From Pseudomonas sp. KU26590 (lineage in GTDB: Bacteria > Pseudomonadota > Gammaproteobacteria > Pseudomonadales > Pseudomonadaceae), in assembly GCF_026153515.1 (NCBI RefSeq), contig NZ_CP110644.1, positions 186,001 through 250,000 on the forward strand: DNA of 64,000 nt. Direction: 5' to 3'. Numbering within the stretch: position 1 is the stretch's first letter; the number at the start of each line of letters is the position of its first letter. The position numbers were made by a program, and so were the translations under genes. The notes under the pieces are model-generated. The model was not told where the DNA came from. It saw only the letters and a list, made by a program, of their open reading frames with translations, and did no database searches. Below are positions 1 to 64,000 of the stretch, in pieces.

Positions 1-1286
1 TACGCGACCGCAATGAAACGCACCAGGTACGCAAGCACGAGCGCCCCCAGGCTGCCCAACAGCAACGGCCTGCCAGCGCCGCCCAGCCAGCTGAATAACG
101 GCACGACCAGTTCACGATCCAGGTAACTGAACGCCAACATGATCGACACCGCCAACACCGAGCCGGGCAGCGCATAGCCAATGTTGGCCAAGCTGACACC
201 TGAGCGTATGGCGCGGGTGGGGGCGAGACGTCGCGCAAACACGAGGATCATCGCGACGCACACCGTGACCAGCGCTGCGATGCCGCCCAGATACAGCGTG
301 TGCAGAATCAACCCGGCGTAGCGCTCGTCCAGGTCGAAACGCCCGCGCTGCCAGACCCAGACAATCAACTGCAGCAGCGGCACCACGAACGCGCAGGCGA
401 ACACCAGTCCACACCATGTGCTGGCGGCGGCGGCTTTCATGCCGCGCAGGTGATACAGCGCCTTGACCCTCGGGCGCTCGTTGCTTGGCCGGCTCGCCCC
501 CCGTGCACGATGCTCGCCGTACAGCAGGACCATGACGGCCAGCAGCAGCAGGCTCGCCAGTTGCGCGGCGCTCGACAGGCTGAAGAAGCCGTACCAGGTC
601 TTGTAGATCGCGGTAGTGAAGGTGTCGAAGTTGAACACCGACACCGCGCCGAAATCAGCCAGGGTTTCCATCAGGGCCAGCGCGACGCCGGCACCGATCG
701 CCGGCCTCGCCATGGGCAATGCCACGCGCCAGAACGCTTGCCACGGCGACTGCCCCAAAATGCGGGCGGCCTCCATCAGGCCTTTGCCCTGCGCCAGAAA
801 TGCCGTACGCGCCAACAGATACACGTAGGGATAAAACACCAGCACCAGCACCATGATGACGCCGCCGGTGGAACGCACCCGAGGCAGACGCAGGCCGGAA
901 CCGAACCACTCGCGCAGCAGCGTCTGCACCGGGCCGGCAAAGTCCAGCAAACCCACAAACACAAACGCCAGCACATACGCCGGGATGGCAAACGGCAGCA
1001 TCAGCGCCCAGTCCAGCCAGCGCCGCCCCGGAAACTCACACAGCGCCGTCAGCCACGCGAGACTTACGCCCAGCAGCGTAACCCCCAGCCCCACACCGAT
1101 GACCAGCGTCAGGGTGTTGCCCAGCAGCCGGGGCATCTGGGTTTCCCAGAGGTGCGACCAGATCTGCTGATCGATGGTTTGCCAGGAGAACAGCAGCACG
1201 CTCAACGGCAGCAGTACCAGCGCGGCGATGGCGAAAACCAGGGGGTACCAGCGACGCTGGGGGAGTGGGCCAAGGAGAATACTCAT
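1..1286 (-). CDS. Ferric iron ABC transporter permease (FbpB/HitB type), C-terminus cut by window edge
   Basis: Inner-membrane permease of a ferric-iron ABC importer. The minus-strand frame opens at an ATG (1284-1286) preceded by a purine-rich stretch and stays open to base 1, giving about 428 visible residues. The visible N-terminus has a first membrane helix after a short basic start (QRRWYPL), and many hydrophobic segments follow, as in the duplicated 12-helix FbpB family of roughly 520-540 residues. The gene for a periplasmic iron-binding protein lies just upstream on the same strand, separated by a pair of REP palindromes. The ATPase is not in view and may lie off the left edge or be supplied elsewhere. 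Family assignment is secure; the metal is inferred from the partner. Confidence 0.82.
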   Translation of the reverse strand, partial: MSILLGPLPQRRWYPLVFAIAALVLLPLSVLLFSWQTIDQQIWSHLWETQMPRLLGNTLTLVIGVGLGVTLLGVSLAWLTALCEFPGRRWLDWALMLPFAIPAYVLAFVFVGLLDFAGPVQTLLREWFGSGLRLPRVRSTGGVIMVLVLVFYPYVYLLARTAFLAQGKGLMEAARILGQSPWQAFWRVALPMARPAIGAGVALALMETLADFGAVSVFNFDTFTTAIYKTWYGFFSLSSAAQLASLLLLAVMVLLYGEHRARGASRPSNERPRVKALYHLRGMKAAAASTWCGLVFACAFVVPLLQLIVWVWQRGRFDLDERYAGLILHTLYLGGIAALVTVCVAMILVFARRLAPTRAIRSGVSLANIGYALPGSVLAVSIMLAFSYLDRELVVPLFSWLGGAGRPLLLGSLGALVLAYLVRFIAVA

Positions 1287-1301
1287 AGAGTGAGAGATCC
1301 C

Positions 1302-1392
1302 CTGCAGGAGCGCGCTTGCCCGCGATGACACAGTGTCGGACACCTTTTATGTCACAGACCTATAGCCTTCGCGGGCAAGCGCGCTCCTACAG
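1302..1392. repeat. Inverted pair of REP palindromes
   Basis: Two copies of a Pseudomonas REP unit face each other at 1302-1328 (GGAGCGCGCTTGCCCGCG core) and 1368-1392 (CGCGGGCAAGCGCGCTCC core), about 40 bases apart. They form a REPIN-like inverted pair between the iron permease and binding-protein genes. A transcript crossing it would fold into a long stem, which could attenuate permease expression relative to the binding protein (inference). A third copy of the same family lies after fau near 8751. Confidence 0.8.
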
Positions 1393-1413
1393 ACGGGTGC
1401 TGCCTGGTTGCAA

Positions 1414-2415
1414 TCAGTTCCAGCCCGCGCGGTCCATCATGCGAATCGCCTCGGCCTGCCGCCGACCGGCCACTTCAACCGGGATCGTGTCCGCCTTGAA
1501 TGCTCCCCAGCTCGCCACTTCTTCAGACGGTGCCACTTTCGGGTTGGCCGGGAATTCCTGGTTGGTGCCGGCGAATATCGTCTGGGCTTCGGGGCCCGTC
1601 ATCCATTCCACCAAGGCTTTGGCGGCATCTGGGTGCGGTGCGTACTTGGTCAGGCCAATGCCGGAAAGATTGACGTGCACGCCACGGTCCGACTGATTGG
1701 GCCAGAACAGGCGCACGGCGAGATCCGGATTGTCCTTGTGCAAGCGACCGTAGTAGTAGGTATTGACGATGCCGACGTCGCATTGGCCGGCGTTGATGGC
1801 TTCCAGCACCGCGATGTCATCGGAAAACACGTCGGTCGAGAGGTTGTTCACCCAGCCCTTGAGAATCTTCTCCGACGCCTCGGCGCCGTGGGTTTCGATC
1901 AGCGTGGCGGTCAGCGACTGGTTGTAGACCTTTTTGGCAGTACGCAGGCAAAGACGCCCTTCCCACTGTTTGTCGGCCAGCGCTTCGTAGGTGGTGAGTT
2001 CTTCAGGTTTGACGCGATCGGTGGAGTAGGCAATGGTCCGCGCGCGCAGGCTGAGGCCGGTCCAGCTGTGGGTTGAAGAACGGTATTGCGACGGAATGTT
2101 TGCGTCGATGGCCGGCGAAGTGAAGGGCTGCAGGATGCCCATCTGTTCAGCTTGCCAGAGGTTGCCGGCGTCGACGGTGAGCAGCAGGTCAGCCGTTGCG
2201 TTCTCGCCCTCGGCCTTGATGCGCTGCATCAGCGGCGCTTCCTTGTCGGTGATGAACTTGACCTTCACGCCGGTCTTGGCGGTGTAGGCATCGAACACTG
2301 GTTTGATCAGCTCATCGATTCGGGAGGAGTACACCACCACTTCATCTGCGCCCTGGGCGGTGCTGCCGAGCATGGTTAATGCCAGGGCAGCCAAAAGACG
2401 CTTGCTCGCCTGCAT
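1414..2415 (-). CDS. Ferric iron ABC transporter periplasmic binding protein (FbpA/HitA type)
   Basis: Periplasmic receptor that binds ferric iron and passes it to the permease encoded downstream. The 333-residue product starts with a signal peptide of about 22 residues (basic MQASKR, hydrophobic core, TAQGA cleavage region). It continues as a class 1 solute-binding protein: EVVVYSSR at the mature start, and the family features [17 protein letters not shown] and NTYYYGR. The tyrosines of the NTYYYG segment are the usual Fe ligands of the FbpA/FutA family. Length is normal. No convincing Fur box was identified in the 270 bases upstream, which hold another REP pair. From memory this pair resembles P. 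aeruginosa PA5216-PA5217. Confidence 0.88.
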
Positions 2416-2569
2416 GCAGGTTCTCCTGATTCGAGAGAGGGGAAAAACGAGGCGAAATGGTAGTGAATCGCATCTGCCATCTCAACCGAAGTCAGGATTG
2501 AGCCGTTACCGGATGTTGCGGAGTACCAGCGGTGCCACACCCACACTCACTGGATACGCGTGCATTTCA

Positions 2570-2662
2570 GTGGGACCGGCTTCAGCCGGGAAGAGGCCAG
2601 CATGAACGCCATCAGATTTCCGGCGTAACGAAGGGCGCTTTCCCGGCTAAAGCCGGTCCCAC
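2570..2662. repeat. Inverted pair of REP palindromes, second family
   Basis: A unit GGGACCGGCTTCAGCCGGGAAG at 2571-2593 is mirrored by TTCCCGGCTAAAGCCGGTCCC at 2639-2661. Each unit is itself palindromic around CCGGCTTnAGCCGG. The same family recurs at 26730-26822 and in the 35.1-35.6 kb gap. It lies between ubiI and the iron-binding-protein gene and may act as a transcript end for ubiI. Such elements are mobilised in trans by RAYT transposases; none is encoded in this window. Confidence 0.82.
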
Positions 2663-2689
2663 GGTAAAGCGCGGACAAGTGCTGTGCCG

Positions 2690-3910
2690 TCAGGGCTTTG
2701 CAAGGGCCGGCAAATCCCCCGTCAGGCCCAACGCCTGGCGCACGAACAACGCCTTGGCTTCTGACGAATGATCGACCATCTTCAGCCCGGCGTTGCGCAA
2801 CAGGCGAATCGGCAGCGCGTCGGCCTGGAACAGTCGTTCAAAGCCCTCCATCGCCGCCATCAACGTCAGGTTATGCGGCATGCGCCGACGCTCGTAACGG
2901 CTCAACACACGCTCATCGGCCAGACGCTCCCCGCGCTCGGACGCATCGCCCAGCACTTCGGCCAGCACCGCTGCGTCGAGAAAGCCCAGGTTGACGCCCT
3001 GCCCCGCCAATGGATGGATGGTGTGAGCAGCATCGCCGATCAGTGCAAGGCCGGGCGCCACATAGCGCTTGGCGTGGCGCTGACGCAGCGGGACGCAAAG
3101 CCGCGCATCGGCAGAAATTACCTGCCCCAGACAACCTTCAAAGGCGCTTTCCAGTTCACGGCAAAAGCGTTCGTCGTCGAGCTTCATCAAGCGCTCGGAT
3201 TGCTCCGGCGTCACCGACCAGACAATGGAGCACCAATGCTCACCCTCTCGATCCAGCGGCAAAAAGGCCAGCGGGCCGTCGTCAGTGAAACGTTGCCACG
3301 CGGTTTTACGATGGGAATCCGCCGTGCGCACGCTCGTCACAATGGCGTGATGCAGGTAGTCCCACTCCCGCGTCGCGGTGCCGGTCATGCGTCGCACGGT
3401 CGAGTTGGCGCCATCGGCCGCGACCACCAGTGGCGCACGCAAGGTGCGGCCGTCGGAGAGCGTCAGGAGCCAGTCATCACCGGAGTGACGCATCTGCTCC
3501 AGACGCACATCCGTCAACAAACCGATCTGACTGTCGTGCAGACGTTCGACCAACGCATCCTGCACCACGCGGTTTTCGACGATGTGCCCGAGCACTTCAG
3601 CATGAACACTGGAGGCCGAGAAATGCACCTTGCCCGTGCCGCTGCCATCCCAGACGTGCATGTCACTGTAGGGGCTGACCCGCCGGGCAACGATGCCGTC
3701 CCAGACGCCGATCCGCTCGAGAATGCGCTGACTGGCGATAGACAGCGCACTGACCCGCGCTTCAAATGGCGCGTCGGCCACGAACGGCTTGACCGTCAGC
3801 GGCCCGCCGTCCACCACGAGGATGTTAAGCCCGCTGTCTCGCAGCGCCAGCGCGAGCGCACTTCCCACCATTCCGGCCCCGACAATCAGCAGATCTGCGC
3901 GCGTTTCCAT
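2690..3910 (-). CDS. ubiI: UbiI/VisC-like FAD monooxygenase of ubiquinone biosynthesis
   Basis: UbiH/COQ6-family flavin hydroxylase of 406 residues, acting on the polyprenylphenol ring during ubiquinone synthesis at the inner membrane. The N-terminal Rossmann motif GAGMVGSAL (11-19), the NAD(P)H/FAD motif AADGANS (164-170) and the second FAD motif GDAAHTIHPLAGQG (292-305) are all intact. It is last in the run ygfB-pepP-ubiH-ubiI, with about 50 bases between it and ubiH. The same order is known in other gammaproteobacteria, where this position carries ubiI (C5 hydroxylase). Which ring carbon is hydroxylated cannot be read from sequence, so the ubiI label rests on synteny. Confidence 0.82.
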   Translation of the reverse strand: METRADLLIVGAGMVGSALALALRDSGLNILVVDGGPLTVKPFVADAPFEARVSALSIASQRILERIGVWDGIVARRVSPYSDMHVWDGSGTGKVHFSASSVHAEVLGHIVENRVVQDALVERLHDSQIGLLTDVRLEQMRHSGDDWLLTLSDGRTLRAPLVVAADGANSTVRRMTGTATREWDYLHHAIVTSVRTADSHRKTAWQRFTDDGPLAFLPLDREGEHWCSIVWSVTPEQSERLMKLDDERFCRELESAFEGCLGQVISADARLCVPLRQRHAKRYVAPGLALIGDAAHTIHPLAGQGVNLGFLDAAVLAEVLGDASERGERLADERVLSRYERRRMPHNLTLMAAMEGFERLFQADALPIRLLRNAGLKMVDHSSEAKALFVRQALGLTGDLPALAKP

Positions 3911-3959
3911 GCTTTAAATCGTTCTCGGTTGTGGCGAAGGCCACGAATGAATGGAGTGT

Positions 3960-5147
3960 TCAGACATCGCTTCTCGTCCCCAGGCCCATGGCCTGACGGG
4001 CGAACCAGCTCTTGGCCGAAGGCAGCAGATCCAGGCCCAGGAGGCCCAGATTACGGCCGGCAGTCATAAGGGACTGCTGACTGCTGAACAGCCGGGTGGC
4101 TTGATCGGAAAAGCCAACGGTCAAATTTTGATCAACCCGCTGGCGATCACGGTAAGCCTGCAACGTCGACAGTTCGCCCAGCGGCGCTTCACTGGCGAGC
4201 AGCGCTTCGGCCAGGGAAGCGGCATCGCGCAGCGACAGGTTGAAGCCCTGCCCGGCAATCGGGTGAAGGCTGTGTGCGGCGTTTCCGAGCACCACCAGAT
4301 GCGAGCGGATCTGTTCTTGTGCCTCGATCAGCGCCAGCGGATAGCTGTAGCGCGCACCCACTTGTTTCAGCGCACCCAACCGGTATCCAAAGACACCCTG
4401 CAACTCGGCCAGAAAGCTTCGGTCGTCCAGCGCCATCAGCCGTTGAACGTCATCGCCGGCGCGCGTCCAGACCAGTGCGCAACGGTTATCCGGAAGCGGC
4501 AGCAACGCCATGGGGCCATTTTCGGTAAACCGCTCGAAGGCCTGACCACCGTGGGCATCGCCCGGCGTGATGTTGGCGATCAGCGCGCTCTGGTCATACG
4601 GGGTGTGCCGCACGGCAATGCCCAACTGCTCGCGCAGGCTGGAACGGCCGCCATCGGCCAGCACCGCCAGGTCGCATGTGAGCTGAGTTTCGTCATTGAG
4701 CGTGAGTTGGTAGCCATCGGACAGCGCCTGCATATGTGTGACCTCGGCCGGCACCCGCCAACTGATCACGTCCTTGTCCAGCGCCTGCCACAGGCATTGG
4801 CCCAGCCAGGCGTTTTCAACCACATAACCCAGAGCCGGAACGCCTTCCTCCATCGAAGACAGATGCGCTGCGCCAAACCGGCCTTTGTCGGAAACGTGAA
4901 TGTTGAGGATCGGCTCGGCGCGGCGGCTGATCTGCTGCCACAGGCCCAGGCGCTCGTAGATCTGCCGCGCGCCGAAAGACAGCGCTGAAGAGCGCGCGTC
5001 GTAGCTGGGCTGATAGGTGTCGCCGGGCGCAAACTGCTCGATCAGCACAATTTTCCAGCCCCGCGCTTTCGCCCCGGCTTGCAGGGCGAGGGCCAGGCTT
5101 GCGCCGACCAGCCCGCCACCAACGATGGCCAGATTGAAGCGGCTCAT
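3960..5147 (-). CDS. ubiH: 2-octaprenyl-6-methoxyphenyl hydroxylase UbiH
   Basis: Flavin-dependent monooxygenase adding the C6 hydroxyl in ubiquinone synthesis. The 395-residue product has the N-terminal dinucleotide-binding motif VGGGLVGASL (9-18), the mid-protein ADGGRSSLR motif and the C-terminal GNAAHSLHPIAGQGFNL motif typical of UbiH. Its ATG overlaps the pepP stop by four bases (ATGA, 5144-5147), so translation is probably coupled. It is followed by a second, diverged member of the same family (ubiI). The pepP-ubiH pairing is a conserved proteobacterial arrangement and supports UbiH over other COQ6-family members. Confidence 0.9.
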   Translation of the reverse strand: MSRFNLAIVGGGLVGASLALALQAGAKARGWKIVLIEQFAPGDTYQPSYDARSSALSFGARQIYERLGLWQQISRRAEPILNIHVSDKGRFGAAHLSSMEEGVPALGYVVENAWLGQCLWQALDKDVISWRVPAEVTHMQALSDGYQLTLNDETQLTCDLAVLADGGRSSLREQLGIAVRHTPYDQSALIANITPGDAHGGQAFERFTENGPMALLPLPDNRCALVWTRAGDDVQRLMALDDRSFLAELQGVFGYRLGALKQVGARYSYPLALIEAQEQIRSHLVVLGNAAHSLHPIAGQGFNLSLRDAASLAEALLASEAPLGELSTLQAYRDRQRVDQNLTVGFSDQATRLFSSQQSLMTAGRNLGLLGLDLLPSAKSWFARQAMGLGTRSDV

Positions 5148-6478
5148 GCGGCTTGGGTTCGTGCTGCGGCCATCAGGGCCTCGATCTCGGCAACGGTTTT
5201 TGGCACGTCGCCCGTCAGAATTTCACAGCCTTTTTTGGTCACCACGACGTCATCCTCGATTCGCACACCAATGCCGCGCCACTTTTTGGCAACGTTCTGA
5301 TTGTCCGGGGACACATAAATACCGGGCTCGACCGTCAGCGCCATCCCGGCCTCCAGCACACGCCACTCGCCACCGACCTTGTATTCGCCGACATCGTGCA
5401 CGTCCATGCCCAGCCAGTGTCCGGCGCGGTGCATGTAAAAAGCTTTGTACGCTTCGGCGGCAATCAGTTCATCCACCGCGCCTCGCAACAGCCCTAGCTC
5501 AACCAGCCCTTCGGTGATGACCCGAACCGTAGCCTCGTGGGCCTGGTTCCAGTGATTGCCGGGTTTGATCGCCGCAAACGCCGCTTCCTGGGATTTGAGT
5601 ACCACTTCGTAAATCGCTTTTTGTTCAGCGGAGAATTTCCCGCTCACTGGAAACGTGCGAGTGATATCGCTGGCGTAGCAGTCGATCTCGCAACCGGCAT
5701 CAATCAGCACCAGGTCGCCGTCTTTGAGCGGCGCGTCGTTCTCTTGGTAATGCAGGATGCAGGCGTTGCGCCCCGAAGCGACGATCGAGCCATAGGCCGG
5801 CATCTTCGCGCCACCCTTGCGGAATTCGTAATCAAGCTCCGCCTCAAGGCTGAACTCGTACAGCCCGGCGCGACTGGCCTGCATCGCCCGCACGTGGGCA
5901 CGGGCCGAGATCTGCGCAGCCTCGCGCATGACCTTCACTTCGGCCGCCGATTTATACAGGCGCATGTCGTGCAGCAGGTGATCCAGCGCAACGAATTCTT
6001 TCGGCGGCTGCGCGCCCAGATGCGCCTTGGAGCGGATGACGTTAATCCACTCCATCACATGCCGGTCGAACTCGGGATTGCTGCCCATGGACGAATACAC
6101 CCGATCGCGACCCTCGATGAGGCCGGGCAGGATGTCGTCGATGTCGGTGATCGGGAAGGCATCGTCGGCGCCGTACTCGCGCATCGCACCGTCCTGACCT
6201 GCGCGCAGGCCGTCCCACAACTCGCGCTCGGGATTGCGCTCGCGACAGAACAGGACGTACTCGCCGTACTCGCGCCCAGGGATCAGCACGATCACCGCTT
6301 CAGGTTCGGGGAAGCCACTCAGGTACTGAAAGTCGCTGTCCTGGCGGTACACATGTTCAACGTCCCGGTTTCGAATCGCCACCGCCGCCGCCGGCAGAAT
6401 GGCGATGCTGTTGGGCTCCATCTGCTCCATCAACGCCTTGCGGCGGCGGGCATATTCGGCTTTCGGGATATGAATCAT
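5144..6478 (-). CDS. pepP: Xaa-Pro aminopeptidase P
   Basis: Cytosolic dinuclear-metal peptidase (M24B) that removes N-terminal residues preceding proline. The chosen ATG (6476-6478) gives MIHIPKAEYARRRK, the usual PepP N-terminus, and 444 residues; an upstream extension to 6535 is not family-like. The first half is the aminopeptidase P N-domain (RDVEHVYRQDSDFQYLSGF). The C-terminal pita-bread domain carries the metal ligands: two Asp in LIDAGCEIDCYASDITRTF, His in HRAGHWLGMDVHD, Glu in TVEPGIYV and Glu in RIEDDVVVT. It lies between ygfB and ubiH in one operon. Confidence 0.93.
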   Translation of the reverse strand: MIHIPKAEYARRRKALMEQMEPNSIAILPAAAVAIRNRDVEHVYRQDSDFQYLSGFPEPEAVIVLIPGREYGEYVLFCRERNPERELWDGLRAGQDGAMREYGADDAFPITDIDDILPGLIEGRDRVYSSMGSNPEFDRHVMEWINVIRSKAHLGAQPPKEFVALDHLLHDMRLYKSAAEVKVMREAAQISARAHVRAMQASRAGLYEFSLEAELDYEFRKGGAKMPAYGSIVASGRNACILHYQENDAPLKDGDLVLIDAGCEIDCYASDITRTFPVSGKFSAEQKAIYEVVLKSQEAAFAAIKPGNHWNQAHEATVRVITEGLVELGLLRGAVDELIAAEAYKAFYMHRAGHWLGMDVHDVGEYKVGGEWRVLEAGMALTVEPGIYVSPDNQNVAKKWRGIGVRIEDDVVVTKKGCEILTGDVPKTVAEIEALMAAARTQAA

Positions 6479-6559
6479 GGGCAAGTGCGGTTCTCCAGGA
6501 GGTGCGCTTCGGCCACCGCCGCACAGGGGCGGCATGGCCGAAGCGTCGATGACGCGCTA

Positions 6560-7117
6560 TCAGTGCAAAGACGGTTTGGCTTCGTCTTCAGCTTCGGTTT
6601 TCTGATTGAACTCGGTGAACAACAGCAACGGCGCGACGCGCAGGTACTCCATGACTTCCATGTAGTCGCTCTCGCCGTCTTCGGACTCGTCCAGCGCGTC
6701 ATGAACCTGAGCGATGGCGGCCAGGTCTTGCAGCACGTCCCTGGCATCATCGCTCAGTGACTGACCACCCACCCGGGCAAAGCCGCTGAGGAAACCCTGG
6801 CACCACTGGGCCATGGCGGCGGTACGAGCAGCGAGAGGCTCGTCATCGCCAGGCAATAGCAGCACGACGGTCATGTCGTCGCCGGTCAGTTCGGTTTTGA
6901 CCATTGCCTGCAGGCCGATCAGGGCTTGGCGCACTTTGTCGTCAGGCTCTGTTTCGAGCAGCAGGTGGGCGTCGGCCAGCCAGTCGTCTGCATCGAAGCC
7001 TGCGCCGGCGCAACTGCGGCCCAGCAAAAGGCCGTGCAATTCGGCAGGAGATACATGATGACCACTGCTGGCGAGCAGGGTGGCGAAGCCGTTGTACGGG
7101 GAATTCTGAATAGGCAT
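6560..7117 (-). CDS. YecA/YgfB (UPF0149) family protein
   Basis: Conserved 185-residue YgfB-family protein. The start ATG at 7115-7117 ([11 protein letters not shown]) is preferred over a TTG two codons upstream. The segment [12 protein letters not shown] near residue 25 and the acidic C-terminal half ([18 protein letters not shown]) are family hallmarks. It opens the ygfB-pepP-ubiH-ubiI run. In P. aeruginosa a YgfB homologue has been linked to control of ampDh3 and beta-lactam resistance; whether that applies here is not visible. The N-terminal helices look like a dimerisation fold without catalytic motifs. Confidence 0.85.
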
Positions 7118-7266
7118 GGGCAACTAGGCGCCAGGCGGCGCAATGTCTAGAATGAAGGCCTTGTATCGTAGCACCGGCAGACGCGCCCAAGCTATCAGGC
7201 GATGCCCGGGGCGAATCCAGACGCCAGCGCCTGCACCACTCATCTGAAAGTATTCAGTGGAAAACA

Positions 7267-7476
7267 ATGGAAGACAACGACCTGCAAGCGCTGATGGCTC
7301 GACTGGAGTTATTGATCAATCGTGTCGAGCAACTAAAAAGTCAAAACGGACTCCTATTAGCTCAGGAAAAATCCTGGCGCGAGGAACGCGCTCAACTCAT
7401 TGAAAAAAACGAAATCGCCCGGCAAAAGGTCGAGTCCATGATTTCGCGCCTCAAGGCCCTGGAGCAAGACTCATGA
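7267..7476 (+). CDS. ZapB-like coiled-coil protein (TIGR02449 family)
   Basis: Small 69-residue protein made almost wholly of heptad-patterned helix (LMARLELLINRVEQLKSQN and onward), predicted to be a coiled coil similar in size and pattern to the division factor ZapB. Its stop overlaps the zapA start by four bases (ATGA, 7473-7476), and it diverges from ygfB across about 150 bases that should hold both promoters. A cell-division role with ZapA/FtsZ is inferred from the coiled coil and the overlap; the sequence shows no other motif. Confidence 0.8.
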   Translation: MEDNDLQALMARLELLINRVEQLKSQNGLLLAQEKSWREERAQLIEKNEIARQKVESMISRLKALEQDS

Positions 7477-7796
7477 GTAATGGCAACAGCATCACCGTGC
7501 AAATCCTCGACAAAGAATATTCGATCATCTGCCCGCAAGAGGAGCGCACCAATCTGGTCAGCGCCGCGCGTTATCTGGACGGCAAAATGCGCGAGATCCG
7601 CAGCAGCGGCAAAGTCATCGGCGCCGACCGTATTGCGGTGATGGCCGCACTGAACATTACCCATGACCTTCTGCACAAACAGGAACTGCCACCCGCAAAG
7701 GCCCAGGTCAATGGTGCCAACAGCGAGCAAGTTCGCGATTTGCTGGACCGCGTAGACCTGGTCCTTGCCACGGATTCGGATAAAGCACAAGGCTGA
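7473..7796 (+). CDS. zapA: Cell division protein ZapA
   Basis: FtsZ-associated protein of 107 residues that bundles FtsZ protofilaments at midcell. The N-terminal globular part (SITVQILDKEYSIICPQEERTNL) and the following YLDGKMREIRSSGKVIGADRIAVMAALNI match the ZapA family; the C-terminal half forms the coiled-coil tetramerisation helix. It is translationally coupled to the upstream ZapB-like gene and followed within about 35 bases by 6S RNA, the same zapA-ssrS-fau order seen in enterobacteria. Confidence 0.93.
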   Translation: MSNGNSITVQILDKEYSIICPQEERTNLVSAARYLDGKMREIRSSGKVIGADRIAVMAALNITHDLLHKQELPPAKAQVNGANSEQVRDLLDRVDLVLATDSDKAQG

Positions 7797-7821
7797 TTGT
7801 TCGGACATGATTGGGTATACT
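7793..7821 (+). promoter_or_regulatory. Candidate sigma-70 promoter of 6S RNA
   Basis: A good -10 hexamer TATACT lies at 7816-7821. With 17-bp spacing the -35 is CTGATT at 7793-7798, overlapping the zapA stop codon, and is weak. Transcription would start near 7828-7831, matching the expected 5' end of 6S RNA. Assignment is by position and hexamer match only. Confidence 0.55.
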
Positions 7822-7828
7822 TGCGACC

Positions 7829-8010
7829 GCTCCCTGGAGTGCTTGCCAGTCGGTCATGTCCCTGAGCCGATACGCACAACCACGGGGGTTGCACGTTGGG
7901 GTTGGTGTGCATGTCCGCTCGACGGAAAGCCTTAAAACCTCCTGCAATCTCCACCTTGAACTTTCGGGTTCAAGGGCTACACCGACAGCGGTTCGTCGGG
8001 GAGTCTCGAA
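7829..8010 (+). ncRNA. ssrS: 6S RNA
   Basis: About 180-nt RNA that mimics an open promoter and sequesters sigma-70 RNA polymerase in stationary phase. Recognised by conserved blocks: GTCCCTGAGCCGATA (7858-7872), the GCATGTCCGCTCGACGGAAAGCC region, CTTAAAACCTCC, CACCTTGAAC...GTTCAAGGGCT and the closing CCGACAGCGGTTCGTCGGGGAG (from about 7983). CAGTCGGT near 7848 pairs with ACCGACAG near 7981, closing the long stem. It sits between zapA and fau as usual. Ends are set by comparison with known 6S RNAs and may be off by several bases; a hairpin immediately follows at 8018-8048. Confidence 0.92.
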
Positions 8011-8017
8011 CCTTCTA

Positions 8018-8048
8018 CCCATCGCCAGGCGTCCCGTCTGGCGGTGGG
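8018..8048 (+). other. Strong hairpin between 6S RNA and fau
   Basis: CCCATCGCCAG (8018-8028) pairs with CTGGCGGTGGG (8038-8048) over 11 pairs (one G-U) around a 9-base loop. No T-tract follows, so it is not a classical terminator; it may protect or define the 6S 3' end or attenuate read-through into fau. It would bury the GTG at 8044-8046, the first base of the longest fau frame. Confidence 0.6.
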
Positions 8049-8733
8049 CATCGTGAATCTGCCTGATTACACGACATCACTTTTCAAAGCCTCACGGACC
8101 CGCCAGCATGACCTCATCCGGCGCCGCTCCCCCCCAGATCCTTCAACCCTCTCTCGACCACAGTTGCGTCGGCTGCTTCGCCATAATCGTCGCGCGCTCA
8201 GCCCGGCAGAACAACGACAGGCGGCACGGGGCTTGTACTGTCAACTTGCGCAAAACCCACTCTTTCGCCGCGCCCGGCACGTTTCTCTCTACCTTCCGAT
8301 GGACGGTGAGATCGACCCGCGCCTGCTAATTCGTGCCGCTCAAAAACGCGGCAAGACCACCTACCTGCCGGTGCTCAGTGCGTGGCCGCGAACAAAAATG
8401 GTGTTTCAGCGCGTGGGCCCAAAGGAGAAATTCAAACCCAACCGGTTCCGCATCCCGGAGCCACGTATCAATGCCAAGCGACAGCGCAAGATCTGGACGC
8501 TGGACCTGGTGCTGATGCCGCTCGTAGGCTTCGATCCGCAAGGGGGACGTCTTGGCATGGGTGGCGGCTTTTACGACCGCAGCCTGGCTTATCTCGCGCG
8601 TCGTAAAACCTGGCGCAAGCCGGTGCTGCTGGGACTGGCCCACGAGTGTCAGAAAGTCGGAAAGCTGGAGGTCGCCAGCTGGGATGTTCCGTTGGCGGGA
8701 ACGGTGACGGATAAGCATTGGTACAAGGCGTGA
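8044..8733 (+). CDS. fau: 5-formyltetrahydrofolate cyclo-ligase (start uncertain)
   Basis: ATP-dependent enzyme converting 5-formyl-THF to 5,10-methenyl-THF. The family region starts at about residue 36 (SRPQLRRLLRHNRRAL) and contains YLPMDGEIDPR, LVLMPLVGFD and the signature GGRLGMGGGFYDRSL near the C-terminus. The start is unresolved. GTG at 8044 sits inside a hairpin and lacks a good ribosome site. An ATG at 8108 (MTSSGAAP) is out of frame, but one extra C in the seven-C run at 8129-8135 would join it to the gene. A TTG at about 8164 is another option. Co-transcription with 6S RNA is likely, as for E. coli ssrS-ygfA. Confidence 0.85.
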   Translation: MGIVNLPDYTTSLFKASRTRQHDLIRRRSPPDPSTLSRPQLRRLLRHNRRALSPAEQRQAARGLYCQLAQNPLFRRARHVSLYLPMDGEIDPRLLIRAAQKRGKTTYLPVLSAWPRTKMVFQRVGPKEKFKPNRFRIPEPRINAKRQRKIWTLDLVLMPLVGFDPQGGRLGMGGGFYDRSLAYLARRKTWRKPVLLGLAHECQKVGKLEVASWDVPLAGTVTDKHWYKA

Positions 8734-8750
8734 AGAAGTGCTGCTGACCT

Positions 8751-8775
8751 TTGTAGGAGCGCGCTTGCCCGCGAA
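8751..8775. repeat. Single REP unit downstream of fau
   Basis: TTGTAGGAGCGCGCTTGCCC and following GCGAA match the REP family of 1302-1392. A degraded partner (GCCGGCAAGCGAATCCCTG) may lie at about 8820-8839. It sits between convergent fau and the 49-residue ORF at 8868-9017, where it could end both transcripts. Confidence 0.65.
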
Positions 8776-8867
8776 AATTCTCCCAGACGCCGAATATTTA
8801 TCAGGCGATCCGGACTCATCGCCGGCAAGCGAATCCCTGAAATGAACGCGCGCTGCGAAGAAGCGGT

Positions 8868-9017
8868 TTAGCGGCGAGGCTGTGGCTGCTGTTGCTGAGT
8901 GATTTCAACCGGGGCGTCTGCCTTGGCGGCCCACAGACTTTGCGCGTAACCGGTGGTGACGATTCCCAAGCCGAACAAAATTGCCAAAACCCACAGTACA
9001 TCCGGCTTGCGTCGCAT
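8868..9017 (-). CDS. Small single-pass membrane protein, 49 residues
   Basis: Short ORF with ATG at 9015-9017. The protein begins with a basic MRRKPD, has one hydrophobic segment of about 17 residues (VLWVLAILFGLGIVTTG, 7-23), then a short polar tail ending in a glutamine run and QPRR. The positive N-terminus predicts an N-in topology with a periplasmic tail; an uncleaved anchor or a signal peptide (cut after GYAQS) are both possible. It has its own upstream region of about 190 bases shared with the divergent EVE gene. I recognise no named family. Hydrophobic plan, codon use and spacing suggest it is real. Confidence 0.7.
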   Translation of the reverse strand: MRRKPDVLWVLAILFGLGIVTTGYAQSLWAAKADAPVEITQQQQPQPRR

Positions 9018-9210
9018 TCATAGTCCCCTTTGTAACGAATCAGAATCTAAAATCGATAACGTTTAAACAGGCTGCCAGATCGTGCAGCCCTTAAAATCCC
9101 GGCATTCTGCGGCAACGTGACGCAACACGCAAATACTGACGCCAGCCGACTGTCGGGTTGTCATAAAAACGTAGGACAACTTTCCCAAGACCTGTTCAGG
9201 AGCCTTATAA

Positions 9211-9660
9211 ATGGCCTATTGGCTGATGAAATCCGAGCCCGACGAGCTCTCGATCAGCGGGCTGAAAAAGCTCAGGCAGACGCGCTGGGACGGTGTCCGT
9301 AACTACCAGGCCCGCAACTTTCTGCGCGCGATGGCCGTGGGCGATCAGTTCTTTTTCTACCATTCCAGCTGCCCCGAACCCGGGATCGCGGGCATCGGAG
9401 AAATCGTCAAGGCCGCGTACCCCGATCCCACCGCGCTGGACGACAAAAGCCACTACTTCGACGCTAAAGCCACCGAGGAGAAAAATCCCTGGAGCGCGCT
9501 TGATGTGGCGTTTGTGGAGGTATTTCCAAAGGTGCTGGGGCTGGGCTTTCTGAAGCAACAACCTGCCCTGGAGCAGATGCCATTGGTGCAGAAAGGCAGC
9601 CGCTTGTCCGTCATGCCGGTGACGGACGAACAATGGGCAGCCGTGATGGGCCTGCGCTGA
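9211..9660 (+). CDS. EVE domain-containing protein
   Basis: Single-domain EVE protein of 149 residues (PUA-like fold), related to human THYN1. The start MAYWLMKSEPDELSI follows CAGGAG at about eleven bases. The family core is present: WDGVRNYQARNFLRAMAVGDQFFFYHSSC, then IAGIGEIVKAAYPDPTALD. EVE domains bind modified cytosine in nucleic acid and are often fused to restriction or regulatory proteins; here the domain stands alone in a housekeeping context, so a role in tRNA or DNA modification sensing is only a suggestion. Confidence 0.88.
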   Translation: MAYWLMKSEPDELSISGLKKLRQTRWDGVRNYQARNFLRAMAVGDQFFFYHSSCPEPGIAGIGEIVKAAYPDPTALDDKSHYFDAKATEEKNPWSALDVAFVEVFPKVLGLGFLKQQPALEQMPLVQKGSRLSVMPVTDEQWAAVMGLR

Positions 9661-9677
9661 GTTCAGAAGGCCGCGTG

Positions 9678-10088
9678 TTACTGGGCGATAAAGTTGTTGA
9701 ACAGCAGATCATCAACCACGGGTTTGCCGGTTTCCTGGGTCAGCACTTGCTGGGTCTGCTTCAGCGCTTCCTGACGCAGTTTTTCCTTGGCATCGACGTT
9801 GCCCATGCTGTCGACCGTTTGCTGAGTGAACAACGCCACCAGCTGATTGCGAATCAGCGGCTCGTTCTGCTTCACCAGTTTCTGCGCCTCGGCGCCGGTC
9901 ACGCGCAAGGCGACGTCGGCCTTATAGACGTGCAGTTTCGGGCTGCCATCCAGTGAGTAGTTGCCCACGAACGGTGGCGTCAACGCCACGTAGGAAACCT
10001 TGTTCGGATCTTCTTTCTCGCCGCCCTCTTCGGCCAGCGCAACAACAGGCATCGACAACGCCATCAACATCAGAATCCACGCTTTCAC
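9678..10088 (-). CDS. FliL-like secreted protein
   Basis: Protein of 136 residues with a cleavable signal peptide (MKAWILMLMALSMPVVALA) and a FliL-type domain: KVSYVALTPPFVGNYSLDG near 30-48 and TDEP-like helices later (LVKQNEPLIRNQLVALFTQQTVDSM). Start is a GTG (10086-10088) behind GGAGCGGACT. Classical FliL is a flagellar stator-associated membrane protein with an N-terminal anchor; this copy is far from flagellar genes and looks periplasmic rather than anchored, so a flagellar role is doubtful. It converges on the EVE gene 17 bases away. Confidence 0.75.
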   Translation of the reverse strand: MKAWILMLMALSMPVVALAEEGGEKEDPNKVSYVALTPPFVGNYSLDGSPKLHVYKADVALRVTGAEAQKLVKQNEPLIRNQLVALFTQQTVDSMGNVDAKEKLRQEALKQTQQVLTQETGKPVVDDLLFNNFIAQ

Positions 10089-10223
10089 AGTCCGCTCCTC
10101 AATCCGCTTCGCCGCATAGCTTACTTCAGCTTATGCACACCTATCAGGCCGGGGCATGCTTATTGACCCCACAACCTCGCTACCTGTACTTATCGGCCAT
10201 CCCCGAAAAAGGAATAGCCCTCG

Positions 10224-11201
10224 ATGAAAGCCGTGCTTTGCAAAGCCTTCGGTCCCGCTGCAGATCTGGTGCTGGAGGACATTCCAGGCCCGGAGCCGAA
10301 GAAGAACGAGATTCTTCTGGACGTGCACGCTGCCGGGGTCAACTTCCCGGACACGCTGATTATCGAAGGCAAATACCAGTTCAAGCCGCCTTTTCCGTTT
10401 TCGCCGGGAGGTGAGGCGTCGGGCGTCGTGACGGCTGTCGGTGAAAAGGTCAGCCATGTGCATGTCGGTGACCGGGTGATGGCGCTCACAGGCTGGGGCA
10501 GCTTCGCTGAACAGATCGCCGTGGCCGGTTACAACGTCCTGCCCATCCCCGAAACGATGGACTTCACTACCGCCGCCGCATTCAGCATGACCTACGGCAC
10601 GTCCATGCACGCCCTCACACAGCGCGCCAATCTAAAGGTCGGCGAAACCCTCCTCGTCCTTGGCGCGTCGGGAGGCGTCGGCCTCGCTGCCGTCGAGATC
10701 GGCAAAGCCATGGGCGCTCGCGTCATTGCCGCCGCCAGCAGCGCAGAAAAGCTTGAGGTCGCCAAAAACGCAGGCGCCGACGAGTTGATCAACTACAGCG
10801 AAAGCAATCTGAAGGATGAAATCAAACGCCTCACCAACGGTAACGGCGTCGATGTGATCTACGACCCTGTGGGCGGCGATCTTTTCGATCAGGCCGTTCG
10901 CGGCATTGCCTGGAACGGTCGATTGCTGGTCGTCGGCTTCGCCAGTGGTCGCATTCCCGAACTGCCGGTCAATCTCGCGCTGTTGAAAGGTGCCTCGGTT
11001 GTGGGTGTGTTCTGGGGCTCATTTGCCCAACGCCAGCCCCAAGACAACGCGGCGAATTTCCAGCAACTGTTCACCTGGTTCAGCGAGGGCAAGTTGAAGC
11101 CGCTGGTGTCCAAGGTCTACCCGCTGGAGCAGGCGGGTGAAGCGATTGAATCGTTGGCGCAGCGTAAAGCGGTGGGCAAGGTGGTGGTGAGCGTCAGGTA
11201 G
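10224..11201 (+). CDS. NADPH:quinone oxidoreductase (zinc-free MDR family)
   Basis: Medium-chain dehydrogenase/reductase of 325 residues of the quinone oxidoreductase branch. The N-terminal catalytic fold (MKAVLCKAFGPAADLVLEDI, NFPDTLIIEGKY) is followed by the NADPH Rossmann motif LVLGASGGVGLAAVEIGKAMGA near residues 144-165 and by GVDVIYDPVGGDLFDQ. The cysteine-rich zinc lobe of alcohol dehydrogenases is absent, as expected for QOR. AAAAAGGAA precedes the ATG by about nine bases. The natural substrate is unknown; quinone or enone reduction is likely. Confidence 0.85.
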   Translation: MKAVLCKAFGPAADLVLEDIPGPEPKKNEILLDVHAAGVNFPDTLIIEGKYQFKPPFPFSPGGEASGVVTAVGEKVSHVHVGDRVMALTGWGSFAEQIAVAGYNVLPIPETMDFTTAAAFSMTYGTSMHALTQRANLKVGETLLVLGASGGVGLAAVEIGKAMGARVIAAASSAEKLEVAKNAGADELINYSESNLKDEIKRLTNGNGVDVIYDPVGGDLFDQAVRGIAWNGRLLVVGFASGRIPELPVNLALLKGASVVGVFWGSFAQRQPQDNAANFQQLFTWFSEGKLKPLVSKVYPLEQAGEAIESLAQRKAVGKVVVSVR

Positions 11202-11218
11202 CGTGCATCGGGATCGAC

Positions 11219-11238
11219 CCCGTTCTGAATAGAACGGG
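11219..11238. terminator. Hairpin between convergent genes
   Basis: CCCGTTCT (11219-11226), loop GAAT, AGAACGGG (11231-11238) form a perfect 8-bp stem between the convergent oxidoreductase and TonB-domain genes. No long T-run follows on either strand, so termination strength is uncertain. Confidence 0.45.
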
Positions 11239-11265
11239 ATGACTTTGCGGTGTTCCCGCACGCGG

Positions 11266-11928
11266 TCACAGCATCATCCTCACCTGCTCGGGCAGCACAT
11301 CTTTATAACGCAGCTCAGCATTTGCGCCGCAGCGCTGAATGATGCCCGGAGCGGCCTCTGCCAGCGCATCCCCTAGCGCGAACCGCTGTTCATCGGGCAG
11401 CTTCCGGTAAGTGGCGACCCTCGCCAGCACTTTGAAGGTGTGCCGGAACACGCTCATGTCGATCTCCTCAAGACCGGATGAGTTTTGCTGGAAATCCTCC
11501 AACCGCTTGTTGAATTTGGTGCAGGTCAGGTGACGCAGGCTGCGGTGAAGCCAGGTGACAGGACTGTTGCCTTCCCGCGGGTGGACAAAATAATGCTCGT
11601 GGCGCAGGGAAACGACTGCCGGGCGGTTGTCACTCACCGCCCAGGGCTTCACTCGCCATGTGGGCGCAATGTTTACGACCGCGCGGGCCAACAGGGGATG
11701 GGAGCTTTCCAGCACCTCGGGCTCGGAAACGCGACCGTCATGGTGAGCCTTGATGTCGAACAAGACCCACCCGGATACGCCTGACTTCAAGAGTGAATAC
11801 GGCCAGGCCGGCGCCCTGCGGTAGTCATACTCCACACTGCCCTCATCCGCGCTTGCCGCGATACAAAGCGCACACATCACGCACAGAACCCACCTGCTTA
11901 TCACTGTCGTCACCCGCGCCCGCTCCAT
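11266..11928 (-). CDS. Secreted TonB C-terminal-domain protein
   Basis: Product of 220 residues from the ATG at 11926-11928, which places a signal peptide first (VTTVISRWVLCVMCALCIAASA); a longer frame to 11997 adds a non-signal-like leader. Residues about 38-95 resemble the TonB C-terminal domain: PAWPYSLLKSGVSGWVLFDIKAHHDGRVSEP then ESSHPLLARAVVNIAPTWRVKPW. The N-terminal membrane anchor and Pro-rich linker of a real TonB are missing. The C-terminal half is unassigned. An accessory periplasmic protein is the safest reading. It is divergent from the acyltransferase gene that follows. Confidence 0.6.
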   Translation of the reverse strand: MERARVTTVISRWVLCVMCALCIAASADEGSVEYDYRRAPAWPYSLLKSGVSGWVLFDIKAHHDGRVSEPEVLESSHPLLARAVVNIAPTWRVKPWAVSDNRPAVVSLRHEHYFVHPREGNSPVTWLHRSLRHLTCTKFNKRLEDFQQNSSGLEEIDMSVFRHTFKVLARVATYRKLPDEQRFALGDALAEAAPGIIQRCGANAELRYKDVLPEQVRMML

Positions 11929-12153
11929 TCTGCCTTTGCCTGGGTGCAAAAGCCTGGCGCGCATTTTGTGCGTTGGTCTGCGCCTGCAACAGCTCATGAC
12001 TTCCCAAGGCTGCGTAGGACCAGTCCCAAAATCAACACCTCGTTAAACAACCCGCGACGGCGGCTGATGTGTTCCGTATATTTCACGGCCGATACATACC
12101 GAACACACCTTCATTCGGTATCGACTCCAATACAAATTGCGGACCCCGTATTG

Positions 12154-13305
12154 ATGACCGTCACTCTGATTTTGATCACGTTGTATGCGCTGTCGATCGC
12201 GATATTTTGCCTCGCCACCCAGCGCCTGCCGATCCTCTCCCGAGACGCGCTCCACCGCGTTTCGTCGCTGGACGGGCTGCGTGGCGTGCTCGCAACCGCA
12301 GTCATCGTTCATCACTTCATCGTCAGTTATTACTGGCACGTCAACGGGGTCTGGGAAACCACGGACAGCCGCGTGCTGAACAACATGGGCACGGTGCCGG
12401 TGTCGTTGTTTTTCATGATCACGGGTTACCTGTTTACCGCGAAGATCTACCGAAGCGAGCCGAAATGGCGGCAGATCCTGTCGTCACGGTTACGGCGGAT
12501 CTTCCCGATGTACCTCTTCAGCGTGACGCTAATTACGGCCATCGCGCTGTACCAGTCAGCGGGAATCAGCGCGCCGATCATAGACACCATCAAGTCGCTC
12601 GGCCGATGGGTGATTTTAATTGGCAGCCCCATCAATGCTTTTCCAGACACCGTACGTATCAACGCTTCGGTGCAATGGACGCTGCTCTATGAAGCCGTCT
12701 TCTATCTGTCGCTGCCGGTGCTGTATTGCCTGCTTCGGCGCAAGCTCCCCGGCATGGCCGTCGTCGTCTCGCTGATTGTGCTGGCGTGCCTGTGGGGCGA
12801 ATACCACCATCACTTTCACAACCGGTTCATCAAACTGTTTGCTGTCGGCATTGCGGTGGCGGTCTTTGAGGACCGGATGCGCCGGTGGCGAATCGACTTC
12901 ACGGGCGTGCGCTGCACGTTGGTTGCAGTCGCGATACTGCTGATCAGCATGAAGCTCAAATCGTACTCGACGCTGCAAATGCTGATTCTGGGGGTTCCGT
13001 TTGCGCTGTTCGTACTCGGCAACAGCCTGCACGGGGTGCTGGAGATTCGCGGGTTAAAGATTCTGGGCGAAGCCAGCTTCAGCATTTACCTGCTGCACGG
13101 CATCGTCATATACAGCGTTTTCAGCTTGATGGGTGCGTATGACTTCGCCACACCGGATCCGCTTAGCTACGCACTGTACTTACCGCTGATCATCCTGCTG
13201 ACCAGCAGTATCAGCGTCGCGACGTACTGGTGCATCGAGCATCCGTTCCTGCGCAAGGCACCCCCGAGCGCCAGAGCAACCCCCCGAACGCTTGAGATTC
13301 GGTAA
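12154..13305 (+). CDS. Acyltransferase 3 family membrane protein
   Basis: Integral-membrane acyltransferase (OafA/NolL/WecH superfamily) of 383 residues from ATG 12154; ATG 12067 is an in-frame alternative with no clear ribosome site at either. The family start SSLDGLRGVLATAVIVHHF (about 34-52) contains the conserved His, and FFMITGYLF follows. About ten hydrophobic helices run to the C-terminus, including GEASFSIYLLHGIVIYSV. Such proteins O-acylate surface sugars. There is no SGNH domain, unlike the paralogue at 18909-20867. Target glycan unknown; no glycan synthesis genes adjoin. Confidence 0.83.
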   Translation: MTVTLILITLYALSIAIFCLATQRLPILSRDALHRVSSLDGLRGVLATAVIVHHFIVSYYWHVNGVWETTDSRVLNNMGTVPVSLFFMITGYLFTAKIYRSEPKWRQILSSRLRRIFPMYLFSVTLITAIALYQSAGISAPIIDTIKSLGRWVILIGSPINAFPDTVRINASVQWTLLYEAVFYLSLPVLYCLLRRKLPGMAVVVSLIVLACLWGEYHHHFHNRFIKLFAVGIAVAVFEDRMRRWRIDFTGVRCTLVAVAILLISMKLKSYSTLQMLILGVPFALFVLGNSLHGVLEIRGLKILGEASFSIYLLHGIVIYSVFSLMGAYDFATPDPLSYALYLPLIILLTSSISVATYWCIEHPFLRKAPPSARATPRTLEIR

Positions 13306-13589
13306 CGGGTCACCGATGCGCGCTGGCCGACGGCGAACTGAACACCTCGTTCGCCCGGCTGGCCATGCTGCACCGGTGAGCAACTTCTTCGGCGAACATC
13401 CCGCTAATGAACGCTTCTGCGAAAACGTCAATCACTGACTGCCTCCCGACATCCCCGATGCGATGTTCGCAAAGGAATTACCTTTAGCCAACGTTTACGG
13501 CTTTTTATCCGATGAGAAGCCTTCCTATTTTCTGTAATGAAAATGTAATATTCGGATCCGCATAACAAAAAAATAAATGGAGTGTCCCG

Positions 13590-14939
13590 ATGTTTGCCTT
13601 TTTCCGTCCTGCCGCACATCAGGCTCCGCTGCCTGAGGAGCGTGTCGACTCCACCTATCGCCGCCTTCGCTGGCAGATTTTCGCCGGCATCTTCTTCGGC
13701 TACGCCGGCTACTATTTGCTGCGCAAGAATTTCTCGCTGGCCATGCCCTATCTGATCGATGAGGGATACAGCCGCGGTCAATTGGGGCTTGCGATCTCGG
13801 CGATTGCCATTGCGTACGGGCTGTCGAAATTCCTGATGGGGCTGGTGTCGGATCGCTCCAACCCGCGTTACTTCCTGCCATTCGGACTGTTGATTTCTGC
13901 GCTGGTGATGTTCGTGTTCGGATTCGCACCCTGGGCGACGTCCAGCGTGACCATCATGTTCATTCTGCTGTTCCTCAACGGCTGGGCCCAGGGCATGGGC
14001 TGGCCGCCGAGCGGACGCACGATGGTGCACTGGTGGTCGCAGAAGGAGCGTGGCGGTGTGGTGTCGGTGTGGAACGTAGCGCACAACGTCGGCGGCGGCT
14101 TGATCGGACCGCTGTTCCTGCTCGGACTCGGCTGGACCAACGACTGGCACGCCGCATTTTATGTGCCTGCGGCGGTTGCCCTGTTTGTTGCGCTGTTCGC
14201 CTTCGTCACCATGCGTGATACCCCGCAGTCCGTGGGTTTGCCGCCGGTCGAGGACTACAAGAACGACTACCCGGAAGGATATGACGCGAGCCACGAAGAG
14301 GAATTCACCGCCAAAGAGATCTTCGTAAAATACGTCCTGCGCAACAAAATGCTCTGGTACATCGCGCTGGCCAACGTGTTCGTCTATCTGCTGCGTTACG
14401 GCGTGCTGGACTGGGCGCCAACGTACTTGAAAGAAGCCAAGCACTTCGACGTCGACAAGACGTCCTGGGCGTACTTCTTTTACGAGTGGGCAGGCATTCC
14501 GGGCACGCTGCTGTGCGGCTGGATGTCCGACAAGATTTTCCGTGGCAACCGTGGCCTGACCGGCATTGTGTTCATGGCGATGGTGACCGTTGCGACGCTG
14601 GTGTACTGGCTCAATCCGCCAGGCAACCCCACCGTCGACATGATTGCTCTGGTCTCGATCGGTTTCCTGATCTACGGCCCGGTCATGCTGGTCGGCTTGC
14701 AGGCGCTTGAGCTGGCACCGAAGAAAGCAGCCGGCACCGCAGCAGGATTCACTGGCCTGTTCGGATACCTCGGTGGCTCGGTCGCGGCCAGCGCGCTGAT
14801 GGGCTACACAGTCGACCACTTCGGCTGGGACGGCGGCTTCGTGCTGCTGGTGTCCGCTTGTATCCTCGCGATGGCGTTCCTGGTGCCGACGCTGCGGCAT
14901 ACGCGGGTGGCGAGTCAATCGCGAGAGGAAATGGCTTAG
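13590..14939 (+). CDS. glpT: Glycerol-3-phosphate transporter GlpT
   Basis: Major-facilitator antiporter of 449 residues in the organophosphate:phosphate family, exchanging glycerol-3-phosphate for phosphate. Twelve hydrophobic helices are evident. Family blocks: [21 protein letters not shown] (helix 1, with Arg45-equivalent substrate region), [20 protein letters not shown] (helix 5 region) and [23 protein letters not shown] precedes the ATG by about seven bases. UhpT and PgtP paralogues are similar; GlpT is preferred from overall resemblance and its position beside the oxidoreductase and ubiD genes in related genomes (recall). The 284 bases upstream hold its AT-rich promoter region and no gene that I can see. 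Confidence 0.85.
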
Positions 14940-14949
14940 GTCTCAAACG

Positions 14950-14980
14950 AAAAAGGCTTGATCAGTGCGCTGATCAAGCC
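14950..14980 (-). terminator. Rho-independent terminator of the toxin gene
   Basis: GGCTTGATCAG (14955-14965), loop TGCG, CTGATCAAGCC (14970-14980) form an 11-bp perfect stem. Read on the minus strand it is followed by a run of five T (complement of 14950-14954), so it ends the toxin-antitoxin transcript; it may also stop glpT read-through. Confidence 0.85.
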
Positions 14981-14988
14981 ACGTCCGT

Positions 14989-15258
14989 TCAAGGGTATTG
15001 CTGGCGGGCGTGAAGGACGCTCAGGATCTCGATCCGATCTGTTAGTCGGTAAATAACCAGGTAATTCGGATGGACAATGATTTCGCGGGTATTGACCACG
15101 CGACCTAAGCGGTAAAGGTAAGGATGCTCGGGCAGTGCTGAAGTAGCTCTCTCAATTTCAGCATAAAGCTCCTCCGCCGCTTGTGGATTTCGCTCATCAA
15201 TATACTCAAGTATCTCCCACAGATCGGCGACTGCCTCCGGGCGCCACTCAACGATCAT
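14989..15258 (-). CDS. RelE/ParE family toxin
   Basis: Type II toxin of 89 residues with the ParE/RelE fold: MIVEWRPEAVADLWEILEYIDERNPQAA at the N-terminus, the strand REIIVHPNYLVIYRL and the C-terminal EILSVLHARQQYP, the family's typical end. RelE members cleave mRNA at the ribosome and ParE members inhibit gyrase; this short form with VLHARQQYP cannot be assigned to one activity from sequence. The start overlaps the antitoxin stop by 11 bases (15248-15258), antitoxin first, and a terminator follows within 10 bases. Confidence 0.88.
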   Translation of the reverse strand: MIVEWRPEAVADLWEILEYIDERNPQAAEELYAEIERATSALPEHPYLYRLGRVVNTREIIVHPNYLVIYRLTDRIEILSVLHARQQYP

Positions 15259-15442
15259 CGCTACGCTTGTCGCGCTTGGCGGCCAGTCTGGCTTTCAGTT
15301 GAGCCATGACTTCATCATGCGCGACGTTAGGTCTTGGATCGTCTACCGAAGCCTGCACCTTGGCATGGAGCCACGCGTCATAACGCGCAGCCTGCTCTTC
15401 TGATTCGAACTCCGACACAAGCGGAGAAAGCCGAGCACTCAT
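15248..15442 (-). CDS. Antitoxin of the RelE/ParE pair
   Basis: Antitoxin of 64 residues encoded directly upstream of and overlapping the toxin. MSARLSPLVSEFESEEQAARYDAWLHAKVQ resembles the 'stability determinant'/RelB-like antitoxins, and the basic C-terminus (LKARLAAKRDKRSDDR) is likely disordered and toxin-binding. DNA binding for autoregulation is expected from the family but no operator was identified. The identification rests mainly on size, order and overlap with a clear toxin. Confidence 0.8.
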   Translation of the reverse strand: MSARLSPLVSEFESEEQAARYDAWLHAKVQASVDDPRPNVAHDEVMAQLKARLAAKRDKRSDDR

Positions 15443-15517
15443 GATTAACTCCTCAGGGGGTTTCGATGCAGTCTAGCGTCTCGCGCGCAAGCCTGATCGG
15501 AAGATCGTGACCAGATG

Positions 15518-16192
15518 CTATATCGCCAACAACACCGGCCTGCACCGTTTTAACCGCGCCTCCAGGCTCAAGTCCGGCATGGCGTGGGTGCGCAATGCGC
15601 GGATGGTTTGTTCGACGTATTCCCAGGTGGTCCCGTATCGCCCGCTGGCATTGGCCAGCACTTGGGTGAGCACGCTGTCGGGCAGGTTGCCGGCGTAACT
15701 GGGCAGATGCCGCTCCAGCACAAATCCCAACGCCTGCACTTTGGTGCCGTCTTCAAGTCGGCAGTTGAGCCAGTGTGGGCGGTAGGAGGGGAAAGGCATT
15801 TCTCTCTGCCACAACGCCAGCAGAGACTCGTCGATATTGTCTTCGGGCAATCTGTAGGCGAATCCGCTGCAGGACCCGCCGCGATCCAGACCGAATACCA
15901 GCCCTGGCTGCTCGGGCGTGCCACGGTGTTCGTGGGACCAGAGATAGAGACCGCGATGATAGCCGTGGACCCGACCGCGCTGACGCTCGACGGCGCTGCA
16001 CTCGGGTCGCCAGATCAATGATCCGTACGCGAACAACCAGATCGGACCGCCTTGATGGCGGCTCATCGTGGCATGGATGGAGGCAAGCAGCTGTTCGCGG
16101 CTCAGTTTCGGCCCAAGATCGATGACCGGCGGGTAGGACAACCCCAAGCCGTCATGGACGGCTTCCGCCAGGATATTGATTTGATTCCCCAT
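15518..16192 (-). CDS. ChaC-family gamma-glutamylcyclotransferase
   Basis: Glutathione-specific gamma-glutamylcyclotransferase (ChaC) releasing 5-oxoproline and Cys-Gly. ATG 16190-16192 (MGNQINILAEAV) is chosen because GGTGGGGGGAACC precedes it by a normal distance; the frame extends to 16273 without a better site. The substrate motif WLFAYGSLIWRPE near 50-62 is the family's YGSL signature, followed by RGRVHGYHRGLYLWSHEHRGT and GLDRGGSCSGFAYRLP. A glutamate near EREM... is the likely acid/base. Length of 224 residues is normal. It stands alone between the TA pair and the reductase gene. Confidence 0.88.
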   Translation of the reverse strand: MGNQINILAEAVHDGLGLSYPPVIDLGPKLSREQLLASIHATMSRHQGGPIWLFAYGSLIWRPECSAVERQRGRVHGYHRGLYLWSHEHRGTPEQPGLVFGLDRGGSCSGFAYRLPEDNIDESLLALWQREMPFPSYRPHWLNCRLEDGTKVQALGFVLERHLPSYAGNLPDSVLTQVLANASGRYGTTWEYVEQTIRALRTHAMPDLSLEARLKRCRPVLLAI

Positions 16193-16403
16193 CTGGTTCC
16201 CCCCACCGGCAAGGCTGACGCCGGTGCAACGCTGAACACTCATAAAACGGGTCTGGCAACAACGAATGAACAATCAGACGGCATCGCAGGCAGTGTGACG
16301 TTGTGACTTGGCCACCGGCGCATAGGTCACGCCGGAAAAGCCGATATCTGACAAACAGTCATGCAATACGCTGTCCACATTCAGCTCGACGAGTGGCTAC
16401 GCT

Positions 16404-17372
16404 TCAGGGCCTCGGCGCATACGCGAAAACATCGGCACGCATCTGATGCGCATCCATGCCGGCCAGCACCAGCGCATCGAGGGTCGAATAGACCATGGCC
16501 GGAGAACCGCTGGCATAGACATAAAGCGACTTCAGATCGCTGAAGTCCTCACAGACCGCCTCGTGCAGCATGCCGCAACGCCCTTCCCAACCGCATAGAT
16601 CACTGACGATTCTGTGCAGGAAGAGGTTAGGCAGCGTCTGCCATTCATCCCAATGCGTGAGCTGGTAGAAATCTTCCGGACGGCGCATTCCCCAATACAC
16701 ATGCACCGGATACGGAAAACCCTTGGAGCGGCAATGCTCGATCAGGCTCTGCATCTGCCCCATACCGGTGCCTGCTGCAATCAATACCAGTGGACCATCG
16801 GGCAATTCGCCCAAATGAGTGTCGCCGAACGGCAATTCGACCCGCGCCATACCCTCGCGCTGCAACTGCTTGATCAGATTTTGCGCACTCGCCTCGCGGG
16901 CAAGGACGTGAATTTCCAGATCGCGACCGTTCTCCGGCGCAGACGCCATGGAAAACGCCGATTTTTCGCCGTCATCCCGATGGATCATCAGGTACTGACC
17001 GGCGTGATAACGCGGCGGTTTGCCCGCAGGCGCACGGAGCATCACGCGCCAGACATCGCCGCCCACTTCCACACACTCGCTGACCTGGCAGGCGAACGTG
17101 CGCACCGGCAGCTCGCCGAGCGCCAGCACGCTGTCCCACAGCACAACGCAGTCTTGCTGCGGCACCGCCAGGCAGGTGTAGATTTCGCCGTGGTTGCGGA
17201 TCTCTCCCGCCTGTTCAACGCTGCCTTCAACCAGCAGCGCAGAACAGATGTGGCAATTGCCGTTGCGACAGCTCTGAGGGCATTCGTAGCCCAGGCGCTG
17301 AGCGGCGTCGAGGATCCGCTCGCCTGGCAATGTCTCGATGACTGCGCCCGATGGCTGCAAGGTTACACGCAT
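16404..17372 (-). CDS. Ferredoxin-domain NAD(P)H/FAD oxidoreductase
   Basis: Flavoprotein reductase of 322 residues from ATG 17370-17372. An N-terminal plant-type [2Fe-2S] domain shows CRNGNCHIC with a further Cys in YTCLA (ligands about 35, 40, 43 and 67). A ferredoxin-NADP reductase module follows: FAD motif YHAGQYLMIH, then SAFSMASAP and NAD motif LIAAGTGMGQMQSLIEH. It is often labelled CDP-6-deoxy-delta-3,4-glucoseen reductase, but no deoxysugar genes are nearby. The ATG overlaps the ubiD stop by one base (TGATG), so the two are translationally coupled; an electron supply linked to prenyl-FMN/UbiD or ubiquinone metabolism is an inference. Confidence 0.85.
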   Translation of the reverse strand: MRVTLQPSGAVIETLPGERILDAAQRLGYECPQSCRNGNCHICSALLVEGSVEQAGEIRNHGEIYTCLAVPQQDCVVLWDSVLALGELPVRTFACQVSECVEVGGDVWRVMLRAPAGKPPRYHAGQYLMIHRDDGEKSAFSMASAPENGRDLEIHVLAREASAQNLIKQLQREGMARVELPFGDTHLGELPDGPLVLIAAGTGMGQMQSLIEHCRSKGFPYPVHVYWGMRRPEDFYQLTHWDEWQTLPNLFLHRIVSDLCGWEGRCGMLHEAVCEDFSDLKSLYVYASGSPAMVYSTLDALVLAGMDAHQMRADVFAYAPRP

Positions 17373-18838
17373 CAATCAATTCCCAGCTGAGTCCAGAGTT
17401 CATCGATCCGGCGGGTCACCGCTTCGTCTTTGACGATAGCGCGACCCCATTCACGGGTAGTTTCGCCAGGCCATTTATGCGTGGCATCGAGCCCCATTTT
17501 CGAGCCGAGACCTGAGACCGGCGAGGCGAAATCGAGGTAGTCGATTGGCGTATTGTCGATCATCACCGTGTCGCGCTTGGGGTCCATGCGCGTGGTGATC
17601 GCCCAGATGACGTCATTCCAGTCACGGGCATTGATGTCGTCGTCGGTGACGATAACGAACTTGGTGTACATGAACTGTCGCAAAAACGACCAGACGCCCA
17701 ACATCACGCGCTTGGCATGGCCGGGATACTGCTTCTTGATCGTCACAACCGCCATGCGGTAAGAGCAACCCTCGGGCGGGAGGTAGAAGTCGACGATTTC
17801 CGGGAACTGCTTTTGCAGAATCGGCACGAACACTTCATTCAGTGCAACGCCCAGAATGGCAGGTTCGTCAGGCGGCCGGCCCGTGTAGGTGCTGTGGTAA
17901 ATCGGCTTGATGCGGTGGGTGATGCGCTCGACCGTGAAGACCGGGAAGCTGTCGACCTCGTTGTAATAGCCGGTGTGGTCGCCGTACGGACCCTCATCGG
18001 CCATTTCGCCGGGATGAATCACGCCTTCAAGGACGATCTCTGCACTGGCCGGGACCTGTAGATCGTTGCCACGGCACTTGATCAGTTCTGTCCGGTTGCC
18101 ACGCAGAAGACCCGCGAACGCGTACTCGGACAGGCTGTCAGGCACTGGCGTAACGGCGCCGAGAATGGTGGCGGGGTCAGCGCCCAACGCCACGGACACC
18201 GGGAATGGCTGACCCGGGTGTTTGTCGCACCAATCCTTGAAATCCAGTGCGCCACCGCGATGGCTGAGCCAGCGCATGATCACCTTGTTGCGGCCGATCA
18301 CCTGCTGGCGGTAGATACCCAGATTCTGCCGTTCTTTGTTGGGCCCGCGAGTGACCGTCAGGCCCCACGTAATCAGCGGGCCGACATCGCCGGGCCAGCA
18401 GGTCTGCACCGGCAGCATGCCGAGGTCGACGTCATCGCCCTCGATCACGATTTCCTGACACGGAGCGTCCTTGACGACTTTCGGCGCCATGGCGATGACT
18501 TTTCTGAAAATGGGCAGCTTGGACCAGGCGTCTTTCAAGCCCTTCGGCGGCTCGGGCTCTTTGAGGAACGCCAGCAGCTTGCCGATTTCCCGCAGCTCGG
18601 CCACTGACTCGGCGCCCATGCCCATGGCAACGCGCTCGGGTGTGCCGAACAGATTGCCTAGCACCGGAATGTCAAAGCCCGTGGGTTTTTCGAAAAGCAA
18701 CGCCGGCCCCTTGTTGCGCAGGGTCCGGTCGCAAATTTCGGTCATTTCCAATACAGGGGAAACAGGTACCTGAATGCGTTTCAACTCTCCGCGCTGCTCA
18801 AGCTGCTGCACGAAATCCCGAAGATCCTTGAATTTCAT
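17372..18838 (-). CDS. ubiD: 4-hydroxy-3-polyprenylbenzoate decarboxylase UbiD
   Basis: Prenylated-FMN-dependent decarboxylase of ubiquinone synthesis, 488 residues from the ATG at 18836-18838 ([22 protein letters not shown]); a GTG four codons upstream is less likely. Conserved blocks include [15 protein letters not shown], the prFMN region [29 protein letters not shown], the [13 protein letters not shown] segment carrying catalytic Glu/Asp residues, and [22 protein letters not shown]. Complete and uninterrupted. UbiX, which makes prFMN, is not in the window. Confidence 0.95.
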
Positions 18839-18908
18839 TAACCCGGCCACTCACCAAATAGATGCACATCCTACCTGCTCTGACCGCGGAGGGCAGCTTG
18901 TGTCCAAC

Positions 18909-20867
18909 TCAAATGCGCGGTGTTTCGCTGAATATCGGCGTGAACAGCGGCTGCATCTTCTCGCCGCCCAGATCCGACAAGTGATCTTCGTCCTTATACA
19001 GCGAACGCCCGTCAACTTCGGCACGGCAAAGGCCACCCTCGCACAGCAGCGGTTTTGGATCGATCAGGTGAACACCGGGATCCGCCTCGCTCAGGCGGGC
19101 GAACAGCTGATTGATGAACGCCTGCCGCGCATCGAGCTCCGCCAGTGGACGTCCAACCTGCGCAGCCGAGCGCCCGACCCTCGCCAGGCTGCTCAGTCTT
19201 TCGATGGCGCCCTTACGTTGCTGCGGCACTTCCTTGAACAGCCAGACCTGCGCGCCAGCTGCCCGAAATTCAGCGATCTGCGCTTTCAAGGCGTCGGCAA
19301 AATACGCTTCGTTTCGGGCAATCGATTCGTGTTTCAGCAGCACGTAGGCCTTGTCACCGCCCTCCAGGCCATAGATGTACAAACTCCAGCGCGCGGCCAG
19401 CGTCACGCCAGGAATTTTCTGTGTCCGGACGCGTTCCACGTTCAGCGTATTGAATTCCTGACAACGCTCACTGGTTGCGATGCTGACAAGGGGCGGACAG
19501 CCACTCATGCTCGCCAGCCAGACTGGCGCGTGCGCTTGCTCAGCCGCGGCTCTGACGCCAGGCCAAAGCGCCGCCGCATGGCTGTCACCCCAGATAAGAT
19601 TGGACGGCGCGGCGTCCGCCTCCCCACCGGCCCGACAGAGCGTCTCCAGCCCCTTGCTCTTCTTTGATCCCAGCAGGAAGCAGTCCATCTGTCCGGCGTT
19701 CCACTTCTGCGATTGCGCGTACGCAAGCGCCTGACCGGACAGGCGCTGTGGCACGCCGTCACTGGAGCGCAACGCCTGCCCCATCAATGCCAAAACGGCC
19801 AGGGTCAGCAGGCCGCCAATCAGTACCGGTTTGCGGCCGGCGAGTACGCGGCGCTCACGGAACGGCAGCTCAACGAATCGCCAGCTCAGCCAGGCAAGAG
19901 CACCTGCCAGAAGGATCCAGCCGACCGCTTCCAGATCGGAAATACCGTCGGCAGAGATCGCGTTGGCGTAGACATGGATAGGCCAATGCCACAGGTACAG
20001 CGAGTAAGAGATAAGCCCGATTGCCACCAGCGGTTTGATGCTCAGCAAACGCCCGACCCATGACGCGGGATGACCGTTGGCCCAGATCATTGCAGTCGTG
20101 CCAAGCACCGGCAGCAGCGCCGCCCAGCCGGGGAATAGCGTGGCTTTGTCAAAACTCAGCATCGCCAACACGACCGCCGCAAAACCGCTCAGGCTGATCA
20201 CCTGATACGCACCACTTGGCAGCGGGCGTTTGGGCGCAGGCGTGACGGCCAGCATGGCGCCGCACAGCAGCTCCCATGCACGCATCGGCAGCAGAAAGAA
20301 CGCGGCCTCGGGTTTGTGCTTTATCGCCCAGATGTTCAGCCCGAACGACAGCACCAGCAAGCCGAGCAGCAACCAGCGCCAGTGCCGCACGTACCGCGTC
20401 GCCAGAACCATCAGCAATGGAAAGAAAATGTAGTACTGCTCTTCCACCGCCAATGACCAGGTGTGAAGAAGCGGTTTGAAGTCTGACGCGGAATCGAAGT
20501 AACCGTCTTGCCGCATGAACAGCAGGTTGGACATGAACATCGACTGGTAGCGCACTTCGCGGCCGAGCTCGGCGTAGTCCTTGGGCGTCAGCAGCAACCA
20601 GCCAAACGCTATAGTCGCCAACACGACGACAGTGACGGCAGGGACAATGCGCCGCGCGCGACGGGCCCAGAAATCGACGAAGCTGAATCGCCCCGCGCTG
20701 ATCTCGCGGAAAATGATGGACGTGATCAGGTAGCCGGAGATGACGAAAAACACATCGACGCCGACGAAGCCGCCGCTCAGGCCAAGACCGAAGTGAAACA
20801 ACAGCACCGGGACCACGGCCAAGGCCCGCAGTCCATCGATATCGCGACGATTGCCAAACGTGTGCAT
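18909..20867 (-). CDS. OafA-type acyltransferase with SGNH hydrolase domain
   Basis: Two-part protein of 652 residues. Residues 1 to about 370 are an acyltransferase 3 membrane domain: RDIDGLRALAVVPVLLFHF, GFVGVDVFFVISGYLITSII with the conserved His and Arg, and about ten helices. The C-terminal part is a periplasmic SGNH domain, with catalytic Ser in WGDSHAAALWPG and the Asp-His pair in DEDHLSDLGG. Such fusions O-acetylate lipopolysaccharide O-antigen or other surface sugars. The gene lies between rho and ubiD on the same strand as both, with its promoter expected in the short space after the rho terminator. Confidence 0.9.
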   Translation of the reverse strand: MHTFGNRRDIDGLRALAVVPVLLFHFGLGLSGGFVGVDVFFVISGYLITSIIFREISAGRFSFVDFWARRARRIVPAVTVVVLATIAFGWLLLTPKDYAELGREVRYQSMFMSNLLFMRQDGYFDSASDFKPLLHTWSLAVEEQYYIFFPLLMVLATRYVRHWRWLLLGLLVLSFGLNIWAIKHKPEAAFFLLPMRAWELLCGAMLAVTPAPKRPLPSGAYQVISLSGFAAVVLAMLSFDKATLFPGWAALLPVLGTTAMIWANGHPASWVGRLLSIKPLVAIGLISYSLYLWHWPIHVYANAISADGISDLEAVGWILLAGALAWLSWRFVELPFRERRVLAGRKPVLIGGLLTLAVLALMGQALRSSDGVPQRLSGQALAYAQSQKWNAGQMDCFLLGSKKSKGLETLCRAGGEADAAPSNLIWGDSHAAALWPGVRAAAEQAHAPVWLASMSGCPPLVSIATSERCQEFNTLNVERVRTQKIPGVTLAARWSLYIYGLEGGDKAYVLLKHESIARNEAYFADALKAQIAEFRAAGAQVWLFKEVPQQRKGAIERLSSLARVGRSAAQVGRPLAELDARQAFINQLFARLSEADPGVHLIDPKPLLCEGGLCRAEVDGRSLYKDEDHLSDLGGEKMQPLFTPIFSETPRI

Positions 20868-20893
20868 GACGCTCCGAGCCTCAAATTCGAGGC

Positions 20894-20922
20894 AAAAAAA
20901 ATGGTGTCCAAAAGGACACCAT
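20894..20922 (-). terminator. Rho-independent terminator of rho
   Basis: ATGGTGTCC (20901-20909), loop AAAA, GGACACCAT (20914-20922) form a 9-bp perfect stem, followed on the minus strand by seven T (complement of 20894-20900). It lies 27 bases past the rho stop and is a classical intrinsic terminator. Confidence 0.9.
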
Positions 20923-20948
20923 CTTTCTACATTCGGTTCAGCGCGGTG

Positions 20949-22208
20949 TTACTTGCGCTTCATCGACAGGAAGAACTCATCGTTGGTCTTGGTCTGTTTC
21001 AGCTTGTCGATCAAGAACTCGATGGCTGCGACCTCATCCATAGGATGCAGCAGCTTGCGCAGGATCCACATGCGCTGCAGCTCGTCGTCGGCCGTCAGCA
21101 ACTCTTCGCGGCGTGTGCCGGAACGGTTGATGTTGATGGCCGGGAAGACGCGCTTCTCTGCGATCTTGCGATCCAGAGGCAGCTCCATGTTGCCGGTACC
21201 TTTGAATTCTTCGTAGATCACTTCATCCATCTTCGAGCCGGTTTCAACCAGCGCGGTGGCGATGATGGTCAGCGAGCCGCCTTCTTCGATGTTACGTGCC
21301 GCACCGAAGAAACGCTTTGGCTTCTCGAGAGCGTGCGCATCGACACCACCGGTCAGGACCTTGCCGGAGCTTGGAATGACGGTGTTGTAGGCGCGAGCCA
21401 GACGGGTGATGGAGTCGAGCAGGATAACCACGTCTTTCTTGTGCTCGACCAGGCGCTTGGCCTTTTCGATCACCATTTCGGCGACCTGCACGTGACGGGT
21501 AGGTGGCTCGTCGAAGGTGGAAGCAACTACTTCGCCGCGCACGGTACGCTGCATTTCGGTTACTTCTTCCGGACGCTCATCGATCAGCAGAACGATCAGA
21601 TGGACTTCAGGGTTGTTGCGCGTGATGTTCGACGCGATGTTCTGCAGCATGATGGTCTTGCCCGCTTTTGGCGGAGCAACGATCAGACCGCGCTGACCTT
21701 TACCGATCGGGGCACACAGATCGATGACGCGACCAGTGAGGTCTTCGGTGGAACCGTTACCGGCTTCCATCTTCATGCGAATGGTCGGGAACAGCGGCGT
21801 CAGGTTTTCGAACAGAATCTTGTTCTTCGCGTTTTCTGGACGGTCGAAGTTGATGGTGTCGACCTTGAGCAGTGCGAAGTAACGCTCGCCTTCCTTTGGC
21901 GGACGGATCTTGCCGACAATGGTGTCGCCCGTGCGCAGGTTGAAGCGGCGGATCTGGCTGGGCGAGACGTAAATGTCGTCCGGGCCGGCGAGGTAGGAGG
22001 CGTCTGCAGAACGAAGGAAGCCGAAGCCATCCTGGAGGATCTCCAGCACGCCGTCACCCGAGATTTCCTCGCCGCTTTTCGCGTGCTTCTTCAGCAGGGA
22101 GAAAATCACGTCCTGCTTGCGCGAACGGGCCATATTTTCTATGCCCATCTGTTCGGCCATTTCTAGCAGATCGGTAATAGGCTTTTGCTTGAGTTCAGTC
22201 AGGTTCAT
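20949..22208 (-). CDS. rho: Transcription termination factor Rho
   Basis: Hexameric RNA-dependent ATPase that terminates transcription, 419 residues as in E. coli. The N-terminal RNA-binding fold ([22 protein letters not shown] and [14 protein letters not shown]) is followed by P-loop PPKAGKT (179-185), the Walker B region [17 protein letters not shown] and the R-loop [20 protein letters not shown]. Gene order trxA-rho is conserved in Pseudomonas. The 228 bases upstream contain the trxA terminator and then the rho leader; Rho autoregulates in its leader in other bacteria, but nothing specific is visible here. Confidence 0.97.
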
Positions 22209-22401
22209 ATAGGAATGACGTAATCATGTATGGAGGGGGAAATTAAGCTTTTGGCTTAATGAGGCCGCGCCGCAGAGAAGGCGACAGGATCGCGTGCAAA
22301 TCGAAAGGAGACGGTCGGCGACGGCTAGCAGGGGGCAACGGAGAAGCCGTTGCGGGGCCGAATGTACCACTTGATTTTCTAAGCGTCTAGTACGACGCCC
22401 G

Positions 22402-22426
22402 AAAAAAACCCCGCGATTTGCGGGGC
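22402..22426 (-). terminator. Rho-independent terminator of trxA
   Basis: CCCCGC (22409-22414) and GCGGGG (22420-22425) around ATTTG-type loop bases, with a seven-T tract on the minus strand (complement of 22402-22408). It lies about 10 bases past the trxA stop. Confidence 0.88.
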
Positions 22427-22436
22427 TATATCGTCA

Positions 22437-22766
22437 TCAGATGTTGGCGTCGAGGAACGCCTGCAACTGCGACTTGGACAGTGCGCCGACCTTGGTCGCC
22501 GCGACTTCACCGTCCTTGAACAGCATCAGGGTCGGGATACCACGAACGCCGTGCTTGGCCGGGGTTTCCTGATTGTCGTCGATGTTCAGCTTGGCGATGG
22601 TCAGCTTGCCCTCGTAGTGGGTAGCGAGGTCATCCAGAACCGGAGCAATCATTTTGCATGGGCCACACCATTCAGCCCAGTAATCCACCAGTACAGGACC
22701 AGTAGCCTTCAGGACATCGGCGTCGAAGCTCGCGTCGCTGACGTGTTTGATCAGGTCGTTACTCAT
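22437..22766 (-). CDS. trxA: Thioredoxin 1
   Basis: Cytosolic disulfide reductase of 109 residues with the active site WCGPC at 33-37, the cis-Pro loop GIPTLMLF and the usual C-terminal helix LQAFLDANI. It donates electrons to ribonucleotide reductase, methionine sulfoxide reductase and others. The ATG at 22764-22766 follows GGAGAAAT. It has its own terminator before rho. A perfect 15-bp palindrome at 22815-22829 lies just upstream of a possible -10 (TATGAT, complement of 22805-22810). Confidence 0.97.
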
Positions 22767-22814
22767 GAGATTTCTCCGAGGTCATAGGCAAAAAAACGTG
22801 GGCCATCATAACTG

Positions 22815-22829
22815 TGTCACGCGGTGACA
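22815..22829. promoter_or_regulatory. Perfect palindrome upstream of trxA (candidate operator)
   Basis: TGTCACGCGGTGACA: six-base arms TGTCAC/GTGACA around GCG. It sits about 50 bases before the trxA ATG and overlaps where a -35 would fall if TATGAT (complement of 22805-22810) is the -10. No T-run follows, so it is less likely to be a terminator of the upstream GntR-family gene. Binding protein unknown. Confidence 0.4.
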
Positions 22830-22889
22830 GGAAGACGAGGTTCATTGTCTCTAGCTATGACCTGGCACGGTTGCCTTAATTGCAGGTGC

Positions 22890-23594
22890 CTAACCGGAGG
22901 GTGCAACGAATACGATGCCGGTACGCAAGGCAGCGCCGCGGATGTGCTCCTGCATGGCTTTCTGCGCCGGGCCAGACGCGTTTCGCGCCAGCGCCCGCAG
23001 GATCTTGCGGTGCTCCTGCCACGTTTCCATGGCCCTGCCCGCCCGAATAAAAGGCAGTTTCTGGCTCTCCAGAAAAATGTCGGCGCTGGTGGTGATGATC
23101 CCCAGAATCGCCTGATTGCCGCTGGCAACGAGGATGCGCCGGTGAAAATCAAAGTCCAGCCGGGCCGCGCAGTCAAAATCCCCTGCCTTTAGCTCAAGGC
23201 GCATGGCCTCGACGTTGTCTTCAAGCACATCGCGCTCGTCCGCCGTCAGCGTGACCGCTGCAAGCCCGGCGGCAAACCCTTCCAGCGCATAGCGCAGCTG
23301 AAAAGTCTCCGCAGGCGATGCGTGCGCTGCATATGGCCAGGAAAATCCACCCGTGCTCCGTTGTGGTTCAGAAACGGCCTGCACGAATACGCCCTTGCCG
23401 GGCTGCACACTGACTAGCCCCAGAGCGCTCAATGAGGACAGTGCCTCGCGCAACGAAGCACGACTGACGCCCAGACGAATCGCCAAATCCCTCTGCGAAG
23501 GCAGGCTGTCGCCGGGGACATAGCCCTGCTCGGCGATCAATTTGCGGATCGCCTGGAAGGCGGCTTCAGGCACAGCGACAGGGCTCGGATGCAT
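22890..23594 (-). CDS. GntR/FadR-family (FCD) transcriptional regulator
   Basis: Regulator of 234 residues from ATG 23592-23594. The N-terminal winged helix is clear: FQAIRKLIAEQGYVPGDSLPSQRDLAIRLGVSRASLREALSSLSALGLVSVQPGKGVFV. The all-helical FCD ligand domain follows (ALEGFAAGLAAVTLTADERDVLEDNVEAM, DFDFHRRILVASGN), with the usual Asp/His residues that hold a metal and a carboxylate ligand. It is divergent from a four-gene amino-acid ABC importer, which it most likely controls in response to a carboxylate or amino-acid-related effector (inference). Confidence 0.88.
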   Translation of the reverse strand: MHPSPVAVPEAAFQAIRKLIAEQGYVPGDSLPSQRDLAIRLGVSRASLREALSSLSALGLVSVQPGKGVFVQAVSEPQRSTGGFSWPYAAHASPAETFQLRYALEGFAAGLAAVTLTADERDVLEDNVEAMRLELKAGDFDCAARLDFDFHRRILVASGNQAILGIITTSADIFLESQKLPFIRAGRAMETWQEHRKILRALARNASGPAQKAMQEHIRGAALRTGIVFVAPSG

Positions 23595-23728
23595 AGCGAT
23601 CAAGGTGCATAAACCGTAGGAAAACTCCCTTGTATCGCCATCGGAGGCATCCGGCAAGTGACGCCCAAGCGAGGGGCGCCGGGCCTTTCAAGCGCGCCAA
23701 AGCGGGGCGGCCCGCCCACTCACTGTTC

Positions 23729-23744
23729 AGACCAGTTAGACCAG
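23729..23744. promoter_or_regulatory. Candidate operator, tandem AGACCAG
   Basis: AGACCAG occurs at 23729-23735 and again at 23738-23744, a 9-bp direct repeat in the 266-bp space between the GntR/FCD gene and the ABC operon. FCD regulators such as PdhR and LldR recognise sites built from TGGTC/GACCA half-sites, and GACCA occurs twice here, but in direct rather than inverted order. Weak evidence. Confidence 0.3.
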
Positions 23745-23860
23745 ATCAAGCCTGCGGCCCGCATTCCATGGTCGCAAACCAGCCGCTGGCATGGGCTGTG
23801 CACTGGTGCTTGGCCATTACTCGGGCTTCGCCTGCACATTGATCGATTCGGAGACACCCC

Positions 23861-24646
23861 ATGACCCAGCGTTACAGCGCCCTGCTCGCCGCCCTGTTTG
23901 CCAGCCTCATGCTCGGCCAGGCCCCCGCCCACGCTAATGGTCTGGATGATGTAACCGCTCGCGGCACGTTGAAAGTCGCCGTTCCGCAAGACTTTCCGCC
24001 CTTCGGTTCGGTCGGCCCCGACATGCAGCCGCGCGGTCTGGACATCGACACGGCAAAACTCATTGCCGACCAATTGAAGGTCAAACTTCAACTGACGCCG
24101 GTCAACAGCACCAACCGCATCCCGTACCTGACCACTGGCAAGGTTGACCTGGTCATCTCCAGCCTCGGCAAAAACCCCGACCGCGAAAAGGTCATCGACT
24201 TCTCCCGCGCCTATGCCCCGTTTTATCTCGCTGTCTTCGGTCCGCCTGAAGACGCGATCAAAACCGTGGACGACCTGAAAGGCAAAACCATCAGCGTGAC
24301 CCGTGGCGCCATCGAGGACATCGAGCTGACCGCCGTTGCGCCGAAGGAAGCGACGATCAAACGCTTCGAAGACAACAACTCGACCATCGCAGCCTACCTG
24401 GCCAAGCAGACCGACCTGATCGCCAGCGGCAACGTGGTGATGGTCGCGATCAGCGAGAAGAACCCCAAGCGCATCCCCGAGCTGAAAGTGAAGCTCAAGG
24501 ACTCGCCGGTCTACGTGGGTGTGAACAAAGGTCAGCCTGAGTTACTCGCCAAAGTGAACGAGATCCTCGAAGCGGCAAAGAAAGACGGTTCGCTGGAAAA
24601 GAACGCGCAGACCTGGCTCAAGCAGCCATTGCCTGCCGACCTCTGA
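23861..24646 (+). CDS. Amino-acid ABC transporter periplasmic binding protein (family 3)
   Basis: Periplasmic receptor of 261 residues. Signal peptide 1-25 (MTQRYSALLAALFASLMLGQAPAHA), then a family 3 solute-binding domain: TLKVAVPQDFPPFGSVGPD, GLDIDTAKLIADQLKVKLQLTPV, the ligand-contact segment NRIPYLTTGKVDLVIS and YAPFYLAVFGPPE. First gene of the importer operon with GGAGAC before the ATG. The Arg and Asp that hold the amino-acid backbone are present in the usual places, but side-chain specificity cannot be read. Confidence 0.9.
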   Translation: MTQRYSALLAALFASLMLGQAPAHANGLDDVTARGTLKVAVPQDFPPFGSVGPDMQPRGLDIDTAKLIADQLKVKLQLTPVNSTNRIPYLTTGKVDLVISSLGKNPDREKVIDFSRAYAPFYLAVFGPPEDAIKTVDDLKGKTISVTRGAIEDIELTAVAPKEATIKRFEDNNSTIAAYLAKQTDLIASGNVVMVAISEKNPKRIPELKVKLKDSPVYVGVNKGQPELLAKVNEILEAAKKDGSLEKNAQTWLKQPLPADL

Positions 24647-24669
24647 TCATCGACCGCCGAGGCGCCTAA

Positions 24670-25335
24670 ATGGCTTATCAGTTCGACTTTATCCCGGTCC
24701 TGCAAAACACTGACCTGCTCCTGCGCGGCGCACTGTTCACGCTGGAACTGACCGCGATCGGCACCCTGCTCGGCGTCAGTCTCGGCGTCGTCGGGGCGAT
24801 TGTCAGGGCGTGGAAAATCCAGCCGTTCTCGGCCATTTTTGGTGTCTATGTCGAGCTGATTCGCAATACACCGTTTCTGGTGCAGTTGTTTTTCATTTTC
24901 TTCGGGCTACCGTCCCTGGGCCTGCAGATATCGGAGTGGCAGGCCGCCGTGCTGGCGATGGTCATCAACCTCGGCGCCTATTCGACGGAGATCATCCGTG
25001 CGGGCGTGCAGGCAATTCCGCGCGGCCAGATCGAGGCGTCGGCCGCGCTGGCGATGACCCGCTTCGAGACCTTCCGCCACGTCGTGCTGGTCCCGGCGCT
25101 GGGCAAGGTCTGGCCGGCATTGAGCAGCCAGATCATCATCGTGATGCTCGGCTCGGCAGTCTGTTCGCAGATCGCCACCGAGGAGCTGAGCTTCGCCGCG
25201 AACTTCATTCAATCGCGCAATTTCCGCTCGTTTGAGACGTACATCATTACCACGCTGATCTACCTGTGCATGGCGCTGCTGGTGCGTCAGTTGCTGGCGT
25301 GGATCGGCCGACGCTACATCGCGAGGAGCCGCTGA
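24670..25335 (+). CDS. Amino-acid ABC transporter permease 1
   Basis: HisM/GltK-type inner-membrane permease of 221 residues with about five hydrophobic helices. The N-terminal signature LLRGALFTLELTAIGTLLGVSLG and the EAA loop EASAALAMTRFETFRHVVLVPALGKVWPALSS, which docks the ATPase, are intact. YVELIRNTPFLVQLFFIFFGLP is the polar amino-acid permease hallmark. Its stop overlaps the next permease start by one base (TGATG). Confidence 0.92.
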   Translation: MAYQFDFIPVLQNTDLLLRGALFTLELTAIGTLLGVSLGVVGAIVRAWKIQPFSAIFGVYVELIRNTPFLVQLFFIFFGLPSLGLQISEWQAAVLAMVINLGAYSTEIIRAGVQAIPRGQIEASAALAMTRFETFRHVVLVPALGKVWPALSSQIIIVMLGSAVCSQIATEELSFAANFIQSRNFRSFETYIITTLIYLCMALLVRQLLAWIGRRYIARSR

Positions 25336-25982
25336 TGGATTTCACCCTGTGGGACGTCGTGCGCAACTTGCTGACCGGGCTGCAATGGACACTGGCGTTG
25401 TCGCTGGTGGCGTTCATCGGCGGCGGTGTGATCGGGTTGCTGGTGATGACCATGCGCATCTCCGAGAAGGCAGCGCCGCGCAGGCTCGCGCGCTGCTATA
25501 TCGAGCTGTTTCAAGGCACCCCGTTGTTGATGCAGCTGTTTCTGGTGTTCTTCGGCGTGGCGCTGATGGGCATCGACATTTCGCCCTGGCTTGCGGCGGC
25601 GCTGGCGTTGACACTGTTCACCAGCGCGTACCTGGCTGAAATCTGGCGCGGCTGCGTGGAGTCGATTTCCAGCGGCCAGTGGGAAGCTTCCGCCAGCCTG
25701 GCGCTGACGCCTTTCGAGCAACTGCGCTATGTGATTCTGCCCCAGGCATTGCGCATCGCGGTGGCGCCGACGGTCGGGTTCTCGGTGCAGGTGGTAAAAG
25801 GCACGGCAGTCACGTCGATCATCGGCTTCACCGAGCTGACCAAAACCGGCGGCATGCTCGCCAACGCCACGTTCCAGCCTTTCATGGTCTACGGCTTCGT
25901 TGCCCTGGGCTACTTCCTGCTTTGCTATCCGTTGTCGCTCAGCGCGCGCTACCTGGAAAGGAGACTTCATGCCTCTGCTTAG
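25335..25982 (+). CDS. Amino-acid ABC transporter permease 2
   Basis: Second HisM-type permease, 215 residues, forming the heterodimeric channel with permease 1. Start ATG 25335 overlaps the preceding TGA. Features: NLLTGLQWTLALSLVAFIGGGVIG, YIELFQGTPLLMQLFLVFFG and the EAA loop EASASLALTPFEQLRYVILPQALRIAVAP, then KGTAVTSIIGFTEL. The C-terminus overlaps the ATPase start by 14 bases, consistent with coupled translation. Confidence 0.92.
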   Translation: MDFTLWDVVRNLLTGLQWTLALSLVAFIGGGVIGLLVMTMRISEKAAPRRLARCYIELFQGTPLLMQLFLVFFGVALMGIDISPWLAAALALTLFTSAYLAEIWRGCVESISSGQWEASASLALTPFEQLRYVILPQALRIAVAPTVGFSVQVVKGTAVTSIIGFTELTKTGGMLANATFQPFMVYGFVALGYFLLCYPLSLSARYLERRLHASA

Positions 25983-26703
25983 AATTTCCGCCCTGCACAA
26001 GTATTACGGCGACCACCATGTGCTCAAGGGCATCGACCTCAGCGTCGAGGAAGGCCAGGTTGTGGCGATCATCGGGCGCAGCGGTTCGGGCAAAAGCACG
26101 CTGCTGCGCACCCTGAACGGGCTTGAGTCGATCAACGATGGGGTGATCGAGGTCGACGGCGAATACCTTGACGCCGCACGGGCTGATCTGCGCAGCCTGA
26201 GACAGAAAGTCGGCATGGTCTTCCAGCAATTCAATTTGTTTCCCCACCTAACGGTGGGCGAGAACGTGATGCTCGCGCCGCAGGTGGTTAAAAAGGTTTC
26301 CAAAGCCGAAGCCACCAAACTGGCAAAGGAAATGCTCAATCGCGTGGGCCTGGGCGAGAAATTCGACGCCTTCCCTGACCGGCTGTCCGGTGGTCAGCAA
26401 CAGCGCGTGGCGATTGCCCGTGCGCTGGCGATGTCGCCCAAAGTACTCCTGTGCGACGAAATCACCTCGGCGCTCGATCCGGAGCTGGTCAACGAAGTGC
26501 TCGCGGTCGTTCGCGAGCTGGCCAAAGACGGCATGACGCTGATCATGGTCACCCACGAAATGCGCTTCGCCCGGGAGGTGGGCGACAAGCTGGTGTTCAT
26601 GCATCAGGGCAAGGTGCATGAAGTGGGCGACCCGAAAGAACTGATGGCCAACCCGAAGACGCCCGAGCTGGCGAATTTCATCGGGTCGGTTGAGCAGGGG
26701 TGA
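25969..26703 (+). CDS. Amino-acid ABC transporter ATPase
   Basis: GlnQ/HisP-type ATPase of 244 residues. ATG 25969 ([14 protein letters not shown]) follows AAGGAGAC and is the natural start; the frame runs upstream only inside the permease gene. Walker [11 protein letters not shown]-loop [14 protein letters not shown], signature [15 protein letters not shown], Walker [13 protein letters not shown] and switch His in VTHEM are all present. Last gene of the importer operon; a REP pair follows and may end the transcript. Confidence 0.95.
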
Positions 26704-26729
26704 CTGTGGGACTGGCTGTGGCCCAAACT

Positions 26730-26822
26730 GTGGGACCGGCTTTAGCCGGGAAGGCGTCAGGCGTCACACCGCAACATTGATGGCGCACAAACCGGCCCCT
26801 TCCCGGTTGAAGCCGGTCCCAC
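26730..26822. repeat. Inverted pair of REP palindromes
   Basis: GGGACCGGCTTTAGCCGGGAAG (26732-26753) faces TTCCCGGTTGAAGCCGGTCCC (26800-26820), the same family as at 2570-2662. A degenerate extra half (GTGGGACTGGCTGTGGCCC) precedes it near 26706. It separates the amino-acid importer from ppx. Confidence 0.82.
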
Positions 26823-26908
26823 TGAATACTGCGCAAATACGTTGCCGGTTTGGCGACGGTGATGGATCGTGGCACGATGTCGGGGTTATCGACCGAGACC
26901 TTTTGACC

Positions 26909-28411
26909 ATGCCGCTATCCACAGCCAAAAACCTCTCGCTGATCGCCGCGATCGACCTGGGCTCCAACAGCTTTCATATGGTTGTCGCCAAAGCCAATCA
27001 GGGCGAAATTCGCATCCTTGAGCGGCTCGGTGAGAAAGTGCAGCTGGCCGCGGGGATCGATGACGACCGCCGCCTCAGCGAAGAATCCATGCAACGCGGG
27101 CTCGACTGCCTTAAGCGTTTCGCTCAACTGATCAACGGTATGCCGCCCGGCGCCGTGCGCATCGTCGGCACCAACGCCCTGCGCGAAGCCCGCAACCGCA
27201 ACGAATTCATTCACCGCGCCGAAGAAATCCTTGGCCATCCGGTCGAGGTCATCTCCGGCCGTGAAGAAGCGCGCCTGATCTACCTGGGCGTCTCCCACAC
27301 CCTGGCCGACACGCCCGGCAAGCGCCTGGTCGCCGACATTGGCGGCGGCAGCACCGAATTCATCATCGGCCAGCGCTTCGAGCCTTTGCTGCGCGAAAGC
27401 CTGCAAATGGGCTGCGTCAGCTTCACTCAGCGTTACTTCAAGGACGGCAAGATCACACCCGCGCGTTACGCCCAGGCTTACACCGCAGCGCGGCTGGAAA
27501 TCATGAGCATCGAGCACGCACTGCATCGTCTGACGTGGGATGAGGCCATTGGCTCGTCCGGCACCATTCGCGCCATCGGCCTGGCACTGAAGGCAGGCGG
27601 CCATGGCAATGGCGAGGTCAACGCCGAAGGGCTGGCCTGGCTCAAGCGCAAGCTGATGAAGCTGGGCGAAGTGGACAAGATCGATTTCGAAGGCCTCAAG
27701 CCTGATCGTCGGGCGATCTTCCCGGCGGGACTGGCGATTCTCGAAGCCATCTTCGACGCCCTCGACCTCAAGCGCATGGACCACTGCGAAGGCGCGCTGC
27801 GTGAAGGCGTGCTGTACGACCTGCTCGGCCGTCATCACCACGAGGACGTGCGCGAACGCACCCTCAGCTCGCTGATGGAGCGCTACCACGTTGATCTCGA
27901 ACAAGCCGCCCGTGTCGAGCGCAAGGCGCTGTCAGCGCTGGAACAAGTGGCGAAAGCGTGGGAGCTTGAAGACAATTCGTATCGCGAGCTGCTGAGTTGG
28001 GCCGCCAAGGTGCATGAAGTGGGTCTGGACATCGCCCACTATCACTACCACAAGCATGGCGCGTACCTGATCGAGCACTCGGACCTTGCCGGCTTTTCCC
28101 GCGAGGACCAGCAAATGCTCGGGCTGCTGGTGCGCGGTCACCGCCGTAATATTCCCAAGGACAAGTTTGCCGAGTTCGGCAACGAAGGCGTGAAGCTGAT
28201 TCGTCTGTGCGTGCTGCTGCGCTTCGCGATCCTGTTTCACCACATTCGCGGCACCCAAGAGATGCCGCAGCCTGTGCTGACCGCCAACGATAACCACCTG
28301 GACATCGTGTTCCCGGATGGCTGGCTGGAAAACAACCAGCTGACTCAGGCCGACTTCGCGCTCGAAGCGGAGTGGCTGACCCGAGTCGGCATCATCCTCA
28401 ACGTACGCTGA
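26909..28411 (+). CDS. ppx: Exopolyphosphatase
   Basis: Ppx/GppA-family enzyme of 500 residues that removes terminal phosphate from polyphosphate. ATG 26909 gives [28 protein letters not shown]; the frame extends upstream only through the REP region. The ASKHA phosphate loops [10 protein letters not shown] (14-23) and [10 protein letters not shown] (142-151) are intact, as are catalytic-region [14 protein letters not shown] and the C-terminal HD-like domain ([21 protein letters not shown]). The 3' end overlaps the convergent ppk gene by 14 bases. Confidence 0.95.
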
Positions 28412-30635
28412 GGACCGGGTTGCTCAGCTTCTCAAGCAGACTCGCCTGCACATTGCGGGGGTTCTGGTTGCCGGTCGGGGTGCTGCGGATGTAGCGCCCG
28501 TCCGGCTGCAGCAGCCAGCTATGGGTGTTGTCGGTCAGGTACCCTTCCAGCTCTTTCTTCACACGCAAGATCAGCTTCTTGCCTTCCACCGGGAAGCACG
28601 TCTCGACACGCTTGTCGAGGTTGCGCTCCATCCAGTCGGCACTGGAGAGGTACATCTGCTCGTCGCCGCCATTCAGGAAGTAGAACACCCGCGTGTGCTC
28701 AAGGAAGCGGCCGATGATCGAGCGCACCTGGATGTTGTGTGACACGCCCGGCACGCCAGGACGCAGGCAGCACATGCCGCGCACAACGAGGTCGATCTTG
28801 ACGCCGGTCTGACTGGCCTTGTACAGCGCGCGAATGATCTTCGGGTCGGTCAGCGAGTTGAACTTGGCGATGATGTGCGCAGGCTTGCCCTCGGACGCGA
28901 ACTGGGTCTCGCGGGCAATCATGTCCAGCATGCCTTTCTTCAGGGTGAACGGCGCGTGCAGCAGCTTCTTCATGCGCAGCGTTTTACCCATGCCGATCAA
29001 CTGGCTGAACAGCTTGCCGACGTCTTCGCACAACGCATCGTCCGAGGTCAGCAGGCTGTAGTCGGTGTAGAGACGCGCGTTGCCAGCGTGGTAGTTGCCG
29101 GTACCCAAATGCGCGTAACGGACGATCTCGCCGGCCTCACGGCGCAGGATCAGCATCATCTTGGCGTGGGTCTTGTAACCGACCACGCCGTAGATCACCA
29201 CGGCACCGGCCGCTTGCAGGCGGCTGGCCAGTTGCAGGTTCGACTCTTCGTCAAAACGCGCACGCAGCTCGATGACGGCGGTCACTTCCTTGCCGTTGCG
29301 CGCGGCATCGACCAGTGCATCGACGATTTCCGAGTTGGCACCGCTGCGGTACAGCGTCTGGCGCACGGCGAGCACGTGAGGGTCTTTCGCCGCCTGGCGC
29401 AGCAGATCGACGACCGGGGTGAAGGACTCGAACGGGTGCAGCAGCAAAATGTCTTGCTTACTGATCACGTTGAAAATGTTTTCGCTGTTCTGCAGCAGCT
29501 TCGGAATCGCCGGGGTGAACGGCATGTACTGCAGCTCGGGATGGCTGTCCAGGCCCGTGATGCTGAACAGGCGCGTCAGGTTCACCGGCCCATTGACCTG
29601 ATACAGCTCGCTCTCGCTCAGGTTGAACTGCTTGAGCAGGTAGTCCGACAGCAGTTTCGGGCAGGTGTCTGCCACTTCCAGACGTACCGCATCGCCGTAA
29701 CGACGGGAAAACAGCTCGCCACGCAACGCGCGGGCGAGGTCTTCGACGTCTTCGGAGTCGAGGGCCAAGTCAGCGTTACGGGTCAGACGGAACTGGTAGC
29801 AGCCCTTGACCTTCATGCCTTGGAACAGGTCATCGGCGTGGGCGTGGATCATCGACGACAGGAATACATAGTTGTCGCCCGTGCCGCCTACGTCTTCCGG
29901 CACTTTGATGATGCGCGGCAACAAACGCGGTGCCGGGATGATTGCCAGACCGGAATCGCGGCCGAAGGCGTCAATGCCTTCCAGCTCGACGATGAAGTTC
30001 AGCGACTTGTTCACCAGCAGCGGAAACGGGTGCGTCGGGTCCAGCCCGATCGGCGTGATGATCGGCGCGATCTCGTCACGGAAATAACGGCGTACCCAGG
30101 CTTTGATCTTGGCATTCCAATTGCGACGGCGAATGAAGCGCACCTGATGCTTTTCCAGCTCCGGCAACAGGATGTCGTTGAGAATGGCGTACTGGCGATC
30201 CACGTGCCCGTGCACCAGTTCGCTGATGCGCGCCAGGGCTTGATGAGGCTGCAAGCCGTCAGCGCCAGCCTGTTCGCGGGCGAAGGTGATTTGCTTCTTG
30301 AGGCCGGCGACGCGGATTTCGAAGAACTCGTCCAGGTTGCTGGAGAAAATCAGCAGAAACTTGAGCCGCTCAAGCAACGGATAGGACTCGTCGAGCGCCT
30401 GTTCCAACACGCGAATGTTGAACTGCAGCTGCGACAGCTCGCGGTGAATATAAAGACTGCTGTCATCCAGATTGGGCACCGCGAGGGCATGCGGGGCAGG
30501 ATGATGCGGTTCCAGCGCGGGCACTACTTCAATGGTCGGCTCGACCACCGGAGTCACCTCTGGGTTGACGGGCTGCTGGTTGACAGGCTGAGGGTCAAGC
30601 TCGACTGCGGCTTCGGTAGATCCTTCGGTGCTCAT
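28398..30635 (-). CDS. ppk: Polyphosphate kinase 1
   Basis: Polymerises ATP gamma-phosphate into polyphosphate; 745 residues from ATG 30633-30635 ([15 protein letters not shown]). After an acidic, Pro-rich N-terminal tail of about 50 residues come the N domain ([21 protein letters not shown]), the head domain, and the two phospholipase-D-like catalytic domains, including the autophosphorylated His region [20 protein letters not shown] and the HLGTGNYH segment. It is convergent with ppx, so synthesis and breakdown are encoded tail to tail. A Pho box at 30993-31010 and a -10 at 30977-30982 predict phosphate control and a leader of about 335 nt. Confidence 0.95.
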
Positions 30636-30970
30636 GAATAATCCTGTAAGGCAATTGGCCTTGTAACAGTTGGGCCGCGCATACGGCCGATGTCGGAATG
30701 CCGCTTGCGCCACAACAGTGGTGACGTACAGCGTGAGACAACGGTCACGCCCAGGGCGTGGCGGTTCTGAAAATGCTTGTGGCCTGACTCTGAATTGTGC
30801 AGCGGGGCGACGAGCGTCAGGCAAGATGCTGTGAGCGGTTTGACTCTCCACGCTACGGATTTCTCCGTGGGGTGCAACACCTTATCCGCCCAAGGGCCGT
30901 TGGCACCTTGTCGCGCCGGCAGGGCTCCATGCCCTGGAACACACGGGGATAAAGGGAACCGCGGCCACAG
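30636..30970 (-). other. Predicted long 5' leader of ppk
   Basis: If the Pho-box promoter is right, about 335 untranslated bases precede ppk. The segment contains hairpin-forming stretches, for example CAGGGC/GCCCTG around TCCAT (about 30918-30935) and the CACGCTACGGATTTCTCCGTG region (about 30849-30870), and no family I can name. The minus-strand reading frame stays open to 30851, but the extension lacks a plausible start and looks non-coding. From memory, P. aeruginosa has hemB upstream of ppk; no hemB is present here. Confidence 0.45.
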
Positions 30971-30976
30971 CGGGCA

Positions 30977-31010
30977 TTTATAAGCGGCGATTATGACACT
31001 GGCGTGACAA
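30977..31010 (-). promoter_or_regulatory. Pho box and -10 upstream of ppk
   Basis: On the minus strand the sequence reads TTGTCAC-GCCA-GTGTCAT (complement of 31010-30993): two 7-bp repeats with an 11-bp period, close to the PhoB consensus of two CTGTCAT copies separated by four bases. Ten bases further on lies TATAAA (complement of 30982-30977), the canonical distance from a Pho box to a -10. This predicts PhoB-activated transcription of ppk from about 30970. Confidence 0.6.
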
Positions 31011-31166
31011 GTGTAATTGCGACGTAACGTGTACGACACAAACCCTCTCTTCGCGCGAATATTCGCTACCGAACGTAGGAAACTTTAACGCGGTGACACA
31101 TTTGCATACTTTCCTGAATGCCTTGGGCGCGTTAGGCTGCGCGTTCATTTCGCCAGCACCTAAATA

Positions 31167-31793
31167 ATGCTCCAGCATTTTTTACAAGAATTTGGCTACT
31201 TCGCCCTTTTCCTCGGGACCTTTTTTGAAGGCGAGACCATTCTGGTGCTTGCCGGCTTTCTTGCGTTCCGCGGATACATGGATATCAATCTGGTCGTGGT
31301 GGTTGCCTTCTTCGGCAGCTACGCAGGCGACCAGCTCTGGTATTTCATGGGTCGTAAGCATGGCCGCAAGCTCCTGGCGCGCAAGCCGCGCTGGCAGTTG
31401 ATGGGCGATCGCGCGCTGGAGCATATCCGCCGACATCCCGACATCTGGGTGCTGAGCTTCCGCTTTGTTTATGGCTTGCGTACGGTCATGCCGGTTGCCA
31501 TCGGCCTGTCCGGCTATCCACCGGGGCGCTACCTGCTGCTCAACGGCATCGGCGCAGCGGTATGGGCAGCGGCGCTGGGCGCAGCGGCGTACAAGTTCGG
31601 CTCCGTGCTCGAAGGCCTGCTGGGCAACGTCAAGAAATACGAGCTGTGGGTCCTGGGCGCACTGCTGGTGATCGGTGTGCTGCTGTGGATTCGCCGCCGC
31701 ATCAAAAACGCACGTATCGCCCGGGAAGAGAAGCTGGCCGTGGCGGCCAATGCCGAAGCCAGCGTAGAAGCCAGGAACACCCCTGACGAGTAA
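31167..31793 (+). CDS. DedA family membrane protein
   Basis: Inner-membrane protein of 208 residues of the DedA/SNARE-associated superfamily, some members of which flip undecaprenyl phosphate or phospholipids. FGYFALFLGTFFEGETILVLAGFLAFRG carries the conserved acidic residues of the first re-entrant helix, and GDQLWYFMGRKHGRK plus FRFVYGLRTVMPVAIGLSGYPPGRY carry the family's F-x-R-x3-G-R-like region. Last 30 residues are charged and cytoplasmic. It is monocistronic as far as can be seen, divergent from ppk. Confidence 0.88.
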   Translation: MLQHFLQEFGYFALFLGTFFEGETILVLAGFLAFRGYMDINLVVVVAFFGSYAGDQLWYFMGRKHGRKLLARKPRWQLMGDRALEHIRRHPDIWVLSFRFVYGLRTVMPVAIGLSGYPPGRYLLLNGIGAAVWAAALGAAAYKFGSVLEGLLGNVKKYELWVLGALLVIGVLLWIRRRIKNARIAREEKLAVAANAEASVEARNTPDE

Positions 31794-31928
31794 ATCCTCG
31801 GCGCATGCCCACGAAGCTGGAGACATTCGCTAACGGCGTTGTCCTAGGTTCATGGCTTGCGACAATCAGCGCAATGCTGACCTGCGTAACCGGTTACTGG
31901 CCGGAGCGCCTGAGAGAGGAACACGCGA

Positions 31929-32609
31929 ATGACCAAAAAAGTGGCCGTTATTCTTTCTGGCTGTGGCGTTTACGACGGTGCGGAAATCCACGAAAGCGTG
32001 CTGACGTTGCTGCGCCTTGATCAGCGCGGCGCAGCAGTGAAGTGCTTTGCACCCAATATCCCTCAACACCACGTCATCAATCATCTGACCGGCGAAGAAA
32101 TGCCCGAATCGCGCAACGTGCTGGTTGAATCAGCCCGCATCGCCCGTGGCGCCATCGAAGACATCCGCGAAGCCGACGTCACCGAATTCGATGCATTGAT
32201 CATCCCCGGCGGCTTCGGTGCCGCGAAAAACCTGTCGAACTTCTCTACCCAAGGCGCTGGCTGCAAGGTCCAGGCTGAAGTGCTGGCGATGGCTGAAGCC
32301 TTTGCCGCAGCCGGCAAACCCATCGGGCTCATCTGTGTATCGCCGGCGCTGGCCGCAAAAATCTATGGCCCGGGCGTCACCTGCACGATCGGCAACGACG
32401 CCGACACCGCCGCAGCGATCACCCGCATGGGCGGCACCCACCAGGAGTGTGAGGTGACTGAAATCGTCGAAGACAAGGATCGCAAGTTGGTGAGCACCCC
32501 GGCTTACATGGTCGCCACGTCCATCGGCGAAGCAGCATCCGGGATCAACAAACTGGTGGATCGGGTTCTAGAACTGGTGCAGGAAAACGAGGATCGCCTT
32601 CCCGACTGA
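31929..32609 (+). CDS. elbB: Glyoxalase ElbB (DJ-1/PfpI family)
   Basis: DJ-1 superfamily protein of 226 residues. MTKKVAVILSGCGVYDGAEIHESVLTLLRLDQRGA matches ElbB, where the early Cys and the glutamate of the nucleophile elbow are conserved; DALIIPGGFGAAKNLS and GKPIGLICVSPALAAKIYG (catalytic Cys in ICVSP) follow. E. coli ElbB has weak glyoxalase activity and has been linked to isoprenoid output. GAGAGGAAC precedes the ATG. Complete. Confidence 0.92.
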   Translation: MTKKVAVILSGCGVYDGAEIHESVLTLLRLDQRGAAVKCFAPNIPQHHVINHLTGEEMPESRNVLVESARIARGAIEDIREADVTEFDALIIPGGFGAAKNLSNFSTQGAGCKVQAEVLAMAEAFAAAGKPIGLICVSPALAAKIYGPGVTCTIGNDADTAAAITRMGGTHQECEVTEIVEDKDRKLVSTPAYMVATSIGEAASGINKLVDRVLELVQENEDRLPD

Positions 32610-32653
32610 CTTTTAGAAGAGGGGCTGGCGACGGACTTACCGCTTACCAGCCT

Positions 32654-33142
32654 TCAGCCCTGCGGGTTTTCGACTGCGGGCTGCGGCGGATACTCTCGCG
32701 CCAGCCGGGTCAGTATCCGGTCGAGGCAGTTGGCAAACGCCTGTTTCTCCCGTTCGCCATAGGCGCCCTGCCCGCCACTGGCCTGGCCTTGCTCACGCAG
32801 ATCCGTGAAGAGGTTACGCATCGCCAGGCGCTGGCCCATGTTCTGCGCATCGAACTCCTTACCCCGTGGGTCGAGCGCTGCAACGCCATTCTTCACCAGC
32901 CGATCAGCCAACGGCACATCGCTGCAGATCACCAGTTCGCCCGGCACGGCGTGCTCGACCAGATAATCGTCAGCCGCATCCGGCCCGCTGGGCACAACGA
33001 TCAACTTCACCAAGGTCAGGCTCGGCTTGATCTGGCTCTGCCCCGCCACCAGCACCACCTCATACTTGCGCTTGAGGGCGAACTTGATGACGAGGTCCTT
33101 GGCAGCCTTGGGGCAGGCGTCGGCATCGATCCAGACGCGCAT
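32654..33142 (-). CDS. YaiI/YqxD family protein (DUF188)
   Basis: Conserved 162-residue protein of unknown biochemical role in the UPF0178 family. MRVWIDADACPKAAKDLVIKFALKR carries the Asp-rich N-terminus that suggests a PIN-like metal site, followed by DAADDYLVEHAVPGELVICSDVPLADRLVKNG and ALDPRGKEFDAQNMGQRLAMRNLFTDLREQG, the family's best-conserved segment. It converges on elbB and shares direction with the FTR1 gene, which ends 27 bases upstream. Confidence 0.88.
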   Translation of the reverse strand: MRVWIDADACPKAAKDLVIKFALKRKYEVVLVAGQSQIKPSLTLVKLIVVPSGPDAADDYLVEHAVPGELVICSDVPLADRLVKNGVAALDPRGKEFDAQNMGQRLAMRNLFTDLREQGQASGGQGAYGEREKQAFANCLDRILTRLAREYPPQPAVENPQG

Positions 33143-33169
33143 ACGCGACTCCGATTTCAGAAAGTGAAT

Positions 33170-35062
33170 TTAGGCAGTGGCCGCGCGGCGCTTCTCAGCT
33201 ATCCGGCTGCGACCATACAGCACCACAATCGCCAACAACGCTATGGCTTGCGCGCCAAGGGAATAGGCATCGGCGTGAATGCCCAGCCATTCGAAATCGA
33301 AGAAAGGCACCGGACGCGTCCCGAAAATCCCGGCCTCCTGCAACGCCTTGACGCCATGGCCGGCGAACACCACCGACAGCGCACACAGCAGCGCAGCATT
33401 GATGCCGAAAAACAGCGTCAGCGGCAGCTTCGCAGAACCCCGCAGGATCACCCACGCCAAGCCGACAAGCAGCACCAGCGCCGTGGCGCCTCCGGCCAAT
33501 ACGGCGTTGTGGCCGGCAGGGCCTGCCTGCAGCCACAGGGTTTCGTAGAACAGAATGACTTCGAACAGCTCGCGATAGACCGAGAAGAACGCCAGCACCG
33601 CAAAACCGAAACGGCCACCGCCGCCAACGAGACTGCTCTTGATGTAGTCCTGCCAGGCAGCGGCATGACGCCGGTCGTGCATCCACACCCCCAGCCACAG
33701 CACCATGACGCTGGCGAACAGCGCGGTCGCGCCTTCCAGCAGCTCGCGTTGCGAACCACTGACATCGATGACGTACGCTGCCAGCGCCCACGTGCCCAGG
33801 CCTGCCAGCAAAGCCAGCCCCCAACCGACGTTGACGCTGCGCACCGCCGATTGCTGACCGGTGTTGCGCAGGAACGCGAGAATGGCGGCGAGCACCAGAA
33901 TCGCTTCCAGCCCTTCGCGCAGCAGGATCAGCAGACCGGAGATGAAGCTCAATGAGGTGCTCAGGCCATCGCTGCCAAGCAGATCGGCCGACTCCTTGAG
34001 CTTGACCTTCGCATCAGCGAGCTTCTGCGCCGCTTGGGCTGCGGGCAAGCCATCCTGAAGCGACTGCCGATAGGCCATGAGCGCTTTTTCGGTGTCCTTG
34101 CGCACGGCGGCATCGACGTTGTCGAGTGAGCTTTCGACCAGCTCGAAACCCTCCAGGTACGCCGCGACGGACAGGTCATACGCCTGTTCGCGATCACCTG
34201 ACTGGTACGCGGCCAGACTTTTGTCGAGGGTTGCGCTGGTGTAATCGAGGAGCTGAGCCGGGCCGCGTTGAACCTGAGGCGGCTGCGCGCGCTGGGCACG
34301 GAAGCTTGCAGTGGCTTGCGGTCCTTCGCTGGCACCGACTTCAGCCGGCGTCTGCCGCGCCAGATCAGCGAGGTTATAGAGTTTGTCCTGCTTCGCAGCG
34401 GAATCCGCGCTGAAGCCTGCGATGTAAGTCGCGACGTCCCAACGCTGACGGTCATCCAGTTGGTCCGCGAACGCTGGCATTTCAGTGCCTTCAATGCCCA
34501 AGCCGAGTGTGTTGTAGATGTCGTACAGACTCAGGCGGTCGAGCCGCGCCGGGTCTCGCAAATTAGAGGGAGGCGGAGAGAGACCAATCCCGGCCGGGCC
34601 ATCGCCTGCGCCCACATCGCCATGGCAGACCGAACAATACTGCGCATACAAGGGCGCGCCACGCGCGGGATCCGGGGTAATCACCGGCGCCTGACTGACT
34701 TCGTACGCCACCGCGAGCTTCGCGCCGAGCTGACGCGCCTGACGGGCTACTTGAGCGCCGTCCTGCTTCTGATTGACCGCATTCAACAGCGATGAGACTC
34801 CCTGCTCCAGCTCTGCGCGCTCTGGCTTGGCCGGCAACGCGGCGATCGTGCCCTGCAACGCCGTGAGAAACTCGACCTGCTCGCGGTATTCGCCCTCATC
34901 AACGACCTTGCCGTCCGCGACCGTCGCCGGGTAGTCCGCCCCGACGTAATCGAGCAAATGCAGAGCCTGAGCCGCGTCCTCGGCAGGCGCTGCGCAGGCA
35001 CCGACGCTGAACAGGCTCAACAGCACGAGGCTCAGCCAGGTCAAAAAGCGGGAGCGGAACAT
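33170..35062 (-). CDS. Cytochrome c-FTR1 iron permease fusion
   Basis: Iron permease of 630 residues from ATG 35062 (signal MFRSRFLTWLSLVLLSLFSVGACA); ATG 35107 would add 15 residues. A periplasmic N-terminal part contains a class I cytochrome c domain with heme site CSVCH (143-147) and candidate axial Met in EMPAFADQL. A helical linker follows, then an FTR1 membrane domain of about seven helices with two Arg-Glu-x-x-Glu iron motifs, REGLE and RELFE. In eukaryotes FTR1 works with a multicopper oxidase; here a heme domain in the same chain could pass electrons during Fe(II)/Fe(III) conversion. Role by homology; electron path is inference. Confidence 0.85.
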   Translation of the reverse strand: MFRSRFLTWLSLVLLSLFSVGACAAPAEDAAQALHLLDYVGADYPATVADGKVVDEGEYREQVEFLTALQGTIAALPAKPERAELEQGVSSLLNAVNQKQDGAQVARQARQLGAKLAVAYEVSQAPVITPDPARGAPLYAQYCSVCHGDVGAGDGPAGIGLSPPPSNLRDPARLDRLSLYDIYNTLGLGIEGTEMPAFADQLDDRQRWDVATYIAGFSADSAAKQDKLYNLADLARQTPAEVGASEGPQATASFRAQRAQPPQVQRGPAQLLDYTSATLDKSLAAYQSGDREQAYDLSVAAYLEGFELVESSLDNVDAAVRKDTEKALMAYRQSLQDGLPAAQAAQKLADAKVKLKESADLLGSDGLSTSLSFISGLLILLREGLEAILVLAAILAFLRNTGQQSAVRSVNVGWGLALLAGLGTWALAAYVIDVSGSQRELLEGATALFASVMVLWLGVWMHDRRHAAAWQDYIKSSLVGGGGRFGFAVLAFFSVYRELFEVILFYETLWLQAGPAGHNAVLAGGATALVLLVGLAWVILRGSAKLPLTLFFGINAALLCALSVVFAGHGVKALQEAGIFGTRPVPFFDFEWLGIHADAYSLGAQAIALLAIVVLYGRSRIAEKRRAATA

Positions 35063-35158
35063 GGGGGTGGATCTCAAATAGGAATGCGAAGGGTTGCCAT
35101 TGTTCATGTTCGCCGCTGAGGACTCAAGCGCTGCGTTGATGGCTGGGACCCAATTGCA

Positions 35159-35504
35159 GGACCGGCTTTAGCCGGGAAGACTTCGGTCCCCTTTTAACCA
35201 CGTTGTCTGACACACCGCTTTCGCGAGCAAGCTCACTCCTACAATTTCGTGTGCGCGCCCGACATCCGCGTTGAACGCAAATCCCCTGTAGGAGCAATCG
35301 GAGGTTACGACGGTCGCGAACGCGGTGGGCCTGTGACATGGACGGTGACTGACACAATGCATTCCCGAGCAAGCACTGCCATTTCCACTGGACGAGCGCG
35401 ATGCTTTTAGTGGGACAGGCTTTAGCCGGGAAAACGTCTGTGTTCACAACGCAAGAGTGAGGGTGCTGCCTCTGGCCGCTTCCCGGCTAAAGCCGGTCCT
35501 ACGG
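35159..35504. repeat. Cluster of REP elements in the gap between FTR1 and LysE genes
   Basis: The 35108-35585 gap has no gene that I can support and is largely REP sequence. Family 2 units (GGACCGGCTTTAGCCGGGAAG type) lie at 35159-35179, 35411-35433 and, inverted, at 35479-35502. Family 1-like units lie at 35219-35243 (TTTCGCGAGCAAGCTCACTCC) and, diverged, at 35286-35320 and 35363-35378. Both families mixed in one gap point to repeated insertion into a tolerated site. Confidence 0.75.
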
Positions 35505-35585
35505 ATGAGGGTTTAAACCGGTTTCCCAGCCGAGCGCAGCCAGTGAGACCGGCTGTGACTCAACTATGGGAGGGCTCTTGCCGAA

Positions 35586-36212
35586 TCAGGCGCGATGCAA
35601 GGTGGCGAGAAATGCCGCTGCGCTGACGAACAATCCGGCAAAGGTGCGGTTCATCCGGCGTTGCTGTTTGGGGGTTTTGAGGGCGCGGAGCACTTTCGAA
35701 GCCAGGCCGGTGTAGCCCGCCATGACGATCAGATCCACGCAGACCATGGTCGCGGCGATGATCAGGTATTGCGGCAGCAGCGGCAGGTGCGTGTCGATGA
35801 ACTGCGGCAGGATCGCCAGAATGAACACCAGCGCCTTGGGGTTGCTGATGTTCACCAGAAAGCCACGGGCCATGAGCACGAGCGGCTTGCCCACCGGGCG
35901 TACAGCCGACTCATCCGCCAGATCGCTCGGCAGCGCACGCCATTGCTTGATGCCCAGATAGACCAGGTAGGCGACGCCAAACCATTTGATCAGGGTGAAC
36001 GCCAGCGCCGAAGTGGCCAGCACCGCGCCAAGCCCGGCGGCGACCACGGCGATCTGCACGACGAGGGCGACCTGAAGGCCCAGCGCATTCCAGTAGCCGC
36101 GCCAGAACCCGTATTGCAGTCCGCTGGACATCGAGGCGATGGCGCCCGCGCCCGGAGACAGACTGATAACCCAGCAAGCGGCGAAAAACGCCAACCATGT
36201 TTCGAGCGACAT
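35586..36212 (-). CDS. LysE/RhtB family amino-acid exporter
   Basis: Inner-membrane exporter of 208 residues with six hydrophobic helices. ATG 36210-36212 is preferred over a GTG one codon upstream. The N-terminal ISLSPGAGAIASMSSGLQYGFWRGYWNALG is the family signature (SPGPxxxxxxxxxxxxG type), and GFLVNISNPKALVFILAILPQFID is the second conserved block. Substrates in this family include lysine, threonine, homoserine and quorum lactone relatives; which applies is not visible. Monocistronic between a REP-rich gap and the ABC-F gene. Confidence 0.88.
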   Translation of the reverse strand: MSLETWLAFFAACWVISLSPGAGAIASMSSGLQYGFWRGYWNALGLQVALVVQIAVVAAGLGAVLATSALAFTLIKWFGVAYLVYLGIKQWRALPSDLADESAVRPVGKPLVLMARGFLVNISNPKALVFILAILPQFIDTHLPLLPQYLIIAATMVCVDLIVMAGYTGLASKVLRALKTPKQQRRMNRTFAGLFVSAAAFLATLHRA

Positions 36213-36350
36213 CACGAACCTCAGGCAACGAAATCTTCGCCTAACCTAGTGTTTCCGGGCCTGTAAAGGCCAGTTATTTCTGACTGTTGCGGCGACTTGG
36301 CAGACAGCTGTTCCGGTCGCCTGCGTTACACGGCAACGCAGGCGATGCTA

Positions 36351-38261
36351 TCAGGACAAGGCTTCCAGCTCGGCTTGCATCGACTCCAGCAATTCCAGTG
36401 CTTCCATCCACGCTTCTTCAAGCTCGGATTCACGGGATTTAAGCTTGGCCTGGTCGGCCAGCAGGTCGCGCAGTTTGTCTTTGTTGGCGGCCTCGTAGAT
36501 GCCACTGTCGCCCAAAGCTGTTTCGATCTTCGCCAGCTTCTCGTGCAGCGTGCCGAGGTCCTTCTCAAGCTTGTCGGCTTCGCGCTTGTGCGGGGCGAGT
36601 TGCTGGCGCAACGCGGCGGCCTGCTGTCGCTGGGCTTTCTTGTCGGTCTTGTCGACGTTCACCGGCGTATTGCTGGCCGGTGCATTGCGCAGGCGGTAGT
36701 CCACCAGCCAACGCGCATAGTCATCCAGATCGCCATCGAACTCTTGAACCAGGCCATCAGCAACGAGCAGGAAGTTGTCAGTCGTGCTTTTGAGCAAATG
36801 TCGATCGTGTGAGACCACCAGCACCGCGCCACTGAACTCCTGCAGCGCCATGGTCAGGGCCAGTCGCATTTCCAGATCCAGGTGGTTGGTCGGTTCGTCG
36901 AGCAGCAGCAGGTTGGGTTTGTCCCAGGCAATCAGGGCCAAGGCCAGCCGCGCTTTCTCGCCACCGGAGAAATTCAGCACCGGCTCGTCGAGACGCGCGC
37001 CGCGGAAGTCGAACCCGCCCAGGAAATCCCGCAGTGCCTGTTCGCGCTCTGTGGGCGCAATGCGTTGAAGGTGCAGCAACGGACTGGCCTTGGCGTCCAG
37101 AGAATCGAGCTGATGCTGGGCGAAGTAGCCAACCACCGTGTTTTCGCCACGCACCATGCGCCCGCTCAACGGCTCGAGTTCGCCCGCGAGGTTTTTGATC
37201 AGCGTGGATTTACCGGCGCCGTTCGGGCCCAGCAAGCCGATGCGTGCGCCCGGCGTCAGTTGCAGCTTCACCTTTTGCAGGATGGCCTTATCGCCATAGC
37301 CCAGTCGCGCGTCAGACAAATCCATCAGCGGGCTGGAGATCTTGTTCGATTCGCGGAAGGTGAAGTCGAACGGAGAATCGACGTGGGCCGCCGACAGCTC
37401 TTCCATGCGCTCAAGCGCCTTGATCCGGCTCTGGGCCTGCTTGGCCTTGGTGGCCTGGGCCTTGAAGCGCGTGATGAATTTCTCCATGTGCGCGCGCTGG
37501 GCCTGTTGCTTGTCGTAGGCCTGCTGTTGCTGGGCCAGGCGTTCGGCACGCGCGCGTTCGAAAGCGCTGTAACCGCCGCGATAAAGCGTGATCTTTTTCT
37601 GCTCGACATGGGCAACGTGATCGACCACCGCATCCAGAAAATCGCGGTCGTGGGAGATCAACAGCAGGGTGCCCTGGTAGCTCTTGAGCCAGTCTTCAAG
37701 CCAGAGAATGGCATCGAGGTCCAAGTGGTTGGTCGGCTCATCGAGCAGCAGCAGGTCCGAGGGACACATCAAAGCCTGGGCCAGGTTCAGACGCATCCGC
37801 CAGCCACCGGAGAAATCGCTGACCGGGCGCTCCATCTGTTCGTTGGTAAAGCCCAGTCCTGCCAGCAGTTTGCGTGCCCGCGCATCGGCGGTGTAGCCAT
37901 CGGCGCTGTCGAGCTCAGAATGCAGACGGGCCTGCGCGGCGCCGTCCTGGGCGGCCTCGGCAGCAGCGAGGTCATGCTGCACCTGGCGCAGACGCAGATC
38001 ACCGTCGAGAACGTAGTCCACCGCCAGACGGTCGAGGGTATCGACCTCCTGACGCATGTGGGCGATGCGCCAGTCGGCGGGCAGCAGGCAGTCGCCGTTG
38101 TCGGGGGTCAGTTCACCCCGCAGCAGCGCGAACAGGCTGGATTTACCGGCGCCGTTGGCGCCGATCAGACCGGCTTTCTGGCCGGCGTGCAGGGTCAACT
38201 CGGCGTCTTCTAGCAGACGTTGCGGACCACGCTGTAAGGTAAGGCTTTGAAGTCTGATCAT
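36351..38261 (-). CDS. ABC-F family ATPase (YheS type)
   Basis: Soluble protein of 636 residues with two ABC domains and no membrane segments. ATG 38259-38261 (MIRLQSLTLQRG). First P-loop GANGAGKSS with signature SGGWRMRLNLAQAL and DEPTNHLDLD; a charged linker (P-site tRNA interaction motif region, about 240-310); second P-loop GPNGAGKST with SGGEKARLALALI and DEPTNHLDLE. The C-terminal 90 residues are a coiled coil. ABC-F proteins bind the ribosomal E site and modulate stalled translation. YheS is the closest E. coli relative by layout. Confidence 0.9.
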   Translation of the reverse strand: MIRLQSLTLQRGPQRLLEDAELTLHAGQKAGLIGANGAGKSSLFALLRGELTPDNGDCLLPADWRIAHMRQEVDTLDRLAVDYVLDGDLRLRQVQHDLAAAEAAQDGAAQARLHSELDSADGYTADARARKLLAGLGFTNEQMERPVSDFSGGWRMRLNLAQALMCPSDLLLLDEPTNHLDLDAILWLEDWLKSYQGTLLLISHDRDFLDAVVDHVAHVEQKKITLYRGGYSAFERARAERLAQQQQAYDKQQAQRAHMEKFITRFKAQATKAKQAQSRIKALERMEELSAAHVDSPFDFTFRESNKISSPLMDLSDARLGYGDKAILQKVKLQLTPGARIGLLGPNGAGKSTLIKNLAGELEPLSGRMVRGENTVVGYFAQHQLDSLDAKASPLLHLQRIAPTEREQALRDFLGGFDFRGARLDEPVLNFSGGEKARLALALIAWDKPNLLLLDEPTNHLDLEMRLALTMALQEFSGAVLVVSHDRHLLKSTTDNFLLVADGLVQEFDGDLDDYARWLVDYRLRNAPASNTPVNVDKTDKKAQRQQAAALRQQLAPHKREADKLEKDLGTLHEKLAKIETALGDSGIYEAANKDKLRDLLADQAKLKSRESELEEAWMEALELLESMQAELEALS

Positions 38262-38301
38262 AATGGCGGCGGAGTCTACCAGCTTCGCCCAAAACAGGTA
38301 G

Positions 38302-38775
38302 ATGACGATGCGTTCGGACCTTTGGAGCTTCACCCTCGATTTCTATGCTCGCCCAGGCGTCGAGCAGGCGTGCCTGAACCTGCAAGCCAACGGCGCCAAT
38401 GTCTGCGCGCTGCTGTGCGGCGTCTGGATGGACCGGCGCGGTGTGCAGTTCGACCCGGAGCGGGCACGACAAATCGGACAATTGGCCGACCCTTGGCACG
38501 AGCAAGTAGTGGGGCCTTTACGGGATATTCGGACACGCTGGAAGGCCGACGCGGCAGAAGACGAAGAGCTGAATGCGTTACGCGACAGGCTGAAAACCCT
38601 TGAGCTGGATGCCGAGCGTGAGTTGCTGGTGCGACTGCAGCGGCTGACCAGAGACTGGCCTGAGCGAGACGCTCAACCTACGGGTGTGTGGCTGGAAGCG
38701 CTGGCGGGAGGTGCTGCTCAAGCCAGTCCCGACGCGTTGCAGATTCTGCTTCGCGCCGGGACCGATATCGCTTAA
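38302..38775 (+). CDS. TIGR02444 family protein
   Basis: Conserved protein of 157 residues, unknown function. The N-terminus SDLWSFTLDFYARPGVEQACLNLQANGANVCALLCGVWMDRRG is the conserved core; the rest is charged helix. ATG 38302 and ATG 38308 are both usable. It is divergent from the ABC-F gene (40 bases apart, so promoters overlap the coding starts) and converges with algP, overlapping its stop by four bases (38772-38775). Confidence 0.85.
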   Translation: MTMRSDLWSFTLDFYARPGVEQACLNLQANGANVCALLCGVWMDRRGVQFDPERARQIGQLADPWHEQVVGPLRDIRTRWKADAAEDEELNALRDRLKTLELDAERELLVRLQRLTRDWPERDAQPTGVWLEALAGGAAQASPDALQILLRAGTDIA

Positions 38776-39761
38776 GACGCGCTGTTCGACGTCGAATCAG
38801 CGGCCGGCGCAGGGGACGCTGCCGGAGCAGCAGGCGCTGCGGCCGCTGGCTTGGCTGTCGCGGAGACAACAGGCTTGGCGGCCGGTTTTGCCGCCGGCTT
38901 CGCTGCGACTGGCTTGGCAGCAGCAGGCTTGGATGCTGCTGGCTTGGCGGCAGGCTTGGCGGCTACTTTGCTCGCGGCAGGCTTCGCGACGGCACTGGTG
39001 GCTGGTTTTGCAGCAGGCGCTTTAGCTGGAGCAAGTTTGGCAGCAGCTTTCACAGCGGCCGGTTTGGCAGCGGTGGTCTTGGCTACAGGCTTAACAGCCG
39101 ATTTCGCGGCAACAGCGGTTTTGGCAGCGGGCTTGCTTGCGGCGCTGGCGGCGGGTTTGGCAGCAGGTGCCTTGCTCGCAGCAGGCTTGGCGGCCACGGT
39201 TTTCGCAGTCACTTTGGCAACGGTTTTTTCAGCAACGGCTTTGACTGCAGTTTTAGCAGCAGGCTTTGCCGGTGCTGCCTTGGCCGCAGGCTTTGCAGGT
39301 GTTTTCGCAGGTGATTTTGCCACGACAGGCTTGGCAGCCGCTGGAACAGGGGCTTTAACAGCGCGATCATTCAGCGCTTTACCAACGGCTTCCTTCACGC
39401 GGCCAATGCCTTGGGCCAGCTTCAGGCTTTCCTGAGCATCACGCTTGAGGTTGAGGATGTAGCTGCGGGTTTCGGTCTGACGATCTTTCAACGCGTCGAG
39501 CAACGATTCGAGCTCGGACACGCTGTCTTTGGCCTTGCCTTGCGCCTTGGCTTTACCAGCGGCGGCGGCGTCCTGCAATTTGGTGCGCGACTTGTGCAGT
39601 TTTTCCTGCGCCTTGCCACGTTGTTTCTCGAGCTTGGCGAGCAGTTTTTCAGCGTCAGCCAATGCTTGAGAGCAGGCATTTTCGAGATGTTCGAGCAGGC
39701 TGCCCGAAAGCTGTTGAAGCAAATGCAACGGAGTATTTACTGGCTTCTTGGTGGCCGACAT
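38772..39761 (-). CDS. algP: AlgP-like protein with Lys-Pro-Ala-Ala repeat tail
   Basis: Protein of 329 residues in two parts. Residues 1 to about 135 are helical and charged (TPLHLLQQLSGSLLEHLENACSQALADAEKLLAKLE, later LKRDAQESLKLAQGIGRVKEAVGKAL), a phasin-like or coiled-coil region. Residues about 140-320 are a low-complexity tail of KPAA, KTA and KAPAAKPA units, similar to eukaryotic histone H1 tails. In P. aeruginosa AlgP (AlgR3) binds DNA and affects alginate gene algD. AGGAGGTAAG precedes the ATG. The repeat can change length by slippage or recombination. Beside algQ as in related genomes. Confidence 0.88.
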   Translation of the reverse strand: MSATKKPVNTPLHLLQQLSGSLLEHLENACSQALADAEKLLAKLEKQRGKAQEKLHKSRTKLQDAAAAGKAKAQGKAKDSVSELESLLDALKDRQTETRSYILNLKRDAQESLKLAQGIGRVKEAVGKALNDRAVKAPVPAAAKPVVAKSPAKTPAKPAAKAAPAKPAAKTAVKAVAEKTVAKVTAKTVAAKPAASKAPAAKPAASAASKPAAKTAVAAKSAVKPVAKTTAAKPAAVKAAAKLAPAKAPAAKPATSAVAKPAASKVAAKPAAKPAASKPAAAKPVAAKPAAKPAAKPVVSATAKPAAAAPAAPAASPAPAADSTSNSAS

Positions 39762-39940
39762 GACTTACCTCCTGGCTGATTTGAGTGCGGCCATACTAGA
39801 CCTCCGCCCGCACCGCCGCTAGGGCATCTTGACACTACAATCCCCGCTCTGTTGCAAGACGCCGAAAAACGCGGCAATACCCGTCACGCTCGGGCTTCAG
39901 CGCTGGCATAATCGCTCACTTCCCAGGCCGGAGAGCATTC

Positions 39941-40618
39941 ATGTCGCGCTACCTGTTTATGTCGTTGTTCCTCTTGGTACCCCTTGCTCACGCGACCGAT
40001 GCTCCGGCGTCCGACAACACACACGACCTTTCCTATAGCCTCGGCGCAAGCCTGGGGGAGCGTCTGCGCCAGGAAGCACCTGACCTGCAGTTGCCGGCGC
40101 TGCTCGAAGGCCTGCAGTCGGCGTACCAAGGCAAGCCGCTGGCGATCAAACAGGAACGCATGGAGCAGATTCTCAGCGACCACGACGCCGCCCTTGCCCA
40201 GGCTGAAAACTCCGGTCAGACCGAGCCGCAGACTGAAGCGGCGCTGAAGGACGAGCGCAAGTTCATGGACGCCGAGAAAGCCAAACCGGACGTTCGCCAA
40301 CTCGCGGACGGCATCCTGATGACCGAGCTGACGCCGGGTAACGGTCCTAAACCCGACATCAATGGTCGTGTGCAGGTGAAGTATGTCGGACGTCTGCCGG
40401 ACGGCACGATCTTCGATCAAAGCCAGCAGCCGCAATGGTTCCGCCTGGACAGCGTCATCGCCGGCTGGACCACCGCCCTTGCCGACATGCCAGTGGGTGC
40501 CAAATGGCGGCTGGTCATCCCCTCGGCTCAAGCGTATGGCGCAGAAGGCGCGGGCGATCTGATCGATCCATACACGCCGCTGGTGTTCGAAATCGAGCTG
40601 CTCGGGGTGTCGCAGTAA
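39941..40618 (+). CDS. FKBP-type peptidyl-prolyl isomerase
   Basis: Periplasmic or secreted FKBP isomerase of 225 residues. Signal peptide MSRYLFMSLFLLVPLAHA. Residues about 22-110 form the N-terminal dimerisation domain of FkpA/Mip-like proteins (LSYSLGASLGERLRQEAPDLQL, KFMDAEKAKPDVRQLADGILM). The FKBP domain follows: INGRVQVKYVGRLPDGTIFDQS, VIAGWTTALADMPVGAKWRLVIPSAQAYG, and the closing PYTPLVFEIELLG. It is divergent from algP and converges on algQ. Confidence 0.9.
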   Translation: MSRYLFMSLFLLVPLAHATDAPASDNTHDLSYSLGASLGERLRQEAPDLQLPALLEGLQSAYQGKPLAIKQERMEQILSDHDAALAQAENSGQTEPQTEAALKDERKFMDAEKAKPDVRQLADGILMTELTPGNGPKPDINGRVQVKYVGRLPDGTIFDQSQQPQWFRLDSVIAGWTTALADMPVGAKWRLVIPSAQAYGAEGAGDLIDPYTPLVFEIELLGVSQ

Positions 40619-40668
40619 CGCCGGAGCTGGCCAGGGCTCGGGCGCAACAGATCACAAAAACAGATCAT

Positions 40669-40694
40669 AAAAAAAGGGTGCCCAGGGCACCCTT
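40669..40694 (-). terminator. Rho-independent terminator of algQ
   Basis: AAGGGTGCC (40674-40682), loop CAG, GGCACCCTT (40686-40694) form a 9-bp stem; on the minus strand it runs into seven T (complement of 40669-40675). It lies about 20 bases past the algQ stop and may also slow convergent FKBP transcription. Confidence 0.85.
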
Positions 40695-40713
40695 GCTTAC
40701 ATCAGCGGCCTTC

Positions 40714-41172
40714 TCAGACCTCTTCCTCAACCTGTTCCTTGTGCGCGTTGTGCAGCACTTCGATCAGGCAGTCTTCCAGCTCAAAGCGCTCATGCAGCAA
40801 GCCGCCCAATTCCTGGAATTTCTCAGTCACGCACTTGCCTTCATCGCAGAGATCGTTGAACGCCAGCAGCTTCTCGGTGATGACGTCGAGGCGAGGATAA
40901 ATCGTGTCAGCCAGATCGAGGCCGCGCTGGTTATTGAACGCCTTGGCTTCGTTGGTCAGTTGCTCGTAGATTTCGAAATGACCCGCCGACACGTAATCGA
41001 CCAGCGTGCCGCAGAATTCTTGCAAGGGCGCGCGCTTTTCCGAAAACGCTCCCGGCTCTGCACTCAAGGCGTAATAAGCCGTGATCAACTCGTTGCGCTC
41101 CAGCAACCAGCGGTCAATCAGCTTGTGAACCCCACCCCAGCGTTCCTGAGCGTTCTGACAACTTTCCAGCAT
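40714..41172 (-). CDS. algQ: Sigma-70 regulator AlgQ (Rsd family)
   Basis: Anti-sigma-70 protein of 152 residues from ATG 41170-41172 ([30 protein letters not shown]), the typical Rsd/AlgQ start; the frame extends nine codons upstream without family resemblance. Conserved helices include [20 protein letters not shown] and [23 protein letters not shown]. AlgQ binds region 4 of sigma-70 and in P. aeruginosa affects alginate, siderophore and polyphosphate levels. It has its own terminator. Confidence 0.94.
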
Positions 41173-41353
41173 GATGTTCTCTCTTCCCTTCAGGGGCATG
41201 CTGCTTCAAGCGCTTTCTGGTTCGGTCCGAGGGTTGTCGGAACCGGCCTGGCAAAGCGTCGACAGCAGCATTGATCCGATGTACGTGCGGCCCACATTAT
41301 GCCCGCATGACTAGCCCTTCAAGGTACGCAGGACAGAAAGTTCATACAAGTGT

Positions 41354-41881
41354 TTAATCCGGAGTCCCCACATCCATTGATCTGAATCGGCGAAACTCGA
41401 TAAAAAGGTAATAGAGCGCGAACAGGCACAAGCCGGAAAACGCGAGCAGGCTCCACTCCGGCAAGCTGATGCCGAACAGCGACCAGTTGATCTCGGAACA
41501 CCCTGCACTTCCCGCCAGCACCATCATCAAAACTTTCACGTAGGTTTGCGTTTCCATCAGGTAGTGAAGGTTTTGAATGCACGCGGCCATGTTCTCGGGC
41601 GGCGAAGCCTGCAACCAGACCTGACGTGCCGCGACGCTTGCCCCCAGAGCGGAAAACAGGAAAAGAATCCCTGCGTAGATCCGCCAGCCGGACTTGCCAG
41701 GCGCATGCAGCGCGGCGAGCAGGCACACACCCGCTGATAACGCCATGAGCACTCGCTGAAGCAGACACATCGGGCATGGCGCCGCATCAACCACTGGGCC
41801 GAGATAAAGCGTCGCTCCCACAATCGATGCGCAGGCCAGAAACGCCAGAGAGAACAAGGAGCGCGTACGAGCCAGCTGCAT
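41354..41881 (-). CDS. dsbB: Disulfide bond formation protein DsbB
   Basis: Four-helix inner-membrane quinone reductase that reoxidises DsbA, 175 residues. The first periplasmic loop has CPMC (Cys36, Cys39) followed by LLQR, and the second loop provides Cys101 and Cys128 (MAACIQN and AGCSEI), the complete four-Cys relay. It is near algQ and the hem genes as in other Pseudomonas, where this copy is often called DsbH. Confidence 0.92.
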   Translation of the reverse strand: MQLARTRSLFSLAFLACASIVGATLYLGPVVDAAPCPMCLLQRVLMALSAGVCLLAALHAPGKSGWRIYAGILFLFSALGASVAARQVWLQASPPENMAACIQNLHYLMETQTYVKVLMMVLAGSAGCSEINWSLFGISLPEWSLLAFSGLCLFALYYLFIEFRRFRSMDVGTPD

Positions 41882-42085
41882 GGAAAATCCGTAACAAAAG
41901 ACGAAGGCGGCTACGGTAGAGGAAAGCGCGAGTCGCTTTCAAGGCACCTAACGGAGGATATTTCTTTGTTGATGTAGGTAAATCCCGACGCCGTGCTTAA
42001 GACGTTATACCGGTAGCTCGAAGATCCTCTCAACAAGCCACACAAAGCACAGAAACGTCCTACACAAAACAAAGAATCAGACACT

Positions 42086-42111
42086 GAAGAGGCCCGCAAT
42101 CGGGCCTCTTC
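42086..42111. terminator. Hairpin after the hem operon
   Basis: GAAGAGGCCCG (42086-42096), loop CAAT, CGGGCCTCTTC (42101-42111): an 11-bp perfect stem 20 bases past the hemY stop. No long T-run on either strand, so termination is probable from stem strength and position but not certain. The rest of 41882-42132 is AT-richer than its surroundings and shows no gene. Confidence 0.6.
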
Positions 42112-42132
42112 ATGTTCAAGTCGGACGCCAGT

Positions 42133-43380
42133 CTAGACGCGTGTCAGCGCTGGCAACGGACGGGCGAGCAAGCGCTCATCCAGTAGACCCAGACCTTCCT
42201 GAAACAGCTGATTGCTGCGATCGGTCTCGCCCAGTTGCGCAAGCAAACGAGCCAGTTCGGCACACGCTTCCGGGTTGCGCTGCAACCTCAAGCTGGACTC
42301 GAGATAATCACGCGCTTTACCCCACAAGCTGCTTTGCAGGCAGAGACGGCCCAGGGTCAATAGCAAGCCTGGGTCATCGGTATGACTTTTCAGCCAACCT
42401 TCAGCGGTCTGCAGTTGTTTGGCAGGATCGGCGCCGCGCACCAGCCCGTAAAGCCGCGCAAGATGAGTGTTGTAGTCGCGCTTCATGGCCGTGCGCAAGA
42501 CTTCCTCGGCCTGAACGTCGGCGCCCAGACGACGCAGCTGTTCGGCATACGCCAATACCAGAGCGGGCTCCTGGCGCTGGGCCGAGGTCAGTTGCTGCCA
42601 GGCGTTTTCCAGCGAGGGAAGACCCGTACCGATGCTATCGCTGTCGGATTCACGATGGGCCGCCAGCGAGAGGTTTTCGCCCCAGGCGCGTCTTTCCAGC
42701 TCGGCCAGCTCTTGCGCCGGGAGCACCTTGTCCTTTCGCAGCTCGGGCATCAGACGAATCAACTCTGCCCACTCGCCGCGCTCACGATACAGGCGCTGCA
42801 ACTGGCGCAACACCTGAGGGTTATGCGGATGGCGTTCTTGCATGGCCTGCAAGGTCGCCAGCGCTCCGTCGAGGTCGCCACGATCGACCTGCAATTGCGA
42901 GTGGCTCAGCGCGATGGCCAGCTCGGCGTGCGGCTGACGTTCCAGTGCGCGCTCCAGCAGGTTATCGCTTTCCTCGTAGCGGCCCTGTTCGTTCGCTGCC
43001 CGGGCTGCGCCGAGGTAGTACAGCAGTGGCTGACGTTCCGCCTCGGCGGCGCGATGCAGGTTGCGTTGCGCACTGGCCCAGCGCCCTTCGGCGAGGTCCA
43101 GCTGCCCTTGCTCGATCGCGTTCTGCACACGACGGCTGCGGTTGCGGCGCGACCACGGATTGACCACGCCGCCGGAAGTCGTCAGCAAGGTAATCAGCAC
43201 GCGCACCAGCCACAGAATGAAGAGGACGGCGACAAGTAATGCCAGCGCTGCCCAAATGCTCGATTCGTAGCGGAAAGTGTCATAGGAAATCAGCACGTAG
43301 CCGGCATGACGAGAGATCGCGACGCCTATCAGCGCCGCCGCCACGACCAGCACGAAGAGGATGACGTAAGCGCGCTTCAT
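42133..43380 (-). CDS. hemY: HemY family TPR membrane protein
   Basis: Inner-membrane protein of 415 residues, with two N-terminal helices (AYVILFVLVVAAALIGVAIS and WAALALLVAVLFILWLVRVLITLL) and a cytoplasmic or periplasmic series of TPR helices (ALERQPHAELAIALSHSQLQVDRGDLDGAL and others). Found with hemX and hemD in many gammaproteobacteria; this HemY is unrelated to the protoporphyrinogen oxidase of that name, and its exact role in heme synthesis is not established. Start overlaps the hemX stop by four bases. Confidence 0.9.
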   Translation of the reverse strand: MKRAYVILFVLVVAAALIGVAISRHAGYVLISYDTFRYESSIWAALALLVAVLFILWLVRVLITLLTTSGGVVNPWSRRNRSRRVQNAIEQGQLDLAEGRWASAQRNLHRAAEAERQPLLYYLGAARAANEQGRYEESDNLLERALERQPHAELAIALSHSQLQVDRGDLDGALATLQAMQERHPHNPQVLRQLQRLYRERGEWAELIRLMPELRKDKVLPAQELAELERRAWGENLSLAAHRESDSDSIGTGLPSLENAWQQLTSAQRQEPALVLAYAEQLRRLGADVQAEEVLRTAMKRDYNTHLARLYGLVRGADPAKQLQTAEGWLKSHTDDPGLLLTLGRLCLQSSLWGKARDYLESSLRLQRNPEACAELARLLAQLGETDRSNQLFQEGLGLLDERLLARPLPALTRV

Positions 43381-44519
43381 GGCTGTTTCCCGGGCTGCGC
43401 CTCGTCAGTGCGTTTCTCCAGCGCACCGCCAACAGGCGTATGACGCTGCTCGAGATACGCCTGAACCGCAGCCAGACTTTGTGTCAGGTCAGGGGTTGCC
43501 ACGGAGACCGGCTGCTTGCCCAGCTCATCCAGACGCTGGCCGAGGGCTTTGCTCTGTTGGTTATCGCGATTGAAATTGTTGTCCAGAACGCTTCGGGCTT
43601 CGGCCATGGCCTTTTCATAGACCGGGGCCTGGCCGTTAAGCGCGGCCCATTGCGCCTGCTCGATTGCCAGGCTCAGCGCCAGACGGACTTGGGTCAGGCT
43701 CTGGCCTGCCAGCAACGGACGAATATTCTTGTCTGCGTGAAAATCGATCCGCACGAACCGGGAGATCTTGTCCCACCACTTGGCCCAATAGCTGTCCTCG
43801 CTCCCATCGGTCAAACCGAACAGCGAATCGCCCTTGTCGACATATTCCGGCGCCAGCTCATTCAACTGCGCGACCTGATCACGCACGGCCGCCAGCTGCA
43901 GGAACAATCCGGTACGATCCGGTTGGTCGACGCTGCGCAGCGCGGTCAGGCTCTTGGCCAATTGCTCACGGGCCGCGAAGGCTGCCGGATCGTCCTGCTC
44001 GCGCAGGATCTCGTCAGCGCCCTGGACCAGCGCTGCCGCACTGTTGATGTCTTGCAGAGCAGACAGCCTCAAGCTCGCCAGGCGCAGCAAATGCTCCGCC
44101 TCGGCGAGACGCCAATCCTTGCGGCTGGCACCGAGCACAGTCTCTACACGCTGGCTCAGGCGCTGCTGATCACCCTGCAACTGCGTGACCAGGCGCCGGC
44201 GGTCCTCGAGCTCTTGGGCCGGAGGCAACTGCGCGAGACGCGCGGCGATCTGTTGCTCGCTCTGCTTAAGCGCTTGAGTTTGCGAGCCGATGTCCTGCAA
44301 CTGACCCGACTGCTCCTGATGACCGGCCTGCATGGCGCGCAGTTGCCAAACGCTCCAGCCGCCAACGGCAACGCCCGCAGCGCCCAGCAACAGCGCCAGT
44401 ATAGCGAGCCCGTTGCTGCTTCGGCGATTCGACGGTTCTTTGTACGCTGGATCCGGCAGCGGCTCAGGTTTGGCCAGTACTGGTTCAACGTCATCTTTTG
44501 GCAAGACTGTTTCGCTCAC
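43377..44519 (-). CDS. hemX: HemX family membrane protein
   Basis: Membrane-anchored protein of 380 residues. A GTG start at 44517-44519 (MSETVLPKDDVEPV) is chosen because AAGGATG lies eight bases upstream; the frame upstream lacks an ATG with a site. One membrane helix, GLAILALLLGAAGVAVGGWSVW, is followed by a long coiled-coil region (QLPPAQELEDRRRLVTQLQGDQQRL) and a C-terminal helical domain. Databases often call it uroporphyrinogen-III C-methyltransferase, but no SAM-binding methyltransferase motif is present. Operon member between hemD and hemY. Confidence 0.88.
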   Translation of the reverse strand: MSETVLPKDDVEPVLAKPEPLPDPAYKEPSNRRSSNGLAILALLLGAAGVAVGGWSVWQLRAMQAGHQEQSGQLQDIGSQTQALKQSEQQIAARLAQLPPAQELEDRRRLVTQLQGDQQRLSQRVETVLGASRKDWRLAEAEHLLRLASLRLSALQDINSAAALVQGADEILREQDDPAAFAAREQLAKSLTALRSVDQPDRTGLFLQLAAVRDQVAQLNELAPEYVDKGDSLFGLTDGSEDSYWAKWWDKISRFVRIDFHADKNIRPLLAGQSLTQVRLALSLAIEQAQWAALNGQAPVYEKAMAEARSVLDNNFNRDNQQSKALGQRLDELGKQPVSVATPDLTQSLAAVQAYLEQRHTPVGGALEKRTDEAQPGKQP

Positions 44520-44568
44520 GTGTCCATCCTTTGCATTTGGGGCGTCGCGTAATCCGACTGATCGAGCA

Positions 44569-45342
44569 TTACGCCTGTGAGGCAGGCGCGGGGAATTCGC
44601 GCAATGCTGCCAGCAAAGCCGGGGCGCTGGCGCCACGGCAGTCCACTACGTTAAGAGCCCCGGCGGCACGCGCCATTTCGGCGACCCGGGGGCTTGGTAC
44701 AAACAAAGGCACCTGCGCAAGCGTAGGCCAGGCGTCGCCCGCCAACTCACGCAGATGCTCGAAACCCTGTCCACTGCTGACCACCAGCCCATTCAAGCGT
44801 TCCGCTTTAACCGTATCGGGCAACGCGAAAGCCGGGTATTGCGGCAGGTGGCGACGATACAACGGTAGGTAATCGACCACCACACCAAGCTCACGCAACC
44901 GCTCGGCGAGCAGCTCGCGGCCGTCTTCGCCACGCATGATCAGCACTTTGGGGTCGTAGCCCGAGAGGGCCTGTTGAAACTGTGGCAGGTCGAGCAACGC
45001 TTCGCTGTCATCGCCCTGCTCGGGGAAGAAAACGTGCAGGCCATAGTCATCGAGGATCTGCGCGGTGGCCGCGCCGACAGTGAACCACTTCTGCATGGGC
45101 GGCTGCGGCCAGACTTCATCGAGCATCGCCAGCCCCAGACGCGCGGCCGGTTTGCTGACGACGATGACGGCGCAGTACGCCGCGAGGTCGTAGATGATCG
45201 AGCGGCTGGCTTCCGAAACCGGCAGAGGCTCGATCTCCAGCAACGGAAGGCTGGCGCTGTACACGCCGACCTCAGCCAGGGTCTGCGCGAGCGCCTGCGA
45301 TTCCTCGGCGGGACGCGTCAGCAACAGGCGCCAGGCTTTCAC
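44569..45342 (-). CDS. hemD: Uroporphyrinogen-III synthase
   Basis: Cyclises hydroxymethylbilane with inversion of ring D; 257 residues. The sequence is weakly conserved in this family, but the N-terminal [35 protein letters not shown] and the C-terminal [42 protein letters not shown] are recognisable. A GTG start (45340-45342) overlaps the hemC stop by four bases, so it is coupled to the preceding pathway enzyme. Confidence 0.92.
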
Positions 45343-46280
45343 TCGCCGTCCGCCTCGCCGTATACGGCCTTTAGAATTTTCGCCGCACCCTGAGCCAACA
45401 GCGCTTCGGCCACTTGTACGCCCAGCGTCTGGGCATCGACTTGTGGCGCGCGTGCTTCGGCGTGCAGCAGCACGGTACCGGAGGGATCGCCCACCAGACC
45501 GCGCAGCCAGAGTTGTTCGCCTTCCAGCACTGCGTAGCAGGCGATCGGCACCTGGCAGCCCCCGTTGAGGTGTTTGTTGAGCGCACGCTCAGCGGTAACC
45601 CGCACGGCGGTGTCGTCATGGTGCAACGGGGCCAGCAAGGCATGAAGTTCGATGTCGACGCTGCGGCATTCAATGCCCACCGCGCCCTGCCCGCCTGCCG
45701 GCAAGCTGTGGTCGATGCTGATAGGGGCGGTAATGCGGTCTTCGAAACCCAGGCGGATCAGGCCGGCGGCGGCAAGTATAATCGCGTCGTACTCACCCGC
45801 ATCCAGCTTGGCGAGGCGCGTGTTGACGTTGCCGCGCAGAAACCGGATTTGCAGGTCAGGCCGACGCGCCAGCAACTGAGCCTGCCGACGCAGGCTCGAC
45901 GTCCCCACCACAGCGCCGGCGGGCAGATCATCCAGACTGGCGTAGGTATTGGAAACGAAGGCATCTCGCGGGTCTTCGCGTTCGCAGATGCAGAACAGCC
46001 CGAGCCCCTGAGGGAAGTCCATCGGGACGTCTTTCATCGAGTGAACGGCGATATCGGCGTTGTGCTCCATCAGGGCTGTCTCCAGCTCCTTGACGAACAG
46101 ACCCTTGCCACCGATTTTCGACAGCGGCGAGTCCAGCAGCTTGTCGCCGCGACTGACCATCGGCACCAGCGTCACGATCAGGCCGGGATGCGCCTGCTCC
46201 AGACGCGCCTTGACGTATTCGGCTTGCCAGAGGGCCAGAGCGCTTTTGCGGGTGGCGATGCGGATTTCGCGAGAAGACAT
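45339..46280 (-). CDS. hemC: Hydroxymethylbilane synthase
   Basis: Porphobilinogen deaminase of 313 residues joining four porphobilinogens. [19 protein letters not shown] at the start, VHSMKDVP with catalytic-site Lys/Asp, [18 protein letters not shown], and the dipyrromethane-cofactor Cys in [13 protein letters not shown]. First gene of the hemC-hemD-hemX-hemY operon. About 160 bases separate it from algR on the same strand. Confidence 0.96.
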
Positions 46281-46437
46281 GAACCGGTCCGTGCTGAGTG
46301 AATGCGGCGAATAATAACAGCTCGGCCAGATCGGGCCGAATGACTGTATTCAATCTGCGCGCATCATGATCTCAATCAACCTGCGTACGCCATGCGACGG
46401 CGTGTCGCCCACATGACATGCTCCTCGCGGCACTCGC

Positions 46438-47184
46438 TTACAACTGCTGCATCATCTTGCGCACACCGGCAACGTGCCGGCGGCTGACGATCAACGCATC
46501 GCCGTTTAGCCCTTTCAGGAACAACTGGAAATGACCCAGCGGCGTGCGCTGCAAGCGTTCGATGCGTTCCCGTGCGACCAGCGCATTGCGGTGGATACGT
46601 ACGAAGCGGTCGCCGAATTCGTCTTCCAGGGCTTTAAGCGGTTCATCCAGCAGCACTTCACCGCCTTCGTGGCGCAGGGTCACGTACTTGTGATCAGCGA
46701 TGAAATAGATCACCTCGGCCAGCGGGATCAGCTCAATGCCCTTTCGGGTACGTGCGCTGATGTGGCTGCGCGGGCCGGTGCCGCTTTCCGCAGCAGGCCG
46801 GGTCATCGCCGCCAGTTGCACACGATTCGGCCGCTCGGCTTTGCGCAACGCCTCGAGCAAATGCTCGGAACGAACCGGCTTGACCAGATACCCCACGGCG
46901 CTGACCTGGAAGGCTTCCAGCGCAAATTCATCGTGGGCCGTGCAGAAGACGACGGCAGGCGGGGTGTCGCGCTCGCACAGTTTTGCCGCGACCTGAAGTC
47001 CATCCAGGCCAGGCATGCGGATATCCAGCAACACCACGTCGGGCTTCAAATTTTCAATCAGCTGCAATGCTTCTTCGCCATTTGTGGCGCTGGGTTCCAG
47101 AACCTTGTAACCCTCGAGCTCACTTACCATACGGCTGAGGCGGTCTCGGGCTAGGGGTTCGTCATCAACGATCAGGACATTCAT
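46438..47184 (-). CDS. algR: Response regulator AlgR (LytTR family)
   Basis: DNA-binding response regulator of 248 residues, the length of P. aeruginosa AlgR. Receiver domain with acidic pocket Asp7-Asp8 and phospho-acceptor Asp54 (VVLLDIRMPGLDG), Lys at 106-110 region (YLVKPVR), then a LytTR DNA-binding domain (RKGIELIPLAEVIYFIADHKYVTLRHEGGEVLLDEPLKALE). Controls alginate, twitching and virulence genes in P. aeruginosa. ATG 47182-47184 overlaps the algZ stop by four bases. Confidence 0.96.
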   Translation of the reverse strand: MNVLIVDDEPLARDRLSRMVSELEGYKVLEPSATNGEEALQLIENLKPDVVLLDIRMPGLDGLQVAAKLCERDTPPAVVFCTAHDEFALEAFQVSAVGYLVKPVRSEHLLEALRKAERPNRVQLAAMTRPAAESGTGPRSHISARTRKGIELIPLAEVIYFIADHKYVTLRHEGGEVLLDEPLKALEDEFGDRFVRIHRNALVARERIERLQRTPLGHFQLFLKGLNGDALIVSRRHVAGVRKMMQQL

Positions 47185-48263
47185 ATTGCTCTGGCTTCCT
47201 GCGTGAGTCTCGCACAAGGATAGCGTAGACAGGTGAAGTGACGACCGTCTCGGCGCTCCACGCTCAGACTGGCGTGAGGTCCGAAAAGTGCCGTGAGTCG
47301 AGCGCCGATGTTTACCAGGGCCTGCTGAGTGCCGCCTGGATTTTGCTGTAAGACGGCCTCATCGTAAGGATTACTGACGCGCAATATAAATACTCCCCGT
47401 TCGTAGTCCGCCTCAACTCTGACCACGCCGCCTTCGACACGGGGCGCGATGCCGTAAATCAATGCGTTTTCCAATAATGGCTGCAAGGTTAGCTGGGGAA
47501 TTGGCAAGTCGTCGGGAATTGCACTTACGGCCCAGTCCAACTGTAGACGCTCGCCAAGTCGATATTGCTCAATCGATAAATAGCGTTTCGCCAATTCAAG
47601 CTCTTCGCGCCATGTCGTCAGGCTGCCGGGCTTGCCCAGACTGGCCCGAAACAGGTCGGACAAATCAAGCACCGCCTGCTCCGCCTTAAGCGGATCGCTG
47701 GTGACCAGGCTGGCGATGCTGTTGAGTGTATTGAACAGAAAGTGCGGACGGATACGCGCTTGCAGGGACTCGATCCTGGCCTGGAGTTCGGCCTGCTGCT
47801 GCTTGCGCCACTGACTCTGCAGGTAAAAGTAGCGCAGCATTAACGCGGACATGATCAAAGCGATCAAAGCGTAGCGCAGGTACCGTTCGATGACGCCATC
47901 GAACGAAGTCGGGGGATTCACCTGGTAGTAGTCAGTCACAGCGGTGCACATCAGCGTCACCGCCACCACCAGCAGACAACCGATGCAGCCGGCCACGCCA
48001 GCACGCAGGCGCGCCAGCCAGGGACGCAAGCCGCACAGCAGCGCGGCGGACAGCAGCACGATCCACTGCACGAAAAGAGAAATCAGCGCCAGCCGCACCC
48101 AGTCGAAATCCGGCCGCATGGGTTCGATGAGCACGAGCACGAACACCAGCAACTCGGCCAGCACGACCAGCATCAGTAGCGCTTGGGGCAGGCACAGTTC
48201 CGGGAGGAAAAACTCTTTGCCGGGCGCGCTGCTCTGGCCCGGTTGTTTGCGCTCGATTTGCAT
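47181..48263 (-). CDS. algZ: Sensor histidine kinase AlgZ/FimS
   Basis: LytS/YehU-type sensor paired with AlgR, 360 residues from ATG 48261-48263; a TTG at 48299 is the only longer option. Four to five N-terminal membrane helices (for example LLMLVVLAELLVFVLVLIEP), then the His_kinase domain with RPHFLFNTLNSIASL, where the phosphoacceptor is near His174 (His175 in P. aeruginosa FimS). The ATP-binding part is short and unconventional, as in this family (LLENALIYGIAP). Divergent from argH across about 146 bases. Confidence 0.93.
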   Translation of the reverse strand: MQIERKQPGQSSAPGKEFFLPELCLPQALLMLVVLAELLVFVLVLIEPMRPDFDWVRLALISLFVQWIVLLSAALLCGLRPWLARLRAGVAGCIGCLLVVAVTLMCTAVTDYYQVNPPTSFDGVIERYLRYALIALIMSALMLRYFYLQSQWRKQQQAELQARIESLQARIRPHFLFNTLNSIASLVTSDPLKAEQAVLDLSDLFRASLGKPGSLTTWREELELAKRYLSIEQYRLGERLQLDWAVSAIPDDLPIPQLTLQPLLENALIYGIAPRVEGGVVRVEADYERGVFILRVSNPYDEAVLQQNPGGTQQALVNIGARLTALFGPHASLSVERRDGRHFTCLRYPCARLTQEARAI

Positions 48264-48409
48264 GGCCGCCAGTCTCTTCGCTCGTACCGTTGCGGGCAAG
48301 CCGCCGGGGATAAATAAACGGCAATGCTGTTATCATCGCCCGCGTCTTTAGAATCGGCCGGCGCCGGTTTTTCATCAGTTTCAGCCACCAGCAAAGCAGC
48401 GAGCGAATC

Positions 48410-49804
48410 ATGAGCACCGACAAGACCAACCAGTCCTGGGGCGGCCGCTTCAGTGAACCCGTCGACGCCTTCGTCGCACGTTTCACCGCCTCCGTGACCT
48501 TCGATCAGCGCCTTTATCGCCACGACATCATGGGCTCCGTCGCCCACGCCACGATGCTGGCCAAGGTCGGCGTGCTGACCGACGCCGAGCGCGACACCAT
48601 CATCGACGGGCTGAAGAGCATTCAGGGCGAGATCGAGGCCGGCACGTTCGACTGGCGCGTGGACCTTGAAGACGTGCACATGAACATCGAAGCGCGCCTG
48701 ACCGATCGCATCGGCGTCACCGGTAAAAAGCTGCACACCGGACGCAGCCGCAACGACCAGGTCGCTACCGACATCCGCCTGTGGCTGCGTGACGAAATCG
48801 ACCTGATTCTGGCTGAGATCACTCGCCTGCAAGAAGGTCTGCTAGGCCTGGCCGGGCGCGAAGCCGACACCATCATGCCGGGCTTCACTCACCTGCAAAC
48901 CGCACAACCAGTGACCTTCGGCCACCACATGCTGGCGTGGTTCGAAATGCTCAGCCGCGATTACGAGCGTCTGGTCGATTGCCGCAAACGCACCAACCGC
49001 ATGCCCCTGGGCAGTGCCGCGCTGGCTGGCACCACGTATCCGATCGACCGCGAACTGACCTGCCAGCTGCTGGGTTTCGAAGCGGTCGGCGGCAACTCGC
49101 TGGACAGCGTTTCCGATCGCGACTTCGCCATCGAACTCTGCTCCGCCGCGAGCATCGCGATGATGCACCTGTCGCGCTTCTCCGAAGAGCTGGTGCTGTG
49201 GACCAGCGCGCAATTCCAGTTCATCGACCTGCCTGATCGCTTCTGCACCGGCAGCTCGATCATGCCGCAAAAGAAAAACCCTGATGTACCCGAACTGGTC
49301 CGAGGCAAAAGCGGCCGTGTATTCGGCGCATTGATGGGCCTGCTGACCTTGATGAAGGGCCAGCCGCTGGCCTACAACAAGGACAATCAAGAAGACAAGG
49401 AGCCGCTGTTCGACGCTGCCGACACCTTGCGCGATTCGCTGCGGGCCTTTGCCGACATGATCCCGGCGATCAAACCCAAGCACGCCATCATGCGCGAGGC
49501 CGCGTTGCGCGGTTTCTCCACGGCAACCGACCTCGCCGACTACCTGGTCCGTCGTGGCCTGCCGTTCCGTGATTGCCACGAAATCGTCGGTCACGCGGTG
49601 AAGCATGGCGTTGAGACCGGCAAGGACCTGGCCGAAATGACGCTGGACGAGCTGCGTCAGTTCAGCGACCAGATTGAACAGGACGTCTTCGCGGTGCTGA
49701 CGCTCGAAGGTTCGGTCAACGCCCGCAACCATATCGGCGGCACGGCGCCGGATCAGGTCAAGGCAGCGGTCGTGCGTGGCCAGCATTTGCTCGCCACCCG
49801 CTAA
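48410..49804 (+). CDS. argH: Argininosuccinate lyase
   Basis: Last step of arginine synthesis, cleaving argininosuccinate to arginine and fumarate; 464 residues. N-terminal [23 protein letters not shown], the substrate segment [14 protein letters not shown] and the superfamily signature [15 protein letters not shown] are intact, with catalytic Ser within the signature loop. Divergent from algZ. A small conserved gene follows 63 bases downstream and may be co-transcribed. Confidence 0.97.
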
Positions 49805-49867
49805 ACGCATAAACGGGGTCGCCCGGTGCGGGCGATTCCATCCAATTGGCAGGACATCGAGAACGAC

Positions 49868-50161
49868 ATGAGCGACAACATCGAAAACGACGAAGAAGAG
49901 TTCGCTGAAGCGACGCTGATTGAAGCCATCGAAAATCAGATCGAGAGCGACAACCCTCCAGCGGCCCGGGCGACGTACAACAAGCTGACGCTGGTGGGCA
50001 CCGATCGCGATGAGATTCTTCAGATGATGGCCCACATTCTGGCGTTGGAGATCGACGGGATCCTGGCCGACGATCGCCCGTTCAATACCGTCTGGTACGA
50101 AGCGGCCCTGCGTGCACTGCCCGACATGCCGCCCGGCGTGCGACTGGCGGAAGACGAGTAA
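49868..50161 (+). CDS. Conserved small acidic protein
   Basis: Product of 97 residues from ATG 49868 (MSDNIENDEEEFAEATLIEAIENQIESDNPPAARATYNKL). The first 14 residues are strongly acidic, and the remainder is helical (DEILQMMAHILALEIDGILADDRPFNTVWYEAALRALP). I recognise no named domain; the gene is conserved downstream of argH in pseudomonads as far as I recall. No membrane segment, signal peptide or metal motif. Confidence 0.78.
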   Translation: MSDNIENDEEEFAEATLIEAIENQIESDNPPAARATYNKLTLVGTDRDEILQMMAHILALEIDGILADDRPFNTVWYEAALRALPDMPPGVRLAEDE

Positions 50162-50331
50162 AGTCCGCCACAAATGCCGGTCGCTCAACCGACCTGACGA
50201 CCGGCCAGATACTTCCTGCAAAATCCCCAGACCTGACTACACTCCAACAGCCTCGCTGCCGCATGGCGATGGGGCCGTCACGCCTGCGATTCTGATCGCG
50301 GTGTATCCACTGGAAAAAGTCTGGAGCACCT

Positions 50332-50583
50332 ATGTCGTTTACCCCTGAATTGGTTGCCGAGCTGGAAATCCTGTCGCTGTTCAATCTGAGCAACACCAAA
50401 GAGGGTCTGAAGGTTCACCATCACACTGCGGCACCCACTGCCGTCGCTGCCGCCCAACGACTCTTCGACAAAGGCCTCACCACGCAAAGGGACGGAGGCT
50501 ACTTGACCAGCCTGGGGCTGGATGCCGCCGACCACGCGCAATCGCTGCTGATCATTCTTGCCACAAGCCAGGAAGCTGCCTGA
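50332..50583 (+). CDS. TIGR02647 family protein
   Basis: Protein of 83 residues. MSFTPELVAELEILSLFNLSNTKEGLKVHHHTAAPTAVAAAQRLFDKGL with TQRDGGYLTSLGLDAADHAQSLLIIL matches the TIGR02647 family of small proteins found mainly in Pseudomonas. The helix-turn-strand pattern (DKGLTTQRDGGYLTSLG) looks like a winged-helix end, so a DNA-binding role is possible but unproven. A 13-bp perfect inverted repeat follows 10 bases after the stop. Confidence 0.82.
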   Translation: MSFTPELVAELEILSLFNLSNTKEGLKVHHHTAAPTAVAAAQRLFDKGLTTQRDGGYLTSLGLDAADHAQSLLIILATSQEAA

Positions 50584-50592
50584 CTTCGTCCC

Positions 50593-50635
50593 TCGCGAAA
50601 CCTTTGCCTGGACGCATCAAATAAAGGTTTCGCGA
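50593..50635. repeat. Perfect 13-bp inverted repeat upstream of cyaA
   Basis: TCGCGAAACCTTT (50593-50605) and AAAGGTTTCGCGA (50623-50635) are exact complements separated by 17 bases. The position, 10 bases after one stop and 148 bases before the cyaA ATG, suits a terminator stem, but no T-run follows on the plus strand. A protein-binding site or mRNA leader structure are alternatives. Confidence 0.7.
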
Positions 50636-50782
50636 ATCCTCCATTTCGACGATGCTGCGCCGATAAAATAATGGCGCCATAAAAAAGACGCGCAGTCGAG
50701 CCGTACCGGCCTGACGCCCAGCTGTCTTGATTATCGCTACACCCTCACATCATGCAGTGCCGCCCGCCGGCTTCGAGTCGCG

Positions 50783-53632
50783 ATGACGCGTAGTTCCGAA
50801 ATTCGCCCGGATCTGGATGAGGGCATTGATCGCAAGGTCCTCGCTCAGTTACGCAGCCGCTTCCTGGCCCTGAGCGAGAGTCGACTGGCGCGCGCGTACG
50901 AAGGCCTGTCGACCCGTCAGCAAAGCGTGCTCTCGCTGCTTCCGCTGTTTTTCCACGTCAATCATCCTCTGTTGCCGGGCTATGTGTCGGGCTCAACCCC
51001 TGCGGGCGTTTCACATTACGAGCCTGACGCCCAGGCCCTCGCTGAGGCGCAACGCCTGACGCGGTCGTTCTCCTACAAACCACGCCGGGTGAATCCACCG
51101 CAGCCGATTCACGGCATCTTCCTGATGGGCAGCCTTGGCACCCTCGCCCAGGCCGACCAAAGCGACATGGACGTGTGGATTTGCCACGACCCGCTGCTGT
51201 CGGCAGACGAAATCCAGGAACTGCGCAAGAAATGCCAGTCACTCGAAAGCTGGGCGGCAAGCATGGGTGCCGAGGCGCATTTCTTTCTCGTCGACCCGGA
51301 GCGTTTTGTCGTCGGCGAGCGCGACGCGCAGCTGAGTGGCGAGGACTGCGGCACGACGCAGCACTATTTGCTGCTCGACGAGTTTTATCGCACCGCCATC
51401 TGGCTGGCCGGGCGCACGCCGATGTGGTGGCTGGTGCCGGTCTATGAGGAAGCGCGCTACGCCGAATACACCCATACCCTGCTGTCAAAGCGTTTTATTC
51501 GCGCTGACGAGGTGCTGGACCTCGGCAACATGTCGCACATCCCGCCAGGCGAATTCATCGGCGCAGGGCTGTGGCAGTTGTTCAAAGGCATCGAATCGCC
51601 CTACAAATCGGTGCTCAAGCTGCTGCTTACGGAGGTCTATGCCAGCGAGCACCCGCAGGTGCAGTGCCTGAGCATGCGCTTCAAGGAAGCCGTGTTCGCC
51701 AACCGCGCCGACCTCGACGAACTGGACCCTTACGTGATGGTGTACCGGCGCATCGAAGAATACCTGCTGGCGCGGGGTGAGCCGGAGCGACTTGAGCTGG
51801 TGCGTCGAAGCTTGTACCTCAAGGTGAACAAGAAACTCACGGGTGCCACTCGCCACCGCAGCAACGGCTGGCAACGCCTGCTACTGGAGCGGCTGGTGAG
51901 TGAGTGGAATTGGGACGAGCGTCAGCTGGCGCTGCTCGACAGCCGCAGCCAGTGGAAAGTGCGTCAGGTTGCCAGCGAGCGCCGCGCACTGGTTGGCGAG
52001 CTCAACTTCAGTTACCGCTTTTTGACCCAGTTCGCTCGCGCGCAAAAGGCGATCAATTCGATCACCAAGCGCGACATGAATGTGCTCGGGCGCCGTCTGT
52101 ACGCAGCCTTTGAACGCAAAGCCGGCAAAGTGGAATTTCTCAATCCGGGCATCGCGCCGGATCTGGCGGAAGACACGCTGACGCTGGCGCAGCTGCCGAA
52201 CAAGCGCGAGCCCGGCAGGTATCAGTGGTGCCTTTACAACGGCAGTCTGAGTGCCCACGAGCTGGAGACATTTGCGCCGATAAAACGCAGCCGCGAGTTG
52301 CTGGAGCTGCTCACGTGGTGCCAGCGCAACAACGTCATCGACAGCAGCACGCGCCTGGCGCTGCACCCCGGCATCAGCGATCTGACCGAGTTCGAGCTGT
52401 TCAATCTGCAAGGCGCGTTACAGCAGAGCATTGCCCTGCCGCCGGGCATGGTCGAGGAAGAGGTACTGCTGAGCCCGAGCGTGCCCCGCGAAATCCTGCT
52501 GTTGGTCAACGTCGGCATCGACCCGCTCAGGCACCACAAAGACCTGAACATCCTGATGACCACCGAGCGAACGGACTCGCTGAGCTACGCCGGTGTCCGC
52601 GAAAATCTGGTGCTGACCTTCGATCAGATCACCCTCAACAGCTGGAACGAGGTGCTGGTCAATCGCTTCGACGGCCCCCATGCGCTGCTGGACTGCCTGA
52701 CAGAATTGTTCAACGGCATGCCGGAAAAGTCCGCCAGGCCTGTCATCCGCGTGCGCTGCTTTTGCCACAACCGCGCTCAGGCCATCGCCCAGCGCGTGGA
52801 GGAGCTCATCGGCACGGCACAACTGCTGCTGGACCGGCGGCTGAATCATCGCTATCTCATCCAGGTCGAGCAGCGCTATCACGTGCTGGAAATGATCCCC
52901 AGCCAGGTCAGTCACATCACACTCGAACACTTGCCGGCGCTTTTCAGCTATCTGGGGGAAGAGCTTAGCGCCTACAGCCCGATTCATCTGGACCCCCAGG
53001 CGCTGGAGGACTCGGACTTGTCGCTGCTTATCCCTTACGGGCAGCCCGAGTGCATTCAGGTTTTTTACCGGATCAACGAACCCAATGCCGACCTGTACGT
53101 GCTCGATGAGCGCAATGCGCTATGGCATCAGCAAGTGCCTTATCACACTGAATCCAGCCTGCTGGTGCCGCTGCAGCGCTTTTTTCAATCGTTGATATAC
53201 CGGCGGGTGGCGTTGCTGCCGCTGGACAACCCGCTGGAATCAACCTCGCTGGAGGCTTTGTATTACCGCATAACCCCCGATGGATCCGGGCGGGCCCGTC
53301 GCGTTGAGCAGCGCCCGACCCCAGCGATGCTTATCGATAAATCGTTTTTCGAGGTACAGGCGATCATCGAGGAGGCATCCCCGGGCCAAGTCAGCGTGAC
53401 GCTGTATTGCGACGGGATGGAGTTTTCCGAGCTGGAGTATGGCGATCGGCTGTTCAGCGTCGTGGCGCAGCGGATTCTCGAGCAGCGCCGCGAGCCGCAA
53501 CGTTACCGCTGCTACATCACCGACCTGGACCTGTCCGGGATACTGGGGGAGACACGCGGGCAGACCATCCTGTTCCTGCGCTACAAAGCCGAGCTGGAAC
53601 AGTCATTGAATGCCGCGATGGATGAGGCTTGA
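50783..53632 (+). CDS. cyaA: Class I adenylate cyclase
   Basis: Cytosolic cAMP synthase of 949 residues (class I, enterobacterial type). The catalytic N-terminal half has PIHGIFLMGSLGTLAQADQSDMDVWICHD, the nucleotidyltransferase-like Gly-Ser and paired Asp motif, and HFFLVDPERFV. The C-terminal half is the regulatory region that responds to the PTS in enterobacteria. It supplies cAMP for Vfr/CRP-type regulation. Complete, no frameshift. The 200 bases upstream contain the inverted repeat and an AT-rich stretch that may be the promoter. Confidence 0.95.
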   Translation: MTRSSEIRPDLDEGIDRKVLAQLRSRFLALSESRLARAYEGLSTRQQSVLSLLPLFFHVNHPLLPGYVSGSTPAGVSHYEPDAQALAEAQRLTRSFSYKPRRVNPPQPIHGIFLMGSLGTLAQADQSDMDVWICHDPLLSADEIQELRKKCQSLESWAASMGAEAHFFLVDPERFVVGERDAQLSGEDCGTTQHYLLLDEFYRTAIWLAGRTPMWWLVPVYEEARYAEYTHTLLSKRFIRADEVLDLGNMSHIPPGEFIGAGLWQLFKGIESPYKSVLKLLLTEVYASEHPQVQCLSMRFKEAVFANRADLDELDPYVMVYRRIEEYLLARGEPERLELVRRSLYLKVNKKLTGATRHRSNGWQRLLLERLVSEWNWDERQLALLDSRSQWKVRQVASERRALVGELNFSYRFLTQFARAQKAINSITKRDMNVLGRRLYAAFERKAGKVEFLNPGIAPDLAEDTLTLAQLPNKREPGRYQWCLYNGSLSAHELETFAPIKRSRELLELLTWCQRNNVIDSSTRLALHPGISDLTEFELFNLQGALQQSIALPPGMVEEEVLLSPSVPREILLLVNVGIDPLRHHKDLNILMTTERTDSLSYAGVRENLVLTFDQITLNSWNEVLVNRFDGPHALLDCLTELFNGMPEKSARPVIRVRCFCHNRAQAIAQRVEELIGTAQLLLDRRLNHRYLIQVEQRYHVLEMIPSQVSHITLEHLPALFSYLGEELSAYSPIHLDPQALEDSDLSLLIPYGQPECIQVFYRINEPNADLYVLDERNALWHQQVPYHTESSLLVPLQRFFQSLIYRRVALLPLDNPLESTSLEALYYRITPDGSGRARRVEQRPTPAMLIDKSFFEVQAIIEEASPGQVSVTLYCDGMEFSELEYGDRLFSVVAQRILEQRREPQRYRCYITDLDLSGILGETRGQTILFLRYKAELEQSLNAAMDEA

Positions 53633-53633
53633 C

Positions 53634-53867
53634 CTACACGCGATCGGAAGTCGCACTGCGACGCTGATCCGCCTGTCGCACGATCTCGCGCCGGCGCTCA
53701 TCGGTCGCCGCCCGCCACTCGCGAATGTCTTCGACGTGGCGCTGACACCCCGTGCAGACTTTGTCCTCGTCGAGCCGGCAGATGCTGATGCACGGCGACG
53801 GCACAGCCGGGCTGACGTTGCTGAACAGCGGCTTTGGCGGTTTGACCGGCGTTGCGCTAACGGTCAC
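53634..53867 (-). CDS. DUF1289 family protein
   Basis: Short protein of 77 residues with the DUF1289 pattern: SPCISICRLDEDKVCTGCQRHVEDIREW, three or four Cys that may bind iron or zinc. GTG start (53865-53867) overlaps the cyaY stop by four bases, so it is translated with the frataxin homologue. The Cys-rich core and coupling to CyaY suggest a link to Fe-S metabolism (inference). Its stop lies two bases from the convergent cyaA stop. Confidence 0.85.
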   Translation of the reverse strand: MTVSATPVKPPKPLFSNVSPAVPSPCISICRLDEDKVCTGCQRHVEDIREWRAATDERRREIVRQADQRRSATSDRV

Positions 53868-54220
53868 TGGCGGTTGCCATCGCTGCCGTCGAGGGCGTCG
53901 AAGTCGATCTCTTCCCCAGCCTGTTGTTTCGCCAGACGGTAGAGCATCTCGCTCAACAGCTCTTCGCTCTTGTCGCAGATCCAGTGCTTCGCTTCTTCGT
54001 CGTAATCAAAGTGAAAACCACCCGATGCAGCCGCCAGCCATAGCTGACGCAGTGGCTCTTGGCGACTGAAGATGAACTGCGAGCCGTTTTCGAACTTAAC
54101 GGTCAGCACACCGGCCGAACTCTCAACGTCCAGATCCAGACCGCTCTCGTCGAAGATGTCCTGGAGCTTTTCTTGGGTGGCATCGACCAGGTCGTGAAAA
54201 CGGGCTTCGGTCAAACTCAT
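53864..54220 (-). CDS. cyaY: Frataxin homologue CyaY
   Basis: Iron-binding protein of 118 residues that tunes Fe-S cluster assembly by IscS. N-terminal helix MSLTEARFHDLVDATQEKLQDIFDESGLDLDVESS with its acidic ridge, then strands GVLTVKFENGSQFIFSRQEPLRQLWLAAASGGFHFDYDEE and HWIC, the frataxin hallmarks. Divergent from lptM across about 288 bases with no gene in it. Confidence 0.95.
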   Translation of the reverse strand: MSLTEARFHDLVDATQEKLQDIFDESGLDLDVESSAGVLTVKFENGSQFIFSRQEPLRQLWLAAASGGFHFDYDEEAKHWICDKSEELLSEMLYRLAKQQAGEEIDFDALDGSDGNRQ

Positions 54221-54508
54221 TACATGAACCTCAAAAGTGTCAGCGGATGGCGCAGCGACGCACGATACGGTCGCTCCACGGCAAATGCAAAGCCTACCCG
54301 CCCAACTGCAATACTGGGAGCGGCTTTGGCCCGAAAGGCATCAAGCGTCTCGCTCCACCGCAGGCTGCGTCAGAAATCCGCGCGCGCTGCACCGTCTAAT
54401 TGCGCAGCGGCGTCAAACCCCCGCCGGACGGGAACTCCAGCGCATAGGCAATCTGTCGGGTGGTCGGTATACTCGGGCGCAATTAATGCTTATACAAAGG
54501 ATTTCGCC

Positions 54509-54673
54509 ATGAAGCGCCTGATTTCCTCCCTGGCCGCACTGCTTGCAGTTGCGTGTCTGGTCTCTGCCTGCGGTCAGAAAGGTCCACTGTATCTGCCCGA
54601 CGACGACTCGTCCGCCGACGGCTCCAGCCAGACCAAGTCGCACTCGCACAAGCATCAGACTTCGACCTACTAG
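54509..54673 (+). CDS. lptM: Small lipoprotein LptM (YifL)
   Basis: Lipoprotein of 54 residues: MKRLISSLAALLAVACLVSAC has a lipobox LVSAC with lipidated Cys21, followed by GQKGPLYLP, the conserved motif of LptM. LptM assists LptD maturation in the outer-membrane LPS translocon in E. coli. The tail is Ser/His-rich and disordered. It precedes lysA by nine bases, as in many gammaproteobacteria. A -10-like TATACT lies at 54468-54473. Confidence 0.9.
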   Translation: MKRLISSLAALLAVACLVSACGQKGPLYLPDDDSSADGSSQTKSHSHKHQTSTY

Positions 54674-54682
54674 GAATCAGTC

Positions 54683-55930
54683 ATGGACGCCTTCAACTAC
54701 CGCGACGGTGAGCTGTTCGCGGAAGGAGTGGCGTTGTCTGCCATCGCCGAACGCTTCGGCACGCCGACATACGTCTATTCCCGCGCGCACATCGAGGCGC
54801 AGTACCGCGCTTTCGACGATGCACTGAGCGGCATGCCGCATCTGGTCTGCTTCGCCGTAAAAGCCAACTCCAACCTGGGCGTTCTCAATGTCCTGGCGCG
54901 CCTGGGCGCCGGTTTCGACATCGTTTCCCGTGGCGAACTGGAGCGCGTGCTGGCTGCAGGCGGTCAGGCTGACAAGATTGTCTTCTCCGGCGTCGGCAAG
55001 ACCCGCGATGACATGCGCCGTGCGCTTGAAGTCGGCGTGCATTGCTTCAACGTCGAATCCACCGACGAGCTTGAACGCCTGCAAGTCGTCGCCGCCCAGA
55101 TGGGCGTGCGCGCTCCGGTTTCGTTGCGCGTCAACCCGGACGTCGACGCCGGCACCCACCCTTACATCTCCACCGGCCTCAAGGAAAACAAATTCGGCAT
55201 CGCCATCGCGGACGCCGAAGATGTTTACATCCGCGCCGCGCAGCTGCCGAATCTCGACGTCATCGGTGTCGACTGCCACATCGGCTCTCAACTGACCACG
55301 CTCTCGCCTTTCGTTGATGCACTGGATCGCTTGCTCGATCTGGTCGACCGGCTGGGCGATTGCGGCATTCTGCTGAAGCACATCGATCTGGGCGGCGGTC
55401 TGGGCGTGCGTTATCGCGACGAAGAGCCGCCACTCGCGGGCGACTACATCAAGGCTGTGCGTGAACGCCTCGATGGCCGCGATCTGGCGCTGATGTTCGA
55501 GCCCGGCCGCTTCATCGTCGCCAATGCCGGCGTGCTGCTGACCCGCGTCGAGTACCTCAAGCACACCGAACACAAAGACTTCGCCATCGTCGACGCCGCC
55601 ATGAACGACCTGATTCGTCCGGCGCTGTATCAGGCGTGGATGGACGTAACAGCGGTCAAACCGCGAGACAGCGCAAAACGCACCTACGACATCGTCGGCC
55701 CGATTTGCGAAACCGGCGATTTCCTGGCCAAGGAGCGTGAACTCGCGCTGGCTGAAGGGGACCTGCTGGCGGTGCATTCGGCCGGCGCCTATGGCTTCGT
55801 AATGAGCTCCAACTACAACACCCGTGGGCGTACGGCCGAGGTGCTTGTGGATGTTGAGCAAGCCTTCGAAGTGCGTCGCCGTGAAACCGTGACTGAGCTG
55901 TTTGCCGGCGAAAGCCTGCTGCCGGAGTAA
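54683..55930 (+). CDS. lysA: Diaminopimelate decarboxylase
   Basis: PLP enzyme of fold type III making lysine from meso-diaminopimelate; 415 residues. Schiff-base Lys60 in [10 protein letters not shown], the PLP phosphate-binding [12 protein letters not shown] and the [11 protein letters not shown] motif are present, with the C-terminal active-site Cys in ICETGDFLA. Followed four bases later by dapF, so lysine and diaminopimelate steps are together. Confidence 0.96.
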
Positions 55931-55934
55931 TCCC

Positions 55935-56765
55935 ATGCTGCTGCGTTTTACCAAGATGCATGGCCTGGGCAATGATTTCATGGTGCTGGACCTTGTCAGC
56001 CAACACGCGCACATTTTGCCCAAGCACGCCAAGCAATGGGGCGATCGCCATACCGGTATCGGTTTCGATCAGTTGCTGCTGGTCGAGGCGCCGAACAATC
56101 CGGACGTGGACTTCCGCTACCGGATTTTCAATTCCGACGGCTCCGAAGTGGAGCAATGCGGCAATGGTGCGCGCTGCTTCGCCCGCTTCGTGCTGGACAA
56201 GCGGCTGACGGCCAAGAAGCAGATTCGCGTCGAGACCAAGGGCGGCATCATCGAGCTGGACATCCGCAACGACGGCCAGATCAGCGTTGATATGGGCGCG
56301 CCGCGTCTGGTGCCGGCGGACATCCCGTTCGAGGCGCCAGAGCAGGCCGTCAGTTATTCCCTTGATGTCGATGGCGAGACCGTAGAGCTCGCGGCCGTGT
56401 CCATGGGCAACCCCCACGCTGTGCTGCGCGTCTATGACATCAACAACGCGCCCGTTCATGTGCTGGGACCGAAGATCGAACACCATCCGCGCTTTCCGGC
56501 TCGGGTGAACGTGGGCTTTCTCCACGTCGTCGACCGCCAGCGCGCGCAACTGCGAGTGTGGGAGCGTGGTGCCGGGGAAACCCAGGCCTGCGGCACCGGT
56601 GCCTGCGCGGCAGCGGTCGCGGCCATTACTCAGGGCTGGATGGATTCGCCGATGCTGATCGACCTGCCGGGCGGGCGCCTGTCCATCGAGTGGGCCGGCC
56701 CCGGCCATTCCGTGGTGATGACTGGCCCGGCTGTCCGGGTGTATGAAGGCCAAGTACGTCTATGA
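55935..56765 (+). CDS. dapF: Diaminopimelate epimerase
   Basis: Cofactor-free epimerase of 276 residues converting LL- to meso-diaminopimelate for lysine and peptidoglycan. ATG 55935 gives [19 protein letters not shown], the usual start. The two catalytic Cys lie in [10 protein letters not shown] (first Cys at 75) and [17 protein letters not shown] continues 11 codons upstream only inside lysA. Operon member. Confidence 0.96.
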
Positions 56766-56778
56766 GTGAGAGTATCCA

Positions 56779-57516
56779 ATGACCGACCAGCCTCAGACTT
56801 CAAACGACACGCCCGGCCAGTCCCCTGCCGAGAACGCAGTGCCTGCCCTTGAAGCCGAGGCGGTTGCGGCGTGGCTGCAACAACACCCTGATTTCTTCGC
56901 CGAGCACGACGAACTGCTGGCAATGATGCGCGTCCCGCACCAACGGGGCGATACCGTCTCGCTGGTCGAGCGCCAGCTGAAACTGCTGCGCGAGCGCAAC
57001 ATCGAGATGCGCCACCGGCTGTCGCAACTGATGGACGTTGCTCGGGACAACGACCGGCTGTTTGAAAAAACCCGCCGGCTGATTCTCGATCTGATGGACG
57101 CGACCAGTCTGGAAGAAATAGTCATCTGCGTGGAAGACAGCCTGCGCCAGGAATTTCAGGTGCCCTTCGTCAGCCTTATCCTTTTCAGCGACAACCCGAT
57201 GACCGTCGGCCGCTGGGTCAGTGCCGCGGACGCGCAGAAAGCCATCGGCGGGCTGATGTCCGGCGGCAAAACCCTGTGTGGCGCACTGCGTGAGCATGAA
57301 CTCGAGTTTCTGTTCGGCAGCGAGCAAAGCAAGGAAGTCGGCTCCACGGCCCTTGCCCCCCTCACCCATCAAGGACTGCACGGCGTTCTGGCGATCGGCA
57401 GCCGTGATCCGCAGCACTACAAGAGCTCGGTCGGCACGCTGTTTCTCAGTTACATCGCCGACGTCCTCAGCCGCCTGCTGCCACGCTTCACCCATTCGCT
57501 GCGGTCGGTTCGCTAG
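56779..57516 (+). CDS. DUF484 (GAF-like) protein
   Basis: Conserved 245-residue DUF484 protein. An N-terminal helix ([46 protein letters not shown]) is followed by a coiled coil and a GAF-like domain ([45 protein letters not shown]). It lies between dapF and xerC as in other gammaproteobacteria. Function unknown; a sensory or scaffold role is inferred from the fold. Confidence 0.9.
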
Positions 57517-57518
57517 TC

Positions 57519-58424
57519 ATGGAGCGGCAATTGGACGCTTACTGCACGCACCTGCGCAGTGAGCGCCAAGTGTCGAGCCATACGCTTGAAGCCTATCGCC
57601 GCGACCTGAACAAGGTTCTGGCGTTCTGCGAAAAGCAGCACATCGACAGCTGGAAAGCGCTGGATATTCGGGCCATGCGCAGCCTTGTCGCTCGCCTTCA
57701 CCAGCAGGGTCAGTCATCACGCAGCCTCGCCAGGCTGCTGTCGGCCGTTCGCGGCTTCTATCACTATCTCAACCGCGAAGGCCTTTGCGATCACGACCCG
57801 GCCAATGGCCTGTCACCGCCCAAGGGCGAGCGACGCTTGCCGAAAACCCTTGATGCCGACCGTGCCCTGCAACTGCTAGAAGGCGGCGTCGAAGACGATT
57901 TTCTGGCTCGGCGTGATCAGGCCATCCTCGAGCTGTTCTATTCGTCAGGCCTGCGCCTGTCCGAGCTGACCGGGCTGAACTGTGCAGACCTGGATCTGGC
58001 GGACGGACTTGTGCAGGTCCTCGGCAAAGGCAGCAAATCCCGCGTTTTACCGGTTGGCAGAAAGGCCCGGGAAGCGCTGGAGGAATGGCTCAAACAACGG
58101 GCGCTGGCCAATCCGCAGGACGATGCGGTGTTTGTCAGCCAGCAAGGCCGCCGTCTGGGGCCGCGCTCGATACAGCTGCGAGTCAAAGCTGCCGGTGAAC
58201 GCGAGTTGGGCCAGAACCTGCACCCGCACATGCTTCGGCATTCATTCGCCAGCCACTTGCTGGAGTCGTCCCAGGACCTGCGCGCCGTGCAGGAACTGCT
58301 GGGCCACGCCGACATCGCCACCACTCAGATCTACACCCATCTGGATTTCCAGCATCTGGCAACGGTGTATGACAGCGCCCATCCACGGGCCAAGCGCAAA
58401 GGTAACGCCGATAATGAACATTAA
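57519..58424 (+). CDS. xerC: Tyrosine recombinase XerC
   Basis: Site-specific recombinase that with XerD resolves chromosome dimers at dif; 301 residues. SAM-like core-binding domain at 1-95, then catalytic residues Arg146 (SGLRLSEL), Lys170 (GKGSKSR), His237 and Arg240 ([12 protein letters not shown]), His263 ([10 protein letters not shown]) and nucleophile Tyr272. The stop overlaps the HAD gene by 11 bases. Conserved dapF-DUF484-xerC-HAD order. Confidence 0.96.
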
Positions 58425-59109
58425 GCTGATCACCTTCGATCTGGACGACACGCTGTGGGAAACCGCACCGGCGATTGTCAGTGCCGAGGCCAAGCTGCGT
58501 GAGTGGCTGGCTGCCAACGCGCCAAAACTCGGGCCGGTTCCGGTCGAGCATCTCTGGGAAATCCGCTCGCGACTCATCGAAGAGGATCCCACGTTCAAGC
58601 ACCGGATCAGTGCGTTGCGCCGCACGGTGCTTTTTCACGCCCTGGAGGATGCCGGCTATGGTCATGCCGAAGCCCATGAGCTGGCGGACCAGAGCTTTGA
58701 AGTGTTCCTTCAGGGACGGCACCAGCTGGATATCTTCCCTGAAGTGGTTCCGACACTGGAGATCCTGGCAAAGTCCTACACCTTGGGCGTCGTGACCAAC
58801 GGCAATGCCGACGTACGCCGCCTGGGCCTGGCCGATCATTTCGCCTTCGCGCTGTGCGCCGAAGATTTGGGCATCGGCAAGCCTGACCCTGCGCCCTTTG
58901 TCGAAGCGCTGAAGCGCGGCAATGCCGATGCCAGCCAGGCCGTGCATGTCGGCGACCATCCCGGTGACGACATCGCCGGTGCTCAGCAGGCCGGCATGCG
59001 GGCGATCTGGTACAACCCCGGCGGCAAAGTCTGGGAGGCTGAAAAAGCGCCGGATGCCGAGATCAACAGCCTGGCGCAGTTGCCAGAGGTGCTGGCGCGC
59101 TGGGATTGA
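58414..59109 (+). CDS. HAD family hydrolase (YigB type)
   Basis: Haloacid dehalogenase-like phosphatase of 231 residues from ATG 58414 ([19 protein letters not shown]). Motif I FDLDDTLW with nucleophile Asp9, motif II VVTNGN, motif III Lys in [10 protein letters not shown] and motif [20 protein letters not shown] are complete. YigB, the E. coli counterpart after xerC, dephosphorylates FMN and sugar phosphates; that substrate range is inferred. A bidirectional terminator follows at 59196. Confidence 0.9.
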
Positions 59110-59195
59110 TCCGCTTCCTGCGGAGGGAACGCCGCTCCTGCAGCATTGCCCGACGCCAGTGCCTGACCCACTAAACGACCCGAATCGCAGGCAAC

Positions 59196-59223
59196 AAAAA
59201 ACCCGCAGCGACAGCGGGTTTTT
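59196..59223. terminator. Bidirectional Rho-independent terminator
   Basis: ACCCGC (59201-59206) and GCGGGT (59214-59219) around AGCGACA, with an A-run before (59196-59201) and a T-run after (59219-59223). It serves both the xerC-HAD operon on the plus strand and sutA on the minus strand. Confidence 0.88.
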
Positions 59224-59245
59224 CATCAAGCGAACAGCCAATCCG

Positions 59246-59575
59246 TTAGATAGGACGGCTGCCGTACTTGTTGTCGGGCTTCTTGGGCGGGTCGGCGACC
59301 ACATTGGCCTCCACTTCCACGACCTTCCCACCGCGAGAGAGGAATTCTTCCATCGCGCGAGCCAGAGCATCACGCTCTTTATTTTTGGCTTCCACGCTGG
59401 GCAATTCGTCAACCGAGACGGCGGCCTTGGCCTTGCCTTTGGCCGGAGTCGCAGAGGCTTCAGCGCTGTCGTCGACCTCCACTGCATCTTCATCGGAAGC
59501 CGCAGCGAGGCCCTCGCCGCCCTCCTCGTCTTCCAGCTCGTCTTCCAGACCTTCTTCGATGTCGTCGTCGCTCAT
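59246..59575 (-). CDS. sutA: RNA polymerase-associated regulator SutA
   Basis: Small acidic protein of 109 residues, recognised by its conserved C-terminus: LPSVEAKNKERDALARAMEEFLSRGGKV then VEANVVADPPKKPDNKYGSRPI. The N-terminal 55 residues are rich in Glu and Asp and predicted disordered, as in P. aeruginosa SutA, which binds RNA polymerase beta subunit and raises rRNA and other housekeeping transcription during slow growth. Assignment from memory of the P. aeruginosa protein, whose C-terminal segment is nearly identical. Confidence 0.88.
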   Translation of the reverse strand: MSDDDIEEGLEDELEDEEGGEGLAAASDEDAVEVDDSAEASATPAKGKAKAAVSVDELPSVEAKNKERDALARAMEEFLSRGGKVVEVEANVVADPPKKPDNKYGSRPI

Positions 59576-59668
59576 GTTCTACCTCATGACTTGCGAAAGC
59601 AGATTAGTTATAGCCCAGCCGGGCTTGATTTCTTGGGCAGCCGGAAAAAATTCAACTACCGCGTACCC

Positions 59669-60100
59669 TTAGCGGTCGTGCCCCTCACCCTGAAGCGTGA
59701 CGAGCACCTTACTGGCACCGCCAGCATCGCGGTGCTCGCCCAGATAAATACCTTGCCATGTGCCCAACGCCAGCTGTCCATTTGTTACCGGCAATGTCAG
59801 CTGGCAGCCAAGTAGACTGGCTTTGAAATGCGCAGGCAGATCATCGGGCCCTTCGTCGTCATGCTCATAGCCGTCGCGCCCCTGAGGCACCAGACGGCTG
59901 AAGAAACGCTCGAAGTCGCGACGTACCGCCGGGTCGGCGTTCTCGTTGACGGTCAGCGAGGCCGAGGTGTGTTGCAACCAGATATGCAGCAGGCCGATGC
60001 GGCATTCGCGTAATTCGCGAAGGCCCGCGACGATCTCGTCAGTCACCAGATGGAAACCGCGAGGCCTTGCCCGCAGCGTGATCAAGGTCTGTTGCCACAT
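59669..60100 (-). CDS. YjbQ family protein (UPF0047)
   Basis: Single-domain protein of 143 residues of the YjbQ family, members of which have weak thiamine-phosphate synthase activity. [53 protein letters not shown] with the conserved His-Thr-Ser pair, [21 protein letters not shown] and [16 protein letters not shown] are the family blocks; the conserved His residues likely bind metal. Monocistronic. Confidence 0.9.
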
Positions 60101-60309
60101 ACCGTTCTCCGCCCTTCGGCGCGCATTCTAACGCGCTGGAAAAAAAAACAAAGTGGGTAATGAGCGACGATTTTCACGAGCGCTGAACAAGGGCATTTAT
60201 GCCCTTACAAGCGTCCAGAATCGTCAGGTTTGTCCGGACATGGCAGCGGATGCTCCTGCCTGGAACCCCTGCCCCCTGTGCCGACATCCCTATCGACAAA
60301 CGCCAGACA

Positions 60310-60340
60310 AAAAAATGCCCGGAGACCCGGGCATTTTTTG
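60310..60340. terminator. Bidirectional terminator after amtB
   Basis: ATGCCCGG (60315-60322), loop AGAC, CCGGGCAT (60327-60334), with an A-run before and TTTTT after. On the minus strand it ends amtB within 40 bases of its stop. A further small palindrome AAGGGCAT/ATGCCCTT lies at 60188-60105 equivalent bases upstream of yjbQ (60188-60205), without a T-run. Confidence 0.88.
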
Positions 60341-60349
60341 ATGGGTGGA

Positions 60350-61687
<1,338 letters not shown>

Positions 61688-61721
61688 ATTGTTTTCTCCT
61701 GGGGCGTTGGGGTTTGGCGGC

Positions 61722-62156
<435 letters not shown>

Positions 62157-62267
62157 TCAGACCTGACCAACTCCAGAAAACCGCTTCTGACGAAACATTC
62201 CCCGCTCCGCCTGCCGCACTGCATTCGTCTACAGCGACTGCATCAGTGCATGGGTTACAAGCCACTA

Positions 62268-62283
62268 AGCAGAAAGCTTGCCA
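62268..62283 (-). promoter_or_regulatory. Sigma-54 promoter of glnK-amtB
   Basis: The minus strand reads TGGCAAGCTTTCTGCT: GG and GC are separated by exactly 10 bases, matching the sigma-54 -24/-12 consensus TGGCAcg-N4-TTGCt at most positions. Transcription would start near 62257, giving a leader of about 197 nt. The NtrC-type palindrome upstream supports it. Confidence 0.68.
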
Positions 62284-62357
62284 TCTCATCGATCGGCGTG
62301 AATTTCGGCACTTCTACCGATGATTCATGCTTCAGCGTAGTCGTCGATTGCCATCAC

Positions 62358-62374
62358 CGCACAACAACGGTGCG
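62358..62374. promoter_or_regulatory. NtrC-type binding site
   Basis: CGCACAACAACGGTGCG: GCAC-N7-GTGC with matching outer bases, the NtrC half-site spacing (consensus TGCACC-N5-GGTGCA). Its centre is about 109 bases upstream of the predicted glnK start, a normal enhancer distance. The remainder of the 62061-62477 gap shows nothing else that I can name. Confidence 0.55.
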
Positions 62375-62477
62375 CGCGCGCCCGGGGCCATGCGCGAAAA
62401 GCGTGCAGCGCATACCTAGCTCCAAGCGCCCAAAAGCTGCGTGCTACACTCGTCCCATCTGATTCCGGAATTTCATC

Positions 62478-62762
62478 ATGCTCGCCCCCAAAGCTTTTCT
62501 CGATGCCCTGAGCGGTCACGCTTCCCGCCTGTTCAACGGCGAAACCCCGGTTCCCCGCAGCGAATTCGAAACCCAGTTCAAGGCGCTGCTGCAGAGCGGC
62601 TTCAGCAAGCTGGACTTGGTCAGCCGGGAAGAATTCGACAGCCAGATGATCGTCCTCGCCCGCACCCGCGCCCGACTTGAGGCACTGGAAGCGAAGATGG
62701 CGGAAATGGAAGCGCAGTTGGCCACGCAATCAAAAGCGTCAGGGGCTGAGCAACACGATTGA
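62478..62762 (+). CDS. ubiK: Ubiquinone accessory factor UbiK (YqiC/BMFP family)
   Basis: Small protein of 94 residues, with amphipathic N-terminal helix (LAPKAFLDALSGHASRLF) and C-terminal coiled coil (LARTRARLEALEAKMAEMEAQLA). UbiK helps the Ubi enzyme complex work under oxic conditions in E. coli and Salmonella and binds membranes. Divergent from glnK; in Pseudomonas it lies between glnK and comM. Confidence 0.92.
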   Translation: MLAPKAFLDALSGHASRLFNGETPVPRSEFETQFKALLQSGFSKLDLVSREEFDSQMIVLARTRARLEALEAKMAEMEAQLATQSKASGAEQHD

Positions 62763-62783
62763 GCGTTGAACCCTGACGGTGCT

Positions 62784-62938
62784 CAGGCGCAGTGCGCAAT
62801 GCGCTGAACCTGGGCCTTGATGGCCTGCCCTCGCTCGATCTCTGCTTTGCGCAGGTCGTAGGTAAGTTGCAAGTTCAGCCAGAACTCCGGAGTGATCTCA
62901 AAACCGGGCGCCAGCCGTAACGCCATGTCGGCGCTGTC
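62784..62938 (-). pseudogene. Severed C-terminus of a HigA antitoxin
   Basis: The open frame reads DSADMALRLAPGFEITPEFWLNLQ then LTYDLRKAEIERGQAIKAQVQRIAHCA and ends at TGA 62784-62786. That is the C-terminal half of a HigA/VapI antitoxin (the segment after the HTH turn, with the usual EFWLNLQ-YDL pattern). An in-frame TAG lies just before it, and no start with a ribosome site is near. Its N-terminal counterpart is fused to the GNAT gene next door; about 25 residues of the HTH are missing. Expression is unlikely. Confidence 0.8.
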
Positions 62939-62953
62939 CTATGAAGGATTTGT

Positions 62954-63487
62954 TCAGTTACCCACTGACGGGCAGCCTTGAGCAGCGTGCCGAGCATAAT
63001 AATTATCAAATTCGCCAGCTTCGACGAACTGAAAACCATGACGAGTGTAGAACCGATTTGAAGCGCTTTCCTTCAGAGCCCCAACGTATAACGTCAGTGC
63101 CGCCGCATCTGTTTCCGTAAAGATCTGACGAAGGACAATCGAACCTATTCCTGATCCTTGTGCGCCTGGCTTGATGTAGAGGTGATCGAGCAACAGTCCG
63201 TCGATACGCGGCTTGACCACGACAAAACCCACCCGCTTTCCGGCAACCAAAACGTGACGAGTAAACTCGGGGGAAAAGCCTTCACGAAAACGCTTTCGGG
63301 CGCGCACGGGATCAAATCGACCAATGCGCTCAAGACTCTCACGCATGGCGTCGATCCGGATGGCAACAAGCGCCTCGAAGTCACAGGCTCGGGCCCCGGC
63401 GAACGTCACCTTAGTGGCCAACGGCTCGAGAAACTCCTCGCTTGGAATTTCCCCTGGATGCACGGGCCCTTCTCCATTACTGGTCAT
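62954..63487 (-). CDS. GNAT acetyltransferase with HigA-derived N-terminus
   Basis: Protein of 177 residues from ATG 63485-63487, which follows GGAGGG. Residues 1-27 (MTSNGEGPVHPGEIPSEEF then LEPLATKV) match the N-terminus of HigA antitoxins, whose hallmark is HPGEIL-EEFL-PL. From about residue 28 it is a GNAT domain: ARACDFEALVAIRIDAMRESLERIGRFDP, LLLDHLYIKPGAQGSGIGSIVL with the acetyl-CoA loop QGSGIG, and NRFYTRHGFQFVE. The GNAT's own start is gone, and the rest of higA lies downstream (62784-62938). It may be expressed from the old higA signals. Substrate unknown. Confidence 0.78.
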   Translation of the reverse strand: MTSNGEGPVHPGEIPSEEFLEPLATKVTFAGARACDFEALVAIRIDAMRESLERIGRFDPVRARKRFREGFSPEFTRHVLVAGKRVGFVVVKPRIDGLLLDHLYIKPGAQGSGIGSIVLRQIFTETDAAALTLYVGALKESASNRFYTRHGFQFVEAGEFDNYYARHAAQGCPSVGN

Positions 63488-63603
63488 CACTCCTCCCTCC
63501 TTCCATTCATACACATGCCGTAGAACATGCATGGGGGCACGCGTTGGAGCAATGACTATCCTTAAGCTCGCCGCAGGAAGCGGTGCTGCCTTCAAGGAAA
63601 GAC

Positions 63604-64000
63604 ATGTCCCTCGCGATCGTTCTGAGCCGTGCCCAAGTTGGCGTTGAAGCGCCTGCCGTGACCGTCGAAACCCATCTCGCCAATGGGTTGCCCAGCCTGA
63701 CGCTGGTGGGTCTGCCGGAAGGTGCGGTGAAGGAAAGCAAGGATCGGGTGCGCAGTGCGATCCTCAACTGTCGGCTGGAATTCCCGGCGCGGCGCATCAC
63801 CTTGAATCTGGCGCCTGCCGATTTGCCCAAGGACGGCGGACGCTTCGATCTTGCCATCGCGCTTGGCTTGCTGGCCGCCAGCGCGCAGGTGCCGACCCTT
63901 GCGCTGGAGGGCATCGAATGCCTGGGGGAGCTGGCGTTGTCGGGAGCGATTCGGCCCGTGCAGGGGGTGCTCCCGGCGGCACTGGCTGCGCGTGAGGCGG
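63604..64000 (+). CDS. comM: Mg-chelatase-like ComM/YifB, 5' part
   Basis: AAA+ helicase ComM, which extends branch migration during natural transformation; only the first 132 residues are in the window. MSLAIVLSRAQVGVEAPAVTVETHLANGLPSLTLVGLPEGAVKESKDRVRSAILN and ITLNLAPADLPKDGGRFDLAIALGLLAAS are the conserved N-terminal blocks of the YifB/ComM family. It is divergent from the GNAT/higA gene. The frame is open to the right edge. Confidence 0.92.
   Translation, partial: MSLAIVLSRAQVGVEAPAVTVETHLANGLPSLTLVGLPEGAVKESKDRVRSAILNCRLEFPARRITLNLAPADLPKDGGRFDLAIALGLLAASAQVPTLALEGIECLGELALSGAIRPVQGVLPAALAAREA

Follow-up and report, generated by a model that had tools for sequence, protein, structure and literature searches.

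Probable capture of a HigA antitoxin start by an acetyltransferase gene at a decayed higBA locus in Pseudomonas graminis, P. petrae and their relatives

Between ubiK and comM in Pseudomonas sp. KU26590, a gene for a GNAT-type acetyltransferase is set into a higA antitoxin gene, so that the beginning of the antitoxin fronts the enzyme and its end lies detached behind it. We consider it highly probable that a higBA module decayed here and that a GNAT gene took over the start of its antitoxin on one occasion, the enzyme having been kept by selection since. Comparison of sequences establishes that both halves of HigA are present, that relatives carry the ancestral module at this site, that higB and TAACGTTA are lost, that the fused genes belong to one clade and that the GNAT is constrained. 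We propose that a chromosomal higB-higA module between ubiK and comM decayed, that the toxin gene and the operator region were lost in an ancestor of P. graminis and P. petrae, and that a GNAT gene, short of a few codons at its beginning, took the place of the helix-turn-helix part of higA with the reading frame intact. Translation of the enzyme would now begin at the higA start codon, which puts 23 antitoxin residues in front of it. The order of these events, and illegitimate recombination as their mechanism, we infer.

The window, that is, the whole stretch of 64,000 nucleotides analysed, belongs to a genome assembled as one contig of 6.18 Mb. The fused gene (62954-63487, minus strand, as are its parts and the detached HigA half) encodes a product of 177 amino acids, with HigA-derived residues 1-23 followed by a complete GNAT domain. 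The leader, which includes the start codon, takes up 63419..63487, and the GNAT part with its own stop takes up 62954..63418, in the place of HigA codons 24-51. The detached C-terminal half of HigA lies at 62783..62938, and an ATG at 62926, 27 nt past the GNAT stop, opens a frame of 47 codons within it. The first-pass annotation had described just such an arrangement, a HigA-type N-terminus in frame with a GNAT and a HigA C-terminus past its stop, and had also reported the TAG, which precedes the downstream frame in the window. The register of that frame relative to the GNAT varies among relatives, the window and Pseudomonas sp. CFBP 13711 differing from the other three fused genomes compared. 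Upstream, the interval 63488..63603 separates the fused gene from comM, which starts at 63604, is whole in this genome (497 aa) and encodes a YifB/ComM-type ATPase (611 bits to TIGR00368). The neighbour on the other side is UbiK-like (PF04380, E 1.6e-24), yet under the NCBIfam UbiK cut-off. The genome holds a single match to the GNAT at E 0.001 and a single TIGR02607 match, namely the detached tail.

Both flanking pieces can be traced to one antitoxin. Positions 4-24 of the HigA profile TIGR02607 match product residues 8-28, weakly if taken alone (E 0.011). The downstream frame, for which a lack of HigA similarity had been raised as a possibility, matches profile positions 48-79 of 81 (E 3.6e-10). 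Its score of 39.5 bits lies under the cut-off of 47.7, as expected since only half of HigA is present, and Pfam gave no match for it. The weak score of the leader is settled by synteny, because HigA proteins above the TIGR02607 cut-off occupy the same site in relatives, where the leader corresponds to codons 1-23 of the intact HigA of genomes G234 and G068. A chance likeness of the leader to HigA is thereby ruled out. The alignment with strains carrying intact higBA that had been proposed thus recovers the ancestral module: in G234 and G068 an intact higB-higA pair stands beside ubiK, and its HigA end is about as far from ubiK as the tail is at the fused loci. At a typical intact locus HigB matches PF05015 at E 1.5e-17 and HigA scores 114 bits to TIGR02607.

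We surveyed the site from ubiK towards comM in 63 distinct genomes, with duplicates merged. Four carry the fusion, 17 carry higB and higA, five carry higA without a higB match, three retain a higA fragment and 34 have no hig gene, comM being beyond reach in two of the 17 and 14 of the 34; these counts are not frequencies, because ten of the 63 genomes were preselected for HigA. Two further HigA loci outside this set (L110 and L111) have no ubiK. The interval varies among Pseudomonas in other respects as well, spanning 55 to 2520 bases between matches. A gene for a Bro-N domain may stand in it beside higA (loci L092, L094, L095, L096 and L106; the one scanned matches PF02498 at E 2.9e-11). In two relatives the similarity to comM stops short, and at different places, after residue 79 at L154 and L032 and after residue 284 at L033, with no more match in the stretch examined. 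Only C-terminal scraps of higA, and no GNAT match, are found beside ubiK in G020 (L040/L098), G056 (L041) and G191 (L146), apparently through separate decay of the module. G020, whose UbiK is 97% identical, retains only the last 14 codons of higA, and its site has neither a GNAT nor a higB match.

What was lost at the fused locus? In intact HigA the HTH_3 domain spans residues 18-70, and relative to the HigA of G234 the fused allele has codons 24-51 replaced, inside the helix-turn-helix match. Profile positions 25-47 of TIGR02607 are absent from the fused locus, and no single chain contains an intact helix-turn-helix. The first-pass annotation was right that helix-turn-helix residues are missing, but its count of about 25 falls short of the 28 obtained by this alignment. 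In PaHigA, helices 2-3 form the helix-turn-helix and helices 4-5 the dimer interface, as described in PMC6987408; by position, the lost part would correspond to helices 2-3 and the tail to helices 4-5. The toxin is gone too. As had been claimed for the region upstream, there is no HigB in the genome of the window by PF05015 at E 0.01; that search was likewise negative in genomes G000 and G183, no HigB was found in G383, and the ubiK-comM interval of the four fused loci scanned has no higB match. The motif TAACGTTA stands upstream of higB at all 17 intact loci (several of them close relatives and not independent), and the scan found it at none of five fused loci and nowhere in the window. We read it as a putative HigA operator-like site because of PaHigA, whose palindrome TTAACGTTAA, as given in PMC6987408, it resembles.

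A trace of the former gene order may survive in P. petrae, which keeps TTGAGGTAAACCATGACC at the position of the higB stop and higA start of G234, ACTGAGGTAACTCCAATGACC; the stretch just before its start codon resembles the higB stop together with the higA ribosome site. With the intact higBA of relatives and the loss of higB and the operator-like site, this remnant supports the earlier suggestion that gene replacement left a scar in which an acetyltransferase begins with what was once the start of an antitoxin. A purine-rich stretch, AAGGAGGGAGGAGTG in the window, immediately precedes the ATG of the fused gene, which probably uses the ribosome site of the antitoxin, and the HigA start codon would serve translation of the GNAT in vivo. 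Expression of the fused gene is assumed, since no promoter match was found for it; one terminator-like site was seen, of a kind no commoner than in shuffled sequence.

The captured part is recognisable as a GNAT. It matches PF13508 at E 3.5e-11, and AlphaFold2 models a full GNAT fold (mean pLDDT 83.7, pTM 0.77), with residues 1-13 and 171-177 of the fused protein under pLDDT 50 and a short helix at 17-24. Foldseek returned 524 PDB matches at E 0.001, and the best 50 of these 524 are headed by acetyltransferases and include RimI, PA2271 and others. GNATs bind acetyl-CoA through the motif Q/R-x-x-G-x-G/A, which is present here as QGSGIG, with Q110, G113 and G115 invariant in 54 aligned rows. A search of PDB sequences gave two weak matches, AAC(3)-XI and phosphinothricin acetyltransferase, and the NCBIfam equivalog cut-offs were not reached for either AAC(3)-XI (27 bits vs 300) or RimI (32.8 bits vs 86.4). 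Over the five fused genomes compared (P. graminis DSM 11363, P. graminis UASWS1507, CFBP 13711, P. petrae and the window), omega of the GNAT is 0.129, with a 2dlnL of 108.7 against omega 1; the omega 1 fits were made on a kappa grid, and 2dlnL values are hence approximate. By this measure the GNAT part is under purifying selection. It would have been kept as an acetyltransferase, and enzyme activity itself is probable.

The leader tells a different story: its evolution over the same five genomes (omega 0.47, 2dlnL 2.7) is not distinguishable from neutral. In its 23 codons the pooled pN/pS is 0.36 in the fused set against 0.08 in seven intact HigAs. The P. graminis-type allele has a junction four codons shorter than that of P. 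petrae, P0005, P0007 and P0008, and in P0009, P0010, P0011 and P0013, which group with the fused clade on the sequence of their GNAT parts, the leader is no longer clearly HigA-like.

Where did the GNAT come from? Non-fused matches below E 1e-48 are 60-79% identical over the GNAT part; the donor locus was not found, the best free-standing relative being 79% identical, and a search for a plasmid source with the DNA of the locus gave no match. It had been conceded that close GNAT homologues in unrelated contexts might carry the same HPGEI-type N-terminus. Free-standing Pseudomonas GNATs of the same enzyme family (for example, a gene of G294) have other N-termini, and in 36 such loci, covered for about 1.5 kb on each side, a search at E 0.01 found neither hig nor ubiK nor comM. 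The sequence MQLQFSATDNP is present in free GNATs (P0025, which probably begins at that Met; P0034 begins MQLQF). Since the corresponding stretch of P. petrae is KPLSAADNT, the GNAT has probably lost only about five residues. Short homology may have helped to form the junction, since the intact HigA of G068 has TSAA near it. These neighbourhoods also bear on the idea that the locus is a toxin-antitoxin system of the GNAT-Xre type, with the GNAT as toxin and the HigA pieces as antitoxin, for which the PacTA module of P. aeruginosa (PMC9561280) is a precedent. Systems of the GNAT-RHH and GNAT-Xre kinds keep a DNA-binding antitoxin next to the GNAT. We regard this reading of the locus as extremely improbable: the helix-turn-helix part is deleted and the leader drifts, the 36 free-standing relatives lack a nearby hig match (the hig type being the one searched), and the best 50 of 524 fold matches include RimI, PA2271 and other acetyltransferases.

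Among the congeners sampled, full-length matches to the fused protein appear in two of 298 in one draw (G000 and G183) and two of 377 in another (G183 and G383). Fused copies occur in P. graminis DSM 11363, P. graminis UASWS1507, CFBP 13711 and P. petrae, the closest among named genomes being that of P. graminis DSM 11363, whose fused protein is 96% identical. In a tree of the window and 53 rows chosen from the best 120 of 2052 matches, the 14 fused-type GNATs (the window and P0001-P0013) form one clade among the 54 rows, with support of 100/99. This single clade, together with a stretch after the stop that is shared with only small changes in five genomes, rules out independent fusions. Among these five, pairwise pS of the GNAT ranges over 0.18-0.37 and that of comM (partial in two genomes) over 0.19-0.33, with ubiK at 0.07-0.18 and glnK at 0.02-0.07. 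A recent spread of the fused gene was rejected on the agreement between the GNAT and comM distances, though the lower distances of ubiK and glnK leave comM as the sole basis of the age argument.

The fate of the detached tail is less straightforward. Our initial expectation that it evolves neutrally was dropped after the selection tests, because omega, the codon-position pattern and the substitution pattern all pointed to constraint. Over the five fused genomes the tail has an omega of 0.178 with a 2dlnL of 25.4 (15.0-23.3 on leaving out any one genome), and its pooled pN/pS of 0.20 compares with 0.18 for codons 52-101 of intact HigA. Its 35 variable sites fall 7, 7 and 21 on codon positions 1, 2 and 3 (P 0.0003 under a spectrum from comM fourfold sites), and changes confined to single genomes comprise 16 synonymous, 13 replacement and one stop (P 0.001). 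As controls, 2dlnL was 2.4, 3.8, 3.4, 12.9 and 7.3 in the remaining five frames of the tail, four of which had an omega exceeding 1, and it was 0-4.4 in nine intergenic windows that overlap one another. The tail thus looks constrained and coding-like, as far as codon statistics can tell.

Such constraint could mean that the antitoxin now exists in two pieces, the 47-residue tail being reinitiated and functional, alone or with the leader, for example as a small dimerising protein or as an anti-addiction piece against an incoming HigB. As an addition to the capture of the start by the GNAT gene we hold this to be possible but doubtful. Besides the selection tests, it is favoured by the conservation of the ATG in five of five genomes, 26-27 nt past the GNAT stop, and by pS between fused and intact tails (0.59-0.73) that is not below that of comM (0.53-0.62). 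Against it, P. graminis DSM 11363, one of the five, has an in-frame nonsense codon in the tail, and the signal is concentrated in the first half (2dlnL 18.0), the second giving only 3.7. Controls can also be low, one reverse-strand frame reaching omega 0.29 (the 2dlnL of 12.9) and one intergenic window omega 0.11 (2dlnL 4.4). No ribosome-site-like sequence was seen before the ATG, and G000, G183 and G383 yielded no HigB. Proteins resembling the tail were searched for and fell into 12 clusters, of which four are 85-94% identical to the tail of the window; P0127 looks degraded, and some others resemble truncated calls of other HigAs. The fused-clade genome G421 has HigB and HigA genes at other loci (L148, L163 and L165), a possible partner for a leftover tail. 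The stronger version, in which HigA was split into two expressed parts on one message, a leader on the GNAT and a reinitiated, selection-kept peptide of 47 residues, both without the helix-turn-helix, seems to us quite improbable.

The constraint could instead be a by-product of recombination, if unsampled strains of the clade with an intact higA donate their tails. In its favour, the groupings of the genomes conflict at six sites of the tail, and which genome of the clade is nearest to which depends on the gene compared. Yet no intact higA was seen at the site in the five fused genomes or G020, and the tails stand at no smaller distance from G234 or G068 than comM does. We consider this explanation unlikely. 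Under the preferred reading, a single capture of the antitoxin start by the GNAT gene, the tail would be a leftover in slow decay or else a piece that is still translated, and we call it neither a simple fossil nor a proven live gene.

The locus shares its HigA profile with the higBA systems known from Pseudomonas (PaHigBA, the HigBA-family GraTA and higBA of P. putida), whose higB-higA order also holds at this site in relatives. It differs from them in having no toxin, no operator-like site and no helix-turn-helix, and in carrying an acetyltransferase in the middle of higA. Toxin loss has been described for pseudomonads, in which 27% of higBA homologous loci are without an intact toxin ORF according to PMC7280312; in the loci described there the toxin is truncated or absent, whereas here the start of the antitoxin would additionally have been captured. 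Recruitment of a toxin-antitoxin component into a new fused protein is paralleled by the FicTA module, from which the Bartonella effectors are described as originating (PMC5675462). In that case a toxin enzyme was joined to a secretion signal, whereas here a piece of an antitoxin precedes an enzyme unrelated to it. Our literature search returned no title on a HigA-acetyltransferase chimera. The P. graminis and P. petrae locus would thus show, across a whole clade and with relatives that still carry the ancestral arrangement, how a decaying addiction module can pass its start codon to a captured gene, and it offers a test of whether selection can maintain half an antitoxin once its toxin has been lost.
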